This document shows, in pieces, positions 1 to 64,000 of a stretch of 64,000 bases of DNA. This DNA is from Ascidia mentula (lineage: Eukaryota > Chordata > Ascidiacea > Phlebobranchia > Ascidiidae). Each line of letters begins with the position of its first letter. Position 1 is the first letter of the stretch. Location of the stretch: the NCBI GenBank assembly GCA_947561715.1, contig OX387202.1, positions 13,777,001-13,841,000 on the forward strand, written 5' to 3'. A program made the translations under genes and the position numbers. Under the pieces are notes generated by a model. That model was given only the letters and a program-made list of their open reading frames with translations, ran no database searches and was not told where the DNA came from.

Positions 1-5
1 AATAC

Positions 6-1149
6 CTGTAAAATAGTTGAGCCGTGGAAATGTGGGTGATACCAATAAGTGCCGGGTGGTTGATCGCGTTCAATTTTGTACTTGTACAAATAATTCTGGT
101 TTGGCCCAACAGTAATGAATACGTCATCGCCAGGTTCCTTAGTTAAAAAAACACCCACTATTTTTTACAGTCATTAAATAGGAAGGTGTGTCTGTATAGG
201 ACTTTACCTTGGAGTCGATATGCAAACCGTGTAAGTGTAGATTGGTGGTATTCGGATACCGAAGTTCGTTATGTTCTCCATCTGTGTCAGGCTGTTCTAA
301 GTTGTTTATCTGTATTGTTTGATATTTCACCATCATACTGATTCAATGATGCTAAACAGTGGATATAATACTACCTAATGGAAAAACGCTCCCATAAAAT
401 AAAAAATTATTCTGTTAAAAATTGTCTTAAAATTATTTTCAATTTCCGAAAATTGGCGGTGGAATAACTTACGAGCATATTAGGTTTTGTTTTGGTTTCA
501 TTGAATGTTAAGGAATGGGCGCATGACTCGATATCCCTTATGGCTTTATTGGTGCCTCTACCATTGTTTCACGTTTATTGTTGGTGTGCGTAGTAACTAT
601 GCGTGTAAAATAGAATTGATTTGATTTGATTTACAGAACCCATACCTACGTGGTCGAAACTAAGGTAACACCCACCTTTGTTTGTCAAACTGTGACAATC
701 ACCACGGTTGACAGATTGACTTTACTTACCCCGAATTTTGCTTTTTGATGGAATCACTTTGACTTTACAAAGTTGTTGCATTTGGTCTTTTGCGAAATTG
801 GGCATTAATTTTAACTTTATTTTTATTCTTTTTCATAAATTTCTATTTCACAAAAAAAACTAAAAATGTTTCCTGTAGCCTGCGATACGCTGTGAAATAG
901 GACGAAATGCTATATTTTGAAAATTTTTGCCTTTTTCTGAAACTCTTACACTCACCAGTAAAATTTCAAGTTCGTCGCCTTGCTTTACTCGAATAGTGGG
1001 AGCAGGTATCATTTGGTTGAAAGTTCGGCGATACAACGACAATCCTTGTACATCAAATTTGCCTATTTCTGCTCGTAATGTCACACGCCACTTGGAATTT
1101 GAAGAAGTTAGATGGTCCGGGGACGTTAAACGTTTTCTTTTGCCGTAAA
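6..1149 (-). CDS. Multicopper oxidase (laccase-like), N-terminal part
   Basis: Three consecutive exons on the minus strand, 956-1149, 208-309 and 6-137, join in phase. Exon one carries PAPTIRVKQGDELEILL, the start of the first cupredoxin domain. Exon two carries NTTNLHLHGLHI, with the HxH copper ligands of the first motif. Exon three carries PGTYWYHPHFHGST, the second HxH motif. Family knowledge: these His pairs bind the type 2/type 3 copper cluster that reduces O2 while substrate is oxidised at a type 1 site in domain 3, which would lie beyond the left edge. The donor at 1-5 (gtatt on the minus strand) shows that the gene continues. The exon at 956-1149 begins with two bases of a split codon after a good polypyrimidine acceptor, so a further upstream exon with start codon and probable signal peptide is expected between 1150 and 2626; I could not place it. 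Substrate unknown. Confidence 0.85.
310..955 (-). other. Intron of the multicopper oxidase gene
   Basis: About 650 bases between exons 956-1149 and 208-309, AT-rich, with GT donor at 955-954 and AG acceptor at 311-310. I see no gene or recognisable repeat in it. Confidence 0.7.
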
Positions 1150-1293
1150 CTGTCAAACAAAACAAGTGAGCTACAGAAAGTGACAATATGTTTGGACTAA
1201 TCAAATCTCATTAGAGCAGCTATCAAAGATTGAGTATGGTTTTGTTGGCTAGCTAACGCAGGCTACCTAGGAACCAATCAAGGCTTTGATTTA

Positions 1294-1332
1294 CTGTTGA
1301 CATATAAGGTCGAAACAGTACGTGGCTTTGTC
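1294..1332 (+). other. Hammerhead ribozyme-like relic
   Basis: CTGTTGA at 1294-1300 is one base off the core CUGAUGA. It is followed by a short GAC/GTC arm, GGTCGAAACAGT, and a GTC at 1330-1332, in the same order as the intact ribozyme at 5494-5544. The core A6 position is changed and stem I does not pair, so it would not be active. Probably a decayed copy of the same repeat. Confidence 0.35.
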
Positions 1333-1621
1333 TCCAACCAACTTACCATTATTGTTTGTACTGTTTCTACGTAACACAACACAATTCTGGCCCATTATAG
1401 TTTGCCTAATACGGATATCTTAATTGCTTATTCGCATGCAAAATGAAATGTCTTTCAATCAAATTCACCATCAAGTTTGCAGGTTTGTGTCCGAACCACT
1501 GATGAGAGATGGAAGAGTAATAAAACGAACTCCAATATTTTCATATCTTCCAAGTATATTTCGGAGTCCTATAGGACTGTACTTGGTAACTAAACAAATC
1601 ATATCTCAGTAACCTTATACC

Positions 1622-1794
1622 CAGTGGTGGGATTCAACAGTTCTTGGAATTTATAACGACCTTATATATACGCGAACCGATTGTTAACAAGCGTAAGTGT
1701 AAAGGCCTTTATGTTTCACTTTGTATTCCCGCGGTTACTATGGCATGCTGCTAGTGAGAGAAACAGATGCTAAAATATTTGAATTCCTCCACTG
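1622..1794. mobile_element. Non-autonomous hAT-type MITE, 173 bp
   Basis: The left end CAGTGGTGGGATTCAA matches the reverse complement of the right end, CAGTGGAGGAATTCAA, at 14 of 16 bases. The flanks are cttatacc (1614-1621) and cttataac (1795-1802), an 8-bp target-site duplication with one change. CAGTG-type ends with an 8-bp duplication are diagnostic of the hAT superfamily. No coding capacity. Confidence 0.8.
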
Positions 1795-2626
1795 CTTATA
1801 ACAAACTACAAACCCTATCAATTGAGCACATCAAACCCTGCAGCAACAGCCCTGTGCTTCATCGGTATGTTGTGTAATTGCCGGACGCTAAACACGCAAA
1901 ACTGAACGCAATTATGTGTTTGTGGAATTCAGTGTAGGGATATTAATAGCCAGCCGACCCTGAAGTAGTTTTGTAACGCTGCTTGAGCGTGAAAGGCTGC
2001 GTCAACCATATCCAATACAACCACCAACTACCTTCCTGGCAAACAATTCTAATTTGCAAACAATTGTGCAATTTATTCTTTTGTGCAGTAGTTTGTTGCC
2101 TTTGTAGGTCTCACATAAATTTAGCCAAACAAAGCCAATGAAAACAATTGTCGATAAAAGGTTTATTATTTACATCTGTTGTTGGTTCATAAAATATGGT
2201 ATGTGTAGCGTTTTACGTATTCTGCTTCACGCTATCAGTGGAAGGTGCACAATTGTGGATTCCGAACGACTTTAAAATATGTTGTCATGGTGATTCATTC
2301 GCGAATTTGGTTCATAACGACTTTTCAATCTCTTGCTGGGAATACTGACGACACATTCACCTCACATACAGATTATACAACGGACGTTGCGGCAAAGAGG
2401 AAAACAGTTCTGCACAATTTAGAAATATATCCTATGGAGAACCAGGATGATTTGTTTTTTATTTGATTTCTTCTTTAACAAATTGCAAATGTTATACTCC
2501 CAACAAACCTTTACGCGGCAGGAAAGAGCTGCACATTTTCACAAGTTTGACGAGGAACAAACCATGAATATTTCTTTTCGTACATGATGTACACTGAATT
2601 GGTCGTTTCGCTTGCTTTTGTTTATA

Positions 2627-5600
2627 TCATGTTGTGGCACTTTTCTTTTTGGACACATCTTCAGTGTTGTTTAGGGGTATCAAAATCTCCTGATACTCCA
2701 AAGGGAAGTTTTCCTCGATAAGAACTTTCAGACTGCGGTTTTCTGTTATAAACTTTTGCCTGAACAAAAACAAACTTTGCGTTGTGACTCAATGGCAATA
2801 TTACAAATATCAGAGGCCCTAAAAGCTCCCCTAACCCCCAGAAGCAAAAACTGTGTATCTACTTTTGTCTCTACTAGAACAATAAATTTAGGAACACAAA
2901 AAACTTTCAATGGTAGTTCCAAAACCGTTTTTTGATATTGCGACTTTTTAAAGAAGCCTATGAACCATATTGACATGTGACCTACATGCATTGCACACTG
3001 TTTTAAACTTCAATGCAATTGATGACTGTGGCTCGACACCAGTTGGTTAACTAGAAAAGAGTTTACAAATAATTTGATATAAGTAACACCGCGTTGATAT
3101 TTGCTTGCTTAACAGAATTATCACAAACAAAGATAGACTAATGTATTACCTGCGCATAATAAGTTCCATGTCATCGCGAGTGATCGTTTTTCTGTGTGCG
3201 TGCACAGAAGCAACCTCCATATCTTCACAGAGATTTGCAAAAAATTTGCCAAACACCTGCTCAATTTGCTTAAGAGCACCTCTGTTAAAATAGTTCAATT
3301 GCACTTCACTTGTGGCAAACAAAATTAATTAATAACTGCCTACTTTGATACTTTTCTTGTGCTGTAATGTTCAACAATGCCACGTAGTTGTGTGGATGAG
3401 ATGGGAATGTTATTTCCAGACTTCACAGGTTTAGTTTTTTGTGGTAATTTTCGTTTGTCAAACCTTGAATAAAAACACATGTATTTTGAAGCACATACCT
3501 GAAGTATAATTTAATTTGTGTTAAATTCGTTGGTGACAATGGCATGTCACAACTAACTGCGGAAGTTTAACACTTGAATTTGGATTTTTCTTACATGCAC
3601 TCAATGAAAAATGCCTGTTGTTGCAACAACTTACATTTTTAAGGAAGGCTTAGGAACTTTTTCTATTGGTCTTGACATTTTTGTCAGGGGAATTTGTGGA
3701 ATAGGGGTATGACTGCTATGGGATGATGCTAAAATTAAAAAACATCATTACTTGCACACCAATAGGGTTACAAATGCTATACAGTATGCATGGAAACAGT
3801 TTTAATATTCGAAAATCAGAAAAATCACTTTTCCAACCTCAATAGATAATTTGTGCATGAAATATCTGCTATACAAAGTACTGAAATGAATTTAATGAAA
3901 AAAAATAAAAAATTTAACAAATATTTTTATTAAAAATCAACACCAGTGACACATTTAATTAAAACCCTAATTTTAATTTTTATATTTACCTGCATGAACA
4001 CTTTCTACCTCTTGCATTTCTTGGTTTTCCTCACCAGTTTTACTCTGAGGAATCAATGATTATCACACACACAAAATGCACAGATACATAGCAAATAGAA
4101 TACATACTAAGTTCTCATCTTCAGTAATATTGAGTGTTGTCACTTCATTTGCATCACCAGGTTTTGTGGCTAATGGACCATCTGCTTGGGATGCTAAACA
4201 ATTAACAAACATTTCTGCAAAATCCTAAATTTATGCAACAAAATATTTTTTTTATATATGAGCACAATAAAGCGAATAATATGGAGTCTGGGATATTTTT
4301 TAATGCAACTATTTTAACCTATAAGGTCCTATCAGTGCAGAGGAAGTCTGTGCCATTAGGCCAGCAAGATTGTCTGAATGCAGGAGTGATGCCAAGCTGC
4401 ACTGATGAGACCTTACAGGTAAAATAATGTCCATCTGTCTGCAGCTCACTTAATTTGTTTTTATCACTACTAACCCTCATGAAGGCTGCTCAAGTTAAGA
4501 GGATCTTCATCAGCTGTATTGTCCTGAGTGATAATCTCTTCCTGTTCACAATATCATGATGCATTTAGTTTACAATGACATGTTTCATTTATTATAACTT
4601 GGAAATCGGTCCTTTATCAAGCTAGTTTTAACCAATGGTGTTAAAATATATCAATAAGCAGAAGTATGCTCAGTCAGATATATATATTGTTTCCATTTTG
4701 CTTCAAACTAAGAGTAAGTTTGAATTCTACTAGCACTATGTTTATTTACCTCAGATAAACTTGGGTCTACAGCTGATCGTTCATCTGTGTCTTTTTTTGC
4801 AGAGTGAAAGTTGTTTAGTTGTTCTTCAACAGACTGTGACAAATCTGCAATAAAAAACATTACCAAATACAATTAGGTCAAGAAGCATATTGATACTTGC
4901 ACAGAATTATAAAGAAGATTCACTTGACAAATAGAAAATTGTCAGCTTCTATAAAAAAAATTTACAGAAAAAGGAAACATTGTTTTTTACTTTTTCATTT
5001 TCACATCTAAAGTGAAACTAATGATTACTTCAACTGTAGGCACCATCATTACCATTAGTTTCATGCCGTTGAATGGATTCGTTTTCTGCATGGATCGTGG
5101 GAAATTCAACTTCTGAATGTGGGTTTGTGGTATGATTAGTCCCATCACCTTTTTCCCTGTTTAAAGTTTGAATATTAGAAATTAAATTATATTTGTACCT
5201 ACTTTTTCACCAACACAGTTGTTTGATAGGTTGCGCTTTTGCATCATCAAGCGTAACTTACAATGAAGACTTCTTTTTAGCTTGGGCCTTAGCCTCCTTC
5301 AACATAGCTAACTTGGCCTTGAGTTTGTTATGGTATTCATCCATGCTAATGACAGGTTGAGATATAGGGAGGTCATTGAGTGATTGCAATTGAGAGCTAC
5401 ATTGAAACAATCATTAGGCATAAATATTTTAAAGTAACATAAAAGTGTAAATCCAGATTGCAGAAACGAACAGTTATGCTAAATTGTGTATAAGCTGCAG
5501 ACAAGTGGCCACTGTTTCGACCCAAAAGGTCTCATCAGTGCAACTATGCTAAAATTGCAGTTGAAAATGTTTACAAAATGCTCAAAATTTTAAACCTGGA

Positions 5601-7089
5601 TTGCTCAGTTATATTCAGTGTCTCTTCAACAACATCCTGTAATCTGCACAAACAAATCATATTTTTTAATTTCCAACAACTAAAATGTTTACAAAAACAC
5701 AAAATTCTGAACCTAGACTGGTCATGAGTTTGAGTCTGTGCCTCTTCAACAATATCCAGTGGTCTGCACAAAAAAAACACATTTACAGTTAATCAGTAAA
5801 ATAATGACCCACAATCAAGCATCAAATAACTTAAAAAGTACTATGATGCAAATGAAGACTATATACTCGGATTGCAATTCTTTACATTTTAGCTTGTATT
5901 ATTTTAAAAGGGTTACTTTACAACCATCAGGAAAAATCAATTTTTGGTAGAAAATACTTTTAGAAAATCTTACTCTTCTTGAAGGACTTGGTCAGGTTGA
6001 GACAGCCTTCGTTTTCTTTTTGGTCGGTGAACAGTGGGCAAGTACTCACTCGTACTCATCGCGCCAAGCAAGGCAGTTCTTGGGGTAATTGTTGCATCCA
6101 ACACCGCAGCCGAGGTTTCGCCTTCATGAATGCTGTTTCAAGTATACAAAGCAATATGTACATACAGTTATACAAAATATCTCTTGCTGGGCAGTGCCAG
6201 TGCATCCCGTTAACATTGTACATTGACCATGAACACAGTATAGTGTTAAACTGTTTCATGCTTACCAGCAGCCAAATAGCTTTGGTTTTCTTTTTTTAAA
6301 TACAAAATTCCATGTAGTTTGTAATGGAATTATATTGCTTTTCATATTTAAAAAAATTTTATGGTCAAACTATTTGGAAAGTTTGTTATTTGTGTGAGGA
6401 TATTTTTGATCTGTTTATTTGTGGAAAGAGTCGCAAATATATAGGGATACATCAAAGACAAGATAGAAACAAAAGATAATTGCTGTGATTACGCGACAAA
6501 GGGGACTTAGAAGAAGTAGAGCAAGTTGAAAGACATAACGCAAGTGAGATAACTAGTTATGGCGTCAGAAAGACGGGCGTAAATGTAAAAGAGTAGAAAG
6601 ACCAAGTTTAAAACAAAATATCAATAAATATTCGAATTACGACAAGCCGAAATCCCTAGAGTGGATTGCACAGATTTTGCACAGACAAACGGAAGTTTTT
6701 TGTATAACGCATTAGCCAATTGTTTTTTTGCACAGATTGTCAACAAAATTTGTTATAATAATGTCGGAAAAATATTACCTTTTCACTGAATAGCTAGTCT
6801 ATTACATTTGTAAATACAACTATGATTACCTTTTGGTGGATTTATTTGTTGTGACACCAGACAAACGCCGTTTATTCCTTCGTCTCGTTTTAACAGTTTG
6901 TTGAACATCCTTTGGTTGCATTATATTTTGCAACAAAAATCTTGGTGTTGCGTTATCCAGCGTTGGAGTTTCCAACATATTTTCCTCTTCCATTTTCTTT
7001 GCAATTCGAGTCTTTGCAAAACTGCTGCGTTCGTTAAACTTTGTTGTGTTTTGAGAATTTTGTTTTTTTCTGCATTCGCGGTAACACAA
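2627..7089 (-). CDS. CENPT: CENP-T, inner kinetochore histone-fold protein
   Basis: Fourteen exons join in phase: 6830-7089, 5974-6132, 5713-5763, 5596-5643, 5262-5396, 5053-5156, 4750-4844, 4475-4541, 4108-4193, 3990-4044, 3635-3728, 3344-3463, 3150-3281 and 2627-2759. They encode about 512 residues (human CENP-T: 561). The last three exons give the histone fold with RKTITRDDMELIMRR followed by IEENFPLEYQEILIP, which line up with the RKTVKPEDLELLMRR and ERHLPLEYRQLLIP segments of vertebrate CENP-T. The N-terminus has two TPR-type motifs, ATPRFLLQNIM and ITPRTALLGAM, as in the CDK-regulated Ndc80-recruiting arm. A Lys/Ala-rich predicted helix (MDEYHNKLKAKLAMLKEAKA) lies in the middle and an acidic Ser/Thr-rich linker follows. 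Family role: with CENP-W it binds centromeric DNA and recruits the outer kinetochore. The start could instead be the in-frame Met at 6993. Exons 3 and 4 are tandem duplicates, and two introns carry hammerhead-related repeats. Confidence 0.92.
4312..4425. repeat. Inverted repeat with hammerhead-like arms
   Basis: The segment 4312-4340 and the segment 4397-4425 are imperfect inverted copies of about 29 bases, each containing CTGCACTGAT followed by a GACC/GGT arm. The right arm is part of a degenerate hammerhead (see 4396-4445). It sits in the CENP-T intron 4194-4474. Confidence 0.55.
4396..4445 (+). other. Degenerate hammerhead ribozyme copy
   Basis: GCTGCA (4396-4401) can pair with TGCAGC (4440-4445) as stem I, CTGATGA is intact at 4402-4408, and GTC precedes the predicted cleavage site at 4439/4440. 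The second core strand reads AAAA instead of GAAA, so catalytic G12 is absent, and stem III is poor. It is antisense to CENP-T, inside its intron. A homologue of the element at 5494-5544; predicted inactive. Confidence 0.5.
5494..5544 (-). ncRNA. Hammerhead self-cleaving ribozyme with complete core
   Basis: Read on the minus strand: GTTGCA (stem I), then CTGATGA (core, 5538-5532), stem II GACC-TTTTG-GGTC, core GAAA, stem III ACAG/TTGT closed by a 7-base loop, then GTC and TGCAGC (stem I partner). All invariant core positions are present, including G12, the A15.1-U16.1 pair and the G10.1-C11.1 pair. Stem I forms 6 pairs with one G-U, extendable to 7. Cleavage is predicted between 5500 and 5499. 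It lies in the CENP-T intron 5397-5595 in the sense orientation, so it would be transcribed with the pre-mRNA. Activity is inferred from structure only. Confidence 0.8.
5596..5763 (-). repeat. Tandemly duplicated CENP-T exon pair
   Basis: Exons 5713-5763 (PLDIVEEAQTQTHDQS) and 5596-5643 (LQDVVEETLNITEQS) are 51 and 48 bp, have identical phases, and encode related acidic peptides. Similarity continues about 30 bases into the downstream introns, both of which contain TTTTGTAAACATTTT after the donor. This shows duplication of exon plus flanking intron rather than convergent sequence. Confidence 0.8.
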
Positions 7090-7781
7090 ATAACGTCACC
7101 ACTATAGAAACACTGCTTGTGTTTATGATAAAATAAATTGTATACTCAATACTCAAACAGTTATAGCAAAGTTTTAAATTAACAGTTTTAATTCAAGTTA
7201 AAAATAAAATTAAGTTTAACTATAGACCTTTCTATTTTTGTTCTTGTTACAAAAAAGTGTTACAAAATAATTGTCCATTGAAACTTCTGTGCTGTGAGTT
7301 TTCTTGACAGTTGTCTTATCCTTTTAAACTTTGTGGAACAACATTCTGTGCAAAGCATCTACCATCATTAAAATTCCAAGATTCTTTTTGTTTAAAATTT
7401 TGCAACAACAAGAAAAAATGTTTTGCGCCTGACTGGTCACAGACCGAGGTATTTGTTTGTTTATCGAGGCTTGGAGCGTCTTTGTCATTTCCGTTTTTCA
7501 CGTCTTTGGAGGTTATTGTTAGTTTAGTAAACTTGTGTCTATGTATGTTAACATTGCTTATTATATGTGTTCGTAATTATTGAACTTGAAGTTTAATCTC
7601 CAGTTAAACTTATGTTTTGTCAAATGTAGATTTGTGAAACAAATATGACCAAATGTCATTTCTTTGAGACTATTTTACAACCATTTCAATTCAATTAATG
7701 TGGTCCTGGTTGGAGCAAGTAATCCAGGAACTAACTTTGCCTGTTGTCTACTTCGTTTGTGAAATTTGCAAGAAAAGGGTC
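7090..7781. other. Head-to-head intergenic region of CENP-T and JOSD
   Basis: About 0.7 kb between divergent start codons. It must contain both promoters. I see no clear TATA box or recognisable site. Confidence 0.5.
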
Positions 7782-10700
7782 ATGTCCTGTCTTGCACTCC
7801 GGGGACTTACTGACAATTCTGCTGAGGCCACGAACAGGTTGAAAAAAATTTACCATGAGCGGCAGCACTTTGAACTGTGTGCTCTTCATGCCCTGAATAA
7901 CGTTTTTCAAGATCCTAATGCATTCACAAAGGAACAACTAGATGAAATATGTTCAAGGTAGCCTATTGTGTAAATTGAAACATTAAACTTTTGTTTCACA
8001 GTTAGCAAAATGCTCAATATCAATGTTACATATACGTATATTTATTTACTAGTTTGGCAAAGCATGTTTATTTACTATAGTGTCAATGTAAGCTGCAACA
8101 AGATTGTTGTCATTTAGCCCAGTGATTTTAAACCTTTTTACACTTACGCAACATTAAAATTTTGATCAGTCTTTATAGCCCAATAATTTTATTAAATCTA
8201 AACTGAAACGTAATAAACAAAACATATAAATAAAAAATGTGTATGTTTTGAGTAACCAGTAAATGAAACAACACTCTGTGTTGGCCCACATTTTTATATC
8301 TACACTTGGTTCAGACTTTCCCCTGATTCAATGCTCAACCCCCATAAAAGCATGCTCGGGACTGGAAACTATGATGTAAATGTAATAATGGCAAGTCTTC
8401 AACACAAGGGACATGCTGCTGTTTGGTGGGACAAGAGAAGGCAAGCATATTAAGGAACACTTTCATTTTATTGAAATTCAAACAAATTAAGAATGTCTTT
8501 CATTTTATTGTTTGTTTTTAACATGAAATACGGTATTTACTGTACTATAAATAACATTGTAATTGACAATAAACTTATGCTTTAGAAGTTTGGAACGAAT
8601 TTGCCTCAAAAACATAACTGGTTTCATACTCAACATACCGTCATCTATTGGTTGGGGACTTTTAACAATCCCACTAAAGCGCCGCCATTGGATTGCGGTG
8701 CGAGCCATAGACAACATATTTTACAACCTTGATTCCAAGTTGAAAACACCGGAGGTCATTGGAGAGGCAGTACAACTCAAGTAGGTGATGTAAATATTAA
8801 ACGAGATTACACATATCATAAAGGTACAAAGGAGTTTGACATATCATATATGTACTCAGTGGTTATTTTCTGTAACATCAACCATTTGTTTGGTTTTTGA
8901 CATTATGTATACACGGAAAAATAAATTTTCGTTCTTGATTTCCCATCAGCTGTAAAAACCTTTTTGTAATGCAATTATTTTCAGTCAATAATCCCTAGTA
9001 ATTACATATGCAGTCTGTAACAAGGTTAGCAAACCTGCATAATATGTTTGAGAAGGGTGTTTGGGGTATGATGAATTGTTTATCATAAATTTGTCTATCA
9101 TTATGACATAGTAGATATTTTTCCCTAACAAGCGTCATCAGCTTTGACCCAATAAGGTAGTATGATTGGATACTACTGCTGCACTAGTGTTCCATTAGTT
9201 TGCCAATGTGATGAAAACCCAAAAGTATGAATAATATCTGTATGATTTATAATTGTTATTAGGATGACATCATGATATAACTCACATGCTACTGTTGTTC
9301 TGTCACTATTTTTTCCCCTTTAATAAAGTTTGCCACTGGTTATAATATTTACTGGCAAAGGTCAGTTGAATGATAACTGAAAGTTTAGACGACTTATTTT
9401 AAAGTGTCTGGTGGGGACATAGGCGCATGCAGAGAGGGGTCCAACCCCTTCCCCTATAGTAGAATATTTATTGTCTGTTTTGATAGCTAAATAAACGCAA
9501 CTGTAATTTTTTTGCCAAAATCTTTGTGAAAACCAGAAACTTTCTTTAATGTTGACCTAAAAACCCGTGTCCTAACTAGCCATTGTTTCCAAACAAGGAG
9601 CATTGTTACTTACCAGAACAGTGGCATTGGTACCAAACATGCTACATTACATTGTTACGAAACAAGTGCCATTTTTTGAGTTGGTCACAAAATGTATTTT
9701 TTTTCGGTAGTCGTGCACGTTGTTGCACTGGCAAACAGTTTCACAGTGTATAAAGTCAATTACTTTAGTTGTTAAACGCGTTTCAAATCTCACACATGTA
9801 CTTCTTAAAGTTTGAAACTGTCAGCGGACATAAATGTACAAACAGGGATAGTGGACAACCGCACGTAAAGTAGTTTTATTTGCATGTTTTCATGCTTACG
9901 TAAACCCACATTTGATCCTTTTTTGCGTACAAATATATTAAAGACCTTTCTTTGGACGTAATGGTAGTGCAACTACGGCTCAAGAACAACCGCAAAAACT
10001 CTCATCCGCGTGTTTAACGTTATGCAATTGCGCAATCCGACGTTTGTGTGACGATTCGCGCTAACGCGGGCGTTCGTGTTTTTTTTTGATGCTCGACCAC
10101 AATGAACCTCAGTGATTCCCAACCTTTTTGTGGTCGCGTACCACTTGGAGGAAAAACAATTTCGACGCGTACCACCTAGTTGAGTGTTACAAAGTAACCC
10201 ATGGATTGAAGTAACAAACATTTTTAAATCACTTACGATTTTTTAAATTCGAACTATATCCGCTAATTACGGAAAAGTGCTCGCGTACCACCTGGAATGC
10301 CGTCGCTTACCACTAGTGGCCAGTTGGGAAACACTGCTTTACAGCGTAAAATCGGAGAATTTCCCCAAAATTGGGGGTGGGGCCCTACCAATAATTACTA
10401 AAATAGAGAAGATAGTTATGGAATAACAATGGAAAAGCTAAATTATTTATGCCATTACCTAACAAATTGTTAGGGGTTCAGCATTGAAAGGATTTTGTTG
10501 CAAATCCCAACTAGTATGTTTTGTACAATTTCTTTTTTATCAAGTAATCTTTGCAGCGTTCTACTTTTAGGATTTAAGCTAAGTGTTTGACTTCTACTGG
10601 TTTAAGACCTTTATTTTTTTCTACTGTTTAAGTTTGGTATTGTTGTTGTACACATGGTATTTCCATTTATGCAATGACAGGGTTTTGTTATAAAGCATTG

Positions 10701-10912
10701 TCAAATAGTATGTTTTGTTCAAATTTCCTTCCGTGCTTGACACCCTCACCATAATACAAGCCACATTTTTACATTGCAGAAAGTTTTTGGCGAAGAAGCT
10801 GGCGTCGAAAAACTGTGAACTACTCCTAGTTGTGTCCTCGGAAGTTGAAGTCGGAAGACAATGGAAAGTAGGGGCTTCCCCTTCCAATTCAATCACCCAA
10901 CTGGAAACTTAA
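7782..10912 (+). CDS. JOSD1: Josephin-domain deubiquitinase (JOSD1/JOSD2)
   Basis: Four exons, 7782-7957, 8315-8440, 8586-8780 and 10780-10912, join in phase to 209 codons; human JOSD1 is 202 residues. The start at 7782 gives MSC, as in human JOSD1. [18 protein letters not shown] holds the catalytic Cys and the HALNN signature, [15 protein letters not shown] the central helix, and RRHWIAVRA with YNLDSK the catalytic His and the adjacent Asn/Asp turn. CELLLVV near the end is the last Josephin strand. Family role: cysteine protease that cleaves ubiquitin chains; vertebrate JOSD1 acts at the plasma membrane. Intron 2 starts with GC (8441-8442), not GT: the exon ends AAGAGAAG, followed by gcaagc. 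Intron 3 is about 2 kb and carries a hAT MITE. The assignment to JOSD1 rather than the JOSD1/2 ancestor is uncertain. Confidence 0.93.
8120..8240 (+). mobile_element. Fragment of a hAT-like MITE family
   Basis: It starts CAGTGATTTTAAACC and its first about 110 bases align with the MITE at 18898 (AACCTTTTT, CACTTA, TAAAATTT, ATTTTGTTA/ATTTTATTA and related blocks). I cannot place a right end before exon 2 at 8315, so this is either truncated or too diverged. Confidence 0.45.
8781..10779 (+). other. JOSD intron 3
   Basis: About 2 kb of AT-rich intron with GT and AG ends. It holds the hAT MITE at 10110-10336 and a possible hammerhead-family relic near 9122-9160. Nothing else recognised. Confidence 0.6.
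10110..10336. mobile_element. Non-autonomous hAT-type MITE, 227 bp
   Basis: The left end CAGTGATTCCCAACC and the reverse complement of the right end, CAGTGTTTCCCAACT, match at 13 of 15 bases. Internally it has repeated GCGTACCACCT-type motifs, common in hAT elements. The 8-bp flanks atgaacct and ctttacag do not match, so the target duplication has decayed or the ends are slightly off. Confidence 0.7.
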
Positions 10913-11703
10913 CTTTGCACGAACACCAACTTTGGTACTCTGCCCATGCAAAAAAAACTTTTCTCTGGGAAATAAAGACCATTTAGTATTGTTTTTTGTC
11001 TATTGCCTCACTTCAGTTTTTCAAACGCAGACATTTTGCGCACAGAGAATGCATGTTGGCTAGTATGTTACTTTTGTATGTGGTCCTCATTTCATTACTT
11101 TTTTTTGGTCTACTTATGGACCACAAGAATTGAAATAAAGCTATATAAAATTATCTGTTTTTCAAGAAAGGTATCATCTTTTTTGTGTGCCCTTTTAGGT
11201 TATATATATCGCTAAATGCTTTCACACTCGTTTCAAAACATTAATGGCCTTTTTGTAACAATATTTCTGTAACTGAACGGTTAATCTGCACTGAGCTTTG
11301 TTCAGCCATGCATGACATTCTGATGCTGTCATGTGACGAGTTCTTCTTTTCCAATTGTTTGAAATTTGTTGTCAAGTGAAATCTTCTGGTCTACAGAAAT
11401 TTTTGTACAATAACAAAACAAGGTTAAGGCCGTAATGCAGTTTTCCAGTAAATGTTTACTTTGGTTCCATTGCAAGGCAAAATTTTTTTTTTAGGAATGT
11501 GATGTTTCACAATTTACTAAACAAACTGCTCTAAATATGGATGCTTGGCTTAAAAACTTAAAGAAGTCAGCAATCGTAATGAGTTAACTTCTCAGTAGCA
11601 ATTGCAATTCTGTTTTCTTGTATTGAACCATTGGCCTTGTCTGTTGCAAAGCTGCATATATTGCCATTCAGCTTTTCTTTACATTCTCAGTTTCCACTTT
11701 TGT
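10913..11703. other. Intergenic region after JOSD
   Basis: AT-rich, with no recognisable gene. AATAAA-like signals (for example at 10969 and 11132) are candidate JOSD polyadenylation sites. Confidence 0.5.
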
Positions 11704-12445
11704 GTAATAAAATGCTTAAAATAATTGTTGTTTTTTTCTCATTGAAACCGGGAAACAAAAATAATGTCTGTCTTATTTCACAAACTATTTTTTTGGCAGA
11801 ATATGGAAGCATAAACCTTACTAATAGTTACACAAGGTGTCAAAACAATTGTTGTTGTTTTCTTCTCATTGAAACGAGGAAACAACAATAATAAATGCCT
11901 TATTTCTCAAAATATTTTTTTGACAGTATATGGCAGCATAAACTTTACCATTAGTAACACAAGGTGTCAAAACAATTGATGTTTTTTTCTCATTGAAACG
12001 AGGAAACAAAAATAATTTTTGTCTTTATTTCACAAAATATTTTTTTGGCAGTATGTTGCAGCAAAAACCTTACCAATAGTAACACAAGGTGTCAAAACAA
12101 TTGATGTTTTTTTCTCATTGAAACGAGGAAACAAAAATAATGATGGTCTTTTTTTCACAAAATATTTTTTTGGCAGTACATGGCTGCAAAAACCTTACCA
12201 ATAGCAACACAAGGTGTCAAAACAATTGTTGTTGTTTTTCTCATTGAAACGAGGAAACGAAAATAATGATTGCCTTATTTCACAAAATATTTTTTTGGCA
12301 GCATAAACTTTACCATTAGAAACACAAGGTGTCAAAACGATTGTTGTTGTTTTTTCATTGAAACGAGGAAATAAAAATAATTTTTGCCTTCATTTCACAA
12401 AATATTTTTTTGGCAGTATGTGGCAGCAAAAACCTTACTAATAGT
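11704..12445. repeat. Tandem repeat, about six units of 115-127 bp
   Basis: The block cacaaggtgtcaaaac recurs at 11831, 11958, 12083, 12208 and 12323 (spacings 127, 125, 125, 115), and a diverged unit precedes it from about 11704. Each unit also carries a TCATTGAAAC block, an AAATATTTTTTTG stretch and GGCAGTATATGG-like sequence. No open frame is conserved. It lies between the 3' ends of JOSD and DUT. Confidence 0.9.
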
Positions 12446-12514
12446 AACAAAACATCTCTCCTGATCAGGAATGCATAAATTTGCAGTGGTAAATTCCTTT
12501 CCCAGTGTCCAAAT

Positions 12515-13380
12515 TTAATTTCTTCCAGTTGATCCAAAACCTCCACCACCCCTTTCTGTGTCCTCCAGTGTCTGAAAGAAAGTTTGCAATGCGAAAATTA
12601 GGTCTGCTTTAATAAAAACTAGTGCATACATATAACTAATTCATTACTGATGCATTAAACAGGTTGACAAATTTATGAAGTGTAGACAAGTTTTATCATA
12701 AAAATTAAACACTCACGTTGAATTGCTGCAGCGTCGGATAAAAAATTCTTTCACAGATAAGTTGTGCAATCCTGTCTCCTTTTTTTACTAAAAATTTGGT
12801 AATTTTTCATAAAGTCAAAAATGAAGATCAAACCAGAAATACCTTCAAAATCTTTGTTGTTAAAGTTAAAAAGTATAACACCAACATTTCCTCTGTAGTC
12901 TTGGTCGACTACACCTGCTCCTACGTCAATAAAATGCTTGTTTGCCAATCCAGATCTCGGAGCAATTCTTCCATAACATGCATCAGGCAAGGCAATTTGA
13001 ATGTCAGTCTTGCACAGCATTTTTCCGTGGCTTGGCACTGTGTAATCATATGCACTAAAATATACATAATTAGTGAAGCAAAAATGGCATTACTATTTTA
13101 AAAAAAGGAATACAAAAACCAACAACATCTTGAAAAAGTATATAAATACACAACAAAACAAGACGATAAAGAAAGTATTACACCAACGTTTTTACCTATA
13201 GAGGTCATATCCGGCAGCAAACTTGGATCCCCTGGTGGGTGTTGTAGCATTTCCCGAAAGCTTTGCAAACTTTAAAGTTGTCGGTAACTCCTCAAACTTA
13301 TGGGCCAACTTGACTCGTTTTGGCGATGGCAAGTTTTGCGTCTCTTTCAGTGGAGATACTTTCATTGGTAAAGCCGCCAT
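12515..13380 (-). CDS. DUT: Deoxyuridine 5'-triphosphate nucleotidohydrolase (dUTPase)
   Basis: Four exons, 13196-13380, 12843-13054, 12717-12787 and 12515-12571, join in phase to 174 residues. All five trimeric dUTPase motifs are present: AAGYDLYSA (I), PRSGLA (II), [15 protein letters not shown] (III, with the catalytic Asp), [10 protein letters not shown] (IV) and [10 protein letters not shown] (V, the flexible C-terminal arm). It converts dUTP to dUMP and pyrophosphate, keeping uracil out of DNA and supplying the thymidylate precursor. The N-terminal 40 or so residues ([26 protein letters not shown]) are basic and Pro-rich, and PSPKRVK resembles a nuclear localisation signal as in the nuclear isoform. 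No defects seen. It is divergent with XYLT. Confidence 0.96.
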
Positions 13381-14212
13381 TGTTTGTACGTTTTTCGGTT
13401 GGCAAGCGCAATAGCCTTAACAAATAAAATCGCAACTAAAGTACAAAAAAAAGCACCTAAAGTACAAAAAAAGCACCTAAAGTACATAAAAAAAACGAAT
13501 CATTTCAAACCATAACATAGACGTAAATTAATACAACATAAATTAACTTTTCACAAACGAACCAAAAGATACTTTATTTATTGATCAATGCCAATCCACC
13601 ACTTCCAGTCATAACCAAAAACTACGCGCCTTTTGGCTCCAATATTTCGCGCCAAATATTGTTTCTATTTCTAATTAGATTTTCGACGGTCCTCTAGCTC
13701 TACCTTGCGGATTTATATAAATTTAGCTCAAGCGGAATCTTCTAGGATTGAAAAATAAAAGCAGCTTTCTGGTACTACTACTTTAGATAAGGCTAATCAA
13801 TTATATATACGAAACATATCGTTGCCATTGCAATCTATACTACCGTCGGAGAGAAAGGAATACGCTTGAAAATGTAATTTTATAAAAAAAAACGCGTTCA
13901 AGCGTAAAAGAGAGGAAGTTGAAGAAAGAAAAAGTGACAACAAGCATGAAATAAAAACCCTCCCAGCTTGGCAGCGTTGCGCGCTGTTTGGTCTTGTAAT
14001 GAGGAATAGTTTGTAAGCGTCGCGTGTTCAAGTATTACTTTTCAATTGATCTGTTAAATTATCGTTTACGCGCCTCGTGTAAGAAATTTTCTCATGCGTA
14101 TTGTGTGACTATAAAATGTGGCCACGTACTGTCCAATGCTAAGCGTACATTGTACTTTGCAGGTGTACGAATCAATGGAGCCGAAATTTTACTCGTAAAA
14201 ATAATTGTAATA
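13381..14212. other. Head-to-head intergenic region of DUT and XYLT
   Basis: About 0.8 kb. Near the DUT start (13435-13495) three tandem copies of a 20-base unit, CCTAAAGTACAAAAAAAGCA, are seen. The rest shows no recognisable element; both promoters must lie here. Confidence 0.6.
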
Positions 14213-17200
14213 ATGTATATGAGCAGATTGGTTTTCATCCGTTTTATGAAGAGACTATTGCGAAAATGGAAATTATGTTTGTACGTTATCATGTTTTTTC
14301 TTCTAATTCAGGCAAGTCGTAAGAGTTTTTGATTTATTTTAACTGGAGGGAGTATTAAAGGAAATGTAATCAATAAATTTGGTATACATGAAAGCCTAAT
14401 ACTTATAGTTTACTGCAACTATGCTGGTACTTAATGCTTTATTGGGTGAAAATTGATACTTTATGTTACTATGTCAGGATTATATTATTTATTTTTACTT
14501 TCACCATAAAATTATGCGGTTGTTGTGTATGATGTTGACAACCTTTTTTAATAACAACAGGCATTGATCGCATTGCAAGCCAACCCGAACTTATTGGAGG
14601 AGGAAGAACTTCGACGAATTCGCCAAGTTCAGAAAATGAAACAAAACCAGGTAGAAGCAGTTTAACAACCCTTGTATGGTTTGATTTTTGTGAAAAAAAT
14701 CGAATTTAGTGGTTTTATTTACTGTCATGGATCGGAACAATACATTTCTAGTACTTTTGTTACAAACTCTTCGAGGTCTGTAACTGTGCATGTTTTAAAG
14801 TTAAATTATTGCTCATCCTAGTTGGCAAAGGCCATGTTGCAAGGCGAGAGATCTCATTTAGCTGCAATGGAAAATGAGGGCGTTGATCTGTTCAATCCGA
14901 AAGATCCACGTTTTAGAGAGCAGTTTTTGCAGAATGTCGACAAAAATATTGGAATCCTTGAGGATCCGGACAATAACGTATGTTTATTGTCACTTGTTGT
15001 ATGTTTAGTTTCTGGAACAAATTTTATTTTGAGCATTATACACTTGACCTTTGATTTCAATTATAAAAGCGTTATTTTTGTGGTTGTCTTTGACAGCATT
15101 TTGCAAATAGTGTTTGGGATGGGTATATACAAAAGAAAAAAAAGTATGAAAAAATGTATTAAGGTTGAAATGGATGCCAAACCTTTTAACTCGAATACAA
15201 ATAAAAGTGACCTTATGGAAGAAATCCATTTTGATGATGATGAAATACCAAAAGAAAAAATCAAGTTTGAACCGAAGTATGTAAAAAAAAACTTTGTTTT
15301 GTAAAATTATGATAATCTGTGTTATTTTAGTTCTGCCTGCTTTAACTTCCTTGTGCATAAATCTGTATCATGGTGTTGTATACACAATTTATTTTCGTTG
15401 CTACCCACTGGTAATTAAAGATATATACTCATATCAAGGTATTTATTGCTTTGTGTAGGTGTGAAGTTACGCATAAAGATGCCCAATCAGCAATCTTTCG
15501 AGCAAAAACTGACCGTTGCAAACAAGAAATTGCAGACACCGCTTGTAAACATCAAGAAAACAAACTTCTTCCAAAATCAATGAACAGGTGATTTAAAAAT
15601 GTGCTCTAAATTCTGCAATATTAAACTTATGTACATAACAAATATATACCATAATGTTCATAATCATTGACCTCAAAATATATATATATATATATATACA
15701 TGTACGTCATTCGATGCTATGTTGTTTTTTATCCGGTAATGATCCCAGAACCGGTGCATATGTGTTGAATGTGAGAGGAAGTGTGATTGACATATTTTGC
15801 ATTCTAGACGTTGCCCACATGAAGGCAAGTTATCATCTGATGCACCAATGCCTTCTTCAATAGACGATTCCCTTCCACGAGTACGTATCTGCTTTATGCT
15901 GGTTGTGCATGGCCGGGCTTTTCGGCAGTTTCGAAGGTTACTCAAGGTCATCTATCATCGTGACCATTTTTTCTACATCCACGTTGATAAGAGATCTGAC
16001 TACTTGCTGAGGTTTGCTTCTGCATTTTATTTATCCAGTACCACTGCTGCTAATACACAAAACAGATTGTGAATTTACAAGTTTTTGAGGTAAAATTAGG
16101 TTTTCATCCCAAAACAAATGAATGTGTGTTTTGAGCTGTAGTAAGGTACAGCTTCAAAGTATACCAGGACTTGCTGTATTGAAGGCATATTGTAACCATG
16201 CTATTTATTTGTGACTAAATTTTACAGAGAGATTAAAAAAGAGGTGAAGAAGTACCGAAATGTGGCAGTTGCCCCATGGAGAATGGCCACAATATGGGGT
16301 GGGTCTAGTCTCTTGCAGATGCTTTTGCGTTCAATGACAGACGTCCTGAAGTTGTGGACGAAATGGGATTTCTTCATTAACCTGAGTGCTCTGGATTTTC
16401 CAATTGAAAATAATGAAAAGCTGGTAAGTTTTGGTGTGGGTGTCATCGGTCTTGTGAATGAATAACTGGCGCATATAATATCATTTAACATCATATTATG
16501 AACTGTTTAAAATTTTGCGCACAATGGCTACATACCTTACCTCCCCCTTTGCTCATGCTAATATTTCCTTATTGTGCTTCACATCGTTGAGAAGTCAACT
16601 TCCGTTGTGAGGGATGGGGCCATTGAGTCACTATTGTAACCCGTGCACACAATGGATAGCTTAAGTGCTTGCCAAGCGATCAGCTTTTTTGATTGATCGA
16701 CTTACGCAACAACTTAGTCGGACATTATCCATGTTTATCTTTTCACACAATAGCATCTTCTCTGACGGCGTCTGACTTGTGAACGAATTACCCTGGGACG
16801 CCGATTGTTAATGTTTTTGTTGTAATAGAAACCTTGTTTGTTCGGTGGATCGTGGCCTTGCCGCCCTCTCTTTAGTTAAACATTGATCTTAGTTTTACAA
16901 GTGCAATGGCTGTATGTAATCCCACTGTCTAGTATACAACATATTAACTTCACCTTATCACCTCAACGAAAATAGATGTAGCAAAATGTCGCAGTATATG
17001 CTCACAAAACCATAATCTTCCTTCTAGAGCCGGTTATTCAAAGTATATGCAGTGTTTAATGAGTTGTTGTTTGAAAACAACAAAGAATTAGGGATATATT
17101 CCAGATATAAACTACATGCAGTTGAACAGTTAAGAATGATTGTTAACTATTTATGTTTTAAGTTGCATAAGGTTCTGCATCAAGTTAATATTGTTTTTGT

Positions 17201-20200
17201 CACCAACTTGCAGATCAATTTCCTTGCAACTTATCGAAACAAAAACTTCATGAAGTCGCACGGAAGAGACGATGAAAAGTTTATCAGAAAACAGGTGAAT
17301 AACCAGCACCTTTTAGTTAAAAGTCCCAATCATATTCCCAAATCTTAGCTTAATTTAAAATATGATTCAGAAGTGATGTTTAAAGAAGTTATCACATGGT
17401 CCCCACAGAATTGACCTTAAAAATTTTTTTAATTTAAATTTGTTTTGCATGATTTTAATAAAACAAATTCTCAACAACATATTGTGACATCACAGAGAAA
17501 GCTGCAAAGCGCATTTCTTTTCTCAAATGTCAGTCACACATTATATACTTTAATATTTCATGGATGGCCAGACAGAATGTATTCAGCTCATTGTTGAAGT
17601 CTTTTGTATCCACAGCACAGACACTTAAAACTCAATACACCCCTGATTCAACCACTTTAAACCATATCAACCTATGACTTAACAATACAAAAGCGAATAC
17701 CTCAACATATAACCACACTACTTGACATCACAGTAAATATTATGTAAAAGTGAGTTGTTTGTTTCAACAATTAGAACCTTTGAGTAAATTGTTTTTCGCA
17801 TGCCTAATTATTCTAAGCCTGTCGGCAGTGAAAACCTGTCTGTTTTGTGATTTTATGTTCATTATTCAAAACCTGTGCTTGGTTACAGGGGCTGAATAGA
17901 TTGTTTGTTGAGTGTGAACAACATATGTGGAGGCTTGGGGAGAGAGATTTACCTGAAGGTAAATCAAAATTTTGAAAAGTTGTGTTGGTTAATGCATGTT
18001 GTAACATGTAGCTACCATGATCCTTTACAATTAAAAAAACACCTCATGGTAATTTTAGTACAAAAATATATCTAGGTTTTTGTTTTTAGTTAGTTGCCTA
18101 CTAGTTTCTTTTTCTTTTTTTTAATTCTGTCAAGGATATTTTTTCTAAGCATGTATTGCAGGAAAATCTGTTGATTACGGAACTAATAAATTAGGATGGG
18201 TTTATTTGTACAACATCTTTTTATATTTTTTAGGTATAACAGTAAATGGGGGGAGCGATTGGGTCGCGTTGAACAGAGAACTTTGTGAATATGCAATACG
18301 TGGAAAGGATGATCTCCTAACTGATCTGAAACACTGGTATGTGCAGAGAGCATTTGTTAGGACTATTCTTTTCCAGTTTATGCAAATAAACTGTTTTTAT
18401 GGTAGCAAGGTAAATGTTGACGTGAATGGGTCTGGGATTTATGGGTTATTGGATTTTAATAGAATTTACATTTTCAGAAAATCAAACTTTAGGAGTTTTG
18501 TTATCAAGACTTTGTTTGGAGTAGTATTTGTGTTAAGAATCGATTCCTAACACCTGATATGGATAATGTAATAAATGTTATTCTCTATCTAAGGTACAAA
18601 TATACTCTACTACCTGCTGAGTCCTTCTTCCACACTCTGGTTCAGAATAGCGATAAATGTGAATCGTTCGTCGACAATAATTTAAGGGTGACAAATTGGA
18701 ACAGAGCTCGTGGTTGCAAGTGTCAATACAAGGTTTGTTGGATAATGTTGGAACAATGACTTGAGTTTATCTAGTGTTGTGTTATCGTGAGTGCAAAAAC
18801 ATTTACCTTGGTGATATGTTTGATAATTGATTAACATATGAAACATTCTGTTGTTGAACTACTAATTTGAAGCGGTTGTTTGTAGTCCAGTAGTTCTGAA
18901 CCTTTTTGCACTTATCAAACAGTAAAATTTCAAGTAACTTTTGCAGTATAATGATTTTGTTATGTCCAAACTACAAGGTGTAATGAATGTAAGAATGTTC
19001 CATTTAATGTGAAGAGAATACATATCACGGACTGGTAAAAATTTATATGGGCTGGCAGTTAAGAAGTACTGGCTGTCTCATTGCTTGATGTATTATCCAG
19101 GGTTTAATTTTCCACAAGATGGACAAATTTTATAATCGTATTTTTGTAAAATTTCCAGCACATTGTTGACTGGTGTGGATGTTCTCCAAATGATTTCTAT
19201 CCTTCCGATCTTGGACGGCTCCAAACATCCAGACCAGTTTTCTTTGCGAGAAAATTTGAGGAGATCATTAACCAGGAAGTGGTGAGTGCAGTGGTTTATA
19301 TCAGGTTAACTTTAAACACGTTTACTGGATGTTATTTGTCACTTCAGTCAGTACACCAGTAGTTAAATTGGCCAAATAACAGCCTGCAGTGTTAGAATTT
19401 TAACAAATAATTTATTCAATAGTTTATATTGCTGTGTAGTCTTAGATGATTTCTATGTGAATATCCTCCCATTACTTGCTTAATAATTTAAAATGTGGTG
19501 TTTGTCACTTGCAATTTGTCACTACAAGTCTGCGAAACTATCACACTTTTTAATCAGTGCCAAAGTACAGTCTAACCACGAATTATGTGCTATTCGAAAC
19601 CACAGATTGGCTAACACAATAGTGATATAGCCTCCCTAATATGTGAAAAACCACACAGCATGTTAGAGATTTGATGTTTGAACTGGAATAACTCCACACC
19701 CATCCTGCAAATATGGTAATAGGGGAGTCGACTGAGTAAATGTCTACACGGTTTAGTTTATTAGAAGGAATGCTGGTGTTTACAAAAGGTGTCTGCCACT
19801 TTTCTCATGCTTGAAGGCTTGTTTAAAGTTTTGTGGTAAGAAGTTCTCCTTCATGGGGCGTTTACTTTCAATGAAACATTTTGTTAAAGACATTTCACCG
19901 GTTGCGCTAATAAAATTAAAAAACTAATTCTTAACCCACTTTCGGTAGTGTTATTTTTTTTTGTATAAAAAGGAGTAAATGAGCAAATCATGATGATTGG
20001 ACTGCAACAGCGCACATGGTTTCGACCTTTTATTTTAGTTTGTTTCCTATTTACAGATTGTATTTGCCAAGAAAATGTATGAAAGGTCGCAATCAATGAC
20101 TAACCTATTTTAAATTTTTGATTTTGAGGTAATATTCCCAAACGTTTCTTGTTTATTCCATAAAGACTTGTGTTATCTCAGCCGCTATGTTGATTCCTTG

Positions 20201-23200
20201 TTAAAAATGTAAAGTACTGATTGTAAACAGTTAAATGGCTTGTCACTGTTTTGTAAATGTTAAATGTGAGTCATGTCTAATGGGAGCAACCTAAAAAAAT
20301 ATCTAATTTTTTTGCCATATTCGGTGATACGTTTGTACGCACTCGCTGTTTACTGATATCTATTTAAAACGGTTCTGCATTTAGTCTGTTTGGTCTATGT
20401 GGGTAGAATGCTCTCAAAGATTAAATGTTAATTGGGCTACATAGAGATTCTAGCCCTAATGGAATTTTTTACCCATATGTAGCTTTGCAATTTCAATTAG
20501 AGGATTTGTTTAGGGCGTAACCGTCTATGTGTTTTGGGAGCCGACAAAAGCTTAGTCTGGTTGTGGTTAAAGTTTCATGCATAATTTATTTCCCTTTAAA
20601 CCTCTTGGGTTTTGCACATGTGCCTTTTACTCTCAAAAATTAAGGTATTGTTCCCATCAACAGAGAAGGAACTAATCGCCTTTCGAAAATGTCTGTCAAG
20701 GTTGCATTTCGGTTAATCTCCACGTTGAAGAACAACTTTTTGCAGCTTTTTGGATAAAAACTATCAATCATTGTAGCTGTGTTCCTCTGTTATTTGGCTG
20801 TTTTTTGAACTTAAATTCATGCCCCAACAACGTTGAACACTGTAGTTGTGAAATTCGAAACTTCAAAAAAAACCTCCAACAAGCTTTAAATCTTACATTT
20901 GTGACAAGTTTAGTTGTGAAATCGCCATACCTTAATCTACGCATACCAGCCTTTGTTGTCCTCACAACCCTGCTAGGTTATTCAGGTTGGCAAGAAATTC
21001 CCAAAACATTAGAAACGTCAAGTAAACCTAAGCGTGTTTCAGCAAAATTGTCGCATTTTTTTGCTAAATGGATTTTTTCTCGTGCGTTTGTTGCCAAGCG
21101 GCTGAACAAACAAATTCACGAGATTTTGGTCCAAACTGAGATAATACCTCACGGAACCCTAAAAGGTTCGGCGGTTCCCACTTTGGCAATCGATGACGCA
21201 GACAAATGTATAAAATCGTTAACTTCACAAACATTTTTCAGAAGCACATTAGCTCCTGCTAACCCTTAACATTGTTCATACTCACCAAGGTCAACCATCT
21301 GGACTTCAAACTTTATGGAAAATACCCGCCTGGAACCCCAGCCCTGAGTTCTTACTGGGAGAACGTATTTCACCACATTGACGGACCGAGTTCGGCAGGG
21401 GATTCTCCCTACACGCACTACTCGTCCTTTACTCGACTCGGCATGAAAGAAATCAACTCGCATTTGACCAAAAATAACCCGAGGCCGGACGCTTGCGCAC
21501 TCAACGCCGACCAGATACTCGAGGTAAGAATGTGGTTACAAAATTAATCATATAGGAGTTAAAGAGCCACGAAAATTACATGGCTTTTTTGTTTCTTCAT
21601 AATTTGGGTGAAACCCGAGCCTATAGCATTTTTTTATGGCAAGCAGGCTATAGCGTGCTCCACGTGATTCGTCCTGTTGTTTGGTGTATAGTTGGATGCT
21701 GTCTGCATCTAAATGAAAATTTACTCTCTTTTCATAAAACTAAGCCCGTTTTTAACGCAGTTTTACAATAAACTTGTGTTTGTACTTAAAACAACATCAA
21801 AGTGCCCAGTAACACAAAATCTATGTATTTTCGTCACTGTGAAGTCGTAAGTAGCTCCGTATAAGTTTCTTAACGCCCTTGTTTATTTTTTATATTTTTA
21901 TTGTCAAACTTACATAGTTGTAAAAATTCCCTCCTCCCAAAAAGAGCACAACTAAGACGCCACACGAAACCCAATTAACCTTCGGACAAATATATTTATT
22001 GTACAAAAATGGCTGAAGCACTAAAGGTATTGCGGTAGGAATGTCAAGTACCAACAAAAACACTTGATTGTAATTGACGCTTTGTTGTTCTACTACACGC
22101 GTGGCACCTTTTAAACCCAAGTCAAAACAACGTGTGTGTTTGTGACGCAACAGTGGGCATTTGTTTAAACGCCCTCATCCATGACATAGCTTTGAATAAC
22201 ATACACCTGTGATTGTAGTTGGCAGTAATGTGCCTAATCATTTTGCAAAAAACGAAACAGTGTTCACCTTTTCGTTGTTAAAAAATTACGATTTTTTAGG
22301 TTAAAATGCACAAAAAGCGGGAGCAGTTTGTCGGATATCTCGTCACGGTTGAGGGCACGTGGCGAAGTACATCAGATGCCGCAGAAAAGATTCCAGATGA
22401 AAACCCTGACGACCCGGTTCGCATGGAGGTGAGATGAAATAAATGTATCTTGCATGCCGAAGAATTGATGAGATATGGGTTTCTCCAAGTCCTAAAGTAC
22501 CATAAAAACCTATTGTTGGTGTTTGTTGGTAGTGTACCTCTAAAAACTAGCACTGAGCTTGACTAATTTGTCTAGTTGACGTAATAGAATTTTCCACAAC
22601 GCCCACACTGGATTTTTAGAGGCCTGCAATTTGTTAAACAGTCATAGTCTGTCCAAAACAGGGCACCTGTAATTACCACAGTTAATGCCTACAACGTCCA
22701 CATATGGATTGTTAAGGCACCGATGATTCATATGTAGGCGAGATAGCTTTTTTACCGTCACAATAAACTAGCTGATATTAATCCAAAGCCCGTGGCTCCT
22801 GTATGAACAGTAGAATGTGCATATTTTTGGACGTTTTGGGGGGTGACATGTGAACATCATTATCCAGGCCACTTTTTATATGGTTTGGTACCACGTGGTG
22901 TGTACGAATGGTGTAATAATTACCTTTCGTGTTAAGTTACGCATATATCATGAAGCAACAAGGCTCAGATTGAAGTCAGCAGATTTATTTGTAAAAAAAA
23001 TAAGTTACGTTTATATTAAATACCCTTTACATTTCAATAAAGCATTTTATACTGGGTTGCCAAAACACCTCCTTCAAGCTGTACATGTTGCGTCACAACT
23101 ATTTAATCGAACTTGGAATTGCCACAGATTCTCGTAACCCCGAAACCAGCCCTCCGCATTCTCGACGCAAACTCAGAACTTGCCAAACGGCTGGAGGGTG

Positions 23201-23931
23201 CTTCCGTCGGGACGAATTGGGACGTGAAGGAGCTGACGTTGCGAGACTGGGGCGGCATCGTCGGCCCCAACAGCGACGTCCGCTTGGTGGCGCGTTGGAG
23301 GCGTGCAGAAGAGGATTTCGTTGTAACGGTGGTAGCCATCGATCCTCTGAACGTAGTAAACGACTATAATGACTTCAGGACACCTGCAAAGGCCGCCGGG
23401 GTGACAGAGACACCTCTCAGCTTGCGGAAGCCGTTGAGGCCTGGAAAATGGACGATACGATTTTACGTTCAGCGCCAGTTCAACAATATTTGCGCCGAGA
23501 TTGATTTCCACGTGGTGCCGCTAGAGTTCGTAGACGGGGCGCCCGGCGATTCGTCTTTAGGAATCGACAATCTTGGTGTTCTCGACGACGCCAACCTTAA
23601 CGCCGCATCGAGGAATCTGTACACGATACGGACGACTCTTAATTTAAAGCGAGACGAACGCGCCGCTGAGAAGCTCGCTTCCAAATCGCAACACACGTCG
23701 GGTCCCAAGCTTCAAAATTGGATCGATGACGTCATAAGCGGTGCTTGGTCTGCAACGGAGTATTGTCTGGTGTCGGATTCGGCATCCGAATGGACGGCAA
23801 AGCAGCCGAAAGCGTGCTACAGTCGCAGACAAGTAACACCTGTTGTATGTGCCGCCACCTCGTGGTCGTCGTACTCGGCCGATCCCAAGTCTGAATTGGG
23901 GCCTGTTAAAAGTAACGGGAGAATTCGGTAG
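14213..23931 (+). CDS. XYLT1: Peptide O-xylosyltransferase (XT-I/XT-II family)
   Basis: Fifteen exons join in phase to 889 residues: 14213-14311, 14561-14650, 14822-14977, 15164-15276, 15459-15587, 15808-16011, 16228-16423, 17214-17294, 17889-17958, 18234-18336, 18594-18732, 19159-19281, 21290-21523, 22300-22428 and 23128-23931. Human XT-I and XT-II are 959 and 865. It transfers xylose from UDP-xylose to Ser of proteoglycan cores in the Golgi, starting glycosaminoglycan chains. A short basic tail (MKRLLRKWK) precedes a hydrophobic anchor (type II). The catalytic part has [59 protein letters not shown] (catalytic Glu) and CGCSPNDF. The C-terminal domain ends [15 protein letters not shown], as in the human enzymes. 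Intron 1 has a GC donor. The acceptor at 15163 is weak. The start could be Met at 14219 or 14246. XYLT1/2 ancestor more likely than a specific orthologue. Confidence 0.93.
15677..15698. repeat. (AT)n microsatellite
   Basis: About 11 TA/AT dinucleotides in XYLT intron 5. Confidence 0.85.
18898..19071. mobile_element. hAT-like MITE, 174 bp, in XYLT intron 11
   Basis: The left end CAGTAGTTCTGAAC pairs with the reverse complement of the right end, CAGTACTTCTTAAC, at 12 of 14 bases. It is related to the fragment at 8120. The 8-bp flanks do not match clearly, so the insertion is old or the ends are approximate. Confidence 0.55.
19282..21289 (+). other. XYLT intron 12
   Basis: 2-kb intron. It contains a 154-codon open frame on the plus strand (20805-21269) with no motif I recognise and no splice context that needs it; I do not call it a gene. 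No other element recognised. Confidence 0.6.
21524..23127 (+). other. XYLT introns 13 and 14
   Basis: Two introns (21524-22299 and 22429-23127) of about 0.7-0.8 kb around exon 14. AT-rich; nothing recognised. Confidence 0.6.
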
Positions 23932-26454
23932 TGCAATAACGCATTTAGCGCCGCTGTTTAGTTTATTGCAGCTAGCTCGCATTGGCTTGTACTACAGCAT
24001 GCTAACCGAGGCATCCAACAGGGGCATTGTAGCCTTTTCGCGAAATACGTTCATCTTTTATTGTCGTGTATGACGCCCACCCCGAGTCGAAATCATGTAG
24101 TTCCTTTTGTCTGTAGCAAACTACCCTCTGCATGGAGGGATCTATAAATAGGGTTCATTGCCTTCCGATGACACTGTCTTGTAGGTGTTTGGTGCGAGCA
24201 TATGAGTCACGTAGGTCAAATCCATTCAAATTTATATCAGGGAGAATTTTTGCCAACGTTTCCATTCCAAGCTTTGCGTCACAGAGGTAGAAAAACCGGT
24301 CATTCGTGAAAGTTGTTTTCTGTTTGCATTCAAATATCCACTGCTTTCACGTGACTCCATTGGAAAATCAAAATTGCCAATTTAATTTAACCAAGTTTTT
24401 GTCTAATTCGATTTTTTTTAAATGATTTTTGATACGTCGCCACTAATTATAACTTTCATATATAAAGACAACATCTTTCATCAATAATTTAATCCAATTC
24501 ACTTGAATAAAACTTTAAAATTATCGTCGTTTCCTTTGTCGTTTCGTCTCTATATATTCTTCACATTCACTGTGTCTTAACTTATGTATGTTCGTGCTTT
24601 TCCCACTCCGCTACACAATCACCTTTGTATTAACGTAACAGATTTCGGCCTTCGATCGGAACCCAGTCAGGCCGAAATTAATTAAAACGCAAGGTCAAAG
24701 CAGCAGGCAACATTTCTGTAAAATTTTAAAAAAATGAAATTTCCTGCATTTCCATCTCCTAACAGCACATCAAACGCCCTTCTTTTGTTCGAATTATTTT
24801 CTTTTGTTTCAAACTCTTCTGTCCACTGCTCGTGGTTATACCTCTCACGTGCGACAGTGTTCTGTTATATGTTTCTTCATTTTAGCACGCTCGTCGACGC
24901 CGTAACGTGTGTATGGAAATCCACAACGCGCTGCAACTGCTCAACATAACTTTTTGCTACAATCGACGACTTCGCCCCACGGAAAATTGCATTTTCTCGT
25001 AGAAACGTCACTTTTACCCAGTTTCAGAGATTCGCGTTTGTATGGCAATTGAAGTTTTTTGTTTGAAGCCAAGTCGGCAGTACACTGCAGTAGAGAATAA
25101 TACCTTGCCAACCAGCATGAAACCCACGTGCCAAGTTTTGCGTACCAGCACTTGATTCAGTGCAAGCGTTTTTTTCGTGTTGTTGCAACATCGGTTTTTC
25201 AATTCCGAATATCCGCATATATATAACGTTGCGCTTTTAATCACAACGACTCGTGTAGTTGGAACGCCAAACTACAAACCTATTTATAAACAAAACTTGT
25301 TTTATTTTTTTTTATTATCGTGAGTTGCTTTGTCCCGGGTTTTTCCGCGATAATTTACTTTGGACTTTGAACCGTATTCCCAGTGTCTATTCTATTATTA
25401 TTATTATCATGTAACGGCGCTGTCTTGTTTATTTCACGTACTTCGTTCACAGTATCTGGTTGTCGATCTTCTTTCAAAAGTGGTCACATTTTTTAGCCCG
25501 GCCAGGCTTTCTGTTTTGCTCTTGTTTTCTATACGTGCGTCCCCCAGTATGAGGAGAAGCTATAATACATTACACACTAAATAACTCTACAGTGTAGTCC
25601 TGTATTGAAAAGTCAGTATCAGGGCTGAGTTGATTCATTTCTGCAATGGAAAGAATGGAACGTAAGTTCGACAACCACGTTTCTCAGGTGTTATTAATGC
25701 TGCAAAAACTCTGCAGCAGCACATTTAACTAGCAGTTAATAAACATTGCGGCTACTTCGGTGTTAGGTTGGGATATCTATAAAGTCTAATGTGGCTGTTT
25801 CCAAACACTTGTAAGTGCCATCCTGCGGCATACGGCGATTATCGGTGAGGAAATCACCTTTACACAGCGCTTGCCACGATGACCTTTGTCGTTCTGTTGT
25901 TGCCATGTTCATGTATGCGACATGTATTTTTGTGCAAAAATTAAATTGGTTTTAAATTGTCCCGCAACGCTACACTAGTTTAACAAATAGCCGTACTTGT
26001 TAAAATCGATTTTTAGCAGCTAAATTTGTGATTAGTTAAGAACTTCAAATAATAATTTGAACATTTTGACCATTGTAATGTTACAGGGGAAGTACCTAAG
26101 GAAAGAATTTCGCGGGCCATGATTTCCAGCCGTTGCATCACAAAAATTTGTTGACTCTGCAAACACTTTTTTTTATAACCAACAGTGTTGCAACACCAAC
26201 CACTGGATGAACGCTGATTTTAACAAGGCAACATTATGTGGTCAGACGAAAAACTTTTTGTTTTAATCAGAAATAATCCTGGAAAATTGTTTTATTGGCA
26301 CAATTGTCTGCAGCTCAGAGCTCAAAAATTCGTTTTTGTTATGATCATCATATATATGTATTTTTGTATGTACAGAGACTTAAGTACCAAATATAAAGTT
26401 GCACTTATTTCGCCTTCTTGGTTTTATACGTACTTTGTTAACTTGCACTTGAGC
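23932..26454. other. Intergenic region between XYLT and the methyltransferase
   Basis: No gene recognised. A 10-bp inverted repeat ATTTCGGCCT/AGGCCGAAAT (24642-24651, 24669-24678) with a 17-base spacer could form a hairpin. A run of ATT repeats sits near 25390-25407. A frame open upstream of the methyltransferase Met (from 26236) lacks family similarity and is probably leader. Confidence 0.55.
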
Positions 26455-27357
26455 ATGATTCGTTTGTTTGAAAGCAAAAGTCACACAGAAACATATGCAA
26501 AATGCCGTCCAACGCTAGCACCTGGGATGGTTGTAAAAATTCTGGACTTTTTCCACAAGCAATCCCCAATTCCAACTTCTGGCAAGCACCAACTTATGGT
26601 AGATGTTGGTTGTGGAAATGGTCAGTCTACTGGGGTCTTTTCACCATACTTTGATGAAGTAATCGGCACCGATATAAGCCCTAATCAAGTTGAGAATGCA
26701 TCAAGACAGTTTCCAAATGTCAGTTACAAAGTTGGTAGTGGTGAATGCCTGCCAGTTAAAAATGAAAGCGTTGATTTAATTCTATCTTGCCAAGCAGTTC
26801 ACTGGTTTGATTTGAAGAAGTTTTTGGGTGAATGTGCAAGAGCATTGAAGCCAAATGGCTGTCTTGCTTTGGTTGGCTATGTCTTTGACAGTGAAAAACC
26901 AATTAGCATAAAACAAGGTGACCATGATGTCATGAAAAATATATTTCGCGAGTTTGAAACCAATTGCAAAATGCATCCACGATGTAACCTTTTGGCCAAC
27001 CACTACAAAGACTTGCTTGAGCAAATAGAGGCCAAGGACAAGTTGTATGATGAAGACCTCAAGGAATTTTTTAAATACACCTTGGAGGATCACAAATTAA
27101 GTATGTCCACTTGGTCCGGATATCAAATTGTGATGCAAGAAACAGTCAAATGCCTCCAAGAAAAACATGGGCCAGAAAATGTGACCGAAGAAATGATTGT
27201 CGATCATGACATACTAGAAAACTATTTGAAACAAATAAAAAAAGCAGCTGGCCTTGGTAAAATGAGAAATGAAGATATTGTTGTTAATTCATGTAGAAAT
27301 TGGTTCATGATTGTTTGCAGTCGGCCTGTTGTGCCATTGGGAGTACAATCCAGTTAA
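26455..27357 (+). CDS. Class I SAM-dependent methyltransferase (Methyltransf_11, TMT1/CRG1-like)
   Basis: Single-exon gene of 300 residues from Met 26455, where family similarity begins (ESKSHTETYAKCRPTLAP); the frame is open back to 26236. VDVGCGNGQ is motif I, the Gly-rich SAM-binding loop; VIGTDISPNQ ends strand 2 with the acidic residue for the SAM ribose; SVDLILSCQAVHWFD and CARALKPNGCLALVGY are motifs post-I to III. The C-terminal half is helical and charged. Family knowledge: relatives include yeast trans-aconitate and lipid methyltransferases and uncharacterised animal proteins, so the substrate cannot be named. No signal or membrane segment within the 300 residues. The lack of introns contrasts with every neighbour and could mean descent from a retrocopy. 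A decayed second copy follows directly. Confidence 0.85.
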   Translation: MIRLFESKSHTETYAKCRPTLAPGMVVKILDFFHKQSPIPTSGKHQLMVDVGCGNGQSTGVFSPYFDEVIGTDISPNQVENASRQFPNVSYKVGSGECLPVKNESVDLILSCQAVHWFDLKKFLGECARALKPNGCLALVGYVFDSEKPISIKQGDHDVMKNIFREFETNCKMHPRCNLLANHYKDLLEQIEAKDKLYDEDLKEFFKYTLEDHKLSMSTWSGYQIVMQETVKCLQEKHGPENVTEEMIVDHDILENYLKQIKKAAGLGKMRNEDIVVNSCRNWFMIVCSRPVVPLGVQSS

Positions 27358-27525
27358 GTGTTTCGGTTGATAATTTTTTTCCAAAAAATATAAGTTGTTG
27401 TGATTTAAAAAAAAACTCATGTCATGCATTTGTTAAAACTTTGGTCTTGTAATTGCACTGCCCGATTATATCTTTTTATTTGTTAAAAAATAATGTGATA
27501 AATTTGTTTCTCTTCTTATTGACAT

Positions 27526-27793
27526 ATTTATTTTGTATGTGCAGAGACTTTTATTGAATTTAAAGTTGCACTTATTTTGCCTTAGTTGATCTTACAGCTT
27601 ATATTTTGTTGTCTTGTACTTAAACATGATTTGGTTGTATGAAAGCAAAAGTCACACAGATACATATGCGCAATGCCGTATGAAACCACCATATTTTGAC
27701 AAGGTAATCGGCATCAATGTCTGCCCAAATCAAGTCACGAATGCAATTGTTTGCAGTTGGCCCATTGTGTCATCAGAAGGTCAATTAACTTGA
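27526..27793 (+). pseudogene. Decayed, internally deleted copy of the methyltransferase gene
   Basis: From TATTTTGTATGTGCAGAGAC onward it aligns to the neighbour's leader and first codons (up to ACACAGATACATATGCGCAA), then jumps to the segment TTTTGACAAGGTAATCGGCA (parent about 26649), then to the last codons (TTGTTTGCAGTTGGCCCATT, parent about 27316). Two large internal deletions remove most of the domain. Similarity seems to continue into the 3' flank (about 27880-27920). Tandem duplication followed by decay, since the leader is included. Confidence 0.85.
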
Positions 27794-29841
27794 AAGATTT
27801 TTTTATTTGTTTTTTTTTGTTTTATAACACTTCATAATTGTTGTCAATACATTGTGATTTGCAATTACCTCATTGTGACTTCATGCTTATAATTGTATTG
27901 CCTGGTTTTGTGTGTATCTAACTTTTATAACAGCATTTCAGAGAACAGAAACTGTTTGGTGGACATGTTGCTATTGTCAAGTGAGCATGATACCTCATTA
28001 ATACATTCAAAAATTTTATTACTGAAAGGAGTGAATTTTATTAGCAGAAGGTTTACTTTGAATTTTTGTGTGTAAATCACCCCATTTCCAAACATATGCT
28101 TCTGTACAATCTTGTTCACACCACAAATACTTACATTGAGTAGCCAAGTTATGACATTTCCACAAGAGAGACAGCAAGAATTTGTAGCTCATCCTTAAAA
28201 CCTGATGATCCCTGGGGAGGGGGCTTCTAAAACAACCATACAACAACTTCTCAAAACATACAACCTCTCTGAAACATAAACTCCCAAAAGCCTTTTTTGC
28301 AAATCCTTGTTTTGCTCAAACTACACTTTTTGTTGCGAAAATAATGACCTATCAATTGGATGTACCCTTGAATACTGCTACATGGGACAGTACAATTTCA
28401 ATTGCAACACAAATATGCAGGCAATGTTGATTTGTAAAACCTTGCAATAACAAAAACCAACAATTTACAAAAGTCACACTTATATTAGAGCAAAAACATT
28501 ACAGTGTCATGTCACAAAAATTGTTCGCTACTGAACATCAAGAAAACCCACAAGCTGATCATTTGGCACAAAACTTTTTTGGTCCGCTTAGAAATAGGTG
28601 GTCATGACATAAGCAATTTGATATATATATACTTGAAATAAATGGCTTTGGTGTAACTGTTATGTTGAAAAAAAAAGACAAGATTAACATAAGACAATTG
28701 TTTAAATACCAGTGGTTTACAAATGCACAATGCAACAATTTGTTTTGTAGCTTTTTAATGTATAAAAAAATTGAAAAAACTAATGACTACAAGCAAATAT
28801 TTGAAATCCACATTGCAATTATATCGGTAAAATTTTAAACCGAAAAAGTTTTGGAAAAATCCACATAGAATCTCTGTCAAGTCCTAATCATGTATGGACA
28901 AAAAAATTTGTAAAACTCACTGCTAAACAACACGTATCTAGAAATTGGATGGCAAACAATTACCACACAGAGTATTCACCAAATTTCAAAGGTATCACAT
29001 AGTTACAAAATTTGTTAGTCAATGTAAATTTGGCAGTTACCAGTTCTCACCAACAGACAGTGTATCAAGAAGCTACATTGTTAATGCACAATTTACACAA
29101 TATTGTGAAATATTTACAAATACAAAACATTAGGTGAACACCTGGGTTTTTTTTCACTAAAAAAATTCTGTCAAATGACCGAAATCCCAGCAAAATTTAG
29201 GACATTTTCAATTTATTTTGGTCATTTACGATATAATGTTTGTTCACTGAACACAACAAATTTATAGCAGAACTGTCTTTCACATGTTTATATAAAACTT
29301 GTGTCATCATCAAAATATTTCAACAGACGTCAGTGCAATATTCAAATTCTCTCTTGATAGGGGTGCTCAAAGAAATAGTGGTCCAATAATCTCAATCAAT
29401 CTGTAAGTTTTTGTAAAAGTTCAGTGTGTTGTGTTGGTAACATTACATAAAAACTGACTGGCCGAGCAGGATAACCTAGCAAAACCACCGTGTGTTAATT
29501 GTGTCAATGGAAGGGGGACCACAGATTTATCACACTTGTACAAATTTGATACAGACACTATGAAGCATAGTCTATTTCCAGACATGGTATATACTAACAA
29601 AGATTGGAAACGTATATGAAGCCAGAATTTATTGTGTAATTTTTAATTACACAATAACAGCATACATGCTTTGCATCTCCAAAGAGCTAAACAGAGTCCT
29701 GTTATGTCAGCACAATATTTAATTTTTTAAAATATTAAAGTTTTGTGCCTGTTGAACATTTTTTGGTAAAAACAATGTAAGAAACAACCAACTTTCATGG
29801 CAGGTGATATTTTACCTCAAAAATCCAAACATCAAGTGACC
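27794..29841. other. Intergenic / 3' region of the TNF-receptor gene
   Basis: About 2 kb, AT-rich, with no recognised gene. Part is expected to be the 3' untranslated region of the minus-strand TNFR gene. Several AATAAA or TTTATT motifs occur but none can be chosen. Confidence 0.5.
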
Positions 29842-32800
29842 TCATCGGACACACTCCACCTCAACTGTTACATTCTGCTCCCTAGGGTTTTGGTTTAATC
29901 CATATTCCTGTAATACACAGTTTCATGACATAAACAAGAATGTCACCAAAAATAAAATTATCCTGACGTGCAATTAACTTACATTGAAATCTCCAGTTTT
30001 GACTGAAAGATCGAAAGATTCGACTCTGATATCTGGAAAAAAAACATGGATATAATTAGGTATATACATTTACAATTTATCAGCTTTGTTGATACTTTTT
30101 GTGAAAAGAGAAATGCATTTAAGAGCAACAATGTTTTCTCTACAAACTTCAAACACAATATATATATATATATGTGCAAAGAAGCCATAATATTGGCGAG
30201 CTGTCTGACAATATATATACATATATTACCTGTTCTACTGGAACGTGCAGTATCCGGAAAGACTGCAATGAAAAAAGAAACAAATATTACAGTTGCAGTT
30301 AAAAAAACTAACTATCAATAAACCATTTAACAAAAATATGAATTATTACAATTACACCATTGTCACTAAGCAGTAATTTAACATTCAAAATGACCTTTAG
30401 TTCATTGAATTAACGAAAGAGATTACAAAGCTAAACATTAACTAACGACACTTTACTATCACAGAAAGTAATTTTTGAAATGGAAAAATGTGTACATTGG
30501 AGCCGGGTCTGTGCACAACACACAAAATAAAAGCACTTATAAGACATCACTGATAAACCTTGTGTCAGTCAAGTTACCAGTATGTTGCTTGGCTAATGTT
30601 TTACTTCCAACAAACAACAGATAACTTACTTGGAGTTTGTAAAGGCCCTCTTGCAACAGGATCTCTGCAACATAAATTAATGCCATGATAAAAATTTGAC
30701 CAAAAAAGGAATTATTTTGTTTTTCTTGAAATTCTTTTTAAGTAAAGAATTATTTTTTTAAAACTGAAACACAGGTCAAAGGCTATATTTTAACGCTTAC
30801 TGTCTGTGTGTATCATCAAAAGCAGCAGTTGGCTGCTGGCTGTAGTTGCTTGGAAGTTGGGGGTCTGGAGGAAAGGTAGCTGTAATTCGGTCGGCATACG
30901 ATGACATTTCCTCATTTAAAATGGCGACATTCGGGGGCTGGTAAAAACTGAAAAATAATGATTTCATTGCAGCATATTTTCCAACGCAATTAGTCAAATA
31001 GAAACAACAAAATAAACATCCACATTAACCAAATACGAAAAGTACATAAAGTGAAATGACGAAAATTGAAACAATGACATAACAATTTCATATTGTTTTA
31101 CGTAGAAATTACAGCAAATTTACACAATCAGTAAAATATCCTGACATTTAAACCATAGGAAATAGCAGAAATAGTAAATGCCCTGAAGAGTCCTCACACT
31201 ATTCCAAGTGCTTTTCTTACTTAAAGAGGTGTAACGGCTCAACATCTACAAAGACACTTACATTCCCTGAAGAATTCGTGGCTCTTGGAGGTCTCTAGAG
31301 CCATTGTCTTCCTGCTCAACACGGTCTTCAGCTGTGAGAGGTTGAAGTGATGTGCTGTTAACCGTGTCGTCGTTGTTAGGGCAGTTAAGAATATAAGCCA
31401 ACTTACTTCGATCTGAAACAAATGGAACTTTATTGAAATTTAGTTCACAATGCACAATTTGCCTTTCAAGACACCAATTTATCAAGGTTTTTTTTTCAAT
31501 GTAATACTTTAAACATGAATTTGTATACACAATTTTTTGTTTAAAATTTTTTTTTTTTTTTTTTTTTCTTTTTGTAAATCAAAAGCTCAGGCAACAATCA
31601 CAGATTTAAACAAAATCATCAAAAAATACTTTGACTACTATTTCACAAGAACAATAATTCAAACATTAACCTTTTGATTTTATTCATAAGGAACCATGAA
31701 GTATTTGGTATTTTTTAAAAAAAACTTTTTTTGCATGCATTTTGTTTGTCTATTGTAGCCATACCAGTTTGTTTTTTGGAGGATCCAGTCTTCATCCTTC
31801 GCAAGCAGCAGTAACAGGATACGAGAGATGATACCAACACAACCAGCACTCCACAAACCACAGCAACAATATAAATCCATATTTCAGGCTCTATTTTACC
31901 TGTGGAATATAAAACAAATACAAATTACCAAAACAACAAGACGAGGTTTTATGTGCACAATACAGGTTTCAAAATATGTTAGTCATAACATCAATATTGC
32001 AGATTCATGCAGTGATATTTAAAAACATTTACAATCAATTTAATTTTTTTTATTTCAACGCACAACAATTTTAATCGACAGATATAAATAATGAAGACTT
32101 TTCAACAACTATGGGTAAAAAATATATCAACTTGAAACACTGCAAATTACATTGAGGGTCTTTCGTATTTTCCAGGCACTTGTGGCACTCTTCGTCTTGC
32201 TTTCCGTTCGACAAGATTGGTCTGAAATAGCCAACGTTGCAATCTCCGCACTGTGCATTGCTGGTGGCAGTACATTGAACAGTTACTGCAGAATTCCAAC
32301 AAGGCTGAAAATAAGCACTAATTAGAAAACTAGACTTTATAAAGAATTTTTATTATAAAGACACCAAGATTTTAAATAAATTATGACTGTATATACTTGG
32401 TCGAAAGAATGATATGTCATTTTTTGCAACGTTATCAGGAATGCCAAAATAACTGGCTAATAATGCAATACCACATGAAAAACATCAGTTTGTCAGCGCA
32501 AAATCAGCACAATCAACACTCGCCAAAAAAAAAATCTTCACACAATTACAAACTTAATTTAGACTGTATAGTGCGAATAATTTAGCCAAATAACCAACAA
32601 ATGCTTCATAGAAACTTACAGCACATGACTTGCAGTACTGGTAGTCATATCCAGTGGAATAGGTGCCTTCCTCACAGGGAACACAGCGGTATGATGGCTC
32701 CTTGCTGCCCCATCCACAATGATGCTGCAGGTAATATATGACAGTTAACATCGTAACTTAAACGTAAAACTTTATTTGTTTACTACAAATTTAATCGAAG

Positions 32801-33101
32801 GATATTTTTGTTGACCAAATAACAAATACTAAATTTTACAACATTGCTGAATGAACTTTCGGCAAAATGCATTTTTACCGAGCTGGGCTGTGAACCAGGT
32901 CCACATTGCATACAAAGCTGACAATTCCCTTCAATATCGACATATTGATGCTCACCATCGCAAGAAGCAGAAATGATCGCCTACAAAATAAGATATGGAG
33001 TGATGGAGAATGCTTTGTAAGATTTTAAAACAAAATGCACTTACCACACACATATTGCACAGCAACAATATCACAAATTGCATCTTTAATGAGGCCTCCA
33101 T
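29842..33101 (-). CDS. TNF-receptor superfamily membrane protein (TROY/XEDAR/EDAR-like)
   Basis: Eleven exons join in phase to 344 residues: 33045-33101, 32879-32980, 32620-32724, 32151-32304, 31765-31899, 31262-31412, 30801-30947, 30630-30664, 30230-30262, 29983-30032 and 29842-29907. Exon 1 is a signal peptide (FVILLLCNMCV). Exons 2-4 hold Cys-rich repeats: CQLCMQCGPGSQ, HHCGWGSKEPSYRCVPCEEG, CKSCAPC, and TATSNAQCGDCNVGYF with CHKC, closest to TROY (ATSDAICGDCLPGFY). Exon 5 is one transmembrane helix (IYIVAVVCGVLVVLVSSLV) followed by CYCCLRR. The tail of about 185 residues is Pro/Asn/Asp-rich and shows no death domain. Receptors of this clade bind TNF ligands outside and TRAFs or adaptors inside; the ligand is not predictable here. 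No canonical TRAF-binding motif stands out. Assignment inside the family is by eye. Confidence 0.85.
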
Positions 33102-34202
33102 GGTAATTGTGCTAGAGATACTAAAAAGCTATGCAAAAATAGTGCAAAATCTAAAAAAAAATCATCGTAACAAAAATGCAAGAAGATGGAATATTTCTTG
33201 CTTAACCTTCATCTTACAAAACAACCAACTTTAGCACATACGCCATACCCTGTTGCTTTTATTAAATAAATTTTCCAGTAAACAGCAGCACCAAGACCTA
33301 CCCCCCACTCAAGTGTGATTAAGACAAGACAGGTCCCAACAAGTCTTAATAATTGCACATATAGCAGACGCCTAAGCCACAAACTACGACGAAAAAAGCG
33401 ACCAGCGATTATCTGTAATGATCTTTCATTTCTAAACCAACAGCGGGACATGTCTTCGCAAGTAGATTTATATGCACCCTTTCCGCAAGGTACATAATCC
33501 CTAATCTTCCCACACGGCGGCACATTGTCGCACTGGCGTTTGTTAAAGACAAACCTGCACCGGGCGAAGGCTCAATAAATTTGTACTTATCACTTTCCCT
33601 TTCACACTTGGCACTCATACCGCTCAACTGACAACACCCCATAGGGAAAAGCATCTTGTAAAGTGAAAAACACGTGCGCCCACAACGATGGGCTTTGTAA
33701 ACACGATGGAGATCCGTTCCCTGCGCTACGTTCAGACACGTCTGGGCAAGTCCAGACCTGCCCGCATCGCAATAGGAGCTCCATTTTCTGATTTACGACT
33801 TCTTCAAGTCACTCGTAGTGAGTATCGTAGCCCTTATGTCCCACACGAACGTGTTTAATCAGGGTGACTCAAGACGCCGGCGTCTCGGCCCCAAGAGCTT
33901 CAACGTATTTTGAACGACGCGCACATTCGTAACCGACGTCCCGGTTTTAAAGGGCCTTTTATGATATCTGCAAACACTGGGAAAGCCAACAAAAGAGCGC
34001 CTTACTATCATAGGTCAAATGTGTTTACAGCCAACTGCGGAGTTTACACCCACAACGTGCTACGTCATAAATCACAACCCAAACTCTGCAACACAAAAAA
34101 CAGCATTTGCAGTAAAAAAATAACATGAATGTCACAAAAAAACAAAAAACAAACAAACTTTGTTTCAAATATACAGACCGCCCAAAAACAATCACAAAGC
34201 AT
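33102..34202. other. Upstream region of the TNF-receptor gene
   Basis: The stretch 33480-33960 is richer in GC and CpG than its surroundings and may hold the promoter or a non-coding first exon. Short open frames on both strands overlap one another and carry no motif. Confidence 0.45.
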
Positions 34203-34379
34203 AACTAGCAAAATTACACTGTTGCTTTAACTTTGCTGACGGTGCGTTTGAACTAAGCGACCGCGTGGCCTGGAGGGCGTAACCGAGATTGCACAAGTGT
34301 GGTGCAATCTCTCTATCGTTTTTCTTACGTTTCTTTTTTCCTAATAAACGATACAGATTCTGGCTTCTCTTTGGGTCCA
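34203..34379. repeat. Dispersed repeat R1, copy 1 (177 bp)
   Basis: Almost identical (one difference seen) to 36114-36290. A 15-base hairpin-like part, GATTGCACAAGTGTGGTGCAATCTC, is split here as GATTGCAC and GTGCAATC arms. On the minus strand AGTTCAAACGC is weakly like a tRNA B box. No identified family. Confidence 0.85.
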
Positions 34380-36113
34380 CGTGCGCTAACCTCGTGGGAA
34401 CAATTAACCCGAGGGGCGTGCTGTTGCATGTTCAGTAATTTGCTGACGTTCATAGCCTTGGATGTAATTGGGATTTAAAACGCGTTACGACAATTGCACA
34501 TATTGACTTTGCCAACGTGATACCAACGTGTTTCCGGCATTGTAAACTTTATTTCAAAGAATGAACTGGTAATATATGGCGGCGTAGGCGAACTAAGCAA
34601 ATAAATCATGAGTCTTGGCATGCTTGGTTAAGGGGCCATACAACATACCGTTCGTATTTTAGATATTTTGTAGGCCTATAGCATATTGTGTAAGAACGTC
34701 TTTTCAGCAATTTAGTTGCGACCAAACTTGGTTAATTTCTTTGCACTCTTTGGTATTTAAAACATTAATTGCTGTAATGTAAAAACCAAATTCATTCTTT
34801 TAAAGACAAATTGAATGCATTTTCTTACGGGCAGAAACAATACCACTTAGAACTAATAGCATGATATGCCGACAGTTTTAAAAGCTACTTCTTTTGCAGC
34901 ATAGAAGCCATTATATCAACTGATGAACATATGTATCCATGAAATATGCTTAATGTATTTATTGGCCTGTAAGTATGTGAGTTTTATTTTCGGGAAGGCA
35001 ATTATCTGTCAAAGCAATTAGGACTAATGTGCTACAGGCATTCCGGAAAACAGAATACTAAACTTTCAGAAACTCTAGTCATCCCCGGCCACGTGGAGCG
35101 CCATATTGGCTTTGTTAAAAGCTAGAAGCAGCAGAGCATAAAATTACATGTTTTTCAATGACGTCATAGTTCCCTAAAGGCACCCAGCACTCTTACCTTG
35201 TGGATGAAAACTTGTTGTTATAAAATGAATGTATAGTTCCATATAATAAAGTTAGACAGTTTGCACCATTTGCAGAATGCCTGATTCTTGTTAGCTTTTT
35301 CCTTTATCTGTTGATTGTTTTTCGCAGAAATGCCCACGTAAATAATTGCAACAGTTAAAAACAATCAAAAAGTTGTTTATGTAGTTTGCTCTATTTATGA
35401 ATATGGCATTTTACATATACATTGGGCTCGCCAGAGGCAAATTAACGTAACATGCCGTAGTTGCGACGCCCTATAAAAAAGGTCATCAGGAAAACACGAC
35501 AAAAAATTGGGATTCAATTTTAGTGTTAAGGCAACTGAAATAACACTGTCTAGGTATGGTGCCGCACACATATATGCTAACCGTGTTATACATGAAGTCG
35601 CTTTTGAGTTTTTGCTGACCAATGGTATGGCTCTACCGTAAATTGCCAAATTAAAAGCCTCATCTTTTTTTGCCTTTTGACAAAGGTATTTTGTGCAGCC
35701 TTTCGGCCTGTTTACCTCAACTGACGCCAAGTCTTACGCGTCGACGATAATTAAGCGTTCTGACAAATTAAAACTAGCGAAGGGTTTGTTTTAAATGCGC
35801 TATAAAGCTTGTTTGCGACCTCTCGCGGTCATAAAATGTAGTGCAGTTTTTCAGCTAGGGTGCGCTACTGCGCGTGGAATCATGTTCGTGGAATAGTTTA
35901 CATTGATCAAGATGGCGCGTGATTGACAGCATCGGTCAAGCGCACGACCCGTATACCAAGAAAAAAAATTGATCGGGATTCGTGCCCAGGATATCTTGGG
36001 TTCAAACCCCGGTGTGGTAAAAAAACACATTTATTAAGATGTTTTTTTTTCAAAAAGATCGGACGCCTATATGTTAAACGAACATAAAGAGGAGCACAAC
36101 AATGGACCCATAC
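34380..36113. other. Intergenic region before the tubulin array
   Basis: No gene recognised. The part 35260-35370 is a diverged copy of 36291-36401, the start of the tubulin promoter region. A 111-codon minus-strand frame at 35395-35730 has no recognisable motif. A SINE-like tRNA-derived tail lies near 35955-36020. Confidence 0.5.
35955..36020 (+). mobile_element. tRNA-derived SINE-like 3' part
   Basis: ATATCTTGGGTTCAAACCCC contains GGTTCAAACCC, a good Pol III B box, followed by GGTGTGGT and an A-rich tail (36019 onward). The sequence resembles the SINE-like unit downstream of each tubulin gene. No clear A box; target duplication not determined. Confidence 0.5.
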
Positions 36114-36290
36114 AACTAGCAAAATTACACTGTTGCTTTAACTTTGCTGACGGTGCGTTTGAACTAAGCGACCGCGTGGCCTGGAGGGCGTAACCGAGAT
36201 TGCACAAGTGTGGTGCAATATCTCTATCGTTTTTCTTACGTTTCTTTTTTCCTAATAAACGATACAGATTCTGGCTTCTCTTTGGGTCCA
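36114..36290. repeat. Dispersed repeat R1, copy 2 (177 bp)
   Basis: Near-identical to 34203-34379. Here TGGACCC (36103-36109) precedes and GGGTCCA (36284-36290) ends the block, an inverted 7-bp pair that may be the true termini. It directly abuts the first tubulin promoter unit at 36291. Confidence 0.8.
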
Positions 36291-37078
36291 TTTGCACCAT
36301 TTGCAGGATGCCTGATTCCTGTTAGCTTTTTCCTTTGTCTGTTGCTTGTTTTTCGCAGAAATGCCCACGTCAATAATTGTAACAGTTAAAAACAATCAAA
36401 ACCACAAAGTATTGTACGTTGGAATAAGCGATAGAGGTCCAGTTTCAATGCCTCTAAGACCGGTATGGGTCTTCTTTAGATATTTCCATATGCTTAACCT
36501 TGACAGGTCGTACTTGCTGCACCCCTCCCATGTGGGCTCTGGAGGCCTGTACTTACCACTTTCCATCTTATATGTTAGGTTTAAATTTGCAGTAGAATGT
36601 GTAAAGCGAATTAACAGCGCAAACCACCTGCCGTTTGCACGACATGGGGGTGTTTTTTGGCATGCGAGAACCCCCATCCATCCCACATGCACAAGCAAGC
36701 CGATTAAAAACAATTTCAACAAAACATCACTGCCGCAAGCATCTGGGGCAGAATAATCGACACAACGAGAAACCAGAAGACAACAGCAGTCACAGCGTCA
36801 AAATTCCAGCACAAAGTCGGTTTAAAATATGGACGGCAAAGTCTTTTGTTTGCCTGGCACGTTCGCCCTCAGCAAGCGGTCGTTGCTTTGGCGATGGTTC
36901 CGCTTGGAATGCACTGACCAATCAGAGGCGAGGAGGCCGATAGTATAAAGTTGTGTTCTCGTGAACACGTTTTGTCAATCTACGTTGAACTAGCAGAGAC
37001 GCGTAACTGTCGAAACGCTTGTTCTTATTGAAAAACTGCCATTTTTCGGTTGAATTCGCAGCAACTTTACACTACAAA
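36291..37078 (+). promoter_or_regulatory. Promoter and 5' UTR of alpha-tubulin gene A
   Basis: A CCAAT box (36918-36922, in GACCAATCAGAGGCG) and a TATAAA box (36944-36949) are followed by about 130 bases to the ATG. These boxes are kept in all six promoter copies. GTTGCTTTGGCGAT (36882-36895) resembles an RFX X-box only loosely. Confidence 0.75.
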
Positions 37079-41293
<4,215 letters not shown>

Positions 41294-43407
41294 GAGCTCT
41301 GATCTCAGTTGATCCATTGGCCGGTTTTCCCGCTTGTGATTTCTATGTGAATACACCGAGCATTTAAATGTGTTTGTTGTTAATTGACTCCGCTGTCACA
41401 TCTATCAGAAAAGCGTTAAGACGGAATATTAAACACCAGGGGGCGCTAAAGATGAAAGTCCGCAAAGGAAAACATGGGTTTCAATCTCGCTGTTTGGTAA
41501 AAAAAAAAAAAAAAATCGCGTCCAAGACGCCTTCCGCAAGCCTACACCCTAATACCAAGTACAAAACCTGATTGTATCTTGGGTCCAAGATGACATGGCT
41601 TCGAATCCTGGTTTGGTAAAAAATACTTGCGTTCGACATCTGTCCACCGAAAAATAACGGAATACCATATGTAATAAAACATCGTGCGGAAAGAATCAAA
41701 ACATGGATTAAAAAGCTGCGTAACAGCGTTCCAACATTCCTGGTCATTTCCACAACAATTACAGTTTGTGTATAGACCGCATATCAGTAATTATATTAAA
41801 ATTGTTTTGCCCGCGGGGAATGCCCGTCTTGTACTCCCTAACCCTTTTCTACGCAATTGCAAAAAAAATTGTCACAGGATAGTTGCTTTGGTTGCCCCCT
41901 GGGACTGTTTTTGCTATCCTGTAGGACAAAAGATCCTCCTGGAGGCTCCTCAGATCCTTGCTGTGTTTTGGCGGATACAGCTGCAATCAATTTTTTTTCT
42001 CTATAAATAGTACCAGTAGATCTTCATGGGTCACTGACCACAGGAATTGTTGTTGGCAAAAAACCAAATCACTCAGTATGGGTATTAATGGTGATAGCCT
42101 TCAAAACTAGATTTTTGGGATTTAATACTGATATGCGGCCTTAAGGAAAATTAGCCATTTTGTAAACTGCGGAATGTGTGTCAAATTTAGGCTTAAATTT
42201 GTAAGTTTATGTATTTCGAGGAACATGGAAAGGTTTTCAAGCATCTCCAGTCACTTATTGCCACCTAGTGACAAAAAAACATTTTTCTAATGCTTTATGT
42301 GCATGAATATGTGTGGCCAGTTTTCACAGGCATTTAAATGGCCCGAAAAATTGATTTAAGAGCATGAATTCTCTGCATGAACAGTCCACAACACATTTTG
42401 GGTTGATTTTACCACAGAGCTTTGATGATTTTTCTTCATTTGTAATGGCATTGTTACATTAGCTGTCTTTTTCCCAATATCAATTTGGCTTAACAATAAC
42501 GCTTGCAATTGCTCAAATCAAATGTTACTACACTTTACGTTGTCATAATTAATTAACAAAATTACTTATTTAACTCTGAGCTATATTTATTACCCCAGAG
42601 AGAAGTGGTCCATCACCATATGAATGGTGCTTCATACGAACAGATTCACTGCTCACGCCATTGAAACCGAAGCAATTTTCAACATATTCTGGGTATGTGC
42701 TACTATTTTACCAATAAAGTAGCTCCTAGTTTGGTTTATCAATTGATTTTTAGCAAATAAATGCATTGCATGGTCTTGTATGCAAGTTAATAACACAATT
42801 CTCATGTAATTTTCATGGTGTTGAGATGTTCATAATTTCCTACCACAATGCATGCCCCCTAATTGGCCTTTGGATGTTGATTAATTAACACCTGTGTCAT
42901 GTAATTAAGTATTGGACATGCAGATAATTGTTGCATGACTGCCTCGTGATATTTGGTTCCATTCTATGTGACCGGTTTGGGGCTTGAAGCATCATCCTCT
43001 GCCTATCAGTTGTCTTGGCGGTAACTCTGTTGACAAGGCCATTTTCTGTTGTTTAGGGGGTGTTAGTAAAACAGCTACAACTCTGGATCCGATGATCAAA
43101 CAGGTGTGAAACTTCACAATGTAATAGTTGAATGGCTCATGTATGGACTTCACAGAACAATTGCGATTTTGGGCGGATGCGCCACTATTTAAGGAAAATT
43201 AGCCATTTTGTAAACTGCGCAATGTGTGTCAAATTTAGGCTTAAATTTGTAAGTTTATGTATTTCGAGGAACATGGAAAGGTTTTCAAGCATCTCCAGTC
43301 ACTTATTGCCACCTAGTGACAAAAAAACATGTTTCTAATGCTTTATTGGCCTTTGGATGTTGATTAATTAACACCTGTGTCATGTAATTAAGTATTGGAC
43401 ATGCAGG
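41294..43407 (+). other. 3' flank of alpha-tubulin gene A
   Basis: Contains the 3' UTR, a SINE-like unit (about 41440-41640) and AT-rich DNA with a block, about 42360-42960, that recurs in the other units. A 108-codon plus-strand frame at 41684-42010 recurs with the array but carries no motif and is not called. Confidence 0.6.
41440..41640 (+). mobile_element. tRNA-derived SINE-like dimer
   Basis: Two similar halves: GGGTTTCAATCTCGC then TTTGGT and a long A run (about 41498-41515), and GGCTTCGAATCCTGG then TTTGGTAAAAAA. Each has a Pol III B-box-like core (GGTTTCAATC, GCTTCGAATCC). Copies are at about 50690-50880 (gene B) and 60530-60720 (gene C). The unit resembles 35955-36020. Confidence 0.55.
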
Positions 43408-44935
43408 GTGTTTTTTGGCATGCAAGAACCCCGATCCATCCCCACATGCACAAGCCGATTAAAAACAATTTCAACAAAACATCACTGCCGCAAACATCTG
43501 GGGCAGAATAATCGACACAACGAGAAACCAGAAGACAACAGCAGTCACAGCGTCAAAATTCCAGCACAAAGTCGGTTTGAAATATGGACGGCAAAGTCTT
43601 TTGTTTGCCTGGCACGTTCGCGCTCAGCAAGCGGTCGTTGCTTTGGCGATGGTTCCGCTTGGAATGCACTGACCAATCAGAGGCGAGGAGACCGATAGTA
43701 TAAAGTTGTGTTCTCGTGAACACGTTTTGTCAATCTACGTTGAACTAGCAGAGACGCGTAACTGTCGAAACGCTTGTTCTTATTGAAAAACTGCCATTTT
43801 TCGGTTGAATTCGCAGAAACTTTACACTACAAAATGGTAAGTGTGTTGTATATTGTGTGTTACATACGTTCTTATGCAGCGACTGTTTATAGCTCCGGAA
43901 CGAAACAATCGTTACGTCATAAGTAAACTTAAGTTATGATACGAAAGGTTAAATTTTATAAACCGGTAGAACTGTTTCTACAAGCGTTTCAGGCAAAACT
44001 ATGGGTAACACTAATTTACGGAATAAGGAATCTAAGGAAACTCACACTAATTTACGGAGCTAAGGAACCTAAGGAAAATCACAGACACTAAATTACGGAG
44101 CTAAGGAACGGAAATAGACGACCTTGTCCAGTTCCGTGAGCCCTATCTGCATTCCTTAGACGCCATTGGCCAGTTCCGTACGCTCTATATATTTTCCTAA
44201 GACTATTTCCGTTCCTTAGCTCCGTAAATTAGTGTATGCGATTTTCCTTAGCTCCGTAAATTAATGTGAGTTTCCTCAGGTTCCTTATTCCGTAAATTAG
44301 TGTTACCCAAAACTATTTCTAATACACCGCGACGCTGTTGCTGGAATGTAAACCAAGTTAAATATTAAACAGATTGGCATGTTTAGTAGCGGAATAAACA
44401 AGATAAGCGTTAGGAACCCAAACACGATGCCACCAATTGCAAGGAAATTGTTGCGTTAGTCATTCTAAATACACCAGAAATATCGTTATTTGCACATATG
44501 GAAATTGGTCAATTTCTTTTGCTTTAAACACGCAAAGATGAGCATATCTGTGACTGTGTACTTTATCGTTGTATCCGTAAGCGCACTCGAACAAGGCTTT
44601 AAACTCAACCCTCTCCTACCCCAGCAGTTCGTCGAAAGCTTTTGAATTCCACTCAAGCATTGACAGTTTGTCAATTGCTGAGAGAGCCTAGGTCCTTTGA
44701 GATACTGTGGTATTTTACTGTCGAGTAACGTGATAGTTTTAAACGATTTTTTAACTTCACTTCTGGGGTTTTAATTAGTTTACTTAATGGGGTCGGTAGC
44801 TTTGTCCTGTCCACACGGAGGCAAGACATGACCTGTTTTGCAGAATCGAATGCTTTCTTCTCGTAACTCGAAACTATACAGAAACCAGTTCCTTTCTACG
44901 TCTCGATTAAATGCTACAAACCTGCCATTAAAGTC
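43408..44935 (+). promoter_or_regulatory. Second alpha-tubulin promoter and Met exon (P1, unit B)
   Basis: A copy of the tubulin promoter with CCAAT (43673-43677), TATAAA (43699-43704), 5' UTR, Met exon 43834-43836 with intact donor gtaagt, and the first 1.1 kb of intron 1. It stops at a TTAA (44936) without exon 2. The nearest downstream exon 2 is that of gene B at 47623, 3.8 kb away, beyond gene B's own promoter. Either an alternative first exon of gene B or crossing-over debris. Confidence 0.8.
44003..44308. mobile_element. Foldback DNA element, complete copy (306 bp)
   Basis: Ends are GGGTAACACTAATTTACGG and its inverse, flanked by AAAACTAT on both sides. The two arms of about 107-116 bp are inverted copies, with an indel of about 9 bp between them, around a central part of about 85 bp. 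No coding capacity. An 8-bp duplication with GG-starting long inverted repeats is compatible with Merlin- or Mutator-like families; not assigned. Confidence 0.88.
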
Positions 44936-46310
44936 TTAACTCTTTCCACTCCGGACCATTTTCGCTGAACTGGCTCTAGAATCCGGGATTTTTGAGCAAA
45001 AATGACAACTTTCAAACACTTCCCATTTCGTGAATATATAAATTAAAGCGGTTACCAGTATCGCAAAAGAAAGGGTAAACCCCCGTGCTGTATCTAGGCA
45101 AGTTTCAGCTTGTTGCGAACAGTAGTTCGATGATTTTATGGCTTTCACCGATAGGACCTTTTTCAACTTTTTCCAAACTAGTGAAAATTGCTTGTTTTGG
45201 GGTATGGTTGCAAATGAAATACTCACGGCCCAATTGTAAGGTGTAATAGTTAGATTTTTGGTGTGTAACACACCAATGTAATGTGGGGTCAGGGAAAAAT
45301 TACAATTCTTGTCCAGTGATAGTTGTTTTTATGTAACAGCCCATCGAATTTTCACATTTTTTCTCAAATATGGTGAAAAATCTAGAAAATACTTTTCTGA
45401 ACTTTGTATATATCTAACTTACTTGTGAGGATTTTTTTGTACACAGGCTTTGTAGTGCTGTAGTATGCATTATGCAAACATCTATTTACAAAAATAAGTC
45501 AAAACCTGTTCAAAAATTTCTCAAATTTTCAAAAATGTCTTGTTATACTATTTGCATGTGTTCTTTTCACCATCTATACATTCGAAATACTCACAGGCTT
45601 GTTTTTTATTCAAAGTAGTTTAAATTTTTACCAAATGGAGTACTACAAGTGTGCTTTTATGGAAAATTTTGACTTCACTGATAGCATGTGTAGTTTTTCC
45701 ACAAAGACCCTTGCAAATCATGCATTTTTTAGTATTTTTCAAAAAACAACCATGAAGAAATGAAAGAAGAGAAACAGAGTAAAAAAAGACTATACACAAT
45801 ATTTAACCATGTTGTGAAACTGTACATGCAATTATTTACACATAATGTCACACTGAATGTTTGACAACTGTATAAATTGCTTTTGAACTGCTCTGGCTGT
45901 TGTCTGAAGTTGCTCGACTGACCTTGTCGAAACCTTTCTTTGAATGGAGAAATTGGATTGCATTTTCAAATGTGTTGTGGTTATGAAGGTTTCTTTGTGA
46001 TATCCATGTTTATTGTAATGCAAAAAAAGGTATTTGGGTCTGATACTACAACTGGGACCAATTCATGTAACAACATTTTCTTGTCGTTTGGTCTTAGAAA
46101 TGCCCCCCACTTGCCATACTTTACCTCCAAATGCATTTTGGACCTGTTTTGCCAAAACTGCTTTCTGTTTTTGCACAGTACAAGGTTTTTCTTGATTCAG
46201 GTACAAACTGATTAATTACAGGACAAAAATATCTAGTCGACTCATTCCTTTTTTACCACAAGAACCATTATCTTGCATTTGCTTCTCAGGCTTTATGACG
46301 TCACAGTGAA
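44936..46310. other. Spacer X (unit B), joined at a TTAA
   Basis: Unrelated to tubulin intron. It begins TTAACTCTTTCCACTCCGG exactly where unit A reads TTAAGTAAAAAATG (38161). TTAA is the target of piggyBac- and Kolobok-type elements, so X may derive from such an element, but no matching right end is seen. AT-rich, with short frames only. The copy in unit C is 54523-55897. Confidence 0.6.
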
Positions 46311-47070
46311 CTGTTAGCTTTTTCCTTTGTCTGTTGCTTGTTTTTCGCAGAAATGCCCACGTAAATAATTGTAACAGTTAAAAACAATCAAAACCACAAA
46401 GTATTGTACGTTGGAATAAGCGATAGAGGTCCAGTTTCAATCCCTCTAAGACCGGTATGGGTCTTCTTTAGATATTTCCATATGCTTAACCTTGACAGGT
46501 CGTACTTGCTGCACCCCTCCCATGTGGGCCCTGGAGGCCTGTACTTACCACTTTCCATCTTATATGTTAGGTTTAAATTTGCAGTAGAATGTGTAAAGCG
46601 AATTAACAGCGCAAACCACTTGCCGTTTGCACGACATGGGGGTGTTTTTTGGCATGCAAGAACCCCCATCCATCCCACATGCACAAGCAAGCCGATTAAA
46701 AACAATTTCAACAAAACATCACTGCCGCAAGCATCTGGGGCAGAATAATCGACACAACGAGAAACCAGAAGACAACAGCAGTCACAGCGTCAAAATTCCA
46801 GCACAAAGTTGGTTCAAAATATGGACGGCAAAGTTTTTTGTTTGCCTGGCACGTTCGCGCTCAGCAAGCGGTCGTTGCTTTGGCGATGGTTCCGCTTGGA
46901 ATGCACTGACCAATCAGAGGCGAGGAGGCCGATAGTATAAAGTTGTGTTCTCATGAACACGTTTTGTCAATCTACGTTGAACTAGCAGAGACGCGTAACT
47001 GTCGAAACGCTTGTTCTCATTGAAAAACTGCCATTTTTCGGTTGAATTCGCAGAAACTTTACACTACAAA
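46311..47070 (+). promoter_or_regulatory. Promoter and 5' UTR of alpha-tubulin gene B
   Basis: CCAAT at 46910-46914 and TATAAA at 46936-46941, about 130 bases before the ATG. Same organisation as gene A, starting GTTAGCTTTTTCC. Confidence 0.75.
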
Positions 47071-50545
<3,475 letters not shown>

Positions 50546-52979
50546 GAGCTCTGATCTCAGTTGATCTATTGGCCGGTTTTCCCGCTTGTGATTTCTATGT
50601 GAATACACCGAGCATTTAAATGTGTTTGTTGTTAATTGACTCCGCTGTCACATCTATCAGAAAAGCGTTAAGACGGAATATTAAACACCAGGGGGCGCTA
50701 AAGATGAAAGTCCGCAAAGGAAAACATGGGTTTCAATCTCGCTGTTTGGTCAAAAAAAAAAAAAAATCGCGTCCAAGACGCCTTCCGCAAGCCTACACCC
50801 TAATACTAAGTACAAAACCTGATTGTATCTTGGGTCCAAGATGACATGGCTTCGAATCCTGGTTTGGTAAAAAATACTTGCGTTCGACATCTGTCCACCG
50901 AAAAATAACGGAATGCCATATGTAATAAAACATCGTGCGGAAAGAATGAAAACATGGATTAAAAAGCTGCGTAACAGCGTTCCAACATTCCTGGTCATTT
51001 CCACAACAATTACAGTTTGTGTATAGACCGCATATCAGTAATTATATTAAAATAGTTTTGCCCGCGGGGAATGCCCGTCTTGTACTCCCTAACCCTTTTC
51101 TACGCAATTGCAAAAAAAATTGTCACAGGAAAGTTGCTTTGGTTGCCCCCTGGGACTGTTTTTGCTATCCTGTAGGACAAAAGATCCTCCTGGAGGCTCC
51201 TCAGATCCTTACTGTGTTTTGGCGGATGCAGCTGCAATCAATTTTTTTTTTCTATAAATAGTACCAGTAGATCTTCATGGGTCACTGACCACAGGAATTG
51301 TTGTTGGCAAAAAACCAAATCACTCAGTGAGGGCATTTAAATGGCCCGAAAAATTGATTTAAGAGCATGAATTCTCTGCATGAACAGTCCACAACACATT
51401 TCGGGTTGATTTTACCACAGAGCTTTGATGATTTTTCTTCATTTGTAATGGCATTGTTATATTAGCTGTCTTTTTCCCAATATCAATTTGGCTTAATAAT
51501 AACGCTTGCAATTGCTCAAATCAAATGTTACTACACTTTACGTTGTCATAATTAATTAACAAAATTACTTATTTAACTCTGAGCTATATTTATTACCCCA
51601 GAGAGAAGTGGTCCATCACCATATGAATGGTGCTTCATACGAACAGATTCACTGCTCACGCCATTGAAACCGAAGCAATTTTCAACATATTCTGGGTATG
51701 TGCTACTATTTTACCAATAAAGTAGCTCCTAGTTTGGTTTATCAATTGATTTTTAGCAAATAAATGCATTGCATGGTCTTGTATGCAAGTTAATAACACA
51801 ATTCTTATGTAATTTTCATGGTGTTGAGATGTTCATAATTTCCTACCACAATGCATGCCCCCTAATTGGCCTTTGGATGTTGATTAATTAACACCTGTGT
51901 CATGTAATTAAGTATTGGACATGCAGATAATTGTTGCATGACTGCCTCGTGATATTTGGTTCCATTCTATGTGACCGGTTTGGGGCTTGAAGCATCATCC
52001 TCTGCCTATCAGTTGTCTTGGCGGTAACTCTGTTGACAAGGCCATTTTCTGTTGTTTAGGGGGTGTTAGTAAAACAGCTACAACTCTGGATCCGATGATC
52101 AAACAGGTGTGAAACTTCACAATGTAATAGTTTAATGGCTCATGTATTGGACTTCACAGAACAATTGCGATTTTGGGCGGATGCGCCACTCTTTAAGGAA
52201 AATTAGCCATTTTGTAAACTGCGCAATGTGTGTCAAATTTAGGCTTAAATTTGTAAGTTTATGTATTTCGAGGAACATGGAAAGGTTTTCAAGCATCTCC
52301 AGTCACTTATTGCCACCTAGTGACAAAAAAACATTTTTCTAATGCTTTATGTGCATGAATATGTGTGGCCAGTTCTTCAATCACAGGCATTTAAATGGCC
52401 CGAAAAATTGATTTAAGAGCATGAATTCTCTGCATGAACAGTCCACAACACATTTCGGGTTGATTTTACCACAGAGCTTTGATGATTTTTCTTCATTTGT
52501 AATGGCATTTTTACATTAGCTGTCTTTTTCCCAATATCAATTTGGCTTGATAATAACGCTTGCAATTGCTCAAATCAAATGTTACTACACTTTACGTTGT
52601 CATAATTAATTAACAAAATTACTTATTTAACTCTGAGCTATATTTATTACCCCAGAGAGAAGTGGTCCATCACCATATGAATGGTGCTTCATACGAACAG
52701 ATTCACTGCTCACGCCATTGAAACCGAAGCAATTTTCAACATATTCTGGGTATGTGCTACTATTTTACCAATAAAGTAGCTCCTAGTTTGGTTTATCAAT
52801 TGATTTTTAGCAAATAAATGCATTGCATGGTCTTGTATGCAAGTTAATAACACAATTCTCATGTAATTTTCATGGTGTTGAGATGTTCATAATTTCCTAC
52901 CACAATGCATGCCCCCTAATTGGCCTTTGGATGTTGATTAATTAACACCTGTGTCATGTAATTAAGTATTGGACATGCA
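50546..52979 (+). other. 3' flank of alpha-tubulin gene B
   Basis: 3' UTR, SINE-like unit (50690-50880), then a duplicated block: about 51332-51925 and about 52386-52979 are near-identical (GCATTTAAATGGCCCG to GTATTGGACATGCAG), an offset of about 1.05 kb. No gene recognised. Confidence 0.7.
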
Positions 52980-54522
52980 GGGTGTTTTTTGGCATGCGAG
53001 AACCCCCATCCATCCCCACATGCACAAGCCGATTAAAAACAATTTCAACAAAACATCACTGCCGCAAGCATCTGGGGCAGAATAATCGACACAACGAGAA
53101 ACCAGAAGACAACAGCAGTCACAGCGTCAAAATTCCAGCACAAAGTCGGTTTAAAATATGGACGGCAAAGTCTTTTGTTTGCCTGGCACGTTCGCGCTCA
53201 GCAAGCGGTCGTTGCTTTGGCGATGGTTCCGCTTGGAATGCACTGACCAATCAGAGGCGAGGAGGCCGATAGTATAAAGTTGTGTTCTCGTGAACACGGT
53301 TTGTCAATCTACGTTGAACTAGCAGAGACGCGTAACTGTCGAAACGCTTGTTCTTATTGAAAAACTGCCATTTTTCGGTTGAATTCGCAGAAACTTTACA
53401 CTACAAAATGGTAAGTGTGTTGTATATTGTGTGTTACATACGTTCTTATGCAGCGACTGTTTATAGCTCCGGAACGAAACAATCGTTACGTCATAAGTAA
53501 ACTTAAGTTATGATACGAAAGGTTAAATTTTATAAACCGGTAGAACTGTTTCTACAAGCGTTTCAGGCAAAACTATGGGTAACACTAATTTACGGAATAA
53601 GGAATCTAAGGAAACTCACACTAATTTACGGAGCTAAGGAACCTAAGGAAAATCACAGACACTAAATTACGGAGCTAAGGAACGGAAATAGACGACCTTG
53701 TCCAGTTCCGTGAGCCCTATCTGCATTCCTTAGACGCCATTGGCCAGTTCCGTACGCTCTATATATTTTCCTTAGACTATTTCCGTTCCTTAGCTCCGTA
53801 AATTAGTGTATGTGATTTTCCTTAGCTCCGTAAATTAATGTGAGTTTCCTTAGGTTCCTTATTCCGTAAATTAGTGTTACCCAAAACTATTTCTAATACA
53901 CCGCGACGCTGTTGCTGGAATGTAAACCAAGTTAATTATTAAACAGATTGGCATGTTTAGTAGCGGAATAAACAAGATAAGCGTTAGGAACCCAAACACG
54001 ATGCCACCAATTGCAAGGAAATTGTTGCGTTAGTCATTCTAAATACACCAGAAATATCGTTATTTGCACATATGGAAATTGGTCAATTTCTTTTGCTTTA
54101 AACACGCAAAGATGAGCATATCTGTGACTGTGTACTTTATCGTTGTATCCGTAAGCGCACTCGAACAAGGCTTTAAACTCAACCCTCTCCTACCCCAGCA
54201 GTTCGTCGAAAGCTTTTGAATTCCACTCAAGCATTGACAGTTTGTCAATTGCTGAGAGAGCCTAGGTCCTTTGAGATACTGTGGTATTTTACTGTCGTAT
54301 TTTACTGTCGAGTAACGTGATAGTTTTAAACGATTTTTTAACTTCACTTCTGGGGTTTTAATTAGTTTACTTAATGGGGTCGGTAGCTTTGTCCTGTCCA
54401 CACGGAGGCAAGACATGACCTGTTTTGCAGAATCGAATGCTTTCTTCTCGTAACTCGAAACTATACAGAAACCAGTTCGTTTCTACGTCTCGATTAAATG
54501 CTGCAAACCTGCCATTAAAGAC
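52980..54522 (+). promoter_or_regulatory. Second alpha-tubulin promoter and Met exon (P1, unit C)
   Basis: Same structure as 43408-44935: promoter, Met exon 53408-53410 with donor gtaagt, 1.1 kb of intron 1, ending at TTAA (54523). No exon 2 before gene C's own promoter. Confidence 0.8.
53577..53882. mobile_element. Foldback DNA element, complete copy (306 bp)
   Basis: GGGTAAC ends flanked by AAAACTAT on both sides; near-identical to 44003-44308. Confidence 0.88.
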
Positions 54523-55897
54523 TTAACTCTTTCCACTCCGGACCATTTTCGCTGAACTGGCTCTAGAATCCGGGATTTTTGAGCAAAAATGACAATTTTC
54601 AAACACTTCCCATTTCGTGAATATATAAATTAAAGCGGTTACCAGTATCGCAAAAGAAAGGGTAAACCCCCGTGCTGTATCTAGGCAAGTTTCAGCTTGT
54701 TGCGAACAGTAGTTCGATGATTTTATGGCTTTCACCGATAGGACCTTTTTCAACTTTTTCCAAACTAGTGAAAATTGCTTGTTTTGGGGTATGGTTGCAA
54801 ATGAAATACTCACGGCCCAATTGTAAGGTGTAATAGTTAGATTTTTGGTGTGTAACACACCAATGTAATGTGGGGTCAGGGAAAAATTACAATTCTTGTC
54901 CAGTGATAGTTGTTTTTATGTAACAGCCCATCGAATTTTCACATTTTTTCTTAAATATGGTGAAAAATCTAGGAACTATTTTTCTGAACTTTGTATATAT
55001 CTAACTTACTTGTGAGGATTTTTTTGTACACAGGCTTTGTAGTGCTGTAGTATGCATTATGCAAACATTTATTTACAAAAATAAGTCAAAACCTGTTCAA
55101 AAATTTCTCAAATTTTCAAAAATGTCTTGTTATACTATTTGCACGTGTTCTTTTCACCATCTATACATTCGAAATACTCACAGGCTTGTTTTTTATTCAA
55201 AGTAGTTCAAATTTTTACCAAATGGAGTACTACAAGTGTGCTTTTATGGAAAATTTTGACTTCACTGATAGCATGTGTAGTTTTTCCACAAAGACCCTTG
55301 CAAATCATGCATTTTTTAGTATTTTTCAAAAAACAACCATGAAGAAATGAAAGAAGAGAAACAGAGTAAAAAAAGACTATACACAATATTTAACCATGTT
55401 GTGAAACTGTACATGCAATTATTTACACATAATGTCACACTGAATGTTTGACAACTGTATAAATTGCTTTTGAACTGCTCTGGCTGTTGTCTGAAGTTGC
55501 TCGACTGACCTTGTCGAAACCTTTCTTTGAATGGAGAAATTGGATTGCATTTTCAAATGTGTTGTGGTTATGAAGGTTTCTTTGTGATATCCATGTTTAT
55601 TGTAATGCAAAAAAAGGCATTTGGGTCTGATACTACAACTGGGTCCAATTCATGTAACAACATTTTCTTGTCGTTTGGTCTTAGAAATGCCCCCCACTTG
55701 CCATACTTTATCTCCAAATGCATTTTGGACCTGTTTTGCCAAAACTGCTTTCTGTTTTTGCACAGTACAAGGTTTTTCTTGATTCAGGTACAAACTGATT
55801 AATTACAGGACAAAAATATCTAGCCGACTCATTCCTTTTCTACCACAAGAACCATTATCTTGCATTTGCTTCTCAGGCTTTATGACGTCACAGTGAA
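54523..55897. other. Spacer X (unit C)
   Basis: Near-identical to 44936-46310, with the same TTAA junction to tubulin intron sequence. Confidence 0.65.
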
Positions 55898-56657
55898 CTG
55901 TTAGCTTTTTCCTTTGTCTGTTGCTTGTTTTTCGCAGAAATGCCCACGTAAATAATTGTAACAGTTAAAAACAATCAAAACCACAAAGTATTGTACGTTG
56001 GAATAAGCGATAGAGGTCCAGTTTCAATCCCTCTAAGACCGGTATGGGTCTTCTTTAGATATTTCCATATGCTTAACCTTGACAGGTCGTACTTGCTGCA
56101 CCCCTCCCATGTGGGCCCTGGAGGCCTGTACTTACCACTTTCCATCTTATATGTTAGGTTTAAATTTGCAGTAGAATGTGTAAAGCGAATTAACAGCGCA
56201 AACCACCTGCCGTTTGCACGACATGGGGGTGTTTTTTGGCATGCGAGAACCCCCATCCATCCCACATGCACAAGCAAGCCGATTAAAAACAATTTCAACA
56301 AAACATCACTGCCGCAAGCATCTGGGGCAGAATAATGGACACAACGAGAAACCAGAAGACAACAGCAGTCACAGCGTCAAAATTCCAGCACAAAGTTGGT
56401 TCAAAATATGGACGGCAAATTTTTTTTTTTGCCTGGCACGTTCGCGCTCAGCAAGCGGTCGTTGCTTTGGCGATGGTTCCGCTTGGAATGCACTGACCAA
56501 TCAGAGGCGAGGAGGCCGATAGTATAAAGTTGTGTTCTCGTGAACACGTTTTGTCAATCTACGTTGAACTAGCAGAGACGCGTAACTGTCGAAACGCTTG
56601 TTCTCATTGAAAAACTGCCATTTTTCGGTTGAATTCGCAGAAACTTTACACTACAAA
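55898..56657 (+). promoter_or_regulatory. Promoter and 5' UTR of alpha-tubulin gene C
   Basis: CCAAT at 56497-56501 and TATAAA at 56523-56528. Differs from gene B's promoter by scattered substitutions and a longer T run near 56419. Confidence 0.75.
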
Positions 56658-60366
<3,709 letters not shown>

Positions 60367-63196
60367 GAGCTCTGATCTCAGTTGATCCATTGGCCGGTTT
60401 TCCCGCTTGTGATTTCTATGTGAATACACCGAGCATTTAAATGTGTTTGTTGTTAAATGACTCCGTTGTCACACCTATCAGAAAAGCGTTAAGAAGGAAT
60501 ATTAAACACCAGGGGGCGCTAAAGATGAAAGTCCGCAAAGGAAAACATGGGTTTCAATCTCGCTGTTTGGTAAAAAAAAAAAAAAATCGCGTCCAAGACG
60601 CCTTCCGCAAGCCTACACCCTAATACCAAGTACAAAACCTGATTGTATCTTGGGTCCAAGATGACATGGCTTCGAATCCTGGTTTGGTAAAAAATACTTG
60701 CGTTCGACATCTGTCCACCGAAAAATAACGGAATACCATATGTAATAAAACATCGTGCGGAAAGAATCAAAACATGGATTAAAAAGCTGCGTAACAGCGT
60801 TCCAACATTCCTGGTCATTTCCACAACAATTACAGTTTGTGTATAGACCGCATATCAGTAATTATATTAAAATAGTTTTGCCCGCGGGGAATGCCCGTCT
60901 TGTACTCCCTAACCCTTTTCTACGCAATTGCAAAAAAAATTGTCACAGGATAGTTGCTTTGGTTGCCCCCTGGGACTGTTTTTGCTATCCTGTAGGACAA
61001 AAGATCCTCCTGGAGGCTCCTCAGATCCTTGCTGTGTTTTGGCGGATGCAGCTGCAATCAATTTTTTTTCTCTATAAATAGTACCAGTAGATCTTCATGG
61101 GTCACTGACCACAGGAATTGTTGTTGGCAAAAAACCAAATCACTCAGTATGGGTATTAATGGTGATAGCCTTCAAAACTAGATTTTTGGGATTTAATACT
61201 GATATGCGGCCTTAAGGAAAATTAGCCATTTTGTAAACTGCGGAATGTGTGTCAAATTTAGGCTTAAATTTGTAAGTTTATGTATTTCGAGGAACATGGA
61301 AAGGTTTTCAAGCATCTCCAGTCACTTATTGCCACCTAGTGACAAAAAAACATTTTTCTAATGCTTTATGTGCATGAATATGTGTGGCCAGTTTTCACAG
61401 GCATTTAAATGGCCCGAAAAATTGATTTAAGAGCATGAATTCTCTGCATGAACAGTCCACAACACATTTTGGGTTGATTTTACCACAGAGCTTTGATGAT
61501 TTTTCTTCATTTGTAATGGCATTGTTACATTAGCTGTCTTTTTCCCAATATCAATTTGGCTTAACAATAACGCTTGCAATTGCTCAAATCAAATGTTACT
61601 ACACTTTACGTTGTCATAATTAATTAACAAAATTACTTATTTAACTCTGAGCTATTTTTATTACCCCAGAGAGAAGTGGTCCATCACCATATGAATGGTG
61701 CTTCATACGAACAGATTCACTGCTCACGCCATTGAAACCGAAGCAATTTTCAACATATTCTGGGTATGTGCTACTATTTTACCAATAAAGTAGCTCCTAG
61801 TTTGGTTTATCAATTGATTTTTAGCAAATAAATGCATTGCATGGTCTTGTATGCAAGTTAATAACACAATTCTCATGTAATTTTCATGGTGTTGAGATGT
61901 TCATAATTTCCTACCACAATGCATGCCCCCTAATTGGCCTTTGGATGTTGATTAATTAACACCTGTGTCATGTAATTAAGTATTGGACATGCAGATAATT
62001 GTTGCATGACTGCCTCGTGATATTTGGTTCCATTCTATGTGACCGGTTTGGGGCTTGAAGCATCATCCTCTGCCTATCAGTTGTCTTGGCGGTAACTCTG
62101 TTGACAAGGCCAGTTTTTTTAATACTCATAGACATAAACTTTAACCTAATAGACAAACTTAACTGACATTAAAATGGCCCCAAGTTTTATTATTTTCCTT
62201 CATATTAATTGTTAAATGTAAATAAAACAGCTACTTTATGCTGTGCTGTAAAGTTCTGACTTGTCAATTAACTCCCAAATATCATGCTGTGAAACTCATT
62301 ATGTGCCTCCATTTTCCTTTCAAATCATTGGACACTTATTAGTCTCATGCTGTGCCCTTCAAGTACAGGCAATGTATAAAAAAATTACCATTTATGTGTT
62401 CGCCTTTTAAGTTGTCAAGCTTTTATTTTCCCATCAAAATTTTTGGTGTTATTGCATTATTATGATGCAGTCAACATTTTGACCAAAAATATTTTTTTTT
62501 TGAGATGAGACATTTATGTTATGAACCGTCAAAGGTTAACGATAAAATTTTGTTTACTCCATTGTAAATAAAGTTTTGTTAGCTAAATCTGTAAGTGACA
62601 AGTATAATCTGTTAGGCCTTGCCTTTACCTTCAAAATGAGCCCAACATTGTAGAAATCCATTAAGAAATAGCCAAGTTATTAGCAAAAAACCCAAATATC
62701 TATCGCCATCTTCTGGCAATTTCGTGGCAATTTCAAAGTGCATTATCTCAAAAAGTACTTGGTCATTTTTTGTAAAATTTGGAAATTTTAGTTATTTTAT
62801 CATCATAAAGCTGCTGTGTAAATTTCATTGAATTTGAAAAGGGTCAGGTCAGAAATGTGATTCAAATTTTGTGATTTGATATGAAATCACTCTGAATGGT
62901 GCTTCATACGAACAGATTCACTGCTCACGCCATTGAAACCGAAGCAATTTTCAACATATTCTGGGTATGTGCTACTATTTTACCAATAAAGTAGCTCCTA
63001 GTTTGGTTTATCAATTGATTTTTAGCAAATAAATGCATTGCATGGTCTTGTATGCAAGTTAATAACACAATTCTCATGTAATTTTCATGGTGTTGAGATG
63101 TTCATAATTTCCTACCACAATGCATGCCCCCTAATTGGCCTTTGGATGTTGATTAATTAACACCTGTGTCATGTAATTAAGTATTGGACATGCAGG
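60367..63196 (+). other. 3' flank of alpha-tubulin gene C
   Basis: 3' UTR, SINE-like unit (60530-60720) and the array block. From about 62112 to 62889 the sequence is not found in the other units: it replaces the segment that in unit A starts at 43042. The block from GAATGGTGCTTCATACG then recurs (61695 and 62895). No gene recognised. Confidence 0.65.
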
Positions 63197-64000
63197 GTGT
63201 TTTTTGGCATGCGAGAACCCCCATCCATCCCCACATGCACAAGCCGATTAAAAACAATTTCAACAAAACATCACTGCCGCAAACATCTGGGGCAGAATAA
63301 TCGACACAACGAGAAACCAGAAGACAACAGCAGTCACAGCGTCAAAATTCCAGCACAAAGTCGGTTTGAAATATGGACGCCAAAGTCTTTTGTTTGCCTG
63401 GCACGTTCGCGCTCAGCAAGCGGTCGTTGCTTTGGCGATGGTTCCGCTTGGAATGCACTGACCAATCAGAGGCGAGGAGACCGATAGTATAAAGTTGTGT
63501 TCTCGTGGACACGTTTTGTCAATCTACGTTGAACTAGCAGAGACGCGTAACTGTCCGAACGCTCGTTCTTATTGAAAAACTCCCATTTTTCGGTTGAATT
63601 CGCAGCAACTTTACACTACAAAATGGTAAGTGTGTTGTATATTGTGTGTTACATACGTTCTTATGCAGCGACTGTTTATAGCTCCGGAATGAAATAATCG
63701 TTACGTCATAAGTAAACTTAAGTTATGATACGAAAGGTTAAATTTTATAAACCGGTAGAACTGTTTCTACAAGCGTTTCAGGCAAAACTATGGGTAACAG
63801 GGTAACACTAATTTACGGAATAAGGAATCTAAGGAAACTCACACTAATTTACGGAGCTAAGGAACCTAAGGAAAATCACAGACACTAAATTACGGAGCTA
63901 AGGAACGGAAATAGACGACCTTGTCCAGTTCCGTGAGCCCTATCTGCATTCCTTAGACGCCATTGGCCAGTTCCGTAAGCTCTATATGTTTTCCTTAGAC
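63197..64000 (+). promoter_or_regulatory. Third extra alpha-tubulin promoter and Met exon (P1, unit D)
   Basis: Same as the other P1 copies, Met exon 63623-63625 with donor gtaagt. The window ends inside its intron. Confidence 0.78.
63792..64000. mobile_element. Foldback DNA element, cut by the window edge
   Basis: Starts GGGTAACA directly repeated (GGGTAACAGGGTAACACT), an 8-base stutter at the left end not seen in the other copies. Confidence 0.82.

Follow-up and report, generated by a model that had tools for sequence, protein, structure and literature searches.

An intronic hammerhead in the CENP-T gene of Ascidia mentula as a probable truncated copy from a retrozyme family with Penelope-like insertion ends

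Does a ribozyme embedded in an intron take part in the expression of a kinetochore gene in an ascidian? The question is raised by the window studied here, by which we mean the whole 64,000-nucleotide stretch of Ascidia mentula DNA that was analysed. A first-pass annotation of its letters had reported a hammerhead ribozyme in the sense strand of a CENP-T intron and had proposed that it could cut the pre-mRNA or release a small RNA. The tunicate origin of the genome agrees with its mitochondrial COX1, on contig C79: of the translations made with tables 4, 5, 9 and 13, that with table 13, the ascidian code, fits, since AGA/AGG fall at expected glycine positions. This code is not known outside tunicates.

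The hammerhead and its host intron

The host gene is recognized by a histone-fold exon at window positions 3149-3328 (-), which matches Pfam PF15511 with an E-value of 1.8e-11 and solved CENP-T chains in the PDB with an E-value of 5.8e-9. The host intron is a GT...AG intron of 199 nt at 5397-5595 (-), and its limits are a reading of the sequence by eye, based on the splice sites and the frames of the flanking exons, rather than an annotation. Two adjacent and similar short CENP-T exons (..EEAQTQTHDQSRFRIL / ..VVEETLNITEQSRFKIL) are seen at 5574-5792 (-); at the DNA level they share 78% identity across ~77 bp, and they look like a tandem exon duplication.

Direct reading of positions 5493-5545 (-) reveals a complete type I hammerhead core, with stems I, II and III and a GUC at the cut site. 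Stem I pairs AGTTGCA (5545-5539) with TGCAGCT (5499-5493) through 7 pairs, one of which is G-U. The CUGAUGA core occupies 5532-5538, where position 5538 was assigned via the descriptor given below, and is followed by stem-loop II, GACC-UUUUG-GGUC, at 5519-5531 (arms 5531-5528 and 5522-5519) and by GAAA at 5518-5515. Stem III, ACAG-UGGCCAC-UUGU, spans 5501-5515 with arms at 5515-5512 and 5504-5501; it has 4 pairs, A15.1-U16.1 included and one of them G-U, and its 7-nt loop sits within a 10-nt palindrome, AGUGGCCACU. The CUGANGA...GAAA core, three helices, UH cut site and open stem I that define the type I class are thus all present in this copy. The cut is predicted after C17 (5500) and before U (5499), a position that we take from standard hammerhead numbering, with C17 at 5500. 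In its anatomy the first-pass annotation was accurate, since the complete minus-strand core, its coordinates, the GUC with a predicted cut at 5500/5499 and the orientation along the sense strand of the CENP-T intron (5595-5397, as read from the sequence) are all borne out.

A descriptor made up of CTGANGA, stem II of at least 4 pairs, GAAA, stem III of at least 4, UH and stem I of at least 5, with G-U allowed, has one match on both strands of the whole window, which is the 5493-5545 (-) site. No site was obtained in 300 simulated windows of similar dinucleotide composition (Markov-1), and for this reason the motif in the CENP-T intron is not attributed to chance. Judged by its sequence, it is a genuine hammerhead.

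A dispersed repeat family

How is this hammerhead represented in the rest of the genome? The core with stem II has 1770 exact matches (889 + 881) in the 195.8-Mb assembly, and a looser pattern that includes stem III and UGUC has 1621 (834 + 787); the reversed-pattern control yielded 0 for both. The places listed for the looser pattern, all on contig C1, represent several sub-families, which are told apart by their loops II and III. Loop III is palindromic across the main C1 sub-families despite its differing sequence (UGGCCA, GUGUACAC, GUGUAUACAC; for example L101-L104 and L112). A BLAST query of 201 nt around the window site, for which counts are lower bounds, listed at least 63 matches, consisting of the site itself, the 78% exon duplicate and at least 61 repeat matches that are 84-97% identical. 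The 61 listed repeat matches fall within window positions ~5452-5546, and most of them within 5481-5545.

Comparison with the other copies delimits an inserted 61-bp solo copy at 5484-5544 (-) that comprises the hammerhead and ~16 nt past the cut (GTTGCACTGATGA...TGTC^TGCAGCTTATACACAA). It lies between the two copies of a target-site duplication, a perfect direct repeat of 9 nt that borders the element and reads TTTAGCATA on the minus strand, with the 5' copy at 5545-5553 and the 3' copy at 5475-5483; direct repeats of at least 9 nt were found in 1 of 426 mismatched control pairings. The complete family unit is 285 bp long, with a G+C content of 47%, and at locus L072 six hammerhead-bearing units, the first of them 5'-truncated, stand in a row after one inverted copy. 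There is no long reading frame in the unit, the longest being one of 94 codons that runs across tandem units. The window copy is a fragment, a 5'-truncated solo in which almost nothing of the unit is left ahead of the hammerhead.

Animal non-LTR retrozymes with type I hammerheads have been described by Cervera and de la Pena (2020; PMC7229834), and the tunicate family has the properties of that class: short units of 150-450 bp, in tandem or dispersed, that contain a type I hammerhead but lack a coding frame, and target-site duplications of more than 4 bp, the last shared by the window copy with its 9 bp. In the sections of PMC7229834 drawn on here, the published elements also resemble the tunicate family in their tandem copies, in a G+C content below 50%, in a size range (150-450 bp) into which the 285-bp unit falls, in target duplications longer than 4 bp and in the presence of Penelope-like elements (PLEs) in the same genome. 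The tunicate family differs from them by its 4-pair stem III and palindromic loop, and neither its two 3' ends nor its inverted pairs with a tail on one member are described in those sections. The words tunicate, ascidian, Ciona and chordate are absent from the main text of that paper. Nine type I hammerhead loci are counted for Didemnum vexillum in the part of PMC8704543 that was consulted.

A covariance model, R1, was built from 38 other genomic copies with the window copy left out, and it scores the window copy at 70.8 bits (E = 2e-16). Covariation over the 38 copies did not rise above shuffles, 106 of 500 of which reached the score, and 2 stem pairs had double changes against a shuffled mean of 1.0, with 127 of 500 shuffles as high; significance is not reached because the 38 copies are too alike. 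Rfam at gathering thresholds has no match in the window, so the above-threshold hit by which the first-pass annotation had proposed to check its hammerhead did not materialize. In E-value mode the RAGATH-1 hammerhead gave 16.1 bits (E = 4.9, cut-off 56.3) and the type III hammerhead gave 24 bits (E = 0.008), under its 48.5-bit cut-off. The type III reading was rejected, as the Rfam alignment leaves the GUC unaligned. Rfam also returned no hammerhead at E <= 0.1 on seven loci of the repeat family, five of which carry the family hammerhead; since it misses the family as well, its silence is taken to reflect a limit of the models and is weak evidence against the motif. A chance or decayed look-alike without hammerhead ancestry would be consistent with the missing Rfam match, but is scarcely credible for a sequence that has no counterpart in 300 simulated windows, scores 70.8 bits against a model of other copies and belongs to a whole family that keeps the core.

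Insertion ends and Penelope-like elements

The 5' ends of the family copies are scattered, and the 3' ends fall in two classes that lie ~30-34 nt apart. Short ends are found ~16 nt past the hammerhead cut site (...CUUAUACACAA) and long ends ~42-55 nt past it by script, most of them at 44-50 (...GGCUCCACAUUGCUUAUC). Under the cut-offs of the script, 36 of 72 copies count as short and 21 as long; a further 11 are 'mid' (27-29 nt) and the remaining 4 are 'through'. This classing covers copies that match the regex and have at least 70 nt downstream, outside the six overlapping loci L006, L008, L026, L036, L037 and L098 and the PLE loci L040, L047, L058, L068 and L073. Inspection by eye showed the 11 mid copies and one through copy (L016) to be short-ended, with the match prolonged by chance into AT-rich flanks, and the other 3 through copies to continue into the next tandem unit.

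Many copies are arranged as head-to-head pairs with both 3' ends pointing outward. The longest repeat common to the outer flanks measures 12-14 nt in 12 of 17 such pairs, near-duplicates L005 and L007 included, and 4-9 nt in the other 5; at least 12 nt was reached in 2 of 272 crosses between pairs. In 12 pairs both members could be classed, and in 12 of 12 the members end differently: 9 are short/long, 1 is mid/long, and in 2 short/through pairs the through member continues into an array with a long end on its last unit; short/short and long/long pairs do not occur among the 12. These 12 pairs do not include the copies L005 minus, L007 minus, L027 plus, L091 plus or L096 plus, whose loci are within the 17; L091 is truncated at the end of its locus. 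If ends were drawn independently (47 of 68 ends short, with mid counted as short), complete discordance would have a probability of ~4e-5. The outer flanks of the 12 classed loci are not duplicates of one another; near-duplicate copies (L005/L007, L081-L084) mean that the counts are not all independent. One tail-to-tail pair was also seen (L035, 1026/1572), and it is taken for two separate insertions.

Single copies were examined for end-to-end repeats over 71 of 81 copies, the 10 with very long matched stretches and the six overlapping loci being set aside. Repeats of at least 8 nt were present in 15 of 71, with the window copy and the flank-sharing L022/L023 both included, versus 4 of 426 mismatched pairings. 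The 56 of 71 without such a repeat are explained in part, in our view, by the many copies that belong to inverted composites.

Are such ends known from other elements? In the parts of PMC3846280 used here, published PLEs have head-to-head inverted pLTRs with 8-10-bp duplications and, optionally, a 31-bp tail at the 3' end of one inverted pLTR. In vitro, a PLE uses two adjacent internal start sites, and both strands of AT-rich targets are cut and extended (PMC11167929). The tunicate family, compared with PLEs that carry minimal pLTR hammerheads as presented in PMC11167929 and in the portions of PMC3846280 and PMC7761336 consulted, is alike in its head-to-head inverted copies, in a tail of ~30-40 nt on one member, in target duplications of similar size and in a hammerhead upstream of two 3' ends.

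The same genome contains GIY-YIG frames of up to 892 aa, and the ends of its own PLEs could be compared. In the first PLE family (23 rows, counted from its own hammerhead, where L049/L050 and L063/L077 repeat the same place), ends lie at +91 to +100 in 9 of 23 and at +131 to +135 in another 9; 3 rows run on and 2 end elsewhere (+9, +69), and L060 has an odd minus end, a stump at +9. A second family (6 rows) ends at +111 in 2 and at +150 and +155 in one each, and 2 run on. Head-to-head pairs occur at first-family loci L049, L057, L058 and L066; in every case one member ends short and the other long, and L057 and L066 appear to be near-duplicates. The two PLE pairs with a computed duplication share 12 nt, versus 6 in crosses. 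Because the paired ends, the tail and the duplication are common to both, we conclude that the retrozyme family inserts as PLEs do.

The family thus shows head-to-head copies, a tail on one side and target duplication as PLEs do, but its 285-bp unit is unlike a PLE in having neither a reverse transcriptase nor a GIY-YIG frame (no frame exceeds 94 codons). The window copy is single and tailless, unlike the family's head-to-head pairs. Two PLE families with frames of 801 and ~890 aa (L071, L073, L075), which form tandem and head-to-head arrays, have their own minimal hammerheads, seen by eye (CUGAAGA..GAAACGUC and CUGACGA..GAAAGCUU). These differ from the retrozyme hammerhead, whose stem III is longer, so that no particular PLE can be named as the one that would serve the family. 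Of 36 loci selected because they have GIY-YIG or PLE frames, 4 (L040, L047, L058, L068) contain hammerheads of the R1 type, with a degenerate core in L040 and L047. A regex search filtered for stem II, run beside PLE frames, yielded no hammerhead in L039-L067, one in L068 and again none in six PLE stretches (L070, L071, L073, L074, L075, L077).

Origin, mobilisation and the place of the CENP-T copy

What, then, is the hammerhead in the CENP-T intron? We assign it, with a probability of about 85%, to a non-autonomous hammerhead retrotransposon, namely an animal retrozyme with a ~285-bp unit, of which it would be a 61-bp copy truncated at the 5' end, inserted in the PLE manner and most likely a neutral passenger of the intron. 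An alternative hypothesis, which overlaps with this one, would derive the repeats from PLEs, either as solo pseudo-LTRs or through internal deletion, and not from a retrozyme with a circular-RNA stage. The PLE-like ends, head-to-head pairs and tail would be expected under this alternative, as would the presence of R1-type hammerheads next to PLE frames at L040, L047, L058 and L068. However, the 285-bp unit, its tandem arrays and its lack of a long frame fit published retrozymes (170-400 nt and tandem, in the sections of PMC7229834 used), and the whole unit is in none of the PLE loci fetched, L058 having a 189-bp stretch that is 69% identical to it. We regard this alternative as possible and somewhat doubtful.

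Under the preferred reading, a truncated retrozyme copy, insertion can be pictured as follows. Genomic units would be transcribed, often from tandem arrays, and their hammerheads would trim the unit RNA. Trimming of RNA by hammerheads is known for retrozymes elsewhere. A Penelope-like reverse transcriptase/GIY-YIG endonuclease would cut both strands of an AT-rich target, and cDNA synthesis on the RNA would be primed internally, either ~16 or ~46-50 nt past the hammerhead cut, at sites that correspond to the observed ends. Synthesis from both strands would give a head-to-head inverted pair, one member tailed and one without a tail, within a target duplication mostly of 12-14 bp. Synthesis from one strand that stopped early would give solo copies, and the window copy would have stopped at stem I. 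The CENP-T copy would most likely be a neutral passenger that leaves the pre-mRNA when the intron is spliced.

The idea that animal retrozymes are moved by PLEs has already been published as a hypothesis: the available part of the PMC7229834 Discussion calls PLEs 'a strong candidate', and that of PMC7761336 calls them 'likely candidates' on the grounds of shared hammerheads, tandem copies and co-occurrence. The paired-end signature seen in these sequences supports this idea. We lean towards a more specific hypothesis, in which a Penelope-like enzyme acts in trans on animal retrozymes and mobilises them by priming on both cut strands at two fixed RNA sites, so that one insertion yields a head-to-head pair with one half tailed and solo 61-bp hammerheads are aborted products of the same reaction. 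If it is true, the insertion ends provide direct genomic evidence for a link hitherto proposed from co-occurrence. Among the literature matches listed, where few subscription papers are covered and absence is weak evidence, no paper by its title treats the insertion ends of animal retrozymes. An equally limited search found none that combines Penelope-like elements with ascidian and ribozyme. More than 1000 hammerhead copies together with PLEs of the same paired-end signature make the question of the mobilising enzyme testable, both by sequence and in vitro.

Could the copy nevertheless act on its host gene? A domesticated intronic hammerhead that tunes CENP-T, by cutting its pre-mRNA or through a small RNA that it releases, would account for the complete core, the GUC and the sense orientation, and repeat-derived intronic hammerheads may be domesticated according to the part of PMC3088659 available. 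From the same part of that source, the hammerheads of RECK and C10orf118 in amniotes likewise lie in introns of protein genes, are conserved across mammals (RECK also in birds) and are active in vitro; the CENP-T hammerhead is unlike them in being a repeat copy and in being known here from one genome. Across the hammerhead, the window copy departs from the common family copy by 4 changes, all of which preserve pairing or fall in loops: a C to U change in stem I gives U-G, a C to U change in stem III gives G-U, and the rest are in loops II and III.

Against this stand the 1770 core copies of which it is one, its own duplication scar and a second, broken copy in the same gene. The latter, at 4395-4448 (+), is antisense and lies between CENP-T exons as read; R1 scores it at 54.8 bits (E = 3.4e-12), and it has GGU-AAAA where the intact core has GGUCGAAA. 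A decayed head-to-head partner, weak at 16.2 bits (E = 0.05, R1), is found at 4284-4342 (-), and the remaining minus-strand copies detected by R1 in the window are decayed as well.

Nearest-neighbour folding, whose energies ignore tertiary stabilisation, places the hammerhead fold 5.1 kcal/mol above the minimum for the window copy versus 2.3 for the common family sequence. As a monomer the window copy favours a competing structure, in which CACUG of the core pairs with CAGUG after GAAA. Folded within the intron, the pair probabilities are at most 0.001 for stem III, at most 0.09 for stem I and 0.97 for stem II. These calculations predict that the window copy cuts poorly on its own. A PLE hammerhead cut in vitro only with protein present (PMC11167929), and for amphibian retrozymes the hammerhead is more effective in dimeric form (in the sections of PMC7229834 used). 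Through its palindromic stem-III loop the window copy could form a dimer, but the other minus-strand copies that R1 detects in the window are decayed; by analogy, such loops in the main sub-families hint at dimeric hammerheads like those of amphibian retrozymes.

We consider a function in CENP-T very improbable. The repeat origin of the copy, its own duplication scar, its truncation and the broken antisense second copy leave a regulatory role in CENP-T without support. A kinetochore-specific function was rejected on the genome-wide core count and on the second, broken copy within the gene. The first-pass annotation was thus right about the core, coordinates, GUC and sense orientation; its attachment of the motif to CENP-T, with a part in kinetochore expression, is not supported for what is a 61-bp insert between 9-bp direct repeats. 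The link to CENP-T being incidental, the finding first reported matters little, and the family behind it matters more.

Other remnants of hammerheads are present in the window. Three decayed copies at 39772-39827, 49006-49061 and 58845-58900 (+), with R1 scores of 23-28.6 bits, occur one per repeat of a tandem duplication whose period is ~9-10 kb and which by eye also holds alpha-tubulin-like exons. A decayed head-to-head pair at 1167-1221 (-) and 1299-1332 (+), scored by R1 at 25 and 16 bits, lies near a gene that by eye is multicopper-oxidase-like, and dUTPase-like exons are seen by eye at 12700-13420 (-).
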